Source: Candidatus Accumulibacter contiguus (lineage in GTDB: Bacteria; Pseudomonadota; Gammaproteobacteria; Burkholderiales; Rhodocyclaceae). From it: 64,000 nt of DNA. The position numbers were made by a program, and so were the translations under genes. Within the stretch, counting starts at the first letter, position 1. Each line of letters begins with the position of its first letter. Shown in pieces: positions 1 to 64,000 of the stretch. The stretch covers positions 62,001 through 126,000 of the forward strand of contig NZ_SPMX01000006.1 of assembly GCF_012940005.1 (NCBI RefSeq). The letters run 5' to 3'. A model generated the notes under the pieces. That model made no database searches and was not told the origin of the DNA. It worked only from the letters and a program-made list of their open reading frames with translations.

Positions 1-1110
1 ACGCGGAACGAAGCCACCGAGTGACCCGGCGGCGTCGTCCGGCAGGGCCAGAACAGCGGCACTGAAGTCGATCAGCAGGCGCGAATAAGCTGTCGATCTG
101 AGTGCGCTTCTACTGGCCTTGCGACTGTTCGCGCCACGTCTCCGGGCATGGCGCAACAGCCGCTCGACCTCGATTCTGCCCGACGGCGCGTCGGCGAGTG
201 CGGGCAAGGTTTCCGCGAGAAAGACATCCCAGTTGCGGGTATCACCCAGTTTGCTCGCCAGATCGTGCCAGAGCGGATCGAAGCGGGCAACGAAAGCCTC
301 TGGCAGCAATGGCTGCCAGAGGCGGATCGCCGAACGCAGCCGGCGAATGGCGACGCGCGCCTGGTGAACGAACTCGGGGTCGTCGCTCCGGCAAACACCG
401 GCTTCGTTGTTTTGCAGGTGGTTCAGACAGGACAGCGCGATCAGGCGGAAGGCCCCGATGCGCGACATTGCGGCTTCGGTCGGTACCGGCAAGGCCTTCA
501 CCGCTGTCAGCGGCAGGTCGGCCAACAGACGGTAAGCACGTTCGGATTTGCTGCTGCTCTCCGGGTGCAGCGGCAGGCTGGCCTGCAACTCGGCCACCAG
601 TTCGAACAGATCGCCGACCTCGCCAGCGAGCAGTTCCAGCTCGATCTCACGAATCGTCTGGCGTTGCCCTCGCGCCTCGATCCAGCCGCGGTCTAGCGCC
701 AGCTCGATGCGCACCCCCGCGTGCGGTTCCAGCAGCCAGGTATCGCGCATGAAGTGGGTCGTGAAGGCTGGTTGGAGGTCATCACGCAGCGATTCGAGCA
801 GGTCGCGAACGCCGCCATCGATATGCGAAAAATCGAACTCTCCGGGCCGGCTGGGAACCTCCCACTCGCTACGCTGCGCCAGTCCGGCGGTGAGCATCGG
901 CGCGGTCTTGACGGTCAACAGCCACTGCCGGCCCTTCTGGCGGTGGCGAACGACCATCCGCTCGCGCCGCAGGCGCTTGTCCTGCGTATCGTAATAGGTA
1001 TTGATCAGCAGTTGCCGCTGTCGCTCGATGTTGCTCAGCATGGCTTGCTTCGCCAAGGCACTCGCGGCACGCGCCGACAGGGACAACTTGATTTCGGTTT
1101 CGGTGGCCAT
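1..1110 (-). CDS. CYTH-CHAD domain protein (triphosphate tunnel metalloenzyme), truncated by the window edge
   Basis: The minus-strand reading frame starts at the ATG at 1110-1108 and stays open to base 1, so the C-terminus lies outside the window. The N-terminus reads MATETEIKL, which carries the ExExK signature of CYTH/triphosphate tunnel enzymes that hydrolyse inorganic triphosphate. A basic strand with RRERMVVRHR follows. After about residue 215 the sequence becomes an Arg/His-rich helical CHAD region, including QARVAIRRLRSAIRL. CHAD domains bind polyphosphate and are known on polyphosphate granules. The ppk and ppx genes lie about 10 kb away, which fits a polyphosphate-related role, but the substrate is inferred. 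It lies 24 bp downstream of the K+ channel gene on the same strand and may be cotranscribed with it. Confidence 0.85.
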   Translation of the reverse strand, partial: MATETEIKLSLSARAASALAKQAMLSNIERQRQLLINTYYDTQDKRLRRERMVVRHRQKGRQWLLTVKTAPMLTAGLAQRSEWEVPSRPGEFDFSHIDGGVRDLLESLRDDLQPAFTTHFMRDTWLLEPHAGVRIELALDRGWIEARGQRQTIREIELELLAGEVGDLFELVAELQASLPLHPESSSKSERAYRLLADLPLTAVKALPVPTEAAMSRIGAFRLIALSCLNHLQNNEAGVCRSDDPEFVHQARVAIRRLRSAIRLWQPLLPEAFVARFDPLWHDLASKLGDTRNWDVFLAETLPALADAPSGRIEVERLLRHARRRGANSRKASRSALRSTAYSRLLIDFSAAVLALPDDAAGSLGGFVPR

Positions 1111-1134
1111 CGCAAACCCTCATGCGGTAGGAAA

Positions 1135-2232
1135 CTAGGACATCTTTTCGATCAGATGCGCCTTGAGTTGCGCGCGTCCCGAAGGATTGGCCAGGGCGAT
1201 GATGATACTGCCGGCCTGAACGAGGTCATCCACTTTGGGATTGAATATCCAGGCGCCATCCTGCTCGCGTACCGCCAGCAAAATATAGTCCGGGCTGCGC
1301 AGACGCAGGTCGCCGATACGGGTCTGCGGGAAATTGGCGGGCACCGGCACCTCTTCGACACGCACGTTCTTGTCCGACCGGATCATCTCGTCGAGGAAGC
1401 CGACGACGTGCGGTCTGACCATCGCTGATGCCAGTCGAATGCCGCCGGTGAAATCCGGCGAGATCACCGCGTCGGCGCCCGCCTTGCGCATTTTCTCGAC
1501 ATTTCGCAGTTCCTGGGCGCGCGCCACGATGCGCAAGCGGGGATTGAGCTGCCTGGCAGTAATGATGATCATCAGATTGCGCGAATCGTCGCCGGTGACG
1601 GCAAACAGGCCGCGGGCATCCTCGATATCTGCCGCTTCCATCAGATCATCGTCGGAGGCATCGCCGTGCAGATAGAGCAGCGCGGGAAACTTGTCGAGGT
1701 TTTCCTCGAAACGCGCCTCTTCGATGTCGATGGTGACGAAATGTCGACCGGTATTCTGCAATTCTCGGCCGACGCTGCGGCCGACCCGCCCGAAACCGCA
1801 AATGATGAAATGCTGCCGTAGCTTATGAATGCTTTTTTCCATTCGTCGTCTCCGCAGGGAATAATCCAGATCCTTCTCGAGGAAGAACACTGACAGGCTG
1901 GTAAACAAAAAGGTCAGTGCGCCCAGGCCAGCAATGGCAATGAAACCAGCAAAAAGGCGATCCTGAAGCGAATGGAGAGGGATAATCTCGCCATAACCCA
2001 CCGTCGAGATGCTGATCAGGGTCATGTACACCGCATCGGACCAGTTCCCGTTGGCTCCGGCAATCTGATAGAAGCCGAGTATCCCGACAACGGTCAACGC
2101 CAACACCGCGATACCCGCCCATACGATACGCAGGACAATGCGCCGCAATTGCGTGGCTACCCCCGCCTCGGATTCCCGCATACGGCGAATGCGGCGAAGG
2201 CTCTGGCGAGCCTGCAGCGGGTCGTCATACAT
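1135..2232 (-). CDS. Potassium channel with cytoplasmic RCK (TrkA-N/TrkA-C) domains
   Basis: This 365-residue protein is built like Kch/MthK-type channels. Two membrane helices (about residues 28-55 and 105-125) flank a pore loop with the K+ selectivity filter TVGYGE (about residue 97). A Rossmann-fold RCK/TrkA-N domain follows, with the nucleotide-binding loop IICGFGRVGRSVG near residue 143, and then a TrkA-C domain occupies the last 90 residues. It should pass K+ across the inner membrane under nucleotide or ion control. K+ is a usual counter-ion of polyphosphate, but a link to that is only suggestive. No clear Shine-Dalgarno sequence precedes the ATG, and the roughly 215-bp region upstream of it shows nothing I recognise. 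Confidence 0.88.
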   Translation of the reverse strand: MYDDPLQARQSLRRIRRMRESEAGVATQLRRIVLRIVWAGIAVLALTVVGILGFYQIAGANGNWSDAVYMTLISISTVGYGEIIPLHSLQDRLFAGFIAIAGLGALTFLFTSLSVFFLEKDLDYSLRRRRMEKSIHKLRQHFIICGFGRVGRSVGRELQNTGRHFVTIDIEEARFEENLDKFPALLYLHGDASDDDLMEAADIEDARGLFAVTGDDSRNLMIIITARQLNPRLRIVARAQELRNVEKMRKAGADAVISPDFTGGIRLASAMVRPHVVGFLDEMIRSDKNVRVEEVPVPANFPQTRIGDLRLRSPDYILLAVREQDGAWIFNPKVDDLVQAGSIIIALANPSGRAQLKAHLIEKMS

Positions 2233-2447
2233 GCAAAAAAGAGGTGTCTGATTGGAATCGGATAGTCATTGGCAAAGCTGGCGAAGGCAGAATCAGTCCA
2301 GCAGGAATCGGAACCTGATATGCCGAGTGGGCGAGATTGGCACATCCGCAGACGATTTGCAACTCAACATCAAAGATTCGCCAGCAATGGTTTACCATCG
2401 CTTCCAGGACAATCCTGCGCAGACCCGTTCAGTGACCGACCACGACC

Positions 2448-3119
2448 ATGCCATTACCCAACACCACTCCAGAACAAATCACTGCCCAGACGCTCGCCCA
2501 TTACCAGCAACGTGCCGAAGACTTTCGCGAGGGCACGCGCAACCACGACGTGAGTCAGAACATCGCCGCGCTGCTGCGCCACCTCCGTGGCCAGCCGCCC
2601 TTCACGATTCTCGACTTCGGCTGTGGCCCCGGCCGGGATCTCAAGGCCTTTACCCGCCTCGGCCATCTGGCCGTAGGGCTGGACGGAGCCGCGAACTTCG
2701 TCGAGATGGCACGAAGAGACACTGCCTGCACGGTCTGGGAACAGAATTTCCTGAATCTCGATCTCCCGCCGGAGCATTTCGACGGGATATTTGCCAATGC
2801 CTCGCTGTTTCATGTTCCGAGCCGGGAGTTGCTGCGCGTTCTGCGACAACTGCATGCCACCCTCAAGCCGGACGGCGTTCTGTTCTGCTCAAACCCTCGC
2901 GGGGATAACCAGGAAGGCTGGAATGACGGACGCTATGGGGTTTTCCACGACCTCGCAGCCTGGCGCCGCTGGCTGCTGGATGCGGGCTTCGTCGAACTCG
3001 AGCACTATTACCGCCCAACCGGCCTGCCGCGCGCGCAACAGCCCTGGCTCGCCAGTATCTGGCGCCGGGCGGCCAGGCACGAGGATGACATTCCTGCACC
3101 TCCCGACACGCCTCTCTAA
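2448..3119 (+). CDS. Class I SAM-dependent methyltransferase
   Basis: This 223-residue protein has the Rossmann SAM-binding motif I, ILDFGCGPGRDLKAF, at about residues 48-62. An acidic motif II (GLDGA) lies near residue 73, and a post-motif FDGIFANASLFHVP lies near residue 108. This layout is typical of the Methyltransf_11/25 families. The substrate cannot be read from the sequence. The N-terminal TAQTLAHYQQRAEDF helix resembles small-molecule or tellurite-resistance-like methyltransferases. It stands alone between the divergent K+ channel gene and the EcsC-like gene. An intergenic repeat fragment begins at its stop codon. Confidence 0.85.
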   Translation: MPLPNTTPEQITAQTLAHYQQRAEDFREGTRNHDVSQNIAALLRHLRGQPPFTILDFGCGPGRDLKAFTRLGHLAVGLDGAANFVEMARRDTACTVWEQNFLNLDLPPEHFDGIFANASLFHVPSRELLRVLRQLHATLKPDGVLFCSNPRGDNQEGWNDGRYGVFHDLAAWRRWLLDAGFVELEHYYRPTGLPRAQQPWLASIWRRAARHEDDIPAPPDTPL

Positions 3120-3172
3120 CGGTCATGGCTCAGGGCAGGATTCGTGAGTCGCTGACGCCACTTTCACATTAA
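3117..3172 (-). repeat. Internally deleted copy of the dispersed hairpin/G-rich intergenic repeat
   Basis: Read on the minus strand, this stretch begins AATGTGAAAGTGGCG and continues with GCGACTCACGAATC. It ends CCATGACCGTTAG. These match the two ends of the full-length copies at 54488-54606 and 59269-59390, but the central G-rich part is missing. It lies between the methyltransferase stop codon and the EcsC-like gene. Confidence 0.6.
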
Positions 3173-3194
3173 CCATAGCCAACACACGCTCACC

Positions 3195-3851
3195 ATGTCA
3201 GATAAACGCTTCGCAGGACGCCAATCAAGCCTTCGGGCCAGTCGAAGAATCGCCGAAGCGATTCTGGATTATGTCGGCCAGACGCCGGCCAGCAACGAAT
3301 GCCGAAGACAGAAACCGGCAGGGCGCGCCCGTGCGATCGCCCGAACGGCCGCCCGACAGGCTGCCGTGACTGCCGGCAGCCTGACGCTGCCGCCTGGCCC
3401 ACTCGGCTGGCTTACCCTCCTTCCCGAACTTCGTTCGCTGTGGAAACTCCAGACGCAGATGGTCGCGGATATCGCTGCTTGCTATGGGAAAACGGCCGAG
3501 TTGAACCGTGAAGAGATGCTCTATTGCCTGTTCCGGCATACCGATCCACAAGCCGTTCGCGATCTGGTCGCCCAGATCGGCAATCGCCATGTCGTCCACC
3601 TCGCCTCGCGTCCCGAAACCCAGTCGGTAGCCCTGAAGATCGGCATGCACATCACCCAGCGGGTGATCGGCAAGGGAATTTCGCGCTGGATCCCGGTCAT
3701 CGGAGCGATTGGCGCCGGCGCGTATGCCTATTACGACACTGACCAGGTCGCCCGCACGGCCATCGAATTATTTACTGGGGTCATTGACGTGCAAGGGGAA
3801 GAAACGACATCGGATGATGATCAGAGCGAGCCCTTGCACAAATCACACTGA
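3195..3851 (+). CDS. EcsC-like family protein of unknown function
   Basis: This 218-residue protein has a basic N-terminus followed by a hydrophobic Pro/Gly-rich stretch (SLTLPPGPLGWLTLLPEL, about residues 60-78). A C-terminal segment, GKGISRWIPVIGAIGAGAY (about residues 159-177), resembles the conserved glycine-rich hairpin of EcsC-family proteins. The acidic tail and the amphipathic middle suggest a membrane-associated protein. No catalytic motif is visible. EcsC itself is a poorly understood partner of an ABC transporter in Bacillus, and no such transporter is adjacent here. The assignment is by motif resemblance only. Confidence 0.6.
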   Translation: MSDKRFAGRQSSLRASRRIAEAILDYVGQTPASNECRRQKPAGRARAIARTAARQAAVTAGSLTLPPGPLGWLTLLPELRSLWKLQTQMVADIAACYGKTAELNREEMLYCLFRHTDPQAVRDLVAQIGNRHVVHLASRPETQSVALKIGMHITQRVIGKGISRWIPVIGAIGAGAYAYYDTDQVARTAIELFTGVIDVQGEETTSDDDQSEPLHKSH

Positions 3852-3902
3852 GCCGATCGCTTGCCGGAGAACTTTTGACTTTGCCACGGATGGCGTCATA
3901 AC

Positions 3903-5411
3903 ATGCTTGATCAATCGGAAGCGAGACAGGCAGACGGCATGGTGACACAACCCATCAGGCATCTGGAAGCGTGGGCAAACCCGCGGACGGTGGTCGTATT
4001 GACGCTGCTCTTGCTCGGCGCACTCTGGACGACGGTCATCGTCTCGGCGGTTTCGGCTCGGGATGCCAGCATCGCCAGCACCGGCGAGCTTCTGCAACGC
4101 CTGAACCATGCGCTCGAAGAGGAAACGCGGCAGCAGTTTCGTCTGGCCGATACCTTCCTCGCCACCTGTGAGCACTGGCTGCAAACGAACCCCGCTCGGG
4201 ATCCGCGCAGCAACGCTGCCTTCCGAAAGTTGGTCGAGGGTTTCCGGAGCAGAACCGCCCAGTCCATCGACATTCTTCTGCTGGCGGCCGATGGCGAGGC
4301 ATTCGACGTCCTGGAGAGCAGCCGCAGGCCGCTGGAAAATGCCGCTGGCAGCCACTTTTTGAAGGACGCTCTGGCCAGCCCCGGTCTGTTCATCGGCGCT
4401 CCCACGCTCAATCCCCTGCGCGGCCATTATGGCTTGCCCATCGCATTAGCGCTGCATCGCCCTGCGCACGGCATCCAGCTATTGCTCGCCGTAATCGATC
4501 TGCCAACGCTGACCAGAACCTATGACGAGCAACGCCACCAGCCCGGCGGCGCGATCACTCTGCTCAGGCTCGACGGCACGGTTCTTGCCAGAGCCCCTGA
4601 CGATACGCCACGCCTGGGCCAGTCCCTTGCCAACAGCAGGCTGTTTACCCAGCACCTGAGGCAGCAGCCTCGTGCTTTCGTGTTGCTTGACGACGGGGCG
4701 AACCAGGCGAAGGAATTGGTCAGTTATTCGTCAATGCACGACTTTCCCCTGCTGATCATGGTTTCAGCGGACTACGACGAGGTGCTCACCCCCTGGCTGC
4801 GGCAGACGCTGTGGGTCTTTCTGCTGGCCCTGGGGGTGACGGTACCGCTGGCCGTGGTCGCCTACCGATCGCTGCGTCTGCTACAGGCGCTGGCGAATCA
4901 GGATGGCCAGTTGCAGCAACTGACGACCACCGACCAGCTTACGGGTATCAGCAGCCGCAAGCACCTCATCGACACGCTCAACCATGAACTCAACCGCGCG
5001 CATCGCTATCGGTCGCCGCTGAGCTTTCTGCTGCTGGACATCGATTTCTTCCAGCGGATCAATGATGGTTATGGCCATGTCGTCGGCGATCAGGTCCTGA
5101 TCGAGTTCGCCCATGCGGCAAAAAAGGACCTGCGTGACATGGACCTCCTGGGCAGACTCGGTGGCGGGGAATTCGCGCTTCTGCTGCCCAATACCGAGGT
5201 CAATGAAGCCATCCCGATTGCCGAGCGAGTGCGCGCGGCAATCGCCAGAATATCGATCCCGAGCGACAACGGCACCGTCCAGTTCACCGTCAGCGTCGGG
5301 GCGAGCCAGGCCAGTCCCACTGACCGGTCGATTGACGATCTTCTGAAGCGCGCCACCGAGGCGCTGCACAAGGCCAAGGCGGCAGGACACGATCAGCTAG
5401 CGATTGTCTGA
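3903..5411 (+). CDS. Membrane sensor diguanylate cyclase-like protein with altered GGGEF signature
   Basis: The protein has 502 residues. A first transmembrane helix lies at about residues 28-52, a periplasmic sensor domain of about 240 residues follows, and a second helix lies at about residues 300-325. A C-terminal GGDEF domain begins at the TTTDQLTGISSRKHL motif (about residue 342). The active-site loop reads RLGGGEFALLLP at residues 418-429, so the third position of GG(D/E)EF is Gly. In active cyclases that acidic residue contributes to metal binding and catalysis, so activity may be reduced or lost. The family makes cyclic di-GMP. An alternative ATG lies 36 nt downstream of the chosen start. 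Confidence 0.87.
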   Translation: MLDQSEARQADGMVTQPIRHLEAWANPRTVVVLTLLLLGALWTTVIVSAVSARDASIASTGELLQRLNHALEEETRQQFRLADTFLATCEHWLQTNPARDPRSNAAFRKLVEGFRSRTAQSIDILLLAADGEAFDVLESSRRPLENAAGSHFLKDALASPGLFIGAPTLNPLRGHYGLPIALALHRPAHGIQLLLAVIDLPTLTRTYDEQRHQPGGAITLLRLDGTVLARAPDDTPRLGQSLANSRLFTQHLRQQPRAFVLLDDGANQAKELVSYSSMHDFPLLIMVSADYDEVLTPWLRQTLWVFLLALGVTVPLAVVAYRSLRLLQALANQDGQLQQLTTTDQLTGISSRKHLIDTLNHELNRAHRYRSPLSFLLLDIDFFQRINDGYGHVVGDQVLIEFAHAAKKDLRDMDLLGRLGGGEFALLLPNTEVNEAIPIAERVRAAIARISIPSDNGTVQFTVSVGASQASPTDRSIDDLLKRATEALHKAKAAGHDQLAIV

Positions 5412-5415
5412 GCGC

Positions 5416-5455
5416 CCCGGCGCGACGCCAAGGGCACGCCAGGTGACGCGCCGGG
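5416..5455. terminator. Hairpin between convergent genes (probable bidirectional terminator)
   Basis: CCCGGCGCG at 5416-5424 pairs perfectly with CGCGCCGGG at 5447-5455. The stem sits exactly between the stops of the convergent GGDEF and enoyl-CoA hydratase genes. There is no U-tract, so it is a weak intrinsic terminator at best. Confidence 0.4.
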
Positions 5456-5460
5456 CAGAT

Positions 5461-6261
5461 TTACCGGCCCTTCCACTCGGCCTTGCGCTTGCCGATGAAA
5501 GCGTCGATACCTTCCCCGGCATCGTCGGTCATCATGTTGCAGGCCATGACTTCTGAGGCGTACTGGTAGGCGGCGTCCAGCCCCATTTCGAGTTGCTTGT
5601 AGAACATCTGCTTGCCCATGCCGATGGCCACCGAAGACTTGGCGGCGATCGATCGGGCGAGTTGATCGATCTCGGCATCGAGCGCATCGACGGCGACCAC
5701 ACGATTCAGCAGGCCTTGCTGCAAGGCTGTCCGGGCATCGATGAAATCGCCGGTGAGCAGCATCTCGAGCGCCTGTTTGCGACCGAGGTTGCGCGACAGT
5801 CCCACCCCCGGAGTCGCGCAGAACAGGCCAACATTGATGCCGGAGGTGGCAAAGCGCGCACCATCGACCGCAACCGCCAGGTCGCACATCGACACCAGCT
5901 GACAACCGGCGGCCGTGGCGATGCCATGTACGCGCGCGATCACCGGTTGCGGGATCTGCGTCAGGGTCATCATCATCTTGCCGCAGCGCCGGAACAGATC
6001 CTGCATGAACGCCTTGTGGTGGTTGGTGCGCATCTCCTTGAGATCGTGTCCGGCACAAAAAGCCTTGCCGGCAGCAGCGATGACCACGACGCGCACCGCA
6101 GGATCCTGCGCAATGGCATCCAGGTGTGCCTGCAAGGCAGCAATCATGGCCTGCGACAAGGCGTTGAACTGCTGCGGGCGATTCAGTGTCAGCGTGGCGA
6201 TGCCATCGTGATCGGTGCGAATGACGTAGGGGTCATCCTGACCTGGTGTTGCGGTGTACAT
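5461..6261 (-). CDS. Enoyl-CoA hydratase/isomerase family protein
   Basis: The start ATG at 6261 is chosen because AAGGAGAG precedes it at good spacing. An in-frame upstream start would add 13 residues unlike the family. The 266-residue product has the crotonase fold. The CoA-binding oxyanion segment AFCAGHDLKEM lies near residue 68 and the second oxyanion region HGIATAAGCQLVSMCD near residue 112. It probably hydrates or isomerises an enoyl-CoA in the cytoplasm. It lies downstream of an acyl-CoA synthetase gene on the same strand, with a repeat fragment in the 79-bp gap. Together they suggest a fatty-acid or branched-chain acyl-CoA degradation step. Confidence 0.9.
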   Translation of the reverse strand: MYTATPGQDDPYVIRTDHDGIATLTLNRPQQFNALSQAMIAALQAHLDAIAQDPAVRVVVIAAAGKAFCAGHDLKEMRTNHHKAFMQDLFRRCGKMMMTLTQIPQPVIARVHGIATAAGCQLVSMCDLAVAVDGARFATSGINVGLFCATPGVGLSRNLGRKQALEMLLTGDFIDARTALQQGLLNRVVAVDALDAEIDQLARSIAAKSSVAIGMGKQMFYKQLEMGLDAAYQYASEVMACNMMTDDAGEGIDAFIGKRKAEWKGR

Positions 6262-6276
6262 GTTTCTCTCCTTGCC

Positions 6277-6330
6277 GTGAAAGTCGCGGAAGCCACTCAC
6301 GAATCTCCCCCTCCCGCGAGCGAGAGAGGG
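6277..6330 (+). repeat. Left-half copy of the dispersed hairpin/G-rich intergenic repeat
   Basis: GTGAAAGTCGCGGAAGCC is followed by ACTCACGAATCTCCCCCTC and then a degenerate GAGAGAGGG. This is the left half of the element seen complete at 59269-59390. It lies between the acyl-CoA synthetase and enoyl-CoA hydratase genes. Confidence 0.6.
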
Positions 6331-6340
6331 CAGTACCGGT

Positions 6341-7978
6341 CTACTCGATTGCGGCGGTAGCCTTCGCCTGTTCGCGCAACACGTACTTCTGGATCTTGCC
6401 GGTCGAGGTTTTCGGCAGAATACAGAAGATCACCCGCTTGGGAACCTTGAAACGTGCCATGTGCTGGCGACAGAACTCGATCATTTCCTGCTCGCTCGGC
6501 TTTGCCCCCTCGCGCAACTCGATGAAGGCGCAGGGCACCTCGCCCCACATGCGGTCAGGCGTGGCCACGACGGCAGCAGCAATCACCGCCGGGTGTCTGT
6601 AGAGCACGTCCTCGACTTCGATCGACGAAATGTTTTCACCTCCGGAGATGATCACGTCCTTCGAACGATCCTTGATTTTCACATAGCCATCCGCGTGCAT
6701 CACCGCCAGGTCGCCGGTGTGGTACCAGCCGCCGGCAAAAGACTCCGCGGTCGCTTTCGGATTCTTGAGATAGCCCTTCATGACGAGATTGCCGCGGAAC
6801 ATGATCTCGCCCATCGTCTCCTTGTCCCAGGGCACCGCCTCCATGCTCGCCGGATCGAGCACCGTGATCGCTTCCTGCGCGTGGTAGCGCACTCCCTGCC
6901 GGCCATTCAGCTCAACCTGTTCGGCCACCGGCAGAGCCGCCCAGTTGGCGTGTTTGGCGCAGACCGCCGCCGGCCCGTAGGTTTCGGTCAAACCGTACAC
7001 ATGTGTGAGATCGACGCCGATATTCGCCATCGCCTCGATGACTGCGGCTGGTGGCGGCGCGGCAGCGATCAGGCCGGCCACCTTGTGCGTGATGCCGGCA
7101 CGCAATTCGGCCGGCGCATTGGCCATCAGGCTGTGCACGATCGGTGCGCCACAGTAGTGGGTCACGCCGTGTGTGCGAATCGCTTCGAAAATCAGTTTCG
7201 GATCGACACGACGCAAACAGACGTTGGTGCCAGCATTGGCGGCCATCGTCCAGACGAAGCACCAGCCATTGCAATGGAACATCGGCAGCGTCCACAGATA
7301 GACCGAATGCGGCGGCATTCCCCAGCTGACGATGTTGCTCATCGAGTTGAGATAGGCACCGCGATGATGGTAAACGACGCCCTTCGGATTGCCGGTGGTT
7401 CCGGAAGTGTAGTTGAGCGAGATGGCATCCCATTCGTCGGCCGGGCTACCCCAGGGAAACTCTGGACTCCCGTCGGCAATGAACTGCTCGTACTCCTGCG
7501 TGCCGAGGCGTTCTCCGGGGCCGCTGTACTCGGGATCGTCGACATCGATCACCAGGATCTGGCTGTTCAGAATGGCCAACGCCCTTTTCATGGTAGATGA
7601 ATACTCCCGGTCGGTAATCAGCACCCTGGCCTCACCGTGCTCGAGCATAAAGGCAATCGTTTCGGCATCCAGACGCGTATTCAGCGTATTCAGCACCGCG
7701 CCGGTGACCGGCACGCCGAAGTGGCACTCGACCATCTCCGGAGTGTTGTTGAGCATCACCGCCACGGTGTCGCCCTCGCCGATACCGTGGTCGGTGAGCG
7801 CCGACGCGAGACGGCGAGCGCGGGTAAAGGTCTCGAGCCAGGTGTAGCGACGCTGACCGTGAATCACTGCCGTGCGCCCGGGATAGACATAAGCGCTACG
7901 GGCAATGAAAGTCAGCGGCGTCAGCGGCGTGTAGTTGGCCGTATTCTTGTCGAGCCCTTCTTGATAAATTGTTGGCAT
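6341..7978 (-). CDS. AMP-dependent acyl-CoA synthetase (fatty-acid/short-medium-chain acyl-CoA ligase)
   Basis: This 545-residue adenylate-forming enzyme carries the AMP-binding signature YTSGTTGNPKGVVYHH (about residues 190-205). It also has the YHTGDLAVMHADGY motif (about residue 415) and the C-terminal lysine region RFKVPKRVIFCILPKTSTGK (about residue 505-525). It activates a carboxylic acid to acyl-AMP and then to acyl-CoA. The N-terminal NYTPLTPLTFIARSAYVYPG is typical of ligases related to DmdB and medium-chain fatty acyl-CoA synthetases. The exact acid is unknown. GAGAGGAG precedes the ATG. It follows the lipid-transport lipoprotein gene after 23 bp and precedes the enoyl-CoA hydratase gene, so a shared transcript is likely. 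Confidence 0.92.
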   Translation of the reverse strand: MPTIYQEGLDKNTANYTPLTPLTFIARSAYVYPGRTAVIHGQRRYTWLETFTRARRLASALTDHGIGEGDTVAVMLNNTPEMVECHFGVPVTGAVLNTLNTRLDAETIAFMLEHGEARVLITDREYSSTMKRALAILNSQILVIDVDDPEYSGPGERLGTQEYEQFIADGSPEFPWGSPADEWDAISLNYTSGTTGNPKGVVYHHRGAYLNSMSNIVSWGMPPHSVYLWTLPMFHCNGWCFVWTMAANAGTNVCLRRVDPKLIFEAIRTHGVTHYCGAPIVHSLMANAPAELRAGITHKVAGLIAAAPPPAAVIEAMANIGVDLTHVYGLTETYGPAAVCAKHANWAALPVAEQVELNGRQGVRYHAQEAITVLDPASMEAVPWDKETMGEIMFRGNLVMKGYLKNPKATAESFAGGWYHTGDLAVMHADGYVKIKDRSKDVIISGGENISSIEVEDVLYRHPAVIAAAVVATPDRMWGEVPCAFIELREGAKPSEQEMIEFCRQHMARFKVPKRVIFCILPKTSTGKIQKYVLREQAKATAAIE

Positions 7979-8001
7979 CCCCTGCTTCTCCTCTCAAGTG
8001 A

Positions 8002-8628
8002 TCAGTGTGATTGGCTTTCTCCTGCCGTTGACCGACAGTGCTTCAGCCTGCCACGTTTCTCCAGATCATTCAACCACGCAGCGAGTTCTCGCCCGAGTTC
8101 TTCACTGGCGGCAACCAGGGCAATGACACCGCCCTGGGCGTCGGCGGTCGCTGCCGGCTGCGCAATGGCCAGCCGTCGCTCGGCGACGAACTGGCGCCCG
8201 GCGTCGAGGATGCCGGCCCGACCCTGCAGAATTCCGCGGCTACTTTGCGGGCGATCGAACACCTGCGAGAACTCGAAGAGTTCGAGACGCAGCAGACAGC
8301 CGGCCAAGGTCTGCCCGCCGACGCCAAGGAAACCCAGTTGCTGCCGCAAGCGCTGCGACAGCAGTAATCCCGGCGCTGCTGCCCAATGACTGCGCGCGTA
8401 GGTTCGCAACTGCAACGGGTTTGCGTAGAGCAGGCGATACTCGATGTCACGCGAGTCGAACCAGTGCGGCGCCCTGATCTCGAGCAACACGTTCGACCAG
8501 CGGACATCTTCGGCGACTGGCTCGAGCGGCGGCCCGAAGTCGTACACCTCGGCCAGCGGCGAGTTGCGCATGCTGCCGACGCAGCCCGAGAGCAGGCAAG
8601 CGGCAAAAAACATCAGGCACCTGTTCAT
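8002..8628 (-). CDS. ABC-type transport auxiliary lipoprotein (PqiC/DUF330-like)
   Basis: The 208-residue precursor begins MNRCLMFFAACLLSGC, a signal peptide ending in a lipobox with the lipidated Cys at residue 16. The remainder matches the ABC-type transport auxiliary lipoprotein family in layout, with conserved segments around WSNVLLEIRAPHWFDSRDIE and the C-terminal helix. Such lipoproteins work with MCE proteins in moving lipids between the two membranes of the cell envelope. Its ATG overlaps the stop of the MCE gene by 4 bp, which indicates translational coupling. Confidence 0.85.
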   Translation of the reverse strand: MNRCLMFFAACLLSGCVGSMRNSPLAEVYDFGPPLEPVAEDVRWSNVLLEIRAPHWFDSRDIEYRLLYANPLQLRTYARSHWAAAPGLLLSQRLRQQLGFLGVGGQTLAGCLLRLELFEFSQVFDRPQSSRGILQGRAGILDAGRQFVAERRLAIAQPAATADAQGGVIALVAASEELGRELAAWLNDLEKRGRLKHCRSTAGESQSH

Positions 8629-9560
8629 CGCAGTTCCTCGCGGCTTGGCGGCACGACAAAACCGGGCTCACCGGGTCCCGGAGCCGACGCTGGCGGGCCA
8701 AAAACAAGACTCTGCGGCGATTCTTCGAGCATCTGCAGGACGCGATTGAGTTGCCGCGAGTTTGCCGACAGATCGCTGCCGACCTCATTGATGCGGGAAA
8801 CCAGGGCCGCGATCCCGCCCGACGACGGCTCTCCGACCAGACGATCCAGTTTGTCGCCAAGCGGCTGCAGGCGAACCACCAGCCGACGCGACTCGACCAG
8901 CAGCGGTGCCGCCTCGGCCGCCGCCTGCTCGGCACGCACCAGGGTGGCATTGAGCAAGCGCAGATTTTCCGGTGCCAGCAACTGGCGCAACTGACGTGCG
9001 ACCTCGTTGGCGTTGCCGGTCGCCGCTTCCAGGTTGGCCAGGGTTCTGGCCAGATGCTGCCGGTTCTCGAGGTCGAGCACCAGGTTGGCGTTGGCCAGGA
9101 ATTCCCGCGCCTGAGCGAGCGCTGCCGCGCCGGTGTCCGAGAGTTCCTCGATCAGCGAGGAGCGCATTTCGATACGCCGTGAATCGTCACCACCAGCCAG
9201 GCGCGTCGGGTCGTTACCGCTGTCTTCCAGCAGAATGTGGGCAATACCGGTGACTCCCTGGTAGCCCAGCTTGGCGGTGGTCGCACGGGTGACCGGAACG
9301 TTGCTGTCGACACTGATGCGAATCAGGATGTTGTGTGCGTCCTGCGGATCGAGGGCAATCGCCTGCACCTTGCCGACCCGGATACCCCGATAACGCACCT
9401 GCCCTTGCAGGCTGAGGCCGCTTACATTGTGTCGAGTGACCACCGTGTACTCGGTGGTCGCCTCATGTTTGCCGCCGAACCACCAGATCGAGAGCGCCAC
9501 CGCGATACCGAGAAACAGGGTGAACAGCCCCGCCGCCAGGGCATGCGAACGATTCTCCAT
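8625..9560 (-). CDS. MlaD-family MCE-domain lipid-transport protein
   Basis: This 311-residue protein has one N-terminal membrane anchor (about residues 7-28). It is followed by a single MCE domain, including NVSGLSLQGQVRYRGIRVGK at about residues 44-63. A long helical, coiled-coil-prone C-terminal part follows (about residues 135-290). Single-MCE proteins of this kind form hexameric rings or tubes that carry lipids across the periplasm. It is the third gene of a permease/ATPase/MCE/lipoprotein set. The long helical tail is closer to the non-Mla MCE systems than to short E. coli MlaD. Confidence 0.88.
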   Translation of the reverse strand: MENRSHALAAGLFTLFLGIAVALSIWWFGGKHEATTEYTVVTRHNVSGLSLQGQVRYRGIRVGKVQAIALDPQDAHNILIRISVDSNVPVTRATTAKLGYQGVTGIAHILLEDSGNDPTRLAGGDDSRRIEMRSSLIEELSDTGAAALAQAREFLANANLVLDLENRQHLARTLANLEAATGNANEVARQLRQLLAPENLRLLNATLVRAEQAAAEAAPLLVESRRLVVRLQPLGDKLDRLVGEPSSGGIAALVSRINEVGSDLSANSRQLNRVLQMLEESPQSLVFGPPASAPGPGEPGFVVPPSREELR

Positions 9561-9563
9561 GGG

Positions 9564-10373
9564 CTAGATCGCTTCCTGTCCGATGGCTGCCGCAGCACGC
9601 CCGGAACTGAAAAAATTGCGAATGAAAGGATGCTCGACAGCCAACACTTCTGCTGCCGTCCCGCAGGCGACCAGTCGCTGATCGGCGAGCACGGCCAGAC
9701 GCGTCGCCAGCCCAGCCAGTGTCTCGGGATCGTGCGTCACCATCACCACCGTAAAACCAAGTTCCTGCTGCAGCATTCTGAGCAGCTTGACGAAGTTCTC
9801 GCTACGATCCGGGTCGAGGCCGGCAGTCGGCTCGTCGAGGACGAGGAGTTCGGGCTCCAGCGACAGCGCCCGCGCCAGAGCTACCCGCTTGACCATACCA
9901 CCCGACAACTCGGCAGGCATCAGGCGGGCGTGACGCGCTTCCAGCTCGACCATGGCGAGCTTGAGCAGAACCAGATCGGTGATCATCGCCTCGTCGAGCG
10001 TGTGCAGCTCGCGCAGCGGAAAAGCGATGTTGTCATGCACGGAGAGAGCCGAAAAGAGCGCCCCCTGCTGAAAAAGCATACCGAAGCGGCGGCGCAGCGC
10101 GCGGCGACGCGCCGGATCGGGATCGAGAACTTCCTGGCCGAAGAGCTTGACGCTCCCCTTGCTCGGCGGCAGCAGACCGACAATCTCGCGCAGCAGCGTG
10201 GTCTTGCCGCTGCCCGAACCGCCAACCAGGCCGAGCATCTGCCCGGCTTCGATGTCGAGATCGATGTCGCGATGGATCACGACATCGCCGAACTGTGTGC
10301 ACAGGCCGCGAATCTCGATCGCCGGCAGCCTGCTTCGGCAGGCCTTAGCGGGAAAGTCGCCGAGCACGCTCAC
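9564..10373 (-). CDS. ABC transporter ATP-binding protein of an MCE lipid transporter (MlaF-like)
   Basis: The start is placed at the GTG at 10373, which overlaps the permease stop codon by one base (TAGTG). The open frame extends further upstream only as an artefact of overlap. The 269-residue product has Walker A GGSGSGKTTL (about residue 45), the ABC signature LSGGMVKRVALARAL (about residue 150) and Walker B LLVLDEPTAGLD (about residue 173). GGMVKR with DEPTAGLDP is typical of MlaF-type ATPases. It powers lipid movement through the adjacent permease. Sequence and spacing place it firmly in the operon. Confidence 0.92.
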   Translation of the reverse strand: MSVLGDFPAKACRSRLPAIEIRGLCTQFGDVVIHRDIDLDIEAGQMLGLVGGSGSGKTTLLREIVGLLPPSKGSVKLFGQEVLDPDPARRRALRRRFGMLFQQGALFSALSVHDNIAFPLRELHTLDEAMITDLVLLKLAMVELEARHARLMPAELSGGMVKRVALARALSLEPELLVLDEPTAGLDPDRSENFVKLLRMLQQELGFTVVMVTHDPETLAGLATRLAVLADQRLVACGTAAEVLAVEHPFIRNFFSSGRAAAAIGQEAI

Positions 10374-11485
10374 TAGGGAATCCCGAGGTTGCGCGTCAGC
10401 ACCGCAAAGACGGCATCGACGATGATCGCCACGGTAATCGAGGTCACCACCGAAGTGGTCGTGTGCGACGACAGACTTTCGGTATTCGGCTTGACCTGCA
10501 GGCCAAAGTGGCAGGCGATGAGGGCAATCAGCACGCCGAAGACCACACCCTTGCCGATGCCGATCCAGACGTTGGCAACCGGCACCACCCTGGGCAGGGT
10601 ATCGATGAAAAAGCCGTAAGACAAATCCATCTGCAGCTTGGCCGATAACATGCCGCCGATGATCCCGGCGCCCGAGCACCAGATCACCAGCAGCGGCATC
10701 GCCACCGCCAGGGCCAGGATCTTCGGCAGGATCAGACGCTGGCTACGCGACACGCCCATGGTGGCCAAAGCATCGATCTCTTCGGTTACCCGCATGACCC
10801 CGATCTGGGCGGTCATTGCCGAACCTGAACGTCCGGCCACCAGCACCGCGACCAGCACCGGCCCGAGTTCGCGAACGATGCTGATGCCGAGCAGATTGAC
10901 GATGAAGACATCGGCGCCGAAGGTTTTCAGTTGCAGAGCTGACAGATACGAAAGAACGATGCCGATCAGAAAACCGATCAGGGCGGTCACCGGCAAGGCC
11001 TGAGCTCCACTCTTGTAGAGGTTGGCGGAAAACTCGCGCCACGGAATTTCACCGGGGTGCACGCACAGATAAGCCAGGTCCAGGATCAACTGGCCAAGCA
11101 GTGCGAGCATCGCCAGCAGATGCCTGACGGCGACCAACGACCGCTGGCCAAGGGCAAGTAGCCAGGCCAGGGATGGTGTCTGCGGCTCCGGCTCGACATC
11201 GACGCGGATTGCCTCGACACGTTCGAGAAGCGCCCGGTGCTGTGGAGAAATCGCCAGCGATTCCGGCCACTGCCGTCCCCAGGCGCGCCACAGCAGGATC
11301 GCGCCGGCACTGTCGAGGCGCGCGATCATTCGCAGATCCCAGCCCGGATGGCTCACCACCAGATCGCGCAGACGGCGTTCGAACCCGGCAATCGGCTGCG
11401 GCAGGGTCGCCAGAGTCCAGTCACCGGAAAGCACGAGCTGTTCCTGGTCGGCTCGCTGGACGGACTCGATCGCGGCCACCGCCAT
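10373..11485 (-). CDS. MlaE-family ABC permease with fused N-terminal STAS domain
   Basis: This 370-residue protein has two parts. Residues 1 to about 95 look like a STAS domain (ARLDSAGAILLWRAWGR), which in the E. coli Mla system is the separate protein MlaB. Residues about 125-370 are an MlaE permease with five or six membrane helices, including conserved GRSGSAMTAQIGVMRVTEEI near residue 245. It is the membrane channel of the lipid transporter. Its start lies 17 bp downstream of the ppx stop, which suggests that ppx is the first gene of this transcription unit. The STAS-permease fusion is a known variant of this family. Confidence 0.9.
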   Translation of the reverse strand: MAVAAIESVQRADQEQLVLSGDWTLATLPQPIAGFERRLRDLVVSHPGWDLRMIARLDSAGAILLWRAWGRQWPESLAISPQHRALLERVEAIRVDVEPEPQTPSLAWLLALGQRSLVAVRHLLAMLALLGQLILDLAYLCVHPGEIPWREFSANLYKSGAQALPVTALIGFLIGIVLSYLSALQLKTFGADVFIVNLLGISIVRELGPVLVAVLVAGRSGSAMTAQIGVMRVTEEIDALATMGVSRSQRLILPKILALAVAMPLLVIWCSGAGIIGGMLSAKLQMDLSYGFFIDTLPRVVPVANVWIGIGKGVVFGVLIALIACHFGLQVKPNTESLSSHTTTSVVTSITVAIIVDAVFAVLTRNLGIP

Positions 11486-11502
11486 GGCAACTCAGAATTT
11501 CT

Positions 11503-13026
11503 TCACAGCGCCAGCGGTACTGCAATCTGGCCAGGCACCGTCGGCCGGATTCGCAGCTTGATGCCAATCCGGCGCCAGAGCAGCGCTTCCTCGGATAAGG
11601 CGGCGGCAGTCATCGGATTGGCATCCTGCCAGCCGACGGGCAGGTCGAGCTGGAAACCGACCGGATCTTCCCGGACCGACAATTCGGATAGTGGATGATC
11701 ATCGCGCGCACGATGCAGAAGCACTGCCAGGCGAAGACAGAACACCAGGCGCCAGTTCGGATCGCCGGCCGGCATGGAAGCCAGCTTCTGGAGTTTGCCG
11801 CGCTGGCCGAGCACCAGCAGGGCCAGGCGCGCCTGATCGCGTTTCGAAAAGCCCGGCATGTCGGCATGACCCAGGATATAGGCACCATGCTTGTGGGACT
11901 CGCTATGCGCCACCGATACGCCAACCTCGTGCAGGGAAATCGCCCAGCGCAGAAAGTGAACATCGTTCTCGTGCTCCGGCGAATCGAGCTTGATCAGTTG
12001 TCCAAGAAGCGCCAGGGCGGTTCGCTCGACGCGGCTGACCTGCGCCGTGTCGACCTGATAGCGGCGCAGAAACTGCAGGACCGTTTCGTCACGCGTATCA
12101 TGATGCTCGAAGCGTCCGAGCAGGTCGTAGAGGACACCCAGCGGTAGCGCGCCATCGGAATAGGTCATGTGTTCGATGCCCAGTTCCGAGAACACCGCCG
12201 ACATGATCGCTATGGCGCCGGGAAGAATCGCCAAGCGGTCACTGCGCATGCCTTTCAGCCCCAGCGATTCCGCCGAACCGGCGCGGATCAGCAGCTGACG
12301 CAGTTTCGCCAGCCCCTCTCGACTGATGCCGCTGACGCCTTCGGGATTCAGATCGTTCATTTCCAGGATCTCGGCGAGTTCCTGAGCTGACCCCGAAGAA
12401 CCGACGGCTTCCTGCCAACCAAAGCGCTGGTAGTCGGCGGCAATTGCTTCGACCTCGCGCGCCGCCGACACTTCGGCCGTGTAGAAGCGCTTCTTGTCCA
12501 CCTTGCCTTCCGGAAAGAAACGCTGCCGATAACTGATGCCGCCCATGAACAGGGACTCCATCAGCAAGGGTTCGGTGCGCTCGCCGATGATGAACTCGGT
12601 CGAGCCGCCGCCAATGTCGACCACCAGACGCCGGTGAGTGGCTGCTGGCAGGGCATTCGCCGCGCCGATGAAGATCAGGCGCGCTTCCTCGCGACCACCG
12701 ATGATCTCGATGGGAAAGCCCAGAGCAGCCTCTGCCTGCAGGAGAACCATGCGCGCATTTCTGGCCACCCGCATCGCGTCGGTGGTCACCGCGCGCACGG
12801 TTTCCGGATCGAAGCCGCGCAAGCGTTCGCCAAAACACCGCAAGGCTCCGATCGCCCGCTGTTGTGAGGCATGATCGAGCAGCTTCTCGCGGGTCAGACC
12901 GGAGCCCAGCCGGACGTTCTCTTTCAGAGTATCCAGCGGGTGGATGCGATCGCCAACGACTCGCCCGATCTGCAGACGAAAGCTGTTGGAACCCAGGTCG
13001 ACACCGGCAATTAGTTCGTAACTCAT
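11503..13026 (-). CDS. ppx: Exopolyphosphatase (Ppx/GppA family)
   Basis: This 507-residue enzyme removes terminal phosphates from polyphosphate and may also hydrolyse pppGpp. The N-terminal actin-like ATPase fold shows GVDLGSNSFRLQIG (residues 8-21), TDAMRVARNA (about residue 83) and VVDIGGGSTEFIIG (about residue 142). The HD-like C-terminal domain includes ISLHEVGVSVAHSESHKHG (about residue 365). Full length is typical of long Ppx proteins such as that of E. coli. It is divergent from ppk across 194 bp and is followed at 17 bp by the lipid-transport operon. I could not find a convincing Pho box in the ppx-ppk gap. Confidence 0.93.
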   Translation of the reverse strand: MSYELIAGVDLGSNSFRLQIGRVVGDRIHPLDTLKENVRLGSGLTREKLLDHASQQRAIGALRCFGERLRGFDPETVRAVTTDAMRVARNARMVLLQAEAALGFPIEIIGGREEARLIFIGAANALPAATHRRLVVDIGGGSTEFIIGERTEPLLMESLFMGGISYRQRFFPEGKVDKKRFYTAEVSAAREVEAIAADYQRFGWQEAVGSSGSAQELAEILEMNDLNPEGVSGISREGLAKLRQLLIRAGSAESLGLKGMRSDRLAILPGAIAIMSAVFSELGIEHMTYSDGALPLGVLYDLLGRFEHHDTRDETVLQFLRRYQVDTAQVSRVERTALALLGQLIKLDSPEHENDVHFLRWAISLHEVGVSVAHSESHKHGAYILGHADMPGFSKRDQARLALLVLGQRGKLQKLASMPAGDPNWRLVFCLRLAVLLHRARDDHPLSELSVREDPVGFQLDLPVGWQDANPMTAAALSEEALLWRRIGIKLRIRPTVPGQIAVPLAL

Positions 13027-13220
13027 GGCTGCACGCCGCAGGTGGTTTCAGGTCGATCATTTTATCACTGCCGGCAAGCACATCATTGCTCCGGGCAAGA
13101 ACGGCAGCACAGGCCAATCAAGAAAACCGCCAGCCAATCGACCAGCAACAAAGCTATGGTTGTAATATGCTCGTTTTCAGATCCCCTTGCCCGATCCATC
13201 TTTTCTGACGGAACGAACCC

Positions 13221-15341
13221 ATGAATATCGTCGCCACGACTACCGAAAACCCTCCCATTCAGGCCGCCACCGGGTTCCCACCGGAATATTTCCAGAATCG
13301 CGAGATGAGCCTGCTAGCTTTCAATCGGCGGGTACTCTGGCAAGCCAGAAACCCGCGCACACCACTACTCGAACGCTTGCGCTTCCTGTGCATCGTGAGC
13401 AGCAATCTCGACGAGTTTTTCGAGATTCGCGAGGCCGGAATCAAGGAACAGCTCAAGCTGAATTCCGTGGCGATCACCACCGACGGCAAGACCGCCCGTG
13501 AAGTCTATCGGCTGGTCAGCGACGAGGTTCATTCCATCGTCAAGGAACAGTATGCGCTGCTCAACGAAGAGATCCTCCCGCAACTTGCCACCGAGGGCAT
13601 CCGCTTCCTCAAACGTGGGGACTGGAACGACGCGCAGCGCGAATGGATTCGGGATTTCTTCTTTCGGGAAGTGATGCCGGTGATCACCCCGATTGGTCTC
13701 GACCCATCGCATCCCTTCCCGCGGGTGCTCAACAAGAGTCTCAATTTCGCCGTCGAACTCGAAGGCCGCGATGCCTTCGGCCGCAGTTCAGGCGCTGCCA
13801 TCGTACAGGCGCCGCGGGTCCTGCCGCGCGTCATCCGGCTGCCGCGCGAACTCGGCGACAGTGAGTACGCCTTCGTTTTTCTGTCTTCGATTCTGCACGA
13901 GTTCGTGCACGAGTTGTTCGCCGGAATGAAAGTACTCGGCTGCTACCAGTTTCGCGTCACGCGCAACAGCAACCTCTTCGTCGACGAGGAAGAGATCACC
14001 AATCTGCGCGCCAAGATCCAGGGGGAGTTGCCACAGCGCCATTTCGGCGACGCCGTCCGGCTCGAAGTGGCCAACAGTTGCTCGGAAGCGATGACCCAGT
14101 TCCTGCTCGGACAGTTCAACCTCACCGAGAGCGATCTCTATCGTGTCGCCGGTCCGGTCAATCTGGTTCGCTTGATGCAGGTACCCGACTGGGTGCTGCG
14201 CAACGATCTCAAGTTTCAGCCCTTCAATCCGGGAACCCCGAAGGCGCTGCAGAAGTGCCACAGTATCTTCGACAGCATCCGCGGCGGCGACATCCTGCTG
14301 CACCATCCCTACCAGAGCTTCAATTCGGTGATCGAACTGCTTGAACAGTCCGCGAATGACCCCCAGGTGGTGGCGATCAAGATGACCGTCTACCGCACCG
14401 GCACCGACTCGGTATTGATGCAGTCGCTGCTGCGAGCGGCGCAGAACGGCAAGGAAGTCACGGTGGTCGTCGAACTGATGGCACGCTTTGACGAGGAAGC
14501 CAACATCGGCTGGGCGACCAAGCTCGAGGAAGTGGGCGCGCATGTCGTCTACGGTGTCGTCGGTTACAAGACGCATGCCAAGATGTTGATGATCGTCCGT
14601 CGCGAGGAAGGAAAGGCCGGCAATAGCATCCTGCGTCGCTATGTGCATCTCGGCACCGGCAACTACCATCCCAAAACCGCCCGCCTGTACTCCGATTTCG
14701 GCCTCCTGACCTGCAACGAAGAGATCGGTGTCGATACCAACGAAGTCTTCAAGCAGCTCACCGGCCTCGGCCGCGCACAGACCCTGACGCACCTGTGGCA
14801 GGCGCCGTTCACGCTGCAGCCGAACGTCGTCACCGCGATTCGTGCCGAAGCCGAAGCAGCACGCGCCGGCAAGCGTTCACGAATCATCGCCAAGATGAAC
14901 TCGCTGCTCGAACCGGAAACCATCGCCACGCTTTACGAGGCTTCGCAGGCCGGCGTCAAGATCGACCTGATCGTGCGTGGTGTCTGCGGCTTGCGCGCCG
15001 GCGTCAAGGATCTGTCGGAAAACATCAGCGTACGCTCGATCATCGGCCGTCAGCTCGAACATCACCGGGTATTCTATTTCTACGCTGGTGGCGAGGAAAA
15101 AGTCTACCTGTCGAGCGCCGACTGGATGGAGCGCAATTTCTTCCGACGTATCGAACTGGCGTTTCCGGTGCTCGACCGCAAACTGAAGCGCCGGGTCATC
15201 GCCGAAGGCCTGCAGATCTATCTCACGGACAACGTCCTGGCCTGGGAACTCGGGCCCGATGGCACTTACCATCAGCGGCGCGGTTCCCGAACCAGCCCGC
15301 ATTCGTCGCAAGCCGAGTTGATCGAACTGCTGCAGGCCTGA
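13221..15341 (+). CDS. ppk: Polyphosphate kinase 1
   Basis: This 706-residue PPK1 polymerises the gamma-phosphate of ATP into polyphosphate, reversibly and at the inner membrane. The N-terminal domain begins FQNREMSLLAFNRRVLWQA (about residues 25-43). The catalytic phospholipase-D-like lobes contain the autophosphorylated-type His in YKTHAKML (His452) and a second conserved His in GTGNYHPKTARLYSDFG (His483). The length matches the family (about 690-720). It is divergent from ppx and convergent with relA. Since ppGpp/pppGpp is known to affect polyphosphate levels in enteric bacteria, the neighbourhood is functionally sensible. Confidence 0.95.
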   Translation: MNIVATTTENPPIQAATGFPPEYFQNREMSLLAFNRRVLWQARNPRTPLLERLRFLCIVSSNLDEFFEIREAGIKEQLKLNSVAITTDGKTAREVYRLVSDEVHSIVKEQYALLNEEILPQLATEGIRFLKRGDWNDAQREWIRDFFFREVMPVITPIGLDPSHPFPRVLNKSLNFAVELEGRDAFGRSSGAAIVQAPRVLPRVIRLPRELGDSEYAFVFLSSILHEFVHELFAGMKVLGCYQFRVTRNSNLFVDEEEITNLRAKIQGELPQRHFGDAVRLEVANSCSEAMTQFLLGQFNLTESDLYRVAGPVNLVRLMQVPDWVLRNDLKFQPFNPGTPKALQKCHSIFDSIRGGDILLHHPYQSFNSVIELLEQSANDPQVVAIKMTVYRTGTDSVLMQSLLRAAQNGKEVTVVVELMARFDEEANIGWATKLEEVGAHVVYGVVGYKTHAKMLMIVRREEGKAGNSILRRYVHLGTGNYHPKTARLYSDFGLLTCNEEIGVDTNEVFKQLTGLGRAQTLTHLWQAPFTLQPNVVTAIRAEAEAARAGKRSRIIAKMNSLLEPETIATLYEASQAGVKIDLIVRGVCGLRAGVKDLSENISVRSIIGRQLEHHRVFYFYAGGEEKVYLSSADWMERNFFRRIELAFPVLDRKLKRRVIAEGLQIYLTDNVLAWELGPDGTYHQRRGSRTSPHSSQAELIELLQA

Positions 15342-15346
15342 AATCG

Positions 15347-15370
15347 GCAGGGGGACGCCCGTCCCTCTGC
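15347..15370. terminator. Hairpin between convergent ppk and relA
   Basis: GCAGGGGGACG at 15347-15357 pairs with CGTCCCTCTGC at 15360-15370, with one G-U pair. It lies in the 41-bp gap between the ppk and relA stops. No U-tract follows, so termination efficiency is uncertain. Confidence 0.45.
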
Positions 15371-15382
15371 TCTACGGGAGCT

Positions 15383-17605
15383 TCAGGCGCGGCGCGCACC
15401 GACGACACCCTGCACTGCATGCAACAAAGCCAGGGTGCGATTGAGCTGCGGGATGCTGCCGACTTCAGCAGTGAAGCGCATATGTGCGTTACCCTGCCGG
15501 GACTGCGTGTTGACGGCGATGACATTGATTTTTTCGCGCGCGAGAACGTCCGACACATCACGCAGCAGACCCTGCCGGTCGTAGGCGTCAATCACGATAT
15601 CGACGGCAAAAATGCCATCGGTGCGTCGTCCCCAGCTTGTTTCGATGACCCGCTCGGGATGCCTCGTCTGCATGTTCGAGAAATTGCTGCAATCGGCGCG
15701 ATGCACCGAGATCCCCTTGCCGCGCGTGACAAAGCCAACGATGGCATCCGGCGGCGCCGGCTTGCAGCAACCCGCAAGTTGCGTCAGCAAGCGATCAACG
15801 CCAACGATCAGGATTCCCTTTTCAGCCACATCGCTGTCGCGTTGCCGGCGTACCGGCAGATCGGCAAGCTCGCGCTCGTCCACCGGCGTCTCGCCCCCGC
15901 GCACCGCCACCTGCAACTGGCGCATGTTCAGCTTGGCGTGCGCCACCGCAATGAACAGATCGTCGCTACGGGCAAAGCCCAGCCTGGCCGCAAGATCGTC
16001 GAGGTTGACGCTGGGTTGTCCCATGCGCTGCAGTTCGCGGAGCACCACCGCACGCCCCTCGGCAAGGGTGTCCTCGATCGCCAGGCTGGCGAACCATTGT
16101 CTGACTTTGAGGCGCGAGCGATGCGTAAACAGATAGGCCTGCGCAGGGTTGAGCCAGTCGCGCGACGGTCCACCGTGCTTGGCGAGAATGATTTCGACAC
16201 GCTGGCCGGTACATAGCTTCGTGTTGAGCGGCACCAGCGCACCGTCCACCTTGGCGCCGCGGCAACGGTGGCCGATGTCGGTGTGCACGCGGTAGGCAAA
16301 ATCGACCGGGGTCGAGCCCTGCGGCAGATCGATGACGCGGCCCTGCGGTGTCAGGATGTAGACCGTTTCGTCAAAAGCCGCCTGTTTGTAGTGCCTGACC
16401 CAGTCCGAGGAATCGGCAACTTCGTCGCGCCAGGTCAATAGCTGCCGCAGCCAGGCGATCTTTTCGTCGTAGCGGTCTTCCGGCGTGCTGCCGCCTTCCT
16501 TGTAGCGCCAGTGCGCGGCAACCCCCAGTTCGGCGTGACTGTGCATGTCGCGAGTACGAATCTGCACCTCCAGGGCACGCCCGTCGGGGCAATGTACCGC
16601 CGTATGCAGCGATCGGTAATCATTGCCCTTCGGATGCGCAATGTAGTCGTCGAACTCCTTGGCAATCGGCGACCAGATATGGTGCACGATGCCCAGAGCG
16701 GTATAGCAGTCCTTCACTTCATCGACGATGACGCGCAGTGCGCGCACGTCGTACACCTCGGCAAACTCGACACCCTTCTTGCGCATCTTGTTCCAGATGC
16801 TGTAGATGTGCTTGGGACGGCCGTAGATTTCGGCCTTGCCGACGCCGGCCTTGGACAGCTCATGCCGCAGGCGGTCAACGGCTTCGCTGATGAACTGCTC
16901 GCGTTCGGTTCGCTTCTCGTCGAGGTGCTGCGCAATCTCCTTGTAGATTGCAGGATGCAGAAAGCGAAAGGAGAGATCCTCGAGTTCCCACTTCAGTTCC
17001 CAGACGCCGAGCCGGTTGGCCAGCGGCGAATAGAGCGCCAGCGTCTCGCGCGCCACCGGCACGCGCAGTTCATCGGGTTCACCGGCAAAGTGACGCAGCG
17101 TCTGCGTACGCGAAGCCAGCCGCAGCAGGACCACACGGATGTCCTCGACCATCGCCAGCAGCATTTTGCGCAGTACCTCGATCTGCGTCTTCATCTCCTG
17201 CGGATTCTTTTCGCTGCTGTCGACGGAGTGGGCGACAAAGCCCCGCGTGATCGGCCGCATGCGGTTCAGACGCGAAATCCCGCCGACCAGTTGCGCGACG
17301 CCCGTTCCAAAATCCCGTTCGATCTGTAGCAGGCCCTGTTCCAGTTGCGCCGGCACCGCGAAGAGCAGCGCGGCCAGTCGTGAATCCACGTCGAGCTTCA
17401 AACCGGCAACGATCAGCGCCATTCCCAGGGCATGCCCCCAGACATCCTCGGTGCTGCCGAGCAAGCGATGGCCATAGATCGAGCGGGCAAAGTCGACGGC
17501 CCGTCGCAGCCGCTCGAGTTCGGCGGTGGCGAGGCCATCACCGAGAGTCAGCAGGGATTGTTCGAAGTCGCTCTGGGCGGCGACCGAATGTACGACGGAA
17601 ACCAT
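15383..17605 (-). CDS. relA: GTP pyrophosphokinase RelA, (p)ppGpp synthetase
   Basis: The start chosen (17605, MVSVVHSVAAQ) fits beta-proteobacterial RelA N-termini. In-frame ATGs at 17641 and 17659 would extend it. Residues about 30-180 hold a degenerate HD domain: the usual His-Asp pair is replaced in ALLFAVPAQLEQGL, so hydrolase activity should be absent. The synthetase domain has YGRPKHIYSIWNKM and the acidic EVYDVRALRVIVDE, which is the RelA-type rather than the bifunctional SpoT-type signature. TGS (VYILTPQGRVIDLPQGSTPV) and a C-terminal ACT domain follow. It makes the alarmone on starved ribosomes. Confidence 0.93.
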   Translation of the reverse strand: MVSVVHSVAAQSDFEQSLLTLGDGLATAELERLRRAVDFARSIYGHRLLGSTEDVWGHALGMALIVAGLKLDVDSRLAALLFAVPAQLEQGLLQIERDFGTGVAQLVGGISRLNRMRPITRGFVAHSVDSSEKNPQEMKTQIEVLRKMLLAMVEDIRVVLLRLASRTQTLRHFAGEPDELRVPVARETLALYSPLANRLGVWELKWELEDLSFRFLHPAIYKEIAQHLDEKRTEREQFISEAVDRLRHELSKAGVGKAEIYGRPKHIYSIWNKMRKKGVEFAEVYDVRALRVIVDEVKDCYTALGIVHHIWSPIAKEFDDYIAHPKGNDYRSLHTAVHCPDGRALEVQIRTRDMHSHAELGVAAHWRYKEGGSTPEDRYDEKIAWLRQLLTWRDEVADSSDWVRHYKQAAFDETVYILTPQGRVIDLPQGSTPVDFAYRVHTDIGHRCRGAKVDGALVPLNTKLCTGQRVEIILAKHGGPSRDWLNPAQAYLFTHRSRLKVRQWFASLAIEDTLAEGRAVVLRELQRMGQPSVNLDDLAARLGFARSDDLFIAVAHAKLNMRQLQVAVRGGETPVDERELADLPVRRQRDSDVAEKGILIVGVDRLLTQLAGCCKPAPPDAIVGFVTRGKGISVHRADCSNFSNMQTRHPERVIETSWGRRTDGIFAVDIVIDAYDRQGLLRDVSDVLAREKINVIAVNTQSRQGNAHMRFTAEVGSIPQLNRTLALLHAVQGVVGARRA

Positions 17606-17682
17606 CAGCTCATTATAAGGGCAGGCTCGGGCTTCATGCATAATGCGCTTTTTCCTCACTCCCGCCCGCCCGCCTGCCGTCG

Positions 17683-18588
17683 ATGCCTGCCCGCCTGCAA
17701 CACCCTTATCTGCTGCTCGTGCTGACCACCCTGTTCTGGTCCGGCAACATGGTCATCGGGCGCGCCATTCGCGACCAGGTGCCACCGCTCTCGCTGGCCT
17801 TCTGGCGCTGGGCGATCGCTCTGACGCTGGTGTTGCCGCTAGCCCTGCCACACCTGCGCACGCAGTGGCCGCTGCTGCGACGCGGCTACAAAGCCGTCGT
17901 CATTCTCGGTCTGCTCGGTGTCGGCGGTTACAACACTCTGGCTTACATTGCCCTGCAATACACGCCGGCAACCAACGCCGTCCTGCTCAACTCCTTCATT
18001 CCGATCGCCACGATCACTCTGTCGTGGATCTTTCTGAAAAAGCACCTGCGTGCTGTCGAGAGCTTCGGTGTTCTGCTCTCGTTCATCGGGGTCACGACGA
18101 TTGTCTGCCGTGGCGACGTCGAGACCCTGGCCAGGTTGAGCCTGAACGTCGGCGATCTGTGGATGCTGGCGGCTGTCTTTACCTGGGCCCTGTACACCAT
18201 CGGACTGCAATGGCGGCCGGCTGGTGTCCACCCGATGCTGCTGCTCGCCGCGTTCACGATGGTCGGCCTGCTCGCCCTGACCCCCGCCTACGCCTGGGAA
18301 ATCGTGCAGGGCAAGACGATCCATGTCTCGGCCGGCGTGCTGACAGGAATTGCCTACACCGGGGTGTTTCCCGGTTTTCTCGGCTATGTCTTCTACAACC
18401 GCGCCGTCGCCGAGGTCGGGGCCAGCAAGGCCAGCCTGTTCATTCATCTGATGCCGGTATTCGGAACCCTTCTCTCGGCGATCTTTCTCGAAGAAGTTCC
18501 GCAACTCTATCACTACGCCGGTATCGCCCTGATCTTTGCCGGCATCTACCTGACCACGACGGCGCTGCCGCAAGCGAAAACCGCATGA
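17683..18588 (+). CDS. DMT-superfamily (EamA) transporter
   Basis: The 301-residue protein has about ten hydrophobic helices arranged as two EamA repeats, with LFWSGNMVIGRAI at the first helix and AAVFTWALYTIGLQWRPAG opening the second repeat. Members export amino acids, purines or other metabolites across the inner membrane. The substrate cannot be read. Its stop overlaps the start of mtfA by four bases (ATGA), so the two are cotranslated. Confidence 0.9.
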   Translation: MPARLQHPYLLLVLTTLFWSGNMVIGRAIRDQVPPLSLAFWRWAIALTLVLPLALPHLRTQWPLLRRGYKAVVILGLLGVGGYNTLAYIALQYTPATNAVLLNSFIPIATITLSWIFLKKHLRAVESFGVLLSFIGVTTIVCRGDVETLARLSLNVGDLWMLAAVFTWALYTIGLQWRPAGVHPMLLLAAFTMVGLLALTPAYAWEIVQGKTIHVSAGVLTGIAYTGVFPGFLGYVFYNRAVAEVGASKASLFIHLMPVFGTLLSAIFLEEVPQLYHYAGIALIFAGIYLTTTALPQAKTA

Positions 18589-19373
18589 TCGGCAAGCTGC
18601 TCGGCTGGTTACGGCATCGCCAGAAGCCGGCAACGGTGCCGGATCCACTCTGGCTCTCGGTCATTTCGGCACTGCCGTTTCTCGCTGCGCTCAGCGAAAG
18701 CGAGCAGTTCCGCTTGCGCCGCCTCGCCGAGGGCTTCCTCGCCGAGAAGGAGTTCACCGCTGCGGGCGAACTCGAACTGTCCGACGCGATCTGTGTCTCG
18801 ATTGCCGCGCAAGGTTGCCTGCCGATCCTCGAACTCGGCCTCGATTATTATCGCGGCTGGATCGGGGTGATCGTCTACGCCGACGAATTCATCATCCCGC
18901 GCAGCGTCGAGGACGAATTCGGCGTTGTCCATGAGTATCAGGAACTGGCTTCGGGCGAGGCCTGGGACGGCGGACCGCTGCTGATTTCGTGGCGCGACGC
19001 GCAGATGGCCGGCAGCGGCTATAACGTCGTCATCCACGAGTTCGCGCACAAACTGGACATGCTCAATGGTCCGGCGAACGGCATCCCGCCGCTGCCCCCC
19101 GAAATGTTCCTCAGCCGCTGGCAAGGAGTACTGGATGCCGCTTACGACGATTTTTGCGCGCGTGTCGACGCAGCGGCAGGCAGCGCTCAGGAAACCTTGT
19201 TCGACCCCTATGCCAGCGAGAATCCAGGCGAGTTCTTTGCGGTCATGAGCGAGGCATTCTTTGAGACGCCCACCCTCCTGCACAGCGAGTATCCGGCACT
19301 CTACGCACAATTTGCCGGCTTTTACCGGCAGGATCCGGCATCGCGAGTTTTCCGGATGGCCGGCCGGCAATAA
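18585..19373 (+). CDS. mtfA: MtfA-type zinc-dependent peptidase (M90)
   Basis: The start is the ATG at 18585 in an ATGA overlap with the transporter stop. The open frame extends upstream only as a shadow of that gene. The 262-residue product has the zincin motif VIHEFAHKLDM (about residues 148-158), with the third ligand region near DPYASENPGEFFAVMSEAFFE. In enteric bacteria MtfA binds the glucose repressor Mlc and has peptidase activity. Whether Mlc exists here is unknown. Length and motif order match the family. Confidence 0.9.
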   Translation: MIGKLLGWLRHRQKPATVPDPLWLSVISALPFLAALSESEQFRLRRLAEGFLAEKEFTAAGELELSDAICVSIAAQGCLPILELGLDYYRGWIGVIVYADEFIIPRSVEDEFGVVHEYQELASGEAWDGGPLLISWRDAQMAGSGYNVVIHEFAHKLDMLNGPANGIPPLPPEMFLSRWQGVLDAAYDDFCARVDAAAGSAQETLFDPYASENPGEFFAVMSEAFFETPTLLHSEYPALYAQFAGFYRQDPASRVFRMAGRQ

Positions 19374-19403
19374 GCGGGAGCAGATCGCCTGCGGCTTCTC
19401 GGC

Positions 19404-20177
19404 TCAGCGCGCCGCAATGCGGTCAATGAAACGGACGATTGCGTCGATGACCGATTGCGGCTGATCGCGGTGCGGCGAATGCCGGCAATCGGCCAGCTTC
19501 AGCAGCTCGACATCGGCAGCCGCTTCGGCAATGCACTCGATCTGGCGCATCGTCGCGTATTCGTCGTCTTCGCCCTGGATCGCCAGCAGCGGACAGGTGA
19601 TCGCCGACAGGCAAGCGCGAATGTCCCAGGTACGGAATTCGGGCGCCAGCCAGGTATCGTGCCAGGATCGGAAAACGGCATCCGGATCGCGGTGATAACG
19701 ACCCAGTTTCTGCGGCCACTCGCTGCTCGCGTAGAAGTCGCCGGCAGCACGGATGCCGGCAAGCGCCTTTTCCTCGACGAACTCGTGCGGTGCCATGAGC
19801 ACCACGCCACTGAGCCGCTGCGGCCAGGCGGCAGCATAAAGCAGCGCGATCGAGCCGCCGTCGCTATGCCCGACCAGCAGCGGCCGTTCGATGGCCAGCG
19901 CAGCAAGCAGGGAGGGCAGGCGCTGCAGCGCCTCTTCATGCAGGTAGGCAGCCGTTCGCGGTGCTCCCAGGGCGGCCGAATGGCCGTGCCCCAGGCGCGA
20001 CCAGACGAGCGTACGGCAAGCGCTCGCCCGTGCCAGTGCGGCCGGAAAATCACGCCACTGCGTCATGCTGCCAAGACCTTCGTGGAGCAGGACCAGCGTC
20101 GGCCGATCGCACCGCTGTGCCGGAATGATCTCGTACTCGAGCAACTGCTCGTCAATGTCGACGAAAGCCCTGCTCAC
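19404..20177 (-). CDS. Alpha/beta-hydrolase fold protein
   Basis: The 257-residue protein shows the alpha/beta-hydrolase layout. The oxyanion segment LLHEGLGSMTQWRDFP lies at about residues 30-45, and the nucleophile elbow LVGHSDGGSIAL (Ser at about residue 103) follows. An acid residue lies in IQGEDDEYATM and a catalytic His in CRHSPHRDQP near the C-terminus. The family includes esterases, lipases and ring-fission hydrolases. The exact substrate is unknown. It is convergent with mtfA with a 30-bp gap and stands alone upstream. The 210 bp before it hold no recognised gene. Confidence 0.87.
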   Translation of the reverse strand: MSRAFVDIDEQLLEYEIIPAQRCDRPTLVLLHEGLGSMTQWRDFPAALARASACRTLVWSRLGHGHSAALGAPRTAAYLHEEALQRLPSLLAALAIERPLLVGHSDGGSIALLYAAAWPQRLSGVVLMAPHEFVEEKALAGIRAAGDFYASSEWPQKLGRYHRDPDAVFRSWHDTWLAPEFRTWDIRACLSAITCPLLAIQGEDDEYATMRQIECIAEAAADVELLKLADCRHSPHRDQPQSVIDAIVRFIDRIAAR

Positions 20178-20387
20178 TGGGCCGAAAGTTCAGAAAGCGC
20201 GCGCATCCGGCAATTCTCCCTGCAATTTCCAAGGGCATCTCGGGAGTCGGCTGGCCAGCCATTCGCTTCGGCGAGAAGGCTGTGACTGTAGCACACGAAG
20301 CATCGGGTGGAACATCAGCAGGCGGTCACCATTTGAAGAAATCGAGATTGATTTCAGGTATGTTTTTTCGCGAGGAATAAGGAGGAA

Positions 20388-20966
20388 TCAAGGATGCGAT
20401 GTTCCACCACTTCGATCATTGTACTCGTCGAATTGCAGCAGGCGTGGCGAGAAGACTTCGCTGACCAATACCGACTGGCTGCCGAAGCCAAACTGCGAGC
20501 GACGCGCCCAGAGCATGCGCGGAACCTGGTCGGCATGTTGCAGCGCAGCCACGGCCGGAGTGAACAGCGCATGCCGGCGATCGATGCGATGGAAAGTCAT
20601 CGGCCCACGGCGGAATCCGGCGTGCGCGAAGAGTAGCGCACCCAGCGAACGGCTGCCCAGGCGCGCCAGCCAGAGGGTCAGCGGGCCACGCGGCCGGCAA
20701 GGCAGGACGGTATGCGCGAAGACCACCCGCTGATCATCACAACTCAGCGCCACTTCCCGTATCCAGGCCTTTTCCCCGCCCATCAGGCCGAGCGCCAGCG
20801 CTTCATCGGCGGTCGGTCTGGCCAACCCCTGGCGCAACACCCGCAGTGCGAAACGCCCACGGGCCTGGATGCGAGCTGTCAGCGAAGCACGGTCGCGCAA
20901 CCAGGGCAGGAAAGCGACATTGTCAACCGTGCGCAGCAAGCTGCTGCGCCAGCGTTGCTCAGGCAT
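20388..20966 (-). CDS. ubiC: Chorismate lyase
   Basis: This 192-residue protein cleaves chorismate to 4-hydroxybenzoate and pyruvate, the first committed step of ubiquinone synthesis. Supporting motifs are WIREVALSCDDQRVVFAHTV in the middle and the C-terminal LWARRSQFGFGSQSVLVSEV typical of UbiC. The length is slightly above the usual 165-180 because of a short polar tail, DRSGGTSHP. It lies 24 bp upstream of a DUF192 gene on the same strand. No ubiA follows here, unlike E. coli. Confidence 0.88.
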   Translation of the reverse strand: MPEQRWRSSLLRTVDNVAFLPWLRDRASLTARIQARGRFALRVLRQGLARPTADEALALGLMGGEKAWIREVALSCDDQRVVFAHTVLPCRPRGPLTLWLARLGSRSLGALLFAHAGFRRGPMTFHRIDRRHALFTPAVAALQHADQVPRMLWARRSQFGFGSQSVLVSEVFSPRLLQFDEYNDRSGGTSHP

Positions 20967-20990
20967 TCCTGGAGACCTCGGTGTGCGCGT

Positions 20991-21434
20991 CTACTGCGGA
21001 GCCGGCGCCTTCTCGATGCCGCCAACGCGCGCCCCCGGCTTGATGCCTTTGCTCGAAAACCAGCCGAGATTCATTTCCAGCGCGTAGCGTGCCGCTTTCG
21101 TGGAGCAGTGATTCTCCTCGGTCTGTGGCTGCATGTTCTCGATGTTCAGAATGCGGCCGTCTTCGTCGAGAAAGGCCACCGACAGAGGCAAGAACGTATT
21201 TCGCATCCACATGCAATGGCGTGCCGCCTGCGGAAAGACGAAGAGCATGCCCTGGTTGGCCGCCATGTTGCGGCGATGCATCAGCCCCTGCATGCGATTC
21301 GGATCGTCAGCCGCCACTTCCGCCTCGATGCGGTAAAAGCCGGCCGTCAGCTCGATGCGCGGCATTTCCGCCGCAACCGGGAATACTGCCAGCAGCAGAA
21401 AAAGGGTCGCCAGGGAAGCGAGAGACTTGTGCAT
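20991..21434 (-). CDS. Secreted DUF192 family protein
   Basis: The start is the ATG at 21434, with GGAG eight bases upstream. The longer open frame above it is a shadow of the next gene. The 147-residue product begins with a signal peptide (MHKSLASLATLFLLLAVFPVAAE). A DUF192 core follows, with NRMQGLMHRRNMAANQGMLF and CMWMRNTFLPLSVAFLDEDG. DUF192 is a small beta-rich fold of unknown function, common in one copy per genome and predicted periplasmic here. Confidence 0.87.
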   Translation of the reverse strand: MHKSLASLATLFLLLAVFPVAAEMPRIELTAGFYRIEAEVAADDPNRMQGLMHRRNMAANQGMLFVFPQAARHCMWMRNTFLPLSVAFLDEDGRILNIENMQPQTEENHCSTKAARYALEMNLGWFSSKGIKPGARVGGIEKAPAPQ

Positions 21435-21516
21435 CGAATACTCCGGCAGGAACTGCTGAAAAGGCGCAATCGGCCTGGCAAGCTCCGGCTTGCCACCGAA
21501 CCGGCAGTGCCAGCCA

Positions 21517-21909
21517 CTACTTTTTCCCGGCCTTGCCCTTGGCTTGCCCGGAAACTTTCGTGGCTGGCGCCGCCTTGGCAGAGGAACTGGTGCCTTTGGA
21601 TGCACCCTTGGCAGGCGGTGATTGGCTGCTTGCAGTTGGCTTTCTGGCTGCCGCCTGCCCGCTTGCGGGAAGCCTGGCTCCCTTGGCTTCTGGACGCTTG
21701 GCGACCTTGGCTTCGACCGGTTTGGGCGCCTTGGCCGCTGGTGGCGCGGAGTGTTTTGCCGTTGGCTTCGGCGGGGCGCCGGCCTCACCAAAGGTGACCA
21801 CATCCTCCTCCTGCTCGGCAGCCTTGGGGACCGCCAGAGCCGCCGTGCAGGAAATGCACAGGCCCACCGCCAGAAAGTAGTGCAGCAGACTGTTGATGGT
21901 ATTTCTCAT
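21517..21909 (-). CDS. Small exported protein with Ala/Lys/Pro-rich tail
   Basis: I do not recognise this 130-residue protein. An N-terminal hydrophobic segment (about residues 9-27) looks like a signal peptide ending in ALA. The rest is low complexity, with repeated AKxP/AKR/APAAKAPKP motifs like the tails of histone-H1-like proteins, ending QAKGKAGKK. The positive charge and disorder suggest binding to polyanions, but the export signal argues against DNA binding. It starts one base before the nirN stop (minus-strand order nirJ, nirN, this gene) and may be the third gene of that operon. Confidence 0.55.
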   Translation of the reverse strand: MRNTINSLLHYFLAVGLCISCTAALAVPKAAEQEEDVVTFGEAGAPPKPTAKHSAPPAAKAPKPVEAKVAKRPEAKGARLPASGQAAARKPTASSQSPPAKGASKGTSSSAKAAPATKVSGQAKGKAGKK

Positions 21910-23502
21910 TCAGTGACTCGTACCCTCCGAACGTGATATTTTATTCCATACGTTATATTTGCCGACCGGTTTCTTCGCCGGGATGCGTTTCACTTCCTTG
22001 AGCGTCTGCGCGTCGATCACCAGGAGCGCTCCGTCCATTTCCCACAGGCTGGCCAGCGCGTAGCGCCCATCACGGGTGAACTCGACATGCGCCAGCGTCT
22101 GTCCGGGTTCAGCCTGGATCTGCGCCACCACTTCGAGGGTCTCTTTGTCGATCACCTGCAGCGTGTTCTTGTTCTCTTTGCTCATCATCGAGTCTGTGAA
22201 GGCATAGCGGCTCATTTCGTGGCTGCGCAGGAAGAAGCCGGGACCAAGGGTCTTGATCTGTTTGATGGTCTGGTAGGTTTTCAGGTCGATGACGGTAACC
22301 AGACCGGCGTTGAGATTGGGCGAGGCCATGACCATGCGTTCGCGTCCTGCGGGATCTCGCCACTTCCAGGTGATTCCGGAGCCGAGATGTGGCATTCCCG
22401 GCAGATCCAGGCTGGCAATTTTTCGGCGGACGTCCAGTTGAACCACCTGCCCGCTGCTTGCCGAGCGCGACGATCCGAGAATCGTGTCGTAGCTCTGGGT
22501 AAAAAAGAAGTCATCGAGGCAGTCTGCGAGCTGCGTCCGCCGCGGAGAAAACATCGCCGGCTTGAAGTGACCCTCCCCATACCGGTAGTCGTGCACCAGC
22601 CCATCGGCAAGTGGCTCGGCGGCCGGATCGTAGCTGATCTCCCAGACCTCGGGCAAATCCTTGAGCGCGGCCACGAAACTCTTGCGCGGGGCTGCGTCAT
22701 AGACCGCCGAGACCCGCGAACTCTTGTCTCCGGCGGCATTTTGCACCGGGATGATCTTCACCAGCGAAAGATCACGGGCATCGAGCACCACCAGGCTGTG
22801 CGGCAGGTAGTTGCCGACCAGCACCCACTTGCCGTCGCCGGACACAGCGGCGTTGCGCGTATTGAGACCGGCGCGGATCTCGGCGACCACCACCAGATGG
22901 TAGAGGTCATATTTGCTGATCCAGCCGTCGCGCGAGGCGAAATAGACGAAGCGGCCGTCCGGTGAAAACTTCGGTCCACCGTGCAGTGCGTAGCGGCTGG
23001 GAAAGCGGTGCAGGCGCTCGAAATGGTCGCCATCGAGGAGTGAAACATGGTGGTCGCCGGTTTCGACGACGACGAACAGATTTAGCGGGTCGGCACCCTT
23101 GAGGCCAGGCCCCGGCGTCGCCGGCAGCGCTGCAGCCTTGGCTTCGACCACATGCGAGCCGCGAATCTGTGCTTCCCCCCAAACCGGCGCGGGGGCCACC
23201 GGGCTGTAGATCCATTCCGTCAGTTGCTGTGCCTCGTCGGCACTCAGTTTGTCGCCGAAAGCCGGCATCTGCGTCGCCACGCGCCCTTCGCGGATGACCT
23301 TGACCGCCTCCGGCCGGCGCAGGCGTTCGAGGCTTTCCGGCAGCAGCGCCGGGCCGATGCCACCAAACCGGGATTCGCCATGACAGGCGACACAGTGTTC
23401 GCGATACAGGCTCGGCACATCGGCGGCGCCAGCCTGCAAAGACACGCTGGCCAGGCAGGTGGCCAGGGCAAAGCCGGCAACGCGCAGATGCCCGTTCATC
23501 AT
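21910..23502 (-). CDS. nirN: NirN-like cytochrome c/cytochrome d1 protein (heme d1 biosynthesis)
   Basis: The 530-residue precursor has a signal peptide to about residue 27, one heme c site CVACH (about residues 37-41) in a cytochrome c domain, and a long beta-propeller typical of cytochrome d1 (for example YFASRDGWISKYDLYHLVVV and VGNYLPHSLVVLDA). NirN catalyses the last oxidation in heme d1 synthesis in the periplasm. Close relatives are NirS, the nitrite reductase itself, and NirF, which lacks the c domain. The length and the YLPHSL loop favour NirN. Its start overlaps the nirJ stop by four bases. No nirS is in the window. Confidence 0.72.
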   Translation of the reverse strand: MMNGHLRVAGFALATCLASVSLQAGAADVPSLYREHCVACHGESRFGGIGPALLPESLERLRRPEAVKVIREGRVATQMPAFGDKLSADEAQQLTEWIYSPVAPAPVWGEAQIRGSHVVEAKAAALPATPGPGLKGADPLNLFVVVETGDHHVSLLDGDHFERLHRFPSRYALHGGPKFSPDGRFVYFASRDGWISKYDLYHLVVVAEIRAGLNTRNAAVSGDGKWVLVGNYLPHSLVVLDARDLSLVKIIPVQNAAGDKSSRVSAVYDAAPRKSFVAALKDLPEVWEISYDPAAEPLADGLVHDYRYGEGHFKPAMFSPRRTQLADCLDDFFFTQSYDTILGSSRSASSGQVVQLDVRRKIASLDLPGMPHLGSGITWKWRDPAGRERMVMASPNLNAGLVTVIDLKTYQTIKQIKTLGPGFFLRSHEMSRYAFTDSMMSKENKNTLQVIDKETLEVVAQIQAEPGQTLAHVEFTRDGRYALASLWEMDGALLVIDAQTLKEVKRIPAKKPVGKYNVWNKISRSEGTSH

Positions 23503-24692
23503 GCCCTCCGTAGCTTGATGTGAGGAGTGACGGTGAGCCGTTCACGGCCGGGGGTGACGCCGATTTCCTCGTCTTCGAGATAACAGCCGGGATCCTCGGC
23601 CCATGCGTCGCCGGTCAGTTGCTGGGCACGCACGCGGGTATTGCCGTTACAGATGTCGAAGTGCCGACATTCGCCGCAGCGTCCTGAAACGCGCCGGGGA
23701 AACTGCTTGAGGCCCGCCAGCAGCGGGTCTGAAACGTCCATCCAGATTTCCGAGAAGGGGCGCTGGCGAACGTTGCCGAGCGTGTAATGCCACCACATGG
23801 TGTCGGGATGCACGTTGCCGAGGTTGTCGATATTGGCCACATTGACGCCCGATGAATTGCCACCCCACTGCACCAGACGGGCGCGCATTCTCGCCGCCTG
23901 CTCGGGGAATCGCTTCTCCACCCAATGCAGAAAGTAGACGCCGTCGGCATCATTGTTGCCACTGGTGAATTCCTTGTGCAAACCACGCTGCTGGTAATCC
24001 AGGCAGGTGGCGAAGAGCAGATCCATTGCCCAGCGGGTCAGTTGGTGCTGGGCGTCGTCCTTGCGGTTCTTGTTGCCACGGCCGGCGTAGTTGAGATGCG
24101 AAAAATAGAAGCGGTCGATACCTTCGTCCTCGACCAGCCTGAGCAGTGCCGGCAAATCCCGTGCGTTATCCTGCGTCATCGTGAAGCGGACGCCGATTTT
24201 CAGACCGAGTTCACGGCACAGGCGAATGCCCCGCAGCGAAGCGTCGAATGCGCCCTGCATCTGGCGAAAATGGTCGTGGGTAGCACCGATGCCGTCGAGC
24301 GAGACGCCGACATAGTCGAAATCGCACGCGGCGATGCAATCGATGTTCGACACATCGATCAGGGTGCCGTTCGACGACAGGCCGACGTAGAAGCCCATCG
24401 CCTTGGCGCGGCGAGCAATGTCGAAAATGTCCGGACGCAGCAGCGGCTCGCCGCCCGAGAGGATCAACACCGGCACACGAAAACGCTTGAGATCGTCGAT
24501 CACCGCAAAGATCTCGTCGCTCGTCAGCTCACCGGGGAAATCCCTGTCGGTGGAGATCGAATAGCAGTGCTTGCAGGTGAGATTGCAGCGACGAATGAGA
24601 TTCCAGATCACCACTGGCGCCGGCGGGTTCTGTCTGGGTCCGGGCTGCCGTGCGGTCGACAGCTCCTGCATGTACTGCGAGATGCGAAACAT
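23499..24692 (-). CDS. nirJ: Radical SAM heme d1 biosynthesis protein NirJ
   Basis: This 397-residue radical SAM protein has the 4Fe-4S motif CNLTCKHC (about residues 36-43), the GGEPLLRPDI glycine motif (about residue 80) and a Cys-rich C-terminal SPASM-like segment with CGECRHFDIC. It takes part in introducing the oxo groups of heme d1, the cofactor of cytochrome cd1 nitrite reductase. The opening MFRISQYMQEL is characteristic of NirJ. It is translationally coupled to nirN. An FNR-type box and -10 hexamer lie just upstream, and GAGG precedes the ATG. Confidence 0.87.
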   Translation of the reverse strand: MFRISQYMQELSTARQPGPRQNPPAPVVIWNLIRRCNLTCKHCYSISTDRDFPGELTSDEIFAVIDDLKRFRVPVLILSGGEPLLRPDIFDIARRAKAMGFYVGLSSNGTLIDVSNIDCIAACDFDYVGVSLDGIGATHDHFRQMQGAFDASLRGIRLCRELGLKIGVRFTMTQDNARDLPALLRLVEDEGIDRFYFSHLNYAGRGNKNRKDDAQHQLTRWAMDLLFATCLDYQQRGLHKEFTSGNNDADGVYFLHWVEKRFPEQAARMRARLVQWGGNSSGVNVANIDNLGNVHPDTMWWHYTLGNVRQRPFSEIWMDVSDPLLAGLKQFPRRVSGRCGECRHFDICNGNTRVRAQQLTGDAWAEDPGCYLEDEEIGVTPGRERLTVTPHIKLRRA

Positions 24693-24714
24693 CGGGCAAT
24701 CCTCAAATCCGTGT

Positions 24715-24756
24715 ATTAGAAAGCAGGGTCAGAGCAATGGCCTTGACGTGCATCAA
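24715..24756 (-). promoter_or_regulatory. FNR/DNR-type box and -10 hexamer ahead of nirJ
   Basis: On the minus strand TTGATGCACGTCAA (24756-24743) matches nine of ten positions of the FNR half-sites TTGAT-N4-ATCAA. Exactly 22 bases later comes TCTAAT (24720-24715), five of six matches to TATAAT. This is the spacing of a class II FNR-dependent promoter, in which the box is centred near -41.5. The predicted transcript starts about 15 bases before the nirJ ATG and carries GAGG as its ribosome-binding site. Confidence 0.7.
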
Positions 24757-24989
24757 GGGCGCTCGTGCATCGGGTCGTGGTTTTGACCAGGCCGTTGCGC
24801 CTGGACTTTTCGTCAGCCCGGCAACACGGTATTCTTGCACGAATCGTTCTGGCGGGTGCGTGTCCATGGCTGCTCCCGAGGCTGACGGAGGCGTTACTCC
24901 TGATTCGCCAGCTTCCTCCGAGGATATGCTTGCACTGCCCCGAACACAATGCGAAACTGCGCCTACCATTAAGCTCGGAGGGGAAACTC

Positions 24990-25811
24990 ATGAACAAGGA
25001 AGACATCTTGCGCTGGCAGGATCTGGCGCTGCAATACGGATCGGAACTCGGCATCAAGGTACTTGCAGCGATCGCATTCTGGATCATCGGTCGCTGGTTG
25101 ATCCACTGGGTCGGTCGCATGGTCCAGAGCGCGCTGGAGCGCCAGAAGGTCGATGCGACCTTGATGCGCTACCTCGGGACGGTGATCAATGTCACACTGA
25201 ATATCCTGCTGGTGATCGGCATCCTCGGCTATTTCGGCATTCAGACCACGACTTTTGCCGCTCTCTTCGCTGCTGCCGGTGTCGCCATCGGCCTGGCCTG
25301 GTCCGGCTTGCTGGCCAACTTCGCCGGCGGGGTATTCCTGATCATTCTGCGACCGTTGAAGGTGGGCGATTTCGTGACCGTGGGCGGCATTACCGGCACG
25401 GTCAAGGAAGTCGGCCTGTTCACTACGGCGCTCAACACGCCGGATAACGTGCTCACGCTGGTAGGCAACAGCAAGATCCTTAGCGACACCATCCAGAACT
25501 TCTCGACCAACCCCTATCGTCGGGTAGATCTGAAGGCTCAGCTCTCCGGGGCGGCCGATCATGCGGCGGCGATGGCGCTGCTCAAGGAAAAAATCGCCCG
25601 GATTCCCAATGTCCGGCCCGATCCTGCGGTGGATGTCGAGATCCTGGAATTCAATCTCGTCGGCCCCGTCCTCGCGGTGCGTCCGTACTGCCATACCGAC
25701 CACTACTGGCAGGTCTATTTCGACACCAACCGGACGATTCGTGAAGCCCTCGGAGAGGCCGGCTTTCCGGTTCCGATGCCGGCACAGGTGGTGTTCGTCA
25801 ATCAGCAGTAG
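24990..25811 (+). CDS. mscS: Small-conductance mechanosensitive channel (MscS family)
   Basis: The ATG at 24990 is preceded by CGGAGGGG at ideal spacing. The frame open upstream is not supported. The 273-residue protein has three membrane helices, with the Gly/Ala-rich pore helix AAAGVAIGLAWSGLLANFAGG (about residue 96-116). The MscS beta domain starts LRPLKVGDFVTVGGITGTVK and includes the NTPDNVLTLVGNSKILSD segment. It releases solutes on membrane stretch. The size matches E. coli MscS (286). It is divergent from nirJ. Confidence 0.92.
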   Translation: MNKEDILRWQDLALQYGSELGIKVLAAIAFWIIGRWLIHWVGRMVQSALERQKVDATLMRYLGTVINVTLNILLVIGILGYFGIQTTTFAALFAAAGVAIGLAWSGLLANFAGGVFLIILRPLKVGDFVTVGGITGTVKEVGLFTTALNTPDNVLTLVGNSKILSDTIQNFSTNPYRRVDLKAQLSGAADHAAAMALLKEKIARIPNVRPDPAVDVEILEFNLVGPVLAVRPYCHTDHYWQVYFDTNRTIREALGEAGFPVPMPAQVVFVNQQ

Positions 25812-25963
25812 GCCGCAAGGCAGCCACAGCGCGGGAGTCCCGGGCACGGATCAGTTCCCATCGCAGGCCGGAATCTTGCCGCGGCGCCTTACTCCTCCGC
25901 GACTTCGCAGCACCGCACCGGAACGCTGCCCGAGGATTTCCCTGCTATCGCTGGTGCGCCGCG

Positions 25964-27124
25964 ATGGCGGTTGAATTTCTGTCGGGTAACCGGCTGACCC
26001 TGCTGAACAGCGGCGCCGAGTATTTTCCGGCGCTGATCAAGGCGATCGACAAGGCACAGCATGAAGTTCATCTCGAAAGCTACATCTTCGAGGATGATGC
26101 GACCGGCCGTGCCGTCGCGGCAGCAATGGCCAATGCCGCTCGACGCGGCGTCACGGTTCGCGTTCTCGTCGATGGCTTCGGTGCCCCCGAGTTTGCCAGG
26201 CAACTGCAGCCGGGGCTGGTCGCGGCCGGGGTGCAGGTCATGGTCTTCCGACCCGAGATCGCACGTTTCCGCCTGCGTCGTCATCGCCTGCGTCGCCTGC
26301 ACCGCAAGCTGGCGATGGTGGATGGAGAAATCGCCTTCGTTGGCGGCATCAATGTCGTCGATGACAGCGATCGTCCGCTTGAAGTGCCACCGCGCCACGA
26401 TTACGCGGTGCGCATCGAAGGCCCGCTGCTGCAGCCGATTCAGCGGACGCTGCACCGGCTCTGGGAACTGGTGTTATGGGCGAAGCTCAATCGCCGTTAC
26501 CGGCTACCGAGGATCCCGCACAAGGAACCGAAAGCACGTGGCGAGCAAACGGCGGCCTTTCTGGTACGCGACAACATCCGTCACCGCCGTGACATCGAGG
26601 AAGCCTACCTGGTGGCGATCGCTGCCGCTCGCGAAGAAATCCTCCTGGCCAACGCCTATTTCCTGCCCGGCCGCCGCTTCCGGAGAGCCCTGCACGATGC
26701 GGCCAGGCGCGGCGTGCGGGTGATCATCGTGCTGCAGGGGCGTATCGAATACCGCCTCCTGCACTACGCCACGCAGGCGCTTTATGGCAAATTGCTGGGC
26801 GCCGGCATCCGCATCTTCGAATATCGGCGTAGCTTCCTGCACGCCAAGGTTGCGGTCATCGACCGATACTGGGCAACCGTCGGATCTTCGAACATCGATC
26901 CCTTCAGTCTGCTGCTTGCCAGGGAAGCAAACGTCGTCGTCCGCGACGATGCGTTTGCCAGGGAACTGCGGCAGAGTCTCCAGGCGGCGATGCGGCAGGG
27001 CGCCAGCGAGTTGCCGGTCGATAGCTGGAAACGCCTGCCCTGGCATTCTCGCCTGCTGCATCGGGCCAGCTACCATCTGATCCGGATTCTCGTCGGCATT
27101 GCCGGTTACGGCGGCAAGCGCTAA
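25964..27124 (+). CDS. clsB: Cardiolipin synthase B-like phospholipase D protein
   Basis: The 386-residue protein has two phospholipase D HKD motifs: HRKLAMVDGEIAFVGGIN (about residue 112) and HAKVAVIDRYWATVGSSNID (about residue 293). The N-terminal GNRLTLLNSGAEYFPALIKA is typical of ClsB (YbhO), which condenses phosphatidylglycerol or uses phosphatidylethanolamine to form cardiolipin at the inner membrane. It lacks the two N-terminal membrane helices of ClsA, in agreement with ClsB. The gene lies 152 bp downstream of mscS on the same strand. Confidence 0.87.
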   Translation: MAVEFLSGNRLTLLNSGAEYFPALIKAIDKAQHEVHLESYIFEDDATGRAVAAAMANAARRGVTVRVLVDGFGAPEFARQLQPGLVAAGVQVMVFRPEIARFRLRRHRLRRLHRKLAMVDGEIAFVGGINVVDDSDRPLEVPPRHDYAVRIEGPLLQPIQRTLHRLWELVLWAKLNRRYRLPRIPHKEPKARGEQTAAFLVRDNIRHRRDIEEAYLVAIAAAREEILLANAYFLPGRRFRRALHDAARRGVRVIIVLQGRIEYRLLHYATQALYGKLLGAGIRIFEYRRSFLHAKVAVIDRYWATVGSSNIDPFSLLLAREANVVVRDDAFARELRQSLQAAMRQGASELPVDSWKRLPWHSRLLHRASYHLIRILVGIAGYGGKR

Positions 27125-27141
27125 CGGTCATCACTTGCCCA

Positions 27142-28074
27142 TCATCCGGGAAATACACCACGCTGCGCCGGTACCCGCGCCATCGACCAGGTAGCAATCG
27201 CCCAGCGCCAGAAGTCTCGCAAGGATCCGCTGCGGATTTCCGGCGGCACCGGCTGGCCAAGAAAGTTCAGCGCCGCCGCAAGCACCACACAGCCACCCGA
27301 AGCATCGACGGCGGTGGCGCGCGTCTGTTTGGAAAGTTTCTCGCCGGCTGCATTGGTCACCACCGGCAGGTGTGCGTAAGTGGGTGTCGGCAGCGCCAGG
27401 CGTTGCTGCAGCCAGATCTGGCGTGCCGTCGAGTCGAGCAGATCGACGCCGCGCACCACTGCATTGACCCCCTGCGCCGCGTCGTCGACGACCACCGCCA
27501 GCTGGTAGGCATACTGACCATCGGCACGTAGCAGAATGAAGTCACCCACCGCGCGCGCGAGGTTCTGCTGCACCGGTCCCTGTACGCGATCCTCGAATGC
27601 GATCTCGCGGTCCGGAACACGCATTCGCCATGCACGCGGCGCGCGTCCGGGGGGCAAACCGGCCCGGCAGATTCCGGGGTAGACCAGGCCGCCGTCGACC
27701 GCCGGCACTGGCGAGCAGGCGGCAATCGCGCGCCGCGAGCAGGCACAGGGATACACCTCGCCGTCGAGTCGCAGACGGGTCAAAGCCGCATGATAGCGAT
27801 CCAGGCGCTGGCTCTGCACTACCACCTCGCCGTCCCACTCAAAAGCGAAGGCCTCGAGCGTGCGCCGAATGCTGTCTGCGGCCCCTGGCAGCGCCCGCGA
27901 CCGGTCGACATCTTCAATGCGCAGCAGCCATTCACCACCGTGTGCCCGTGCGTCAAGATAGCTGCCGACGGCGGCAACCAGCGAACCAAAATGCAGCGGA
28001 CCCGTCGGGGAAGGTGCAAAACGGCCACGATAGGCGTGCCCGTGGACCTGCTCGCCGCCTGATTTACCTTGCAT
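27142..28074 (-). CDS. gluQ: Glutamyl-Q tRNA(Asp) synthetase
   Basis: The start is the ATG at 28074. The much longer open frame further upstream is antisense to argB and is not real. The 310-residue protein resembles the catalytic half of glutamyl-tRNA synthetase. It has GRFAPSPTGPLHFGSLVAAV (residues 17-36), Cys residues in YPCACSRR and YPGICR that form the zinc site, and the KMSKS-like KLSKQTRA near residue 245. It attaches glutamate to the queuosine base of tRNA-Asp. There is no tRNA anticodon-binding domain, as expected for this family. It is convergent with clsB. Confidence 0.92.
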   Translation of the reverse strand: MQGKSGGEQVHGHAYRGRFAPSPTGPLHFGSLVAAVGSYLDARAHGGEWLLRIEDVDRSRALPGAADSIRRTLEAFAFEWDGEVVVQSQRLDRYHAALTRLRLDGEVYPCACSRRAIAACSPVPAVDGGLVYPGICRAGLPPGRAPRAWRMRVPDREIAFEDRVQGPVQQNLARAVGDFILLRADGQYAYQLAVVVDDAAQGVNAVVRGVDLLDSTARQIWLQQRLALPTPTYAHLPVVTNAAGEKLSKQTRATAVDASGGCVVLAAALNFLGQPVPPEIRSGSLRDFWRWAIATWSMARVPAQRGVFPG

Positions 28075-28081
28075 CTCGGGG

Positions 28082-28155
28082 AGAGACTCACGTCGCTCCC
28101 CTCGCCCGCAGGCAGGCGATGGGTCGGGGCTAAGGAGTACGGTCATGGCATTGTG
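28082..28155 (+). repeat. Degenerate copy of the dispersed G-rich intergenic repeat
   Basis: Between the gluQ and argB starts, a CTCCCCTCGCCCGC segment is followed by GGGTCGGGG and then ACGGTCATGGC. This order matches the centre and first hairpin arm of the full-length element, with several differences. Assignment is less certain than for the other copies. Confidence 0.35.
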
Positions 28156-28203
28156 GCTTACATCATTTTCTCTTGCCTTGGCGTTTCCGGCAGCGCCGGG
28201 TAA

Positions 28204-29121
<918 letters not shown>

Positions 29122-29128
29122 TCGGAGG

Positions 29129-29797
29129 ATGGTTCTGAAGGCGGCGTCACCAGTCTGGCTGTTCGACCTCGACAACACGCTGCACGACGCCAGCCCGCAT
29201 ATCTTCCCGCACCTCAACCGTGCGATGGTCGCTTATATCCGTGATCACCTTGGCGTTGACGAACAGGCAGCGACGCGCATCCGGCAGGACTACTGGCAGC
29301 GCTACGGCGCCACACTGCTCGGCCTGATGCGTCATCACGGCACCGATCCGCAGCATTTCCTGTGGCACACGCACCAGTTCCCCGACCTCAAGCACATGCT
29401 GGTTCTGGAGCGCGGACTGCGGGCCATGCTGCTGCGCCTGCCGGGACGCAAGATCGTCTTCTCCAACGCGCCGCTTCATTACAGCGAGGCCGTCCTCGAA
29501 CTCGCCGGTATCGACGCCTGCTTCGATGCGGTCTATTCCATCGAGCGTATCCGCTTCCAACCCAAACCGGCAATTGGCGGCTTCCGCCACCTGCTACGCA
29601 GCGAGCGCCTGCCCGCCCATCGCTGCATCATGGTCGAAGACACCCTGGCCAATCTGCAGACGGCCAAACGACTGGGAATGCAAACCGTATGGGTGTGTGG
29701 CAGCACACGCCAGCCCTCCTTTGTCGACCTGCGGCTGGTTTCCATTCTCGATCTGCCGCGTGGTTTACAACACTTGTCGATCGGGGAGCTATTGTAG
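29129..29797 (+). CDS. HAD-family pyrimidine 5'-nucleotidase (SDT1-like)
   Basis: The 222-residue protein has the HAD motif I LFDLDNTLHDAS (about residues 10-21), motif II IVFSNAPLHY (about residue 110) and motif III with MVEDTLANLQTAKRLGM near residue 168. The DNTLHDA variant and the YRCxx-type middle region are typical of the SDT1/pyrimidine 5'-nucleotidase group. In beta-proteobacteria this gene commonly follows argB, as here. GGAGG directly abuts the ATG, an unusually short spacing, so a different start within the first codons is possible. Confidence 0.85.
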   Translation: MVLKAASPVWLFDLDNTLHDASPHIFPHLNRAMVAYIRDHLGVDEQAATRIRQDYWQRYGATLLGLMRHHGTDPQHFLWHTHQFPDLKHMLVLERGLRAMLLRLPGRKIVFSNAPLHYSEAVLELAGIDACFDAVYSIERIRFQPKPAIGGFRHLLRSERLPAHRCIMVEDTLANLQTAKRLGMQTVWVCGSTRQPSFVDLRLVSILDLPRGLQHLSIGELL

Positions 29798-29877
29798 ACA
29801 GAAGTAGTCTACTTTGATACCGATCAATCCATCAGTCCTGTAGACTTTGTTCCTGGCCCCTCCTTGGAATCCCCTTC

Positions 29878-32800
29878 TTGAGAGAATCCGCGTCAACACA
29901 ACAACAGCTTCTTGAATACAAGGCCATCCTCGACCATTCGGGGATCGCGGTGGTATGCACGCGCCAGCGTCGCGTCTACCGCTGCAACCAGCGAGCCGAG
30001 GAGCTGTTCAGTTGGCCGGCCGGAACCCTGGTGGGCCAGCCGGCTCTCGTCTTCTACCCGAGCAGCGAAGCCTGCGATGCCCTGCGTCGGCAAGCACGTT
30101 CGCAGTTGGGAAGCGGGCAGGTGGTGAATCTCGAAACTCAACTGACACGCCGCGACGGCAGCACTTTCATCGCGCAACTGATCGCCCGCGCCATCGACCC
30201 TGCAGAACCCGGTCAGGCCACGGTCTGGATCGTCCGCGACATCACGCAGGAAGTCCACGCCCGCGAGGCCAACGCTCGCCTGCTGCGCGAGCAGCAACTC
30301 ATTTTCCAGAATGCCGAGACCGGCATCGTGATCCTCCGCGATCGCGTCATTCAGCGCTGTAATCGGCGCTTTACCGAGATCCTGGGTTACGCGCCGGACG
30401 AGTTGATCGGCCAATCGACCCGCATCTACTACCCGAGTGAAGAGGCCTGGCTTGCAACCGGCCGCCAGGCCTATGCGGCGATTGCCGAAACCGGCATCTA
30501 CCATGGCGACACGCTCTTCCATCGACGCGATGGCACAACGCTGTGGTGTCACATCACCGGCAGCATGATCAACCCGGCGAACCCGGACGAAGGGTATGTC
30601 TGGCTGTACGAAGATGTCACCGAAAAGCGCCAGGCGAACCGCGTCATGAACGCGCTGCTGCGTGAACAGACACTGATTTTCGAACGTGCGCCGATTGGCA
30701 TCGTTTTCCTGCGCGATCGCATCATCCAGCGTTGCAACCCGAGCTTCGAGAGAATCTTTGGCTATCCGCAGGGGCAAATGCTTGGTCAGTCCACGCGCAT
30801 CTGCTTCGCCAGCGAAGCCTCGTGGAGCGAAGCTGGCGAACGTGCTCACAAGAGGATTAATGAAACCGGAAAGTTCGTCGGCGAGATCGAGTACCGCAAG
30901 ATCGATGGGACCCCGATCTGGTGCCAGGTAACCGGCAGCCTGATTGATCCGGTCCACCCGGACAAGGGTCATGTCTGGCTGTTCGAGGACGTCACCGCGC
31001 GTCGAGCGGCTGAAGAGGCCCTGGTGGAAAGCCTCTGGGAACAGCAGCTGATCTTTGACAATGCGATGATCGGAATTTCCTACCAGCGCGAACGCATCTT
31101 CCTGCGCTGCAATCGCCGTTGCGAGGAGATTTTCGGCTACCCGCCGGGGGGCCTGCGGGGACACTCGACGCGCATCCTGTTCGCCAGCCAGGAGGCCTGG
31201 GAAGAGGTCGGACGCCTGGTCTATGGGAATGGCGCAGTGACGGGAACCTTTGACGGCGAAATCCTCTATTGCCGGCGTGACGGCACACCGATCTGGGTGC
31301 ATGCGATTGGTCGTACCATTGGCGACCATCAGGAGGGCGAAACCTGGATCTGGACCTTCGAGGATGTGACGGCACACCGGGCTGCAGAGCAAGCGCTACG
31401 GCAAAGTCATCTCGAACTCGAGCAGCGGGTGGCCGAACGTACCCTCGAGTTGTCGCAACAGCTTCATTTCATGCGCCAGTTGATCGAGGCGATTCCCGGT
31501 CCGGTCTTCTACAAGAACCGGCAAGGGCTGTATCTCGGATGCAATCAGGCCTTTCTCGAGGTCATGGGCAAGTCACGCAGCGAGGTGATCGGCGCCACCG
31601 TCTACGACCTTGCCCCCCGCGAACTGGCTGATCGCTACCAGGCTGCCGACGACGAATTGTTCCGGCACGCGGGTTCGCAGGTGTACGAAACCAAAGTCCG
31701 GCACGCTGACGGCAGCATGCGTGACGTGGTCTTTCACAAAGCCACCTATGGCAAACCAGGCGAAGCCAACGGCGGTCTGGTCGGCGTGATGCTCGACATC
31801 ACCGATCGGAAGCGCATGGAGGCGCGCCTGCAACAAGCCGCGACGGTCTTCGACAGCAGCGCCGAAGGCATCACCATCACCGCTCCGGATGGCCAAATCA
31901 TTGCCGTGAACCGCGCCTTCACCGAGATCACCGGTTACCGCGAGGATGAAGTGATCGGGCGTAACCCGCGCATCCTGCAGTCCGGACTACAGGACGCAGC
32001 CTTTTACCGGGAAATGTGGCAGGTTCTCGGCCGTTGCGGGCGCTGGCGGGGCGAACTCTGGAACCGGCGCAAGGACGGCCAGACTTTCCTGGAATCGCTG
32101 ACGATCAGCGCCGTCCATGACCCCGATGGACAACTCACGCACTATGTCGGCGTGTTCTCCGACATCACCGAGCTGCGGCAAGCTCATGATCAACTCGATC
32201 ACCAGGCACATCACGATCCGCTGACCGGTCTGCCCAATCGCTTGCTGCTTGGTGACCGATTGCACAAGGCCTTGCAGCGTGCCCACCGCGACGAGAACGG
32301 ACTGGCGGTCCTGTTCATCGACCTCGATCGTTTCAAGAACATCAACGACACTCTCGGCCACCAGGTCGGCGATCGCGTCCTCTGTGAGGTGGCGTGGCGC
32401 CTGAGCAGACTGATGCGTGAAGCGGATACCGTTGGCCGACTCGGTGGTGACGAATTTCTGATCATCATCGAGGACATCTTCGATCCGACCGCCGTCTCGC
32501 ACATCGCAGAGAAAATCCTCAACGCCCTGCAGGATTCGCCAGTGACCGTAGAACAGGAATTCTACGTGGGCGCCAGCATCGGCATCAGCCTCTTCCCGGA
32601 TGACGGCGCGGACGCCGATACGCTAATGAAGAATGCCGATGTCGCAATGTACCGCGCCAAGGAGCGTGGCCGCAACGCCTACGAGTTTTTCACCAAGGAA
32701 CTGACGCAGTCCTCGCTGGCGCGTCTGCAAATGGAGACCGACCTGCGACGAGCCATTGAGCGCGACGAGTTGCGGGTCTACCTGCAACCCCAGTTTTCCC

Positions 32801-33478
32801 TGAAAACGGGCAGGACACTCGGCGCCGAGGCGCTGGTACGCTGGTTGCGCCCTGAGCACGGACTGGTGATGCCGGGAGAATTCATCAAACTGGCCGAGGA
32901 ATCCGGACTGATTGTCCCCATCGGAGCCTGGGTTCAAAAGACCGCCTGCTGTCAGTGGGCCGCATGGTGTGCCGCGGGCCGCCAGCCGGGGGTGCTGTCG
33001 GTCAACGTTTCCGGAGTCGAATTCGTACGTGGCCGAATCCAGGAGACCGCACACAACACCCTGGATACCTCGCAACTACCGGCACAGTTCCTCGAACTCG
33101 AAATCACCGAGAGTGCCATCATGAGCCATGCCGAGAACAGTGCCCAGGCGCTTGACAAACTGCGGACCATGGGCATCAGCCTGGTTATCGACGATTTCGG
33201 CACGGGTTACTCTTCGCTCGCTTACCTGAAGCGTTTGCCACTCAACAAGCTCAAGGTCGATCAGAGTTTTGTGCGCGGGCTGCCCGGCGACGCCGAGGAC
33301 TGCGCCATCGTGCGCGCGGTGATTGCGCTTGCCCACAGCCTGCAATTGACGGTGATTGCCGAGGGCGTCGAGAACGAGGCGCAACAGGAATTCCTGACCC
33401 GCGAAGGTTGCGACGAAATGCAGGGCTATCTGCGTGGCCGGCCGATGCCGTTCGACGAGTATGAAAGGAGCTTCCTCA

Positions 33479-33486
<8 letters not shown>
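29878..33486 (+). CDS. Six-PAS cytoplasmic GGDEF-EAL protein (c-di-GMP turnover)
   Basis: This 1202-residue protein starts at a TTG, as no better start is seen. It has no membrane helix. Six PAS domains occupy about residues 14-125, 140-255, 262-377, 385-500, 530-645 and 655-770, with a coiled coil near 503-525. PAS 2 to 4 are close paralogues sharing RCNxxF and GQSTRI-type motifs. A GGDEF domain with intact GGDEF (about residue 856) and an EAL domain with GAEALVRW (about 982-989), ESAIM and DDFGTGYSSL follow. Both cyclic di-GMP synthesis and breakdown are therefore possible. Its last codons overlap the next gene's start. Confidence 0.9.
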
Positions 33487-35591
<2,105 letters not shown>

Positions 35592-35639
35592 CTATGGCCA
35601 GATAAATATAATTGATGAAAAAAGTACACTGTGGGGGAA

Positions 35640-35768
35640 CTGACGGCGATGGAATTCGTTCTCATTGCGTAGATGGCCATGCCATCTCCCGCTTCACCTC
35701 CCTGAGCGGGGTGCCTTATTGATGTAAGGCATACCTTGCCCCCGGCCCCCCCTTGCCGGGGGTTTTTC
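35640..35768 (+). ncRNA. Candidate small RNA with four consecutive hairpins and intrinsic terminator
   Basis: No gene covers the 194 bp between the hemB start and the engB end. On the plus strand four hairpins follow one another: AGATGGC/GCCATCT (35671-35687), CCCGCT/AGCGGG (35688-35710) with the loop TCACCTCCCTG, TGCCTTA/TAAGGCA (35712-35731) and the terminator stem (35739-35762). The second loop carries CCTCC, complementary to a Shine-Dalgarno sequence. Such loops are used by several regulatory RNAs to block translation. A TATAAT at 35607-35612 could serve as a -10 hexamer. The 5' end is not defined. Confidence 0.6.
35739..35768 (+). terminator. Rho-independent terminator
   Basis: CCCCCGGC at 35739-35746 pairs perfectly with GCCGGGGG at 35755-35762 and is followed at once by TTTTTCTTT. 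The T-run is only on the plus strand, so it terminates a plus-strand transcript, with no protein gene upstream on that strand nearby. Confidence 0.85.
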
Positions 35769-35770
35769 TT

Positions 35771-36473
35771 TCAACGCTTGCCGGCATTTCGGGCACCCCA
35801 GCCGATGGCACTGCGCTTCTTCGGGCGGGCCACTTTCTCGGTGGCCAGACCAGTCGGTGGCGGTGGCTCCGGCTTGCTCTCCAGATCAAGCCAGCAGCCG
35901 AGAATCGCCTCCGCCTCCATCACTCCCGACTTGTTCAAGCTCGAAAAAAAGTTGCAGTGTGCAGTTGCCGCCAATCTCGTTCAGCACCTTCTGCACCTCG
36001 CGATATGCGAGCGCCTGCTGCTGACGAGAAAGTTTGTCGGCCTTGGAGAGCAACACATGGATGGGTTTGCCGGTTGGTGCAAACCAGCCCAGCATCTGCA
36101 GGTCCAGTTCGGTCAGCGGGTGGCGACTATCCATGATCAGGACCAGACCAGACAGCGCTTCGCGGTGCCGCAGATAGGGGGCCAGCAAGCCCTCCCACTG
36201 CGAACGAATTTCCTCGGGTGCCTTGGCGAAACCATAGCCAGGCAGGTCGACGAAGTATTTGCCGTCGGCGATCCGAAAATAGTTCAGATGCTGCGTTCGT
36301 CCCGGTGTTTTGGAGACAAAAGCCAGCCGCGCATGATTGGCCAGAGTGTTGATCGCCGACGACTTGCCGGAATTCGAGCGTCCTGCGAATGCGACTTCGC
36401 ATTGCGAGTCGACCGGCAGATCACGCAGATGGGCAATTGTCGTGTGAAAGACCGCCCGCTGGAAGAGAGACAT
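35771..36473 (-). CDS. engB: Ribosome-biogenesis GTPase EngB (YihA/YsxC), interrupted by a frameshift
   Basis: The ATG at 36473 opens a P-loop GTPase with G1 [13 protein letters not shown]2 TPGRTQ, G3 DLPGYG and G4 LSKADK. EngB is needed for large ribosomal subunit assembly and is usually essential. After about residue 174 the frame leaves the family pattern and ends at 35886. The expected C-terminus, [20 protein letters not shown], continues in another frame to 35771. Removing one base from the seven-T run (plus-strand A7 at 35944-35950) restores a 233-residue protein. The extra base is a sequencing error, a slippage site or a true mutation. Confidence 0.85.
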
Positions 36474-36528
36474 GAATGAACCCAGGATGAGTGTATGGAA
36501 TGACGCGGGTGCGCGCCCGAGCAGCAAA

Positions 36529-36545
36529 CTGATATAGAATATCAG
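36529..36545. promoter_or_regulatory. Palindrome overlapping a probable -10 element of the cytochrome c4 gene
   Basis: CTGATAT-AGA-ATATCAG is a perfect 7-bp inverted repeat, 60 bp upstream of the cytochrome c4 ATG and 56 bp from the divergent engB start. It covers TAGAAT, five of six matches to a -10 hexamer. It could be an operator, but no regulator is identified. Confidence 0.35.
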
Positions 36546-36604
36546 CTTTATTGCATCGCTTCTCCGGCCTCAGATCAGTCATTGTTGTCAATGGGAGTTT
36601 GGAC

Positions 36605-37240
36605 ATGATTCGTACAACGGCACTTGCGGTTCTCCTGGCCGCCAGTTTCCCCGCCTTCGCAACAGAACAGGCAAAAGCCAAAGTTGATCTGGCAAAAGCC
36701 AAAGAAATCGCCGAAGGCGTTTGTGTTGCCTGTCACGGAGCCGATGGCAACAGCCCGGCAGCGGCCAATCCGATCCTCGCCGGCCAGATTCCCGAGTATC
36801 TCTACAAGCAATTGAGCAATTTCAAGGCGGTCGACGGGAAACCGGCGGTACGCAATAACGCGATCATGGGCGGCATGGTTGCGGCGCTGTCAGACGAAGA
36901 CATGAAGAGCTTGTCAGTGTACTTCTCGCAGCAAAAGATGAAACCTTCGGTGGCCAAGGAAGAAAAACTGTTGGCCGAAGGCAAGACGCTATGGCGCGGG
37001 GGGGACTTCGAGAAAGGCATCCCGGCCTGTGCCGGTTGCCACGGTCCGGCCGGCGCTGGTCTGCCGGCGCAATATCCGCGGCTGGCAGGGCAATACGCAG
37101 AGTACACCGCCAATCAGTTGAAAATCTTCCGCAGCCACGAGCGAGCCAACGATTCGGAAAAGGTGATGCGGGTGATTGCCGGCAAACTCTCCGATCACCA
37201 GATCGATGCAATCGCCGAGTACGCAGCAGGTCTACGCTAG
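36605..37240 (+). CDS. Diheme cytochrome c4
   Basis: The ATG at 36605 is preceded by GGGAG and opens a signal peptide (MIRTTALAVLLAASFPAFA). An earlier in-frame start is less likely. The 211-residue precursor has two similar cytochrome c domains, with heme sites CVACH and CAGCH. Their distal methionine regions are NAIMGGMVAALSDEDM and KVMRVIAGKLSDHQID. Cytochrome c4 carries electrons in the periplasm to terminal oxidases or other reductases. It lies divergent from engB, an arrangement common in beta-proteobacteria. Confidence 0.92.
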   Translation: MIRTTALAVLLAASFPAFATEQAKAKVDLAKAKEIAEGVCVACHGADGNSPAAANPILAGQIPEYLYKQLSNFKAVDGKPAVRNNAIMGGMVAALSDEDMKSLSVYFSQQKMKPSVAKEEKLLAEGKTLWRGGDFEKGIPACAGCHGPAGAGLPAQYPRLAGQYAEYTANQLKIFRSHERANDSEKVMRVIAGKLSDHQIDAIAEYAAGLR

Positions 37241-37343
37241 AGCCGCACGCGCCCTCCTGTCGCCAGACGTTCCGCGTACCCCCTTGGCAAGGAGCGGCTG
37301 ACCCTCTACCATGCTGTGACTCCAAGACCCGAAAGGACGCTTC

Positions 37344-37775
37344 ATGAAGACTCTCAGGCAAATCCTCGCCGACAAAAGCGGACCTCTGATGAGCGTCTCG
37401 CCGGACGATCCAGTTTTCTATGCGCTGCAGGTGATGTCCGATGCCAATGTTGGCGCGCTCCTCGTGCTCGATGGGGAGCAACTCGTCGGGATCTTCTCCG
37501 AGCGTGATTATGCCCGCAAGGTGATCCTCTTCGGCAAGGCGTCGAAAGACACTCCGGTGCGCGCAATCATGACGGACAAGGTGCTTTATGTGACCCCCGA
37601 CCGGACGGTCGACGAGTGCATGGCGATCATGACGGACAAACACATCCGCCACCTGCCGGTTCTCGACGACGAGGGCAAGGTTCTCGGGATTGTTTCCATC
37701 GGCGATGTGGTCAAGGAAACGATCTGCGAACAACAGTTCATCATCCAGCAAATGGCAAAATACATCACCGGTTGA
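37344..37775 (+). CDS. Tandem CBS-domain protein
   Basis: This 143-residue protein is two CBS motifs and nothing else: VSPDDPVFYALQVMSDANVG with GIFSERDYARKV, and VTPDRTVDECMAIMTDKHIR with GIVSIGDVVKETI. CBS pairs bind adenine nucleotides and act as energy sensors. Single-module proteins of this kind bind AMP/ATP or NADH and have no known partner here. AAAGGACG precedes the ATG. Confidence 0.92.
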   Translation: MKTLRQILADKSGPLMSVSPDDPVFYALQVMSDANVGALLVLDGEQLVGIFSERDYARKVILFGKASKDTPVRAIMTDKVLYVTPDRTVDECMAIMTDKHIRHLPVLDDEGKVLGIVSIGDVVKETICEQQFIIQQMAKYITG

Positions 37776-37851
37776 GCTTGCGTTGCCTGCGCGGAAGACC
37801 ACGCCCAATCCGGCAGATCATCAACTCCAGCCACCACAAAAGGATCTTTCT

Positions 37852-38229
37852 GTGAACGCTCTGCCCTTCTCGATTCGCACCCTTGTCCTCGCCTCAGCCC
37901 TGTTCGCCACCGTCGCAACTGCCGAAACGGTCGCTCCTGCCCGCAATGAGGGAGGGATGCTGGTCGGCAACAATGGCATGACCCTTTATGTCTTCGACAA
38001 GGACAGCGCAGGCAAGAGCGCCTGCAATGGCCCATGTGCAGCCAACTGGCCACCCCTGATGGCTGCCGAAGGCGACCAGGCAAGCGGTAACTGGAGCGTC
38101 ATCACCCGTGACGACGGCAGCAAACAGTGGGCCTACAAGAGCAAGCCACTGTACTTCTGGGCCAAAGATCAGAAGCCTGGCGACAAGACCGGTGACGGTT
38201 TCAACGGTGTCTGGCACCTCGCTCAGTAA
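37852..38229 (+). CDS. Secreted Yx(FWY)xxD-motif protein (COG4315-like)
   Basis: The start is the GTG at 37852, with AAGGATC upstream. The 125-residue product has a signal peptide to about residue 25. The motifs TLYVFDKDSAGKSACNG and PLYFWAKDQKPGDKTG each contain the Yx(FWY)xxD pattern of this family. The CNGPCAANWPP segment with two Cys is also conserved. The function of the family is unknown. It is predicted periplasmic. Confidence 0.85.
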   Translation: MNALPFSIRTLVLASALFATVATAETVAPARNEGGMLVGNNGMTLYVFDKDSAGKSACNGPCAANWPPLMAAEGDQASGNWSVITRDDGSKQWAYKSKPLYFWAKDQKPGDKTGDGFNGVWHLAQ

Positions 38230-38252
38230 GCCAAGGCCGAGAAGGCCCATCG

Positions 38253-38906
38253 CTACGGCATTTCGTCAAGCCCCACCATGACCAGATGCCCGGTCTCTCC
38301 CCAGGTTTCCAGACTCCAGCAGCCGTCACGGACGCTCACCCAGTTGATCCCGGCGTTGGGAATCAGAAAGTCACGCGGATTGCTCAAAGGGTGACCCCGA
38401 ACCAGGCGGTTGACGATGTCGAGCACGCCGCCATGGGTGACGACGATGACCGTCTGGCCTCGATGGTCGATGGCAATCCGCTGCAGGCCGGCACGAACCC
38501 GTTCGTAGAGTTGCTGCAGACTCTCACCGCCCTGCGGAATGACGAAATCCGGCTCGCGTCTTTCAAACGCCAGGTACTCGGCCGGGTACCTGGCACGCGA
38601 TTCATCGTAGGTCAATCCTTCAAAAATGCCATAGCGCCGCTCACGGAACTCCGACCGCAAGCTTGGGCGCAACTTCAGGCGGGCAGCGAGGCGCTCGGCG
38701 GTCTGGCGAGTGCGTAGCAGGTCACTGCTGTACAGCGCTGTCACCGGCTCGCCAGCCAGCCAGACTGCTGCTGCTTCCGCCTGTGACAGACCAGCCGCAT
38801 TCAGGCCGATGTCGATCTGCCCCTGAATCCGTTTGTCGACGTTCCAGGTCGTCTCGCCATGCCGGACGAGGCAAATTCGCGTTGTTTCTTCCCTGGAAAT
38901 CACCAC
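38253..38906 (-). CDS. Histidine phosphatase (phosphoglycerate mutase-like)
   Basis: The start is a GTG at 38906 (38903 is also possible), close behind the icmF stop. The ATG at 38993 lies within icmF. The roughly 217-residue protein has the catalytic LVRHGETTWN motif (about residues 12-21). FRERRYGIFEGLTYDE and a late VVTHGGVLDIVNRLV provide the second catalytic His. The family includes phosphoglycerate mutases and various phosphatases (alpha-ribazole phosphatase CobC is similar). Next to the cobalamin-dependent IcmF a CobC-like role is tempting but not shown. Confidence 0.87.
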   Translation of the reverse strand: MVISREETTRICLVRHGETTWNVDKRIQGQIDIGLNAAGLSQAEAAAVWLAGEPVTALYSSDLLRTRQTAERLAARLKLRPSLRSEFRERRYGIFEGLTYDESRARYPAEYLAFERREPDFVIPQGGESLQQLYERVRAGLQRIAIDHRGQTVIVVTHGGVLDIVNRLVRGHPLSNPRDFLIPNAGINWVSVRDGCWSLETWGETGHLVMVGLDEMP

Positions 38907-38913
38907 ATGCCAC

Positions 38914-41900
38914 CTACATGCTGCGACGGTACTGTCCGCCCACCTCATAGAGCGCGCCGGTAATCTGACCGAGCGAGCAGACGCGAACCGCATCCATCAG
39001 GACTGCAAAGACATTGTCGTTGTCGATGACGGACTGTTTCAGGCGTTCGAGCATCGCACCAGAAGCCGCCGCGTTGCGTAACTGGAAGTCCTGCAGGCGA
39101 GTCAATTGCGACTGCTTTTCGTCTTCCGTCGAACGTGCGAGTTCGATTTCGATCTGTGTGTCGCCCTTCGGGTTACGGAAAGTATTGACGCCGACGATCG
39201 GAAATGAACCATCGTGTTTCTTGTGCTCGTAGTAGAGGGATTCCTCCTGGATCTTGCCGCGCTGATATCCGGTTTCCATGGCCCCGAGGACGCCACCACG
39301 CCCGGAGATGGCTTCGAACTCCTTCAATACCGCCTCTTCAACCAGATCAGTCAGCTCTTCGATGATGAAAGAGCCCTGATTCGGGTTCTCGTTCATCGCC
39401 AGCCCCCACTCGCGGTTGATGATCAGCTGGATGGCCATGGCACGGCGAACCGATTCTTCGGTCGGCGTGGTGATCGCTTCGTCGTAGGCGTTGGTGTGCA
39501 GCGAATTACAGTTGTCGTAAATGGCAATCAGCGCCTGCAGCGTGGTGCGAATGTCGTTGAATGCCATCTCCTGGGCGTGCAGTGAGCGACCGGAAGTCTG
39601 GATGTGGTATTTCAGTTTCTGGCTGCGCTCGTTGCCACCGTACTTGTTTTTCATCGCCACGGCCCAGATGCGGCGGGCGACACGACCAATGACCGAATAC
39701 TCGGGGTCCATGCCGTTGCTGAAGAAAAAACGACAGATTCGGCGCAAAATCGTCGATATGCATGCCGCGTGCCAGATAGGTCTCGACATAGGTAAAGCCA
39801 TTGGCCAGCGTGAAAGCCAACTGTGAGATCGGATTGGCGCCGGCTTCGGCAATGTGATAACCGGAAATCGACACCGAATAGAAGTTGCCGATCTGCTGAT
39901 GGACGAAGAACTCCTGGATGTCGCCCATCATCTTGAGCGCGAATTCGGTCGAAAAGATGCAGGTATTCTGACCCTGGTCCTCCTTCAGGATGTCGGCCTG
40001 GACGGTACCTCGGACATTGGCCAGCACCCAGACACGAATCTTCTGCATCTCGTCTTCGGTCGGGTCGCGGTCGTTATCGACGCGGAACTTGTCGACCTGC
40101 TGGTCGATCGCGGCGTTGAAGAACATGGACAGGATGATCGGCGCCGGACCGTTGATGGTCAGCGACACCGAGGTGGTCGGTGCGCACAGTTCGAAACCAT
40201 CAAACAGGACTTTCATGTCGTCGAGCGTGGCGATCGACACGCCGGAGTTTCCGACCTTGCCGTAGATATCCGGCCGGGCATCGGGATCACATCCGTAAAG
40301 GGTGACCGAATCGAAAGCGGTCGAAAGCCGCTTCGCGGGCATGCCTTCCGAAACCTTCTTGAAGCGACGGTTGGTACGGAAGGCGTCGCCTTCGCCGGCA
40401 AACATGCGCGTCGGATCCTCGTTCTCGCGCTTGAATGCAAAGACACCGGCGGTAAAGGGGAAGGAACCCGGGACATTCTCCTTCATCAGGAAACGCAGCA
40501 CCTCGCCGTCATCCTTGCTGGCCGGCAGGGATACCTTGCGAATGCGCGTTCCCGAGAGCGAGGTGTTGGTGAGGCGGGTACGGATCTCCTTGTCGCGAAT
40601 CTTGACCACGTATTCGTCCTGCGCGTAGAGTTCGACGGTCTTGGGCCACATGTCGAGCAGTTTCCTCGCCCGTGCGTCGAGTTGCCCGTCTTTCCAGGAG
40701 ATCAATTCAGCAAAGTCGCCTGCAGGCTTGCCACAGCTTTCAAACAGGTCTCTGGCGGTTTTCAGGGACTGTCGCTGGCGAGCGATCTCTGCCTGTTCTG
40801 CGGTATGGCGATGGTAACTGCGAACGGCTTCGGCAATTTCGGCCAGGTAGCGCACGCGTTGCGCAGGAACGATGGCGCGCTGGTTCGACGATTGACGAAC
40901 GCTGACCAGCGGCAGCCTGCCCTTTTTCAACTTCAGGCCAAGCGCGTGCAATTTGGACGCGATCGCCTGATAGAGAGAGGTCACCCCGTCGTCGTTGAAG
41001 CGTGCCGCCATCGTGCCAAATACCGGCATTTCGTCCGGGCTCTGGCTGAAAGCCTCGTGGTTGCGCTGATATTGCTTGCGCACATCGCGCAGAGCATCCT
41101 CGGCACCCTTGCGGTCAAATTTGTTGATGGCCACGAAATCGGCGAAGTCGAGCATGTCGATCTTCTCGAGTTGCGAAGCGGCACCGAACTCGGGGGTCAT
41201 CACATAGAGCGAGACATCGACCAGGGGCACGATCGCAGCGTTGCCCTGCCCGATGCCTGAGGTCTCGACGATCACGAAATCAAAGCCAGCCAGCTTGCAG
41301 GCAGCGATCACCTCGGGCAGTGCGGCAGATACCTCGGAGCCTGTTTCGCGCGTCGCCAGCGAGCGCATGTAGATGTTCGGGTGTTCGATGGCGTTCATGC
41401 GGATGCGGTCACCGAGCAGCGCACCCCCCGTGCGCTTGCGCGAGGGATCGATGGAAACGATCGCCAGCTTGATGGTGTCGCCCTGATCGAGCCGGAAGCG
41501 ACGCACCAGTTCGTCGGTCAGCGAGGACTTGCCGGCACCGCCGGTACCGGTGATGCCGAGCACCGGCACCTTGAGTCCGGCCGCGGCGTGCAGGATTTTC
41601 TTGCGCAGCGCTTCTGGATAGGCGCCATTTTCCAGTGCACTGATGATCTGCGCCAGTTTGCGGCGGTTCCCGGCCTTCAGCGCGGCGAGCACTTCGTCCG
41701 GTTCCTGCGGGGCCAGCGCAGCAATGTCGACGTCGGACGTCGCCATCAGCTCGTTGATCATTCCCTGCAAGCCCATCGACTGGCCGTCCTGCGGTGAGTA
41801 GACACGCGTCACGCCGTAGGCGTGCAGTTCGTCGATCTCGCCCGGAACGATGACCCCGCCGCCGCCACCGAAAACTTTGATATTTTCGCCGCCACCGGCC

Positions 41901-42181
41901 TTCAACAGATCGATCATGTACTTGAAGAATTCGACGTGCCCCCCCTGGTAGGAGGTGATGGCAATTCCCTGCACATCCTCCTGCAGTGCCGCATTTACAA
42001 TCTCCTGTACGGAACGGTTGTGGCCTAGATGGATGACCTCGGCGCCCGTCGACTGCAGAATTCGCCGCATGATGTTGATTGATGCGTCATGCCCGTCGAA
42101 CAAGGAGGCAGCCGTGACAAAGCGCACCTTGTGCTTGGGCTTGTAGGGCAGAAGCTTCTTGGCAATGGAAAGGTCAGTCAT
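38914..42181 (-). CDS. icmF: Fused isobutyryl-CoA mutase IcmF (methylmalonyl-CoA mutase family), frameshifted
   Basis: The ATG at 42181 is preceded by GGAG. From the N-terminus come the B12-binding domain with [11 protein letters not shown], a MeaB-like GTPase with P-loop [12 protein letters not shown] (about residue 208) and NKFDRKG, and a large mutase domain. This fusion interconverts isobutyryl-CoA and n-butyryl-CoA or pivalyl-CoA/isovaleryl-CoA using adenosylcobalamin. After about residue 817 the frame ends in unrelated sequence, while the real C-terminal ([20 protein letters not shown]) continues in another frame to 38914. Removing one base from plus-strand A6 at 39725-39730 restores about 1088 residues, the usual length. 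Confidence 0.9.
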
Positions 42182-42349
42182 GTCGTTCGCGCTCCACAAA
42201 GATCAGGAATGTCCTGAATACCGGAAATTGTACAAGGACGCACATGGTAGAAAGTTGACGCCAATAAAGCCATTCCCCAATACGCCGCCAACAATGTATA
42301 TATTGCCAACTTGAAATATCCCATCAATACACAGCCTTGCGAGAAGCCG

Positions 42350-43480
42350 ATGCCAAACCCTGAGAAGACTGCCAAGGAGATCACCGGCGAGAGGGTCAAG
42401 GATGCCACACCAACTGCCACTGCTCCGGCACGCGCGACCGTGGCCATTGCCTTTGTACAGGGAATGCTGGCAGGTCTTCAGCATGCAGGTCGTGATACCG
42501 AACCGCTCCTCGAAAGGGCACACATAGCGGTGCAGGTGCTGCACGACCCGAGCGCCCGCATTCCCGTCGACCGCTACGCCGAACTGTACAATCTGATCAA
42601 TAGCGAACTCGACGATGAAGGATTTGGACTGTTCTCGGTGCCGATACGTACCGGCACCTTCGAGTTCCTCTGTCGCAGCACCATCACCGCGCCGACGCTG
42701 GCCGAGGCCATCGATCGCAGCATTCGCTTCCTGCGCTTGCTGCTGCCCGACCTCGGTGTCCGTCTCGATAGCCACCTCGAGCAGGCATGCCTGTGCATCG
42801 TGGAAAACCGCCCGCTCACCATCGGACGGATCTTCGCCTTCGAATGGCTACTGCGCCTGCTGCACGGACTTTTTTCCTGGCTGGTGGGACGCAGCATCGT
42901 TCTCGATTCGGTTGCTTTCCCTTACCCTCGCCCGCAACACGCACAGGATTATGCGCTGATTTACACTGCGCACTCGACTTTTGATGCCCAGAGGCTCACC
43001 GCCTTCTTCGCTGCCAACTTGCTGGACCTGCCGATTCGTCGCGACGAGGCAGCCCTGCAAAGCTTCCTCGAAGGCGCACCCGGCAAGCTGACCACTTTGT
43101 ACCGTCGTGACCGCGAGATGGTCCTGCGCGTACGCAACACGTTGCGTGACGCGCTGCCGGTGTCGAACTCGCTCGCCGAGGTCGCCCGCACACTGAATAT
43201 ATCGCCACGCACGCTGCATCGCCGGCTGGAGGAAGAGGGATCGAGCTTTCAGGCGATCAAGGATGCCTTGCGCCGCGATCTGGCGATCAACCGACTCGCC
43301 AAGACCAGACAGGCACTTGCAGAGGTGGCCGCCGAACTGGGTTTTGCCGACAGTGCGGCCTTCTACCGGGCTTTCGTGAGATGGACCGGTATGGCCCCGG
43401 CACATTACCGCCAGCGACTGCAGGCGGCAGGTAACGGGTCCAGTCAGGGGTCCAGTCAGCACCTCACTTTTCGGTCATGA
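42350..43480 (+). CDS. AraC-family regulator with arabinose-binding-like N-terminal domain
   Basis: The 376-residue protein starts at the ATG at 42350, preceded by GAGAAG. A TTG start 39 nt upstream is possible. Residues about 35-220 resemble the Arabinose_bd (OruR-type) sensor domain. The C-terminus holds two helix-turn-helix motifs: EVARTLNISPRTLHRRLEEE and EVAAELGFADSAAFYRAFVR. It is divergent from icmF, with direct GCCAAC repeats at 42287 and 42305 in the gap, and is a good candidate for its regulator. It ends 17 bp inside the convergent FeeM-like gene. Confidence 0.9.
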   Translation: MPNPEKTAKEITGERVKDATPTATAPARATVAIAFVQGMLAGLQHAGRDTEPLLERAHIAVQVLHDPSARIPVDRYAELYNLINSELDDEGFGLFSVPIRTGTFEFLCRSTITAPTLAEAIDRSIRFLRLLLPDLGVRLDSHLEQACLCIVENRPLTIGRIFAFEWLLRLLHGLFSWLVGRSIVLDSVAFPYPRPQHAQDYALIYTAHSTFDAQRLTAFFAANLLDLPIRRDEAALQSFLEGAPGKLTTLYRRDREMVLRVRNTLRDALPVSNSLAEVARTLNISPRTLHRRLEEEGSSFQAIKDALRRDLAINRLAKTRQALAEVAAELGFADSAAFYRAFVRWTGMAPAHYRQRLQAAGNGSSQGSSQHLTFRS

Positions 43481-44774
43481 AGCGCGTCGCGTTTTCCAGG
43501 TCGGCGTGGGTGCTGCCGCGGTACAGTGCATTGACGAACTTGCGCCAGATCAGGTCCGGCTCACCCAGCTCGAAGTCAAAAACTCCGCTCGCCGACTCCC
43601 TCGTCGCCAAAACGTAGATTTGAGATACTTCCGAAGGACCCAGCCGAACAATCGCCTCACCCCAGACATTGAGTGGGACGCCGGCCTGTGCGTACGCCTG
43701 AAAACCGTAACGCGACAGTTCGAAGATTTCGAGCCGCAACCGGCATGACATGCCATCGAGCGCCGGTACCGAAAACTTTGCCGGACATCTGACCGAAAAA
43801 CGCCGGTGGCTCCTGTCCACCGCGACATCCTGACTCTCCTCGGGGAGTGCTGGCAGAATCGAGCGGTACGCCGGCAGGTCGTAGATCGTATGCAGCAGCT
43901 TCTTCTTGCGATCGCTGAGCTGCATGAAGACGCTCGTGCGCACATTGAAGAAGTGATCGAGCAACTCGGGAGTCAGCACCGGATCATTGGTGGTATAGAA
44001 ACGGCGCGGCGGCAGCTTGATGTTGGGCAGCCTGACCTCGGTGAAGAAGGCATAAAGGTTCCGCTTGGGCGGTTTGGAAGAATAGTGTCTTCTGAATACT
44101 TCCGGGGCGGTACTGAGGTCCAGTGTTGCGCCAACGGCTGGCGCGCCATTCACGAAATCGTAATTCTCGACCACGTTTTGCGTCAGCCGTTTGAAGAACA
44201 GCAAGGATTCGTACATCTCGATATGGCTGGGATTGACCGCGATCACCAGGTGCCGGGTATCAAAGAAGGTAGTGCAGTACTCGTACATGAATTTCATCAG
44301 CGGGAACAGAATGCTGCCGCCGGTTCGGCGGAAACGGCGATGTATCGCCAAAGCCGACACCTCGGCAATGTTCCCCTTCTTTTCCCGCAAGGCCGTCAAA
44401 TCGAAGATGCGCTGCAGGGGAAATCCCAGAACGCTCTCCCTGATCAGGGACAGGGTGCCGACCACCTCTCCGTCATACTTGGCGCACAAGGTCGTGGTCG
44501 TCGGCAAGGCATGATATATGGTCACGCGCATCCCGGAGGGATCGGGCTTCATGAACTTGCTGCCCACGTAGGCGTCGTGTAGCAAGGTAAAGCATGCCTC
44601 GAGTTCCTCCTGGGTATCCGCGATCTTCAACTCGAGGCTGGCGTTCGGCGCAGGATCGCAATCGACGAAATTACGGTAAACAGCGAAGCGCCTTTCTCGC
44701 GGGAGAAAGTTGAACAGCTTTCTCAGCGTCCCGCTCAGCAGCTTTCGTACCGGCAAGACTAATTTTCTGATCAT
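43464..44774 (-). CDS. FeeM-like N-acyl amino acid synthase with C-terminal PilZ-like domain
   Basis: The ATG at 44774 has GGAGG seven bases upstream. Earlier in-frame starts lack this. Residues about 40-240 form a GNAT fold of the FeeM/N-acyl amino acid synthase group, including YHALPTTTTLCAKYDGEVVG, SALAIHRRFRRTGG and LVIAVNPSHIEMYESLLFF. Such enzymes join a fatty acyl chain from acyl carrier protein to an amino acid. Residues about 323-425 look like PilZ: RRFSVR fits RxxxR and ELSRYG fits (D/N)xSxxG with Glu at the first position. Cyclic di-GMP control is therefore possible. Confidence 0.72.
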   Translation of the reverse strand: MIRKLVLPVRKLLSGTLRKLFNFLPRERRFAVYRNFVDCDPAPNASLELKIADTQEELEACFTLLHDAYVGSKFMKPDPSGMRVTIYHALPTTTTLCAKYDGEVVGTLSLIRESVLGFPLQRIFDLTALREKKGNIAEVSALAIHRRFRRTGGSILFPLMKFMYEYCTTFFDTRHLVIAVNPSHIEMYESLLFFKRLTQNVVENYDFVNGAPAVGATLDLSTAPEVFRRHYSSKPPKRNLYAFFTEVRLPNIKLPPRRFYTTNDPVLTPELLDHFFNVRTSVFMQLSDRKKKLLHTIYDLPAYRSILPALPEESQDVAVDRSHRRFSVRCPAKFSVPALDGMSCRLRLEIFELSRYGFQAYAQAGVPLNVWGEAIVRLGPSEVSQIYVLATRESASGVFDFELGEPDLIWRKFVNALYRGSTHADLENATRFMTEK

Positions 44775-45063
44775 CAACATTCCTCCCGCAGCAACGACTG
44801 CCCGAACGGCACGTGGTCCTGCTGCTGAATAATACATCCCCCGGTTTCCCTGGGTAATGTCGGAGCCTGATTGTTACGGTATCCAAATCCGGAAGCGGCG
44901 TGGGAATTTCGGCACCGCACTTTCGAGATTCTCATCGTGCATCTTATCAAAAGGGATGGTCTTTACTTGTATTGTTTGATTCCCCGATCCGCCTGCTGTT
45001 GCATCTTTCGTTCGATTGGTACAGCATCGCCGATTGGCCGAGAATAGAAAATAGGGGATGGAC

Positions 45064-47235
45064 ATGATTGCTGCGTTGTTGCGTCGCCTGAGTCTGATGA
45101 ATCGACTGACCGTGACCGCCGTTCTGGCCTTGCTGGCCATGCTGCTGATCGTCTGGGAAAGTGTGTGGTCGATGCATCACCTGCTTTACGAGGACCGCCA
45201 GGTCAAGACACGGCATCTGGTCGAGGTGGCGATCAGCGTCCTTGATCATTACCACGATCTGCAGAAAGCCGGCACGCTGAGCGAGGACGAAGCCAGACAG
45301 CAAGCGATCGCTGCGGTCAAGCGGATGCGTTATGAAAAGACCGAGTACTTCTGGATCAACGACCTCGGCAAGCCGGTGCCGAAAATGGTGATGCACTCGA
45401 CGGTACCAGCGCTCGATGGCAAGGTGCTCGATGAGAGCCGTTTCAACAAGGCCATCTCCCTGCAGGCCGGGCTGAGCGGCGACAAGATCAAGGCGGATGG
45501 CAAGAATCTCTTTGTCAGCTTCAACGAGGTGGTCGACAAGGCAGGCGAAGGCTATGTCGAATACCTCTGGCCCAAGCCTCTCGCAGGCGGCGGGGTGAGC
45601 AGCGAACTGTTTACCAAGCTGTCCTACGTCAAGAAGTTCGAACCCTGGGGCTGGGTCGTTGGTTCCGGCATCTACATTGATGATGTCGACCGGATATTCC
45701 TGGAAGAGGCGAAGCACAGCGTCTTACTGGCGATTGCTGCTACCTGCATCCTGCTGCTGAGCAGTTGGCTGGTGCGGAAAAGCATCGTCAGCGAGTTCGG
45801 TGGCGAACCCCGCCTCGCGTTGGGCGTGTCCAGCAGGATCGCCAGCGGCGACCTGACGCAGGAGGTACCCTTGCAAAGAGATGACCGGGACAGCCTCATG
45901 TTCGTTCTCGCGCACATGCAGAGCAGCCTCAAGGAAATGCTGCGCGCCATCTTCATCAACGCCAACAAGGTGCAGGCAAGTATCGAACGCCTTTCCGCCG
46001 AGTCCAACGCGATCAACCTGGCGACCCAGGTGCAGGCCGCTGCCGTCAAACACAGCCGTTTGGCGATTACCGACGTTTCGGCAAGCGTCGATGTGGTGAA
46101 TGGACTGGTACATGCAACCGAAGATGGCGCCAACGAGGTCGCGCGGCGCGCCCATGATGGCGCCAATGTAGCGGCAAAGGTTGCAGTCGAGATGCAGGCC
46201 ATCGCCGATACGGTCGCGGTCTCGTCGGAGCAGGTTTCCCGGCTGGTGGCCAGTACCAGCGAAATCGGCAACATGGCCAGGGTGATCAGGGAAATTGCCG
46301 ACCAGACCAATCTGTTGGCACTCAATGCAGCCATCGAGGCTGCCCGCGCCGGCGAACAGGGGCGCGGCTTCGCGGTCGTGGCCGACGAGGTCCGCAAACT
46401 CGCTGAGCGAACCAGCAAGGCGACGAGTGAGATCGGGAGCATCCTGCAGGGCATCCGGACCGATACCGAAAGTGCAGTCGAAGGCATGCAGGCGGCGGCA
46501 CCGGTAATCGCCAGCGGCGTCACGCAGGCCAACTCCGCCGCCGACACCTTGTATGCCATCGAAGAACAGGCGCAGGACACTCTCCAGAAAATGAAGGCGC
46601 TTTCGCAGGCGACCCGCGAGCAGACACAGCGCATCGAAGACATCGTCAGCAATGTCGATGAGGTGATGACCGCTTCAGGACAGACCGAGAATGTAATCAA
46701 ACAGTCGCTGCAATCGGCGGCCGACCTGGAACAGGCGTCCAGCGAGATGTTCTCGATGGTGCAACGCTTCAATATTGGCGAGTTGGACGGCAACGGACGG
46801 CAACCGGCGGCTCGTGCTCAGGCTGCGGTCAAGCCGCTGATGGCCTGGTCAAGTGCCTTGGCCGTGGGGCATGCGGAAATCGATCGCCAGCATCAGGTGT
46901 TGATCGAAATCGCCAACCGTCTGAACCATGCCATGCTCACCGGAGCAGGCCGGGTGGCCTGCGGATCGATTCTCGACGAACTCGTCAACTATACGGTCAA
47001 TCATTTCGGCTTCGAAGAGAAGCTGATGGAGAAGCACAGCTACCCAGACCGCGCGGCGCACCTGGCCGCCCATCGCAAGCTGATCGCAGAAGTCTCGAAG
47101 TTCAAGCGCCAGTATGAAGACGGAGGGGCAATCTCGGTCGAGCTGATGGGCTTCATCCGCGATTGGCTGGTCAACCACATCCTCAAGGTCGACCGGGCGC
47201 TGGTGCGTGATCTGAGCAGCCGGGGGCTGTCGTGA
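45064..47235 (+). CDS. Methyl-accepting chemotaxis protein with cache sensor and C-terminal hemerythrin domain
   Basis: ATG 45064 is favoured because AGGGG lies six bases upstream. ATG 45058 is also in frame. Residues about 10-30 are a membrane helix. A cache domain follows ([20 protein letters not shown]), then a second membrane helix near 220, HAMP and the methyl-accepting hairpin [10 protein letters not shown] (about residue 445). Residues about 595-720 are a bacteriohemerythrin domain with ligands in [20 protein letters not shown] and HILKVD. All seven iron ligands are present, so it should bind oxygen. It is an aerotaxis or redox receptor like DcrH. Confidence 0.93.
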
Positions 47236-47296
47236 AAGACGCCCCAGGGGCGCCGGCGGCCTCCTGTCTGCCTGGATTACCGGAATCCGCAGCGCG

Positions 47297-48592
47297 ATGA
47301 GCGACCTGGCCCGGCAGCAAGGTCGCCGCCGCGCACTGGCCCTGGGGATCGTTATTGCGGCTTACGTCCTGTCGTTTTTTCAGCGCTTTGCGCCTGCCGG
47401 CATCGCGCCGGACCTGATCACGGCGTTCAACACCACGGCGTCATCGCTGGGGGTGCTGGCGGCGACCTACTTCTACGTTTACACCGTGATGCAGGTGCCG
47501 ACCGGCATCCTCGTCGATACCCTCGGACCGCGCCTGATTCTCCTGCTCGGCGGACTGGTCGGCGGCGTCGGGAGCCTGTTGTTCGGCATGGCGCCCAATT
47601 TCGATCTGGCCCTGCTGGGGCGTACGCTGATCGGGCTGGGCGTTTCAGTGACTTTCATCGCCATGCTCAAGATCATCGCCCTGTCTTTTGATGAACGCCG
47701 CTTTGCCAGCCTGGTTGGCCTGAGCATGCTGATCGGTAACCTGGGATCGGTGCTGGCCGGCGCGCCACTCTCCTGGCTGGCCCAGATCACCGGCTGGCGA
47801 AGTATATTCGTCGGCCTGGCGGCTGTTTCGCTGCTACTGGGAACGGCTTGCTGGTACTTGTTGCGCGAGCCTGCAGATGAGAGCCAAAGTCCATCGGCCC
47901 CGGCAGGCAAACCTCGCTTCGACCGCACGGTGATATTCTCCGGCCTGCTGTCGGTGCTCGGTAACCGTGACACCTGGCCGGTTGCCGCAGTCAATTTCGG
48001 GATCAGCGGCAGTTTCTTTGCTTTTGCGGGCTTGTGGGCAACGCCTTTCCTGACCGAGGTGCATCATCTGGAGCGCGCCGTGGCAGCCAGGCACGTGAGT
48101 CTCTATTTCGCTGGTTTCGCGCTGGGCTGTGTATTCGTCGGTACGCTCTCTGATCGCCTGGGCCGGCGCAAGCCGGTGCTGGTGGCGGGTAGCCACCTGT
48201 ATGCCTTGATCTGGCTGGTCTGGCTTTCCGGCAGCACCCTGCCTGTGAGCTTGAGCTTCGCGCTGTTCGCGCTGATGGGACTGCTCACCGCCAGCTTCAC
48301 GCTGACCTGGGCCTGCGCCAAGGAGGTCAATCCGCCACTACTCTCGGGTATGTCGACCAGCGTGACCAATATGGGCGGCTTCCTGGCGGCCGCCATCCTG
48401 CAGCCGCTGGTCGGCTGGGTCATGGATTGGAGCTGGCAAGGGGGTCTGACAGCAGCCGGGGCACGCCTGTACACGCCAGCGGATTTCCACACCGGCCTGC
48501 TCCTGCTGGCCGGAACGGCCAGCTTCGGTGCCCTGGCTTCGTGGCGGATTCGGGAAACCAACTGCCGGAACATCTGGCAAGCACCGGCCTAA
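47297..48592 (+). CDS. Major facilitator superfamily transporter
   Basis: The 431-residue protein has twelve predicted membrane helices. The loop 2-3 signature is VDTLGPRLILLLGG, and a second half begins near residue 215 with a matching GTLSDRLGRRKPVLV loop. Such proteins use a proton gradient to import or export small molecules. The substrate is not identifiable. The N-terminus RFAPAGIAPDLITAFNT resembles MFS proteins of the sugar-phosphate/hexuronate group. It lies 61 bp behind the chemoreceptor gene. Confidence 0.9.
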   Translation: MSDLARQQGRRRALALGIVIAAYVLSFFQRFAPAGIAPDLITAFNTTASSLGVLAATYFYVYTVMQVPTGILVDTLGPRLILLLGGLVGGVGSLLFGMAPNFDLALLGRTLIGLGVSVTFIAMLKIIALSFDERRFASLVGLSMLIGNLGSVLAGAPLSWLAQITGWRSIFVGLAAVSLLLGTACWYLLREPADESQSPSAPAGKPRFDRTVIFSGLLSVLGNRDTWPVAAVNFGISGSFFAFAGLWATPFLTEVHHLERAVAARHVSLYFAGFALGCVFVGTLSDRLGRRKPVLVAGSHLYALIWLVWLSGSTLPVSLSFALFALMGLLTASFTLTWACAKEVNPPLLSGMSTSVTNMGGFLAAAILQPLVGWVMDWSWQGGLTAAGARLYTPADFHTGLLLLAGTASFGALASWRIRETNCRNIWQAPA

Positions 48593-48645
48593 CGGTCATG
48601 GCTTTGTGAGACACCCCGGATGATGAAAGCCCTGACCGTTTCCCT
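48590..48645 (-). repeat. Hairpin half of the dispersed intergenic repeat
   Basis: TAACGGTCATGGCTTT (48590-48605) is inversely repeated by AAAGCCCTGACCGTTT (48626-48641), with CACCCCGGATGATG in between. Read on the minus strand, this is the right-hand hairpin of the full-length element. It fills the gap between the convergent MFS and OmpA genes and may help terminate both. Confidence 0.65.
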
Positions 48646-49175
48646 CAGCGCCGCTCATAGACCAGTTCGACTCGCCGCATCGTGCGACGGCAGGCTTCGC
48701 TGTCGCATTTCAGTTTGCTGCTTTGCTCGCTGCCGACGGGTTGGCGGCGAATCTGGTTTCTTGCGACGCCAAGCGAGCGCAGCCGGTCGCTCACTGCCTC
48801 GATGCGCTTGTCCGCCACCGCAAGGTTGTAAGCGGCACTGCCCAGATTATCGGTATGGCCGACCAGGATCACGATCAGTTGTGGATCCTCTTTGAGTTTC
48901 TGAGCGTTCTGGCGAAGCACTGCATCTCCATCACTGTCGATGGTCGCGCCGTCAAAAGAAAAATAGACAGTCCTTCGGGCCTCTTCATCGGCGAAAGGGG
49001 TCGGTTTTGCCGTTCCTGGCCGACCGGTATGCGCAGGAGATTGTGCGGCCTGCTCTTGCATCGCACCGTTCTTCCCGGAATCGCCCGACGCAGGTGGTTT
49101 TTCAACCGTCGCGCAAGCCGAGAGGAGCAGGAGGATTGTCAGGCAGCAACGGAATGGATGCGGGGAAAACGACAT
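48645..49175 (-). CDS. OmpA-family outer-membrane lipoprotein
   Basis: The ATG at 49175 opens a signal peptide with lipobox LLSAC (Cys at about residue 21). A 20-residue N-terminal extension in frame is not signal-like. The 176-residue precursor has a Pro/Ser-rich linker and an OmpA C-terminal peptidoglycan-binding domain (VYFSFDGATIDSDGDAVL; ILVGHTDNLGSAAYNLAVAD). It probably links the outer membrane to the cell wall, like Pal. It stands alone, with no tol genes nearby. Confidence 0.87.
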   Translation of the reverse strand: MSFSPHPFRCCLTILLLLSACATVEKPPASGDSGKNGAMQEQAAQSPAHTGRPGTAKPTPFADEEARRTVYFSFDGATIDSDGDAVLRQNAQKLKEDPQLIVILVGHTDNLGSAAYNLAVADKRIEAVSDRLRSLGVARNQIRRQPVGSEQSSKLKCDSEACRRTMRRVELVYERR

Positions 49176-49249
49176 GGACAATGTACCATCAGATGGAAGT
49201 GCAAATAGGCGCGTAAGATCCCGAGAGTGTAACAATTTTCTGGGCGCTC

Positions 49250-49897
49250 ATGAGTGAAGCCTTCCTCCACAACCCTGCCCTGCCTGCTTTCCTGCTTGCC
49301 AGCCTGGTGCTCGCGGCAACGCCGGGGCCGGGAGTGATCTACATACTGGCTCGCACCCTGGAGCAAGGCAGGCGCGCGGGGCTTTCTTCGGTCGCCGGTG
49401 TCGCATCGGGCAACCTGGTCAACGCCATCGGCGCAGCGATCGGACTGGCAGCGCTGTTGACCCTCTCCTCTCTGGCCTTCGCAGTCATCCAGTACGCTGG
49501 GGCACTCTACCTCTTCTATCTGGGAGTCAAAACGCTGGCTACTGCCCCTCCCAGCACGCCAGGCGACGCTTTCGGGAAGGCCGCTCTCGCGGCGATCTTC
49601 CGCGATGGCTTCATGGTAGCGGTGCTGAATCCGAAAACGGCGTTGTTCTTCGCCGCATTCCTGCCGCAGTTCATCCATCCGGCAGCACCGGCGATGCTTC
49701 AGAGCATGCTTTTTGGCGTGCTGTTCGTCTTGATTGCGCTCGTCACCGACAGTATTTATGTACTGACCGCGAGCGCCGCGTCGCCAGCGCTATCCCGCCT
49801 GCACAAGGCGCCTCGCTTTGCCCGCTACCTGAGCGCGGCCGTCCTGATCGGCCTCGCCGTTCTGGCCGCCACGAGCGCTTCAAGCAGGAGCAGATAG
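49250..49897 (+). CDS. LysE/RhtB-family amino-acid exporter
   Basis: The 215-residue protein has six membrane helices and the family opening PGPGVIYILARTLEQGRRAG (about residues 24-43). A conserved GVKTLATAP loop and NPKTALFFAAFLPQF (about residue 127) follow. LysE-type proteins export amino acids or homoserine lactones. The substrate is unknown. It is divergent from the OmpA lipoprotein gene. Confidence 0.9.
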   Translation: MSEAFLHNPALPAFLLASLVLAATPGPGVIYILARTLEQGRRAGLSSVAGVASGNLVNAIGAAIGLAALLTLSSLAFAVIQYAGALYLFYLGVKTLATAPPSTPGDAFGKAALAAIFRDGFMVAVLNPKTALFFAAFLPQFIHPAAPAMLQSMLFGVLFVLIALVTDSIYVLTASAASPALSRLHKAPRFARYLSAAVLIGLAVLAATSASSRSR

Positions 49898-50066
49898 TTC
49901 TTTGTCATTGACGGATGCCGTTTGCGGGTGCGATGTTCACAGCAAAGTGGATCCCAAGGCGATCCTCAAGCAAGCTATGCTTATGGATTCAGAAGAACCC
50001 GGCGCGCACCGACGACCTGGATGTCGTGCGACCGTGTCAAGAACGCAGTGACGACGAGGAGGAACG

Positions 50067-52316
50067 ATGAACAAACAGATCGTTGTTTGCATGGATGGCA
50101 CCTGGAACGATCCCATCGAACAAACCAATGTGTATCGCTTGTTCGAGATGCTGCCCGGCAGGGAACAATTTGTCGAGGAGCAGGGACCGATCCGCTCTCA
50201 TCTCAGCAAGCGCAATGAGGAACTCGCCGCTTTTTATCTGAAAAGTGTCGGCAACGGCGGGCGAACACAAGGATTGCTGGGCAGCACGCAGGGCATTGGT
50301 CTGCACGATTGCATGATCGACGCTTATGTACTGGTCTCACAGATGTATCAGAGCGGTGACAAAATCTGGTTGTTCGGTTTTTCTCGCGGGGCCTGGGCGG
50401 CCCGCAGCCTATGCGCCTTCATCGCCCGCACCGGCTTGATCTGGGCAGCCGAAGCCTACGACGACACCGCTGCCGACATGGCCGAAAAAATCTGGCTGGC
50501 CTTCAAGGAAGGCCGTGGCAAGAAACGCGGTGGGCGCTTCTGGAAATACCACGACGAAACACCGATCCGCATGATCGGTGTCTGGGATACGGTCGGCGAA
50601 TTTGGCGTACCGGAGTTCAATGGCCTGCGCATGCTCGACCGCGACGAGCTGCGCTTCCTGAAGTTTGCCGACCGCGAACTGAGCCCCCGCGTCGAGTACG
50701 GGCGCCAGGCACTGGCCATAGACGAAGAACGTTCCGACTTCCGGCCGACACTGTGGAACGAGCGCGCGGGGATCAAGCAGGTCTGGTTCCCCGGCGTGCA
50801 TGCGGATGTCGGTGGCGGTTACGAACACTGCGGACTCTCGGACATCTCCCTCGAATGGATGATGAACGAGGTCAACGACCTCGACGCCAGCCTGCGGCTA
50901 TTGCCCGCTCAACTCAGCCAGCCCCTGGCGCCCGATCCCCTGGAGGACCGGCACGATGAAACGCACAACCTGGTCTGGCGATCGCGGCCACACGAGGAAC
51001 GCAAGATTCCCGACGATGCCCAACTGCACCCCTGTGTCCTGTTGCGGCTGCAGGAGCGCTCCGACTATCGCCCCAAGGCACTCGAGGATGTGCCGGCCTG
51101 CGCCGCCTTCTACCCGAAAGACGGGCAGCCCCCCGAGGAAGAGCTGCAATCGGAGCGTGAGCCCCTGCCCTTCCGCAAGCTGCCGCTCGATGGCTCGACA
51201 CGCTTCCCGGCCTACGCGCACAAATGGTGGAACGCCTCCGGCGTCGAAGTCGATGCCGGCGAGAAATACCGTATCGAAGCCAGCGGCGCGTGGACCGACA
51301 AGGGAACTCCTTCGGGAGCCGACGGCTACGAATCCAAAGCCTGGTTCCTGCAACTTGCCGAAGGCAGCCGCCGCCTCGAAGAACGCCCGTGGTTTTCCTT
51401 GGTCGCCGCCATCCATCCGCGGCCCGATCTGGAAGCCAACAATCCCGACTCGGAGAACCTGTTCACCGGGCTGCTCGAAAGCGCCATCAGCGGCGTCGCG
51501 CGCATTGACGACGAGAGCAGCCTGATTGCCGCCCCGAATGGCTGCGAAATCGAGATCAGCGAATCGGGTTTCCTGTACTTCTTCGCCAACGACTCTCCTT
51601 ATTCTTACGGCAATAACAGCGGCTTCCTCACTGTCGAAGTCACCCGCATCCCCTGGTCGGCGAAAGAACACCAGAAAACCCAGCCCACGCCGCCAGCGCT
51701 GCCGGGTAGCCTGGACGTCAAGCTCTACTACACCCCCGGCACCTGCTCGCTGGCAGCGCACATCGCCCTGCGCGAGTGCGGCCTCGACTTCGAGCTGGTG
51801 CGCGTCGATATCCGCCAGCGCAAGCTGGCGGACGGCAGCGACTTCAGCGCCATCAACCCGAAGGGCTACGTACCAGTGCTCGAAATCGACGACGGTGTCT
51901 GTCTCACCGAAGTTTCGGCTATCGTTCAGTACATTGCCGACCGCCGGCCGGAGAGCGGCCTGGCGCCGCGTCCTTACACGCTAGAACGTTATCAGTTGCA
52001 GGAATGGCTGGCCTTCATCAGTTCCGAGCTGCACAAAGCCTTCACGCCGCTATTCAGGCCGGGCACACCGGAGGATTACCGGTTCCGCCTCCAGGAGAAC
52101 ATCGTCGCTCGCCTGGGCTATATCGCCACCCGCCTGTCGGACAGGGATTACCTCCTGGGCGACCAGTTCACCGTCGCCGACGCCTACCTGTTCACCGTCC
52201 TCGCCTGGAGCCGTGCAATAGGCATGGAAATCGCGCAGTGGCCGACTCTACTGGCTTTCCAGGAACGCGTCGGGCGCCGCCAAAGCGTCCGCGATGCCCT
52301 GGAAGCAGAGGACTGA
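50067..52316 (+). CDS. Fusion protein: DUF2235 (Tle1-like) hydrolase, lectin-like domain and beta-class glutathione S-transferase
   Basis: The 749-residue protein has three parts. Residues 1 to about 330 are a DUF2235 domain, related to type VI secretion phospholipases, with Ser106 in GFSRGAWAAR, Asp174 in GVWDTVGEFG and His245 in PGVHADVGGG as the likely triad. Residues about 385-535 resemble a PA-IL/LecA-like beta-sandwich (KYRIEASGAWTDKG, YFFANDSPYSYGNNSG). A Pro-rich linker leads to a complete beta-class GST (about 552-749) with YYTPGTCSLAAHIALRECGL and its Cys. The GST has no start codon of its own, so the fusion looks genuine. Function is unknown. Confidence 0.82.
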   Translation: MNKQIVVCMDGTWNDPIEQTNVYRLFEMLPGREQFVEEQGPIRSHLSKRNEELAAFYLKSVGNGGRTQGLLGSTQGIGLHDCMIDAYVLVSQMYQSGDKIWLFGFSRGAWAARSLCAFIARTGLIWAAEAYDDTAADMAEKIWLAFKEGRGKKRGGRFWKYHDETPIRMIGVWDTVGEFGVPEFNGLRMLDRDELRFLKFADRELSPRVEYGRQALAIDEERSDFRPTLWNERAGIKQVWFPGVHADVGGGYEHCGLSDISLEWMMNEVNDLDASLRLLPAQLSQPLAPDPLEDRHDETHNLVWRSRPHEERKIPDDAQLHPCVLLRLQERSDYRPKALEDVPACAAFYPKDGQPPEEELQSEREPLPFRKLPLDGSTRFPAYAHKWWNASGVEVDAGEKYRIEASGAWTDKGTPSGADGYESKAWFLQLAEGSRRLEERPWFSLVAAIHPRPDLEANNPDSENLFTGLLESAISGVARIDDESSLIAAPNGCEIEISESGFLYFFANDSPYSYGNNSGFLTVEVTRIPWSAKEHQKTQPTPPALPGSLDVKLYYTPGTCSLAAHIALRECGLDFELVRVDIRQRKLADGSDFSAINPKGYVPVLEIDDGVCLTEVSAIVQYIADRRPESGLAPRPYTLERYQLQEWLAFISSELHKAFTPLFRPGTPEDYRFRLQENIVARLGYIATRLSDRDYLLGDQFTVADAYLFTVLAWSRAIGMEIAQWPTLLAFQERVGRRQSVRDALEAED

Positions 52317-52420
52317 CGGGATCGCCGGCTACGGGGGGGCACGCGACCCACCCCGTGCGAGTCAGGCATCATGGTCTCGGGCAAGCGCCCGCCGGTGCGC
52401 CCCGTACTGCCGAGGGGCCG

Positions 52421-54455
52421 TCACTGGCAGCGGACAATGGGTGCCGATGCGCTCAGACGACGCGCCTGCGCGACGATATTCGCGACATGGATACCGAAGA
52501 ATTCGTAGAGTTCGGCGGCTGGCGCCGATTCTCCGAAGCGGTCGATACCGATCACGGCACCGTTTGGCCCGACGTACTTCCACCACAGATCGGGATGTCC
52601 GGCTTCGACCGCAAGTAACGGGATCGATGGCGGCAGCACCGTCTGGCGGTAAGCCAGGGGTTGCAGATCGAAGCGTTGGGTACAGGGCATGGCGACGACG
52701 CGCGCAGCGATTCCTTCCCGAGCGAGAACGGCCTGGGCGTCCAGGGTGAGACTGAGTTCCGAGCCGGTTCCGATCAGCACGACACTCGGCGTTCCGCCAT
52801 CGGCCTCGCGCAGCACGTAGCCACCCAGCCGGATGCTGGCCATCTGCTCGGCGCTGCGCGGCAGTGCCGGCAGGTTCTGCCTCGACAACAGGAAGCATGA
52901 GGGACCATCGTGTCGCTCAAGCGCTGCGCTCCAGGCCACCGCGGTCTCCATGGCATCGGCCGGGCGCCAGACGTCGAGACCCGGAATCAGCCGCAACGCA
53001 GCCGCATGCTCGATCGGCTGGTGCGTCGGGCCATCTTCACCAAGACCAATCGAATCATGCGTGTAGACCATCAACTGCCGCAGCTTCATCAGTGCCGCGA
53101 GACGGATTGCATTGCGCGCATAATCCGAGAACACCAGGAAAGTTGCCGTGTAGGGAATGAAGCCGCCATGCAGAGCAATGCCGTTGGCGATCGCGGTCAT
53201 GCCGAATTCGCGTACGCCGTAGTGGATGTAGTTGCCGCCAGCCTCCCGGTTCGCAGGCCGGGTGCCGCTCCAGTTGGTCAGGTTTGATCCGGTCAGGTCG
53301 GCCGAACCACCCAGCAGTTCGGGCAGCAGCGGAGAAATCGCTTCGATGGCGTTCTGCGAAGCCTTGCGCGTGGCGACGGCAGTGGTCCGGGTCGTCCATT
53401 GGGCGAGCAGCGCGGTCACATGTTCCGGCCAGTCGGCGGGTAGTTCCCCTCGCATCCGGCGTTCGAATTCGGCGGCCAGTTCGGGATAGGCGGCACGATA
53501 GGCGGCGAAGTTCGCTTCCCAGGCATATTCCGCGGCTTCTCCCCTGACCCTTGCATTCCAGCCGGCGCGCACGTCGGCTGGCACTTCGAAAGCGGCGAAA
53601 GGCCATTCGAGCTGGCGGCGGGTATTGGCGATCTCTTCGGAACCCAGGGGGGCGCCGTGCACATCGTGTGTGCCCCCCTTGTTCGGGGAACCGAAACCGA
53701 TCATCGTCTTGCAGCAGATCAGCGTCGGCCGACCGGTTGGGGTCCTGGCGATACGGATTGCGGCCTCGATCGAATCGGCGTCATGACCGTCGCAATGGGG
53801 TACCACGCGCCAGCCGTAAGCTTCGAAGCGTTTTGGCGTGTCGTCGGCAAACCAGGGCTGTACGTGACCATCGATCGAAATATCGTTGTCGTCGTAAAAA
53901 AACGATCAGCTTGGACAAGGACAAGCGCCCGGCCAGCGAGCAGGCCTCATGCGAAACGCCTTCCATCAGGCAGCCATCCCCGATAAAGGCGTAGGTGTAG
54001 TGGTCGACGATCGTGTGCCCTTCGCGGTTGAAGGTCTCGGCCAGCAGCCTTTCGGCCAGGGCCATGCCCACTGCGTTGGCAAGGCCCTGGCCGAGTGGTC
54101 CAGTGGTCGTTTCAATGCCGGGGGTGATGCCGAATTCGGGGTGCCCAGGGGTTTTTGAGTGCAGTTGCCGGAAGCGCTTCAATTCGTCGATCGGCAGATC
54201 GTAACCGCTGAGGTGCAGCAAGGCGTAGATCAGCATCGACCCATGTCCGTTCGAGAGCACGAAGCGGTCACGGTCACACCATCGGGGATTGGCCGGGTTG
54301 TGTTTGAGGTGATGGCGCCAGAGGACCTCGGCGATGTCTGCCATTCCCATCGGCATCCCGGGGTGACCGGAATTCGCAGCCTGAACAGCGTCAATGGCGA
54401 GGAAGCGCAGCGCATTGGCGCAGCGGCGGCGGAATTTTCGGGATTCGGTGGGCAA
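52421..54455 (-). CDS. tkt: Transketolase, interrupted by a frameshift
   Basis: A TTG start at 54455 is preceded by AAAGGAG. The thiamine-diphosphate enzyme moves two-carbon units in the Calvin cycle and pentose phosphate pathway. Motifs include [16 protein letters not shown], the ThDP-binding [13 protein letters not shown] and, in the second part, [19 protein letters not shown]. After about residue 184 the frame changes: LIVF should continue [10 protein letters not shown], which lies one base off. Removing one base from plus-strand A7 at 53896-53902 restores a 677-residue protein that runs to 52421. It is the last gene of a cbb-type cassette. Confidence 0.92.
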
Positions 54456-54487
54456 GACAATCTCCTTTAATCAGAACCAGGTTTACT

Positions 54488-54606
54488 ATGAAAGTCGCGA
54501 GCGACTCTCAAATCTCCCTCCCCCTCGCGGGGGAGGGGTCGGGGGGAGAGGGGAAACGGTCATGACTTTCATCATCGGGGGTGTCTTGCAAAGTCATGAC
54601 CGTTTG
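54488..54606 (+). repeat. Full-length dispersed hairpin/G-rich intergenic repeat, copy A
   Basis: From left: ATGAAAGTCGCGAGCGACTC (small GTCGC/GCGAC hairpin), AATCTCCCTCC, a CCCCTCGCGGGGG hairpin, four G-tracts (54529-54553, lengths 5, 4, 6 and 4), then AAACGGTCATGACTTT (54554-54569) inversely repeated by AAAGTCATGACCGTTT (54590-54605) without mismatch. The G-tracts meet the pattern of an intramolecular G-quadruplex. It lies between prk and tkt within one operon. Confidence 0.75.
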
Positions 54607-54629
54607 GTCAATACGACATGCCGCCGCTT

Positions 54630-55505
54630 TCAGCGCGAACGGCGTTTCTTGTCCATCAACTGCATGATCATCGGGGTGAAGATGATCTGCATGGCCAGAC
54701 CCATCTTGCCGCCGGGACAGACAATGATGTTCGGCCGCGACATGAAAGAATCGTGCAGCATGCTCAGCAGATAGGCAAAGTCGATTCCCTTGGGATTGGC
54801 GAAACGGATCACCAGCATGCTTTCGTCCTGCGACGGAATATCCTGCGCGATGAAGGGGTTCGAGGTATCGACCGTCGGCACGCGCTGGAAATTGACGTGC
54901 GTCCTGGAGAATTGTGGGCAGATGTAATGGATGTAGTCAGGCATCCGCCGCAGGATGGTGTCCATCACCGCTTCGGTCGAGTAACCACGCTGCGCCTTGT
55001 CGCGATGCAGTTTCTGGATCCATTCGAGATTGATGATCGGCACGACACCAACACAGAGGTCCACGTGGCGACTGACATCGATGGCATTGGTCTGGGCAGC
55101 ACCGTGCAGGCCTTCATAGAAGAGCAGATCGGTGCTCTGCGGCAGGTCGGTCCATTCTGTGAAAGTTCCCGGTGGCGAGCCATAAAGCTTTGCCTCGACA
55201 TCGTCGTGCACGTAGTGGCGACTCTTGCCGCGACCACTCTCGCCATATTCGCGGAACAGTTCTTCAAGTTCTGCCAGGAGATTGGCCTCGGGTCCGAAAT
55301 GGCTGAAATGGTTGTCGCCGGTGAGGCTTTTCTCGGCCATCGTTGCGCGCATCTCCTCTCGGTCGTAACGATGAAAACTGTCACCCTCGATGATCGCTGC
55401 GTTGAGCTTTTCGCGCCGAAAGATGTGTTGGAACGCGCGCGTGACCGAGGTCGTGCCGGCGCCCGAAGAACCGGTGATTGCGATGACTGGATTTTTGATC
55501 GACAT
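54630..55505 (-). CDS. prk: Phosphoribulokinase (class I)
   Basis: ATG 55505 is preceded by CGGAG. An in-frame start 54 nt upstream is less likely. The 291-residue enzyme phosphorylates ribulose 5-phosphate to the RuBisCO substrate. It has the P-loop variant ITGSSGAGTTSVTRAF (about residues 9-24), EGDSFHRYDREEMRATM and the catalytic-region WTDLPQSTDLLFYEGLHG. Size and motifs are those of the octameric bacterial class. It sits between fbp and tkt with a divergent cbbR, as in many chemo- and photoautotrophs. Confidence 0.93.
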   Translation of the reverse strand: MSIKNPVIAITGSSGAGTTSVTRAFQHIFRREKLNAAIIEGDSFHRYDREEMRATMAEKSLTGDNHFSHFGPEANLLAELEELFREYGESGRGKSRHYVHDDVEAKLYGSPPGTFTEWTDLPQSTDLLFYEGLHGAAQTNAIDVSRHVDLCVGVVPIINLEWIQKLHRDKAQRGYSTEAVMDTILRRMPDYIHYICPQFSRTHVNFQRVPTVDTSNPFIAQDIPSQDESMLVIRFANPKGIDFAYLLSMLHDSFMSRPNIIVCPGGKMGLAMQIIFTPMIMQLMDKKRRSR

Positions 55506-55555
55506 GGGGTGTGGCTCCGTTGCGTAAAGGGTGTTATTCCGGTTCGCGGCGCTGC

Positions 55556-56638
55556 TCAATCGTCCCTGAACAGGGTTCGCGTCGAAAAGAGTGGCGACCG
55601 GTACGGCTGATCTTCTCCGGTTTCGTGCTCACGGTGGTAGCGTTCGATGCGCTCTACCTCGTCGCGCGAACCGAGAATGACCGGCACCCGCTGGTGCAGG
55701 CTGGTCGGCTGCACATCGAGAATGCGTTCCTTGCCGGTCGATGCCAGGCCGCCGGCCTGGCCAACGATCATCGCCATCGGATTGGCTTCGTACATCAGTC
55801 GCAATCGCCCCGATTTGGACATGTCCTTGCTATCGCGCGGGTACATGAAAACGCCGCCGCGCATCAGAATCCGATGGACCTCAGCGACCATCGAAGCCAC
55901 CCAGCGCATGTTGAAGTCCTTGCCACGAATGCCCGTCTTGCCTGCCAGACACTCGCTGACGTAGCGTTGCACCGGCGGCTCCCAGAAACGCTCGTTGGAA
56001 GCATTGATCGCAAACTCGCGGGTTTCCGGTGAAATCACGAGATGCGGATGCGTCAGCAGGAACTCGCCGATGTTACGATCGAGTGTGAACCCATACACGC
56101 CGCTGCCAACGGTGAGCACCAACATCGTCGATGGACCGTACAGTGCGTAGCCAGCGGCAACCTGGCGACTGCCAGGCTGCAAGAAATCCTCTGCAGTCGG
56201 CGCGCCGGAACTACAATTCTCGGGGCAACGCAGCACTGAAAAAATACTGCCGACCGACAGGTTGACGTCGATGTTCGACGAACCATCGAGCGGGTCGAAG
56301 ACCAGCAGATACTTGCCGCGAGGATGTTCAGCGGGAATCGGGTAGATGTCCTCCATTTCCTCCGACGCCATCGCGGCCAGATGGCCACCCCATTCACAAT
56401 GGTGAGTGAAAGCCTGGTTGGCCAGCACGTCGAGTTTCTTCTGGCTTCGCCCTGGACGTTTTCACTGCCCTCATCGCCCAGCACGCCGGCCAGCGCCCCC
56501 CCGCGAGACGCCCTGTGCAATGGCCTTGCACGAGCGCACGACGTCGCTGATGAGCATCGAAAAATCGCCGACCAGCGCTGGATTACGGCGCTGTTCCTCG
56601 ATCAGGAATTTGTTAACGTTGGTACGTCCGCATAACAT
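55556..56638 (-). CDS. fbp: Fructose-1,6-bisphosphatase class I, interrupted by two frameshifts
   Basis: ATG 56638 (TGGAG upstream) begins [19 protein letters not shown]. The main part has [20 protein letters not shown], the metal-site motif of class I enzymes, and [18 protein letters not shown]. Two indels interrupt it. Near residue 45 the plus-strand C7 run (56496-56502) has one base too many, and near residue 65 the expected EAQKKLDV lacks one base (about 56443-56444). Together they keep the overall frame and 360 codons. It is first in the cassette and divergent from cbbR. Confidence 0.9.
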
Positions 56639-56710
56639 GGCGATACTCCAGGAGAGGAATTCTGTCGGTCTGGGAATTGTCCAGATTCTAGCGGGCTGAT
56701 ACAAAAACGC

Positions 56711-56740
56711 TAGTTAAACGTATTGTTCATTTTGTTTAGT
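56711..56740. promoter_or_regulatory. Probable LysR-type (CbbR) operator between fbp and cbbR
   Basis: The 114-bp gap is AT-rich near cbbR and holds TTAAAC (56714-56719) inversely repeated by GTTTAG (56734-56739), which gives a T-N-A type interrupted dyad of the kind bound by LysR regulators. The placement is as expected, but the exact CbbR site is not defined. Confidence 0.35.
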
Positions 56741-56752
56741 AAAACATTATCT

Positions 56753-57664
56753 ATGAGAAATGCCACCATCCGTCAGCTTCAAATCTTCTCGGTGGCCGCC
56801 AGCCATCTGTCGTTTGCGCGCGCGGCGGAAAAGCTGCACCTGACGCACGCCGCCATCTCACTGCAGATCAAGCAGCTCGAGGAAGTCAGCGGCACCCTGC
56901 TGTTCGAACGGATCGGCAAGCGCGTCTTCCTGACCGAGGCTGGCGAAATTCTGCTCAGCCATACGCGTCAGATTCTGCAGTCGCTGAAGGAAGCGGATGA
57001 GGCGCTGCTCGCCCTGAAGGGACTGAAGGGCGGACGCATTGCCGTCGCCGTGGCCAGTACTGCCGAATATTTCGCGCCGGGATTGCTGGCCGAGTTTCGC
57101 AAGACGCAGGCCGACGTGCGTATCCGGATGCTGATCGACAACCGCGATACCGTCAGTCGCCTGCTCACCGGCAACGAGGTCGACCTGGCCATCATGGGCC
57201 GTCCGCCAGCCGAACTCGACGCCGTGGCGGTGGCCTTTGCACCACATCCGCTGGTAATCGTCGCCAGTACTGCACATCCCTTGAGCCGGCTGCCCAGCGT
57301 GGCGGTCGAGGAGCTTGCCGACGAAATGCTGATCGTCCGCGAATCGGGATCGGGCACCCGTTCGGCGATGGAGGAGTTCTTTCATGAACATTCGGTCAAG
57401 CCGCGCATCGGCATGGAAATGGGCAGCAACGAAGCGATCAAGCAGGCGGTTGTGGCCGGCCTTGGCATCAGCTTCATTTCCCAGCACACCCTCGGCCTCG
57501 AACTGAAAGCGGGACGCCTGAGCATTCTCAAGGTCGAAGGAACACCCGTGATGCGTCGCTGGCACATCGTTCGCCACAAGAGCAAACACCTGACCCCAGC
57601 ACTGGCTGCCTTCTGGGACTTCGTAGTCGAATTTGCCCCCGCCCACCTGCGAAAGCTGGTCTGA
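56753..57664 (+). CDS. cbbR: LysR-family regulator, probable CbbR
   Basis: The ATG at 56753 fits the family. A TTG 30 nt upstream is in frame. The 303-residue protein opens with the LysR helix-turn-helix RQLQIFSVAASHLSFARAAEKLHLTHAA (in part: LSFARAAEKLHLTHAAISLQ). The effector-binding domain follows from about residue 90. HTH residues THAAISLQIKQLEEVSG are the CbbR-type variant. It lies divergent from fbp-prk-tkt and should activate that operon in response to metabolites such as NADPH or phosphoenolpyruvate, as CbbR does elsewhere. Confidence 0.88.
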   Translation: MRNATIRQLQIFSVAASHLSFARAAEKLHLTHAAISLQIKQLEEVSGTLLFERIGKRVFLTEAGEILLSHTRQILQSLKEADEALLALKGLKGGRIAVAVASTAEYFAPGLLAEFRKTQADVRIRMLIDNRDTVSRLLTGNEVDLAIMGRPPAELDAVAVAFAPHPLVIVASTAHPLSRLPSVAVEELADEMLIVRESGSGTRSAMEEFFHEHSVKPRIGMEMGSNEAIKQAVVAGLGISFISQHTLGLELKAGRLSILKVEGTPVMRRWHIVRHKSKHLTPALAAFWDFVVEFAPAHLRKLV

Positions 57665-57890
57665 CTCGACTGCACAAGCTGCAACTCGCCAAGTAGATTT
57701 GCATCTTTCCTTGCGTGCTGACGAGATGGTGGACGCGATCAAGACAAACTTGAAGGTGTCGAAAGTCACGATGCTCATCTTCCTCGTCAAGAAGCTGCGG
57801 CAGCACTCACCCTATAGTTGTACAGAAAGGCGTGGTGCCATTTGGCGGCAGGATGATGATTCGGTCAAATCGTCTTGCGGGCATGCCTCT

Positions 57891-58259
57891 TCAGTACGAG
57901 AGCGAATCGTAGCTGCCCCCCTGGATCTCGACACTGACCTGATTGGGTGCACAGATGGCGATCTCGCCGGGGCGTGTCAGCCAACCCTGGCGCACGCAGT
58001 ATTGCCGGGGACCCGGGTCGGCAGCGACGCGCACCCGCCGCTGCTCGACGACAATCGTCGTCATTCCGAGTGGCCCAGGAACTTCAATGCGGCGATTGCG
58101 CGCCAGATCGAGTTCAGAGAACACTTCGCCAGCACGCTTGATGATGGCTTTTTCGGCGACACCGGCGCGCCATGCCAAAGGCAGGGATGCGGCGCAGACA
58201 CACAGACCCAAGATGACCAGCAGCCAATCGCCAGACTTGAACAGCCCGACCCAGAGCAT
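57891..58259 (-). CDS. NusG domain II-containing protein
   Basis: The 122-residue protein has a membrane anchor at about residues 10-30 and a small beta domain ending RPGEIAICAPNQVSVEIQGG, the hallmark of NusG domain II proteins. Their role is unknown. Its ATG overlaps the rapZ stop by one base, which suggests cotranslation. The 227 bp between its stop and cbbR hold nothing I recognise. Confidence 0.85.
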   Translation of the reverse strand: MLWVGLFKSGDWLLVILGLCVCAASLPLAWRAGVAEKAIIKRAGEVFSELDLARNRRIEVPGPLGMTTIVVEQRRVRVAADPGPRQYCVRQGWLTRPGEIAICAPNQVSVEIQGGSYDSLSY

Positions 58260-59137
58260 CAGGGGTTTTCGCTGCCAGCCATCGGAGAACGCAACTCACG
58301 GTGGCGAATCAAGACGCGTGCACAACGGCGAAACTCGCGCCCCAACCATTCGGCGAAGTAAACCGAGCGATGCTGGCCACCCGTGCAACCGATGCCCACC
58401 GTCAGATAATTGCGGCTGTCCTGCACATAGGAAGGCAACCAGGCGCGAATGAAGCCGGTGATATCGTCACGCATGCGCAGCACTTCGGGTTCCGCTTCGA
58501 GGAAATCGATGACCGGCGCGTCACGGCCGGTGAGCGGACGCAAGATCGGATCGTAATGCGGATTGGGCAGGCAACGAACGTCAAAAACGAGGTCGGCGTC
58601 AAGCGGCATGCCGTGCTTGAACCCGAATGATTCGAACAGCAGCGTCAGTCCCTGGCAGGGGTCTGAGGAAAGACCCCGGGTAACGAACTGACGGACCCAC
58701 TCGCGTAAGGCGCTGGCCTTGACCCCGCTGGTATCGACATGGTGACCGAGTGCAGTCAACTCGGCAAGGCGAACGCGTTCTTCGGCAATGGCTTCGGTCA
58801 GCGTCAGCTGGTCGCTGGCCAGCGGGTGTCGACGCCGGGTTTCAGAGTAGCGCTTGATCAGCGTCGCATCCTGCGCGTCGAGAAACAGGAACTGCAGGTC
58901 GAGATCGTTGGCGCGCAGAGCATCCAGCTGCAAGGGAAGCATGGCCACGCTGTCGCCACCGCGAATGTCGATCACGACTCCGACCTGGTCGTAGCCTTGC
59001 AGCTCAAGTTGACCAACCAGCGGCTGTAGCAATTGCGAAGGCAGGTTGTCGACGCAGTAGTAGTTGGCATCCTCAAGTACTTTGAGGGCGATCGATTTAC
59101 CCGAACCGGACAGGCCGCTGATGAGAACGAGATGCAT
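58259..59137 (-). CDS. rapZ: RNase adapter protein RapZ
   Basis: ATG 59137 gives a 292-residue product. 14 extra upstream residues are in frame but unlikely. It has the P-loop LISGLSGSGKSIALKVLEDA (residues 4-23), FDVRCLPNPHYDPILRPLTG and the C-terminal IGCTGGQHRSVYFAEWLGRE. In enteric bacteria RapZ binds small RNAs and glucosamine 6-phosphate and brings GlmZ to RNase E. Here partners are unknown. HPr kinase or PTS genes, the usual neighbours, are not in the window. Confidence 0.94.
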   Translation of the reverse strand: MHLVLISGLSGSGKSIALKVLEDANYYCVDNLPSQLLQPLVGQLELQGYDQVGVVIDIRGGDSVAMLPLQLDALRANDLDLQFLFLDAQDATLIKRYSETRRRHPLASDQLTLTEAIAEERVRLAELTALGHHVDTSGVKASALREWVRQFVTRGLSSDPCQGLTLLFESFGFKHGMPLDADLVFDVRCLPNPHYDPILRPLTGRDAPVIDFLEAEPEVLRMRDDITGFIRAWLPSYVQDSRNYLTVGIGCTGGQHRSVYFAEWLGREFRRCARVLIRHRELRSPMAGSENP

Positions 59138-59268
59138 GTCCAGAAGCATAACGGATGCCTGACCCAACAAGCAAGCCACTCTCCAAGAGGTTTTTTTAAG
59201 TAATTGAATATAAAGTAATTTATATTCCTCCGGAAGGTCTGTGTAGCAAGCTACGACGAGACTCTGTA

Positions 59269-59390
59269 ATGTGAAAGTCGCGTATGCGACGTACGAATCT
59301 CCCTTCCTCCCTCGCGGGTGAGGGGTCGGGGGAGAGGGAAACGGCCGTGACTTTCATGATCGGGGGTGCCTGGAAAAGTCATGGCCGTTA
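59269..59390 (+). repeat. Full-length dispersed hairpin/G-rich intergenic repeat, copy B
   Basis: AATGTGAAAGTCGCGTATGC and GACGTACGAATCTCCC are followed by CCCTCGCGGG, four G-tracts (59316-59338, lengths 3, 4, 5 and 3) and an inverted repeat AACGGCCGTGACTTT/AAAGTCATGGCCGTT (59340-59389) with one G-T pair. It is 80 percent or more like copy A by eye. Confidence 0.75.
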
Positions 59391-59786
59391 GCGTGGATGC
59401 GCTGAGCGACACGGCAAGGTGTCGAATCGGTGCGAATTTCCGCCCTCTTCTTGCATTCCGGGAGCGGTCTGCAACGCAGGGAACCAAATGCTCTGTATTA
59501 AAGAGATTTGTATACAAATACTATAAAGACTATAGTCACAACAAGTCTGTGGATATCTTTTTTATTATTCAACAAGTCAATAGCTTGGATTGATTTTTGC
59601 GATGGAAGAAAGGCGGTATGAAGATGTGGACAGAATCGAACAACTTATCCACAGGCGCTTCCTGCCGGCTTTGTTCACGAATACTCCGAGGCTTTTCCAC
59701 CAACTTTTCCCAGGGCCATCCTAGCTCTTCAGCGCTGGCACGAGATCTGGAATACACTCGACATTCCCCGTGATCCGGTCGAACGT
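59391..59786. other. Gene-free AT-rich stretch with DnaA-box-like sites
   Basis: No gene is seen between rapZ (59137) and the amidohydrolase (59787). Beyond the repeat, 59500-59600 is strongly AT-rich for this genome and contains GATATCTTTTTTATTATT. A perfect DnaA box TTATCCACA lies at 59645-59653, a one-mismatch box TGTGGATAT on the other strand at 59548-59556, and TTTTCCACC at 59693-59701. This is the composition of a replication origin, but dnaA, dnaN, gyrB or rpmH are absent. Confidence 0.35.
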
Positions 59787-60950
59787 ATGACAACTCTGAA
59801 CATTCCTTTTCTCTTTGAACTCGCGGTGATTCGGCGTGACCTCCACGCTCACCCGGAACTGGCCTTCAATGAGCTGCGAACTTCTGAACTGGTGGCTCGC
59901 GAGTTGACCCGCTACGGGCTGGAGGTCGATTGTGGTCTGGCGAGCACCGGTGTCATCGGTATCCTGCGCAAGGGCAACAGTCCCCGTGCCATCGGTTTGA
60001 GGGCCGACATGGATGCGCTCCCTTTGCACGAGAAGAACGACTTTCCGCACCGTTCGAGAAACGAAGGACGCATGCATGCCTGTGGTCATGACGGGCATAC
60101 GACGATTCTGCTTGGTGCCGCACGCTACATGGCCGAGCACCGGGATGATCTCGATTTCGACGGTACCGTTTACTTCATTTTTCAGCCTGCCGAGGAGTCC
60201 GAGGGAGGTGCCGAGGTGATGATCGCCGAAGGGCTGTTCGAGAAATTTCCGATGGACGCGGTATTTGGTCTGCACAACTGGCCGGGTATCCCGGTCGGCG
60301 AAATGGCGGTGATGCCGGGGCCGGTAATGGCCGGCACCTGTACCTTCGAAATCTCGGTGCGGGGGCAGGGTTGCCATGCTGCGATGCCGCATCAGGGTGT
60401 CGACACGCTGGTTGCAAGCAGTCATCTGATGTTGGCGCTGCAAACCGTCGTTGCCCGCAACGTGCATCCCTGCGAGTCCGCGGTGCTCAGTATCACCCAG
60501 ATGCACGCCGGCGAAGCCTGGAATGTCATCCCCGATGACGCTGTTCTGCGCGGTACGATCCGCAGCTTCAACGTCGAAACCCAGAATCTGGTCGAACGCG
60601 CGATTGAGCGGCTGTGTCATGGCATTGCCAGTGCTTTTGGAGCGCAGATTGCGGTGCAATTTGATCATCGCTATCCGCCAACGGTAAACAGTGCTGCGGA
60701 AACGGAAGTCTGTCGGCGTGTGGCAAGCGAATTGTTGGGCGCTGATCAGGTGCGCGAGAAGGAACTTCCCTCGATGGGTGCCGAGGATTTTGCCTACATG
60801 CTTCGCAAAAAGCCGGGTTGCTACGTATGGCTGGGCAATGGCCCGGGCACCGGGGGTTGCACTCTGCACAATCCACATTACGATTTCAACGACGAGATCC
60901 TGCCGTTGGGGGTGAGTTACTGGGTTCGGCTGGTAGAGGCGGTGCTGTGA
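59787..60950 (+). CDS. M20-family amidohydrolase (hippurate/N-acyl-amino-acid hydrolase-like)
   Basis: The 387-residue protein has metal-site motifs HACGHDGHTTILLGAARYMA (about residue 97), FQPAEESEGGAE with the catalytic Glu (about residue 132) and LHNWPG. SMGAEDFAYML (about residue 325) is also present. M20D enzymes remove acyl groups from amino acids (hippuricase, indole-acetyl-amino acid hydrolase, N-acetyldiaminopimelate deacetylase). The substrate is not fixed. The presence of an N-acyl amino acid synthase-like gene in the same window is noted, though it is 15 kb away. Confidence 0.9.
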   Translation: MTTLNIPFLFELAVIRRDLHAHPELAFNELRTSELVARELTRYGLEVDCGLASTGVIGILRKGNSPRAIGLRADMDALPLHEKNDFPHRSRNEGRMHACGHDGHTTILLGAARYMAEHRDDLDFDGTVYFIFQPAEESEGGAEVMIAEGLFEKFPMDAVFGLHNWPGIPVGEMAVMPGPVMAGTCTFEISVRGQGCHAAMPHQGVDTLVASSHLMLALQTVVARNVHPCESAVLSITQMHAGEAWNVIPDDAVLRGTIRSFNVETQNLVERAIERLCHGIASAFGAQIAVQFDHRYPPTVNSAAETEVCRRVASELLGADQVREKELPSMGAEDFAYMLRKKPGCYVWLGNGPGTGGCTLHNPHYDFNDEILPLGVSYWVRLVEAVL

Positions 60951-61238
60951 GCGTACGCTCTGACTGCGGCGTACCCGGCTGCTGATTCGACGCCCGCTGC
61001 GTCTGAACGGGCCTCGGAGGCCACAGTCGGATAGGCGCGCATCTCTTGCCGAACGAATCGAAAAGGCGTGTTTTTTGTTACACTCGACGAGTGAACCATG
61101 GGTAGCGTCCCCCAGGATCGGCAAGTCTGCCGAGACCCGGCTGCGAAAAAAATGGTGGGGAGTACCCGGTGCAGTATTCAGGCACTCCCCGAGTTCGGGC
61201 CGAAACCAGAACTCCCATGACCATAAAAGGAGAACAGC
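60951..61238. other. Intergenic region with a GGGGAGT/ACTCCCC stem-loop
   Basis: No gene is seen. A CACTCGACGAGTG palindrome lies near 61082-61094 and GGGGAGT is inversely repeated by ACTCCCC near 61155-61190. These could be operator and leader structures for the two-component genes downstream. Confidence 0.3.
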
Positions 61239-61322
61239 GTGCATAGTCTAAAGCCAGGGACTTACAAACAACTTACGCCTGTCAAACCAAAAGCGGCACG
61301 CCGTGCGCATTCTCCTCGCTGA
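61239..61322 (+). CDS. Putative 27-residue leader ORF overlapping the response-regulator start
   Basis: GTG 61239 lies nine bases behind AAAAGGAG, the only good Shine-Dalgarno sequence in this region. It encodes a basic peptide beginning MHSLKPGTYKQLTPVK and ending at 61322. It overlaps the GTG of the response regulator at 61303 by 20 bases in another frame. That GTG has no good ribosome site of its own, so translation of the small ORF could drive reinitiation. It may equally be chance. Confidence 0.4.
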   Translation: MHSLKPGTYKQLTPVKPKAARRAHSPR

Positions 61323-61983
61323 AGACGACCGAATCATTGCCGATGGCCTGTGCCGATCACTGCGCCAGGGAGGCTATGCGATCGACTGCGCCTACAATGG
61401 TACGGATGCTGATACAGCCTTGTTGACCAATACCTATGATCTGCTGATTCTCGATCTTGGTCTGCCGAGGCTGCCGGGCTGGGACGTGCTGCGTCGTCTG
61501 CGGGCGCGTAACTCGACGACGCCAGTATTGATTCTGACTGCGCTTGACGGTATTGACGATCGGGTCAAAGGGCTCGATCTCGGAGCTGACGACTATATGG
61601 CCAAGCCCTTTGAACTGGCTGAACTCGAGGCTCGTGTGCGGGCTCTGAGCCGCCGCTCCTCGGGTACTTCGCGGATGATCCAGTGTGGGTCACTGACTTT
61701 CGATCAGACCGACCGCTGCGCACTGGTAAATGGCGAGATGCTCGAACTTTCGGCACGCGAACTGGGCCTGCTCGAAATTCTCCTGTCGCGGGCAAAGCGC
61801 CTGGTCAGCAAGGATCAATTGGTGGATCACCTCTGCGGTTGGGGTGAGGAGGTCAGCCATAACGCGATCGAGGTCTATATCCACCGCTTGCGCAAGAAGC
61901 TCGAATCCACCGGGGTCAACATCATTACCGTGCGCGGGCTCGGCTACTGTCTTGAGAAACCTGCGGAAGAGAGAAAACCCTGA
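61303..61983 (+). CDS. OmpR-family response regulator (TctD/QseB-like)
   Basis: The 226-residue protein starts at GTG 61303 with the receiver domain MRILLAEDDRIIADGLCRSL. The phosphorylated Asp51 is in LLILDLGLPRLPG and the conserved Lys is in DDYMAKPF. A winged-helix OmpR DNA-binding domain follows from about residue 125, with the recognition region NAIEVYIHRLRKKLESTGVN. It pairs with the sensor kinase that overlaps its end. The sequence resembles regulators of tricarboxylate or organic-acid uptake, but the signal is unknown. Confidence 0.92.
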   Translation: MRILLAEDDRIIADGLCRSLRQGGYAIDCAYNGTDADTALLTNTYDLLILDLGLPRLPGWDVLRRLRARNSTTPVLILTALDGIDDRVKGLDLGADDYMAKPFELAELEARVRALSRRSSGTSRMIQCGSLTFDQTDRCALVNGEMLELSARELGLLEILLSRAKRLVSKDQLVDHLCGWGEEVSHNAIEVYIHRLRKKLESTGVNIITVRGLGYCLEKPAEERKP

Positions 61984-63442
61984 CATCCAGCGCTCGCTGT
62001 TTGGCGAGATTCTCGACTGGATGCTGGCCCCACTCCTGTTCGTGTGGCCGATCAGCATCGCGTTTACGCACTACTTTGCCAACAGTGTGGCCAGCTTCCC
62101 CTACGATCAGTCCTTGCGCGAACACGTTGCGGCAATCTCGCGCCAGGTCAGCTTTGTCGATGGGCATCCGCAGTTGGCATTACCCAATCTGGCACAGATC
62201 TTCCTGCGCTCGGACGAGATCGATAACGTCTATTTTCACATGCTTGACCCCGATGGCCAGTTGATCGTCGGTGATCCGGAACTGCCCGTACCGAAACGGC
62301 TCGACACCCTCCTGGTGAATGAGCACAGTGAAGTGCTTTTCCGCGATGACGAGTACCGCGGACAGTCCCTGCGCGTTGCCTACCTGTATCTGTTGGAAGC
62401 CGGGGCGCCCCCCGAGCGTGGCGTGCTGATTGAGGTCGGGGAAACGACTGAAAAGCGCTCCCAACTGGCGAACAAGATCATCGCCAGCGTCATCCTGCCG
62501 CAGTTCGTGATCATTCCGCTCGCCGTGGTCCTGGTCTGGTTCGGTCTGTCGCAAGGTTTGCGTCCGCTGACACGTTTGCGTGACCGGATTGAAGCCCGCC
62601 GCGAAGCAGATCTTTCACCGATTGCCCTGCGCCGCGTCCCGGAAGAATTGCGACCGCTGACCGAGGCTTTCAATTCCATGTTGGCAAGAATGCAACAGAA
62701 TGTGACCGCTCAACGCCGTTTCATCGCCGATGCCGCGCATCAGATGCGTACCCCGCTGACGGGTTTGAAAACGCAGGCGCAACTGGCGATGCGCGAGACC
62801 GACCCGGCAGAGCTTCGGCACGCCCTCAGGCAGATCCTGAACGGTGCTGACCGTGCTTCGCATCTGGTCGATCAGCTACTGGCCCTGGCCCGTGCGGAGG
62901 CTAGCGAGCACTCGCAGCAGACCCTGGTGGTCCTCGATCTGAATCACTTGTTACGGGAGGTCGTGGAAACCTGGGTTGTGCAGGCTCTTGAAAAACGCAT
63001 TGATCTGGGTTACGAGCCTGCGGGTAGCGTACTCATCCTGGGCAATGCCTTTCTGTTGCGCGAGATGATCAACAACCTGCTCGATAATGCCCTGCGCTAT
63101 ACACCCCCTGGAGGGCGGGTGACCGCGCGGGTGGTTGGGCAAGGCGATTTTGCCCTGCTCGAAATCGAGGACAGCGGGCCGGGGATTTCCGATGCCGAAT
63201 CCCAGAAGGTTTTCGACCGCTTTTACCGTGTGGATGGCACCGATGGTGAGGGCAGTGGCCTGGGATTGGCTATCGTTCGCGAGATTGCCGAAGTCCATCA
63301 AGCCGCAGCGAGTCTGCGTCCAATCAACAGGGACATGGAGGCCGACGAACCCGCCGGTTGTGTCGCCAGAATTGTCTTCCCGGTCTATCGCGCAACGTCG
63401 CAGGGCTTGATCCAGGAGCCCGTACAGACCGGTTTTGCCTGA
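61952..63442 (+). CDS. Sensor histidine kinase (TctE-like)
   Basis: The start is uncertain. TTG 61952 gives 496 residues and overlaps the regulator by 32 bases; ATG 62021 is the first Met in this area. A membrane helix near residue 25-45, a periplasmic 2CSK-type sensor domain and a second helix near 180-200 precede HAMP. The dimerisation box has His about 263 in FIADAAHQMRTPLTGLKTQA, and the ATPase domain has NNLLDNALRYTPPGG, DSGPGISD and GSGLGLAIV. The HQMRTPLTGL box is characteristic of the TctE group. Confidence 0.9.
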   Translation: MRNLRKRENPDIQRSLFGEILDWMLAPLLFVWPISIAFTHYFANSVASFPYDQSLREHVAAISRQVSFVDGHPQLALPNLAQIFLRSDEIDNVYFHMLDPDGQLIVGDPELPVPKRLDTLLVNEHSEVLFRDDEYRGQSLRVAYLYLLEAGAPPERGVLIEVGETTEKRSQLANKIIASVILPQFVIIPLAVVLVWFGLSQGLRPLTRLRDRIEARREADLSPIALRRVPEELRPLTEAFNSMLARMQQNVTAQRRFIADAAHQMRTPLTGLKTQAQLAMRETDPAELRHALRQILNGADRASHLVDQLLALARAEASEHSQQTLVVLDLNHLLREVVETWVVQALEKRIDLGYEPAGSVLILGNAFLLREMINNLLDNALRYTPPGGRVTARVVGQGDFALLEIEDSGPGISDAESQKVFDRFYRVDGTDGEGSGLGLAIVREIAEVHQAAASLRPINRDMEADEPAGCVARIVFPVYRATSQGLIQEPVQTGFA

Positions 63443-63601
63443 TGGGCAACAAGTGCGTCAGCTGGATGACAATGAAGGCAGTGCTCGCGGCCGCCAGCGT
63501 GGCAAAAAACAAGTAGTCCCATAAGGCGATTTCCGAGAAAGCCTCCCCCTTGCCCCCTTGATGGCAGAATGTAGCCTATCGTGACGATGAGACTTTTCCG
63601 C

Positions 63602-64000
63602 ATGAACACGACCTTCACTTCCACAGACAAGCCGCTCCTGAATGTGTCTCCCATTGATGACCTGAAGCAGGCGGCGTCGAAGATGCTGGGAGCGGAGCGT
63701 CGGTCGTTCGAAGCGGCGATGGCACTGAAATATTGTCAGGGCAATGCCCGCCAGGCGGAGTTGCTATTTGGCTGGAGTCGCCATTCTGTCGAACTGGGGC
63801 TTCCTGAGCGACGCAGCGGTGTCATCTGCCTGGGGGTACAAGCAGCCTTTTGCGGGAACAAGTGGTGGGAGGAAAAACATCTGGGCCTTGATCATCATTC
63901 CGGCCAAGGCCGGCTGCTGCGCTTGGTGAAAGTCTTGCGGGAGAGTGGCAGGATCCTCGAAATCTCGTACCCTTGGAAGGGCAAACTCACCGAGGGAGAA
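63602..64000 (+). mobile_element. ISAzo13-like transposase-related ORF, partial at the window edge
   Basis: An ATG at 63602 opens a frame that runs off the right edge (133 codons). The segment ALKYCQGNARQAELLFGWSR with SVELGLPERRSGVICLGVQA and CGNKWWEEKH resembles the helix-turn-helix N-terminus of ISAzo13-type transposases (typically RQAE..FGW..DTVELGLHE..TG). After EEKH the sequence no longer follows that pattern, so it may be a remnant or a fusion. No inverted repeats were found in the 160 bp before it. Confidence 0.5.

Follow-up and report, generated by a model that had tools for sequence, protein, structure and literature searches.

A conserved fusion of a DUF2235 hydrolase, a lectin-like domain and a beta-class glutathione S-transferase in Candidatus Accumulibacter

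The window analysed here is a stretch of 64,000 nucleotides from Candidatus Accumulibacter contiguus (contig NZ_SPMX01000006.1, positions 62,001 to 126,000), a member of a genus that matters for phosphate removal from wastewater; the source genome measures 5.02 Mb in 167 contigs and is 98.7% complete. Positions 50067-52316 of the window hold a single uninterrupted reading frame of 749 amino acids plus stop, with a LysE exporter gene upstream on the same strand and a transketolase gene downstream on the opposite strand. This frame joins a DUF2235 hydrolase, a lectin-like domain and a beta-class glutathione S-transferase (GST), and the three-domain fusion is genuine. A promoter scan returned no sigma-70-like site, and terminator-like matches, which numbered 5 against 2.7 expected, were set aside. 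The features of the gene are the following:

50057..50062, plus strand: Shine-Dalgarno-like AGGAGG, 4 bases ahead of the ATG, read from the sequence
50067..52316, plus strand: whole fusion gene, 749 aa plus stop, full length in 18 of 28 genomes of the genus, its own one counted
50073..50870, plus strand: DUF2235 / Tle1-like alpha/beta-hydrolase domain, aa 3-268 (Pfam PF09994, E 7e-61; profile matches to 9j3f, 4o5p and 6sjl)
50382..50384, plus strand: Ser106 in GFSRG, the predicted nucleophile, invariant across the 20 fusions
50586..50588, plus strand: acid Asp174 (GVWDTV), Asp in 17 and Glu in 3 of 20 fusions
50799..50801, plus strand: His245 in GVHADVGGGY, the predicted catalytic histidine, invariant across the 20 fusions
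51171..51656, plus strand: middle beta-sandwich, probably PA-IL/LecA/PllA-like, aa 369-530 (sub-cut-off Pfam PA-IL match, PDB profile, Foldseek)
aa 507-519, plus strand: motif ANDSPYSYGNNSG of the middle domain
51651..51716, plus strand: variable linker, aa 529-550 (mean identity 0.50, median dN/dS 0.38)
51717..52313, plus strand: beta-class GST of the GstA family, aa 551-749 (NF007831, 242 bits; 2gdr/2dsa, E 1e-68; alignment)
51744..51746, plus strand: Cys560, equivalent of GST Cys10 (among the 20 fusions: 11 Cys, 8 Ser, 1 Gly)
52032..52034, plus strand: His656, equivalent of GST His106 (kept in 19 of the 20 fusions and in all 39 stand-alone GstA examined)

An initial annotation, made from the letters of the window, had described three domains fused in one frame, an intact Ser/Asp/His triad, a beta-class GST with its N-terminal cysteine and the lack of a start codon of the GST's own. 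All of this is borne out in the window: the frame is unbroken and matches both PF09994 and NF007831, S106, D174 and H245 are in place, Cys560 corresponds to Cys10, and the first GST codon is GTC at 51717, exactly at the position of Met1 in stand-alone GstA.

The hydrolase domain matches PF09994 (T6SS_Tle1-like_cat) over profile positions 1-287 of 287 with 206.5 bits against a cut-off of 27, and a profile built on the first two domains matches solved structures of the Tle1 type, on whose Ser-Asp-His motifs the three residues fall in the profile alignments. The catalytic domain and its motifs are the same as in the Tle1/DUF2235 effectors, i.e., P. aeruginosa Tle1 (4o5p), Aeromonas Tle1AH and Xanthomonas TleB; for the last of these relatives, an excerpt of the published description names a Ser240-Asp280-His347 triad and phospholipase activity (PMC12421835). 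What lies behind the catalytic domain differs, as the C-terminal part of the fusion is LecA-like and GST, whereas Tle1 has a membrane-anchoring module according to the excerpted report (PMC13133936). Judged from the aligned fusions, in which serine and histidine are invariant, conservation is strong at the hydrolase site and looser at the GST site, and the hydrolase is probably active.

For the middle domain the annotation had proposed a lectin-like fold. A likeness to PllA and LecA is indeed probable, but the Pfam PA-IL model scores E 0.045 and 14.2 bits against a cut-off of 22.5, so the family cut-off is missed and the identity is not proven. Sub-threshold PA-IL matches occur in 3 of 12 members of the fusion family, and the sole matches of the middle-domain profile in the PDB up to E 10 are PllA (E 0.058) and a PA-I-type lectin (E 0.42). 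With a query model of pLDDT only 62, Foldseek ranks PllA-like lectin 1, 2 and 4, the best E being 3e-3 and none lying below 1e-3. VIA-align of the same model placed PliG (Z 8.1) above PllA-like lectin (Z 6.0), in an output with many unrelated jelly-roll chains; PliG was set aside as the identity of the domain because the sequence profiles point to PllA/LecA. The domain is therefore best described as a probable, not proven, LecA/PllA-like beta-sandwich. Its weak likeness to these galactophilic lectins in sequence and fold is strongest at the C-terminal Asp...Asn-Asn motif, while it differs from them in staying below the Pfam cut-off, in its larger size and in a helix in the model, and sugar binding is putative.

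In the C-terminal part, the Pfam families GST_N and GST_C lie within aa 551-743 (best E 5e-13), NCBIfam GstA (NF007831) covers aa 551-749 with 242.3 bits against a cut-off of 198, and the best matches among solved beta-class GSTs are 2gdr and 2dsa at E 1e-68; to these and to E. coli GstA (1a0f) the match extends over the full length of the domain. In contrast to GstA, the GST of the fusion is not free-standing, and at the old Met1 position methionine survives in 2 of the 20 fusions, the others having Val (12), Ile (4) or Leu (2). By alignment the window protein keeps the equivalents of both Cys10 and His106, and the description of a complete GST holds for it; across the family it does not, since the active-site cysteine is replaced in 9 of the 20 fusions. 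Among 39 distinct stand-alone GstA genes (L031 and L173 are the same gene and were counted once) position 10 is Cys in 38 and Ser in one. Position 99 is Ala or Gly in every fusion and Asn in 30 of the 39 stand-alone proteins. The nine Cys-less GSTs form a single group in the GST tree (95/91) but not in the hydrolase-lectin tree, so that a single loss of the cysteine is no more than a possibility. Valine at GST position 66 was considered as a sign of damage and rejected, as it is also found in 6 of the 39 stand-alone GstA.

Because Calvin-cycle genes nearby on the same contig carry frameshifts, the consensus may be imperfect, and the fusion might have arisen from a stop codon lost through a sequencing or assembly error. 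The survey of relatives for the same architecture, which the initial annotation had proposed, refutes this explanation and leaves it a vanishingly small probability. A protein search covered 101 genomes from 74 genera, 28 of the genomes being Accumulibacter, and the full-length, stop-free fusion was found in 18 of the 28 with the window's own counted. So many full-length fusions, two of them (G010 and G016) in single-contig genomes, exclude a lost stop codon; the same architecture is seen in 17 further full-length genes from the genus as well as in locus L038, and the frame is unbroken across the linker in all 18 genes of the genus. In G002, aa 1-657 extend up to a contig end and a stretch matching 661-749 lies on another contig of that genome. 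That the fusion is real and maintained is hence close to certain.

The closest named loci, compared over aa 1-548, belong to the Candidatus Accumulibacter metagenome-assembled genomes A. vicinus (86%), A. necessarius (79%) and A. aalborgensis (77%). Among the matches listed in 73 genomes of other genera none spans both parts, and the sole genome outside the genus found with the fusion is 'Dechloromonas sp. SSD3' (L038, 72% identity). Plasmids gave 865 matching records, none with one place covering 80% of the query, and phages gave 8, matching the GST part only. Median pairwise dN/dS (Nei-Gojobori, 18 full-length genes) is 0.15 for the hydrolase, 0.20 for aa 269-378, 0.11 for the lectin-like domain, 0.38 for the linker and 0.21 for the GST, values that rest on 121-153 of 153 pairs (121 for the linker) with synonymous sites near saturation and are not exact rates; all three domains are under purifying selection.

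Where the fusion came from is suggested by G056 and G154, two genomes from a different genus within the family, whose hydrolase-lectin genes (L043 and L042) share 54-55% identity with the fusion and end right after the lectin domain. The initial annotation had pointed to relatives with separate genes and a stop codon between them as evidence against a fusion; these two genes are the nearest to that arrangement, and they likely represent the state before the fusion rather than a refutation of it. The flanks examined in the two genomes hold no GST reading frame beside the gene, and in one of them a GstA-like gene of 42% identity lies on a different contig. GST-less hydrolase-lectin paralogues also exist within Accumulibacter, at about 32% identity to the fusion. 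Like the nearest relatives, the unfused DUF2235 and LecA-like proteins from the same taxonomic order, most of them 500-550 aa long, have the two leading domains of the fusion in the same arrangement, stop directly behind the LecA-like domain and have no GST. Other DUF2235 reading frames were taken from loci of 101 relatives and of 395 family, 399 order and 398 phylum genomes, and further ones from chosen stretches and 20 places picked for long frames, matches without a locus being left out; a GST was present in 0 of 66 and 0 of 48 of them, and a LecA-like domain in 29 of 66 and 8 of 48 (6 of the 8 weakly), some loci being in both sets.

In the GST tree a branch (100/98) sets all 20 fused rows apart; the neighbours next in line are the stand-alone GstA of G021 (L045), 74% identical to the fused GST, and after it that of G057. 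The hydrolase-lectin tree, which carries a long-branch warning, unites the fused rows (91/90; 87% of bootstrap trees) and sets the two unfused orthologues next to them. Distances measured on the two halves correlate at r 0.875, a value reached in 0 of 5000 permutations, as expected if the halves travel together. Trees and conservation support a single origin, at which gstA from the Accumulibacter lineage would have been joined in frame behind a DUF2235-lectin gene.

In a ppk1 tree G018, which branches first within Accumulibacter (95/94), has the fusion. Of the 9 fusion-less genomes of the genus, 8 form one clade (100/99) and the ninth is G005; some fusion-less genomes are incomplete (G019 83%, G012 88%). 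Read simply, the fusion would be as old as the genus and would have been lost twice. Transfer within the genus is also possible, since the fusion of G018 branches first in neither the GST tree nor the hydrolase-lectin tree. SSD3 falls outside the genus by ppk1, which is 74% identical to that of the window as against 89-100% inside the genus, and its fusion nests inside those of Accumulibacter in both gene trees, which suggests that the whole fusion gene was transferred horizontally to SSD3. The order of events that the trees point to, from a two-domain gene to the joining of gstA, a later replacement of the cysteine in some members and a probable transfer, makes this gene a good example of domain fusion, and of the partial release of a fused enzyme.

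Since the catalytic domain belongs to the Tle1-like Pfam family, the initial annotation had hinted at a type VI effector, and the protein could be imagined as a Tle1 phospholipase toxin with the GST as extra cargo. Three carriers of the fusion, G014, G025 and G027, do possess TssC (PF05943) and Hcp (PF05638), and they are the only ones among the 28 Accumulibacter genomes to do so (E. coli was the sole control genome positive in both searches). However, neither protein was found in the remaining 25 of the 28 genomes, that of the window among them, and thus in 16 of the 19 carriers, the single-contig G010 and G016 included (two of the 16, G002 and G003, being 87% and 72% complete). P. aeruginosa Tle1 works with VgrG, an adaptor and an immunity protein in the excerpted account (PMC13133936), and known DUF2235 effectors adjoin DUF4123 adaptors and immunity genes, in one case VgrG, as excerpts of two reports describe (PMC7245790, PMC12421835). 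In contrast, Pfam searches of the nine window neighbours of the fusion found LysE, OmpA, MFS and transketolase families among them and no VgrG, DUF4123 adaptor or immunity gene.

Flanks of the 20 fusion loci (19 carriers and SSD3; fusion loci alone compared, 1 to 9,066 bases a side) have families in common only inside close clades, save for a few pairs and one family of G018. The six-genome clade G003, G014, G016, G023, G025 and G027 shares flanking families across T6SS-positive and T6SS-negative members alike, as do the pairs G010/G026 and G002/G007 internally, while four other pairs have one or few in common and one family 4-5 kb away is common to G018 and three of the six-genome clade. No gene accompanies the fusion across clades at these 20 loci. 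The effector reading as a general account is thereby contradicted and in itself highly improbable, and in most carriers the protein is very probably not a type VI effector.

As the hydrolase match begins at residue 3, which leaves no room for a leader, the fusion product is most simply taken to be one cytosolic protein. Beta-class GSTs dimerise and bind glutathione. The GST part is therefore expected to dimerise, which would pair two hydrolase-lectin arms, and it would also bind glutathione. The hydrolase would act on an acyl ester bond, most likely in a lipid or glycolipid that the sugar-binding-like domain would bring to its active site. Because the cysteine is replaced in nine fusions and the hydrolase serine and histidine never are, the thiol chemistry of the GST may be dispensable in some members; that the GST works mainly through dimerisation or glutathione binding, and not through transferase activity, is a plausible but tentative suggestion. 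A maintained fusion that would act as a cytosolic acyl-ester hydrolase, with the GST mainly as dimeriser and glutathione binder, is the explanation that we favour overall, with moderate confidence. Counter to it run the change of the hydrolase Asp to Glu in three fusions, the retention of Cys10 and His106 in the window GST and of the cysteine in 11 fusions, which fits an active transferase, and the serine at position 10 that one of the 39 stand-alone GstA likewise has. A full-length AlphaFold2 model made with 12 sequences was poor (pLDDT 44) and was not used.

The main rival to the favoured explanation is a coupled detoxification, in which the GST would conjugate or release glutathione on an electrophilic ester and the hydrolase would cleave the same molecule in tandem. 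In the window protein neither active site looks damaged, the GST part is under purifying selection and His106 is kept in all but one fusion, yet the replacement of Cys10 (Ser 8, Gly 1, as against one of 39 stand-alone GstA) and the absence from all 20 fusions of the Asn at position 99 speak against it, the former not decisively, because beta-class GSTs can work without Cys10. For the family this rival is rather doubtful, and it is more plausible for the members that keep the cysteine, such as that of the window. DUF2235 is also counted as a toxin domain of polymorphic toxin systems in the excerpted literature (PMC3482391), and the protein might be a conflict protein set off by contact or stress, either a polymorphic toxin or an abortive defence, whose target would be the membrane of its own cell and whose GST would sense redox state or glutathione. 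Such a role would fit the patchy presence, the changing neighbourhoods and the likely transfer to SSD3, as well as the unfused DUF2235-lectin paralogues that stand tail to tail with a large reading frame at 4 of 8 genus loci examined (read as nSTAND1 in one case). It is nevertheless quite improbable, as a PADLOC search of the fusion protein matched no family, the nearest window neighbours are of other kinds and the fusion is retained in most of the genus.

The literature examined casts DUF2235 proteins as toxins of the type VI or polymorphic kind, and a conserved DUF2235-GST protein in a genus mostly without a T6SS points to another use of the fold, one that can be tested in a single gene. One may go further and imagine a Tle1-like, toxin-type hydrolase recruited to the normal economy of the cytosol and controlled by a fused glutathione-binding dimer, although this idea is unlikely. 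If it were true, lipid or glycolipid hydrolysis would answer to the thiol state in the anaerobic-aerobic cycle of a phosphate-accumulating genus. The combination of domains appears to be new and its component families are known: the initial annotation knew of no described protein of this kind, and titles and abstract starts in the open-licence part of PubMed Central do not contradict it, as they contain no such protein with DUF2235 and a glutathione S-transferase. Jacalin-related lectins with a DUF2235 partner domain also unite DUF2235 with a lectin, of another lectin family, and a GST is not named in the excerpt of that work (PMC5536079). The same open-licence literature holds nothing that pairs Accumulibacter with DUF2235, and what it returns for Accumulibacter together with glutathione S-transferase is a bioremediation review and a review of fermented foods.

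'Dechloromonas sp. SSD3', which falls outside Accumulibacter in the ppk1 placement, has a complete gene for the fusion of DUF2235 hydrolase, probable LecA-like domain and GST:

L038 8001-10250, complete fusion gene, 'Dechloromonas sp. SSD3'

In its GST, the active-site positions Cys10 and His106 are replaced by Gly and Asp, respectively, and the 8 kb flanks have three ORF families in common with those of the Accumulibacter genome G004, some distance away. This copy was likely gained by horizontal transfer, with decay of the GST site. Within Accumulibacter, the type VI secretion markers TssC and Hcp are present together in only three of the 28 genomes (G014 at L063, G025 at L064, and G027), and the fusion has Ser at GST position 10 in all three of these.

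The genus also encodes DUF2235-LecA-like paralogues that are not fused to a GST, some of them paired with a large ORF:

L047 4114-6453, pair of DUF2235-LecA-like paralogue and large ORF
L048 170-2506, pair of DUF2235-LecA-like paralogue and large ORF
L052 67-1899, pair of DUF2235-LecA-like paralogue and large ORF
L054 49-2382, pair of DUF2235-LecA-like paralogue and large ORF

At four of the eight genus loci examined, such a paralogue and a large related ORF are arranged tail to tail, and the fusion is absent from all four genomes concerned (G017, G001, G012 and G019). Because the large ORF of L047 reads as nSTAND1 plus FGE-sulfatase in Pfam, a conflict or defence setting is suggested for the paralogues. 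Among the matches listed for the genus sample, paralogues occur in 5/9 fusion-less genomes versus 3/19 fusion carriers; perhaps the two proteins substitute for each other, the numbers being small.

Three further genes of the window were annotated:

52421-54455 (-), transketolase, two frames, Pfam transketolase models
55556-56520 (-), fructose-bisphosphatase, Pfam match plus ORF 56053-56520
45058-47235, methyl-accepting chemotaxis protein, Pfam

Both halves of the split transketolase match the corresponding part of the models, and the frame breaks, as judged by eye, near 53896 at an A run (T on the coding strand), which may reflect either a sequencing error or a pseudogene. The fructose-bisphosphatase frame lacks the first 65 profile positions, its match starting at position 66, and the absent N-terminal part continues, again by eye, in a different frame in the ORF at 56053-56520; this apparent break is the second frameshift among Calvin-cycle genes on the contig. 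The chemotaxis protein combines a cache sensor domain with a C-terminal hemerythrin domain.
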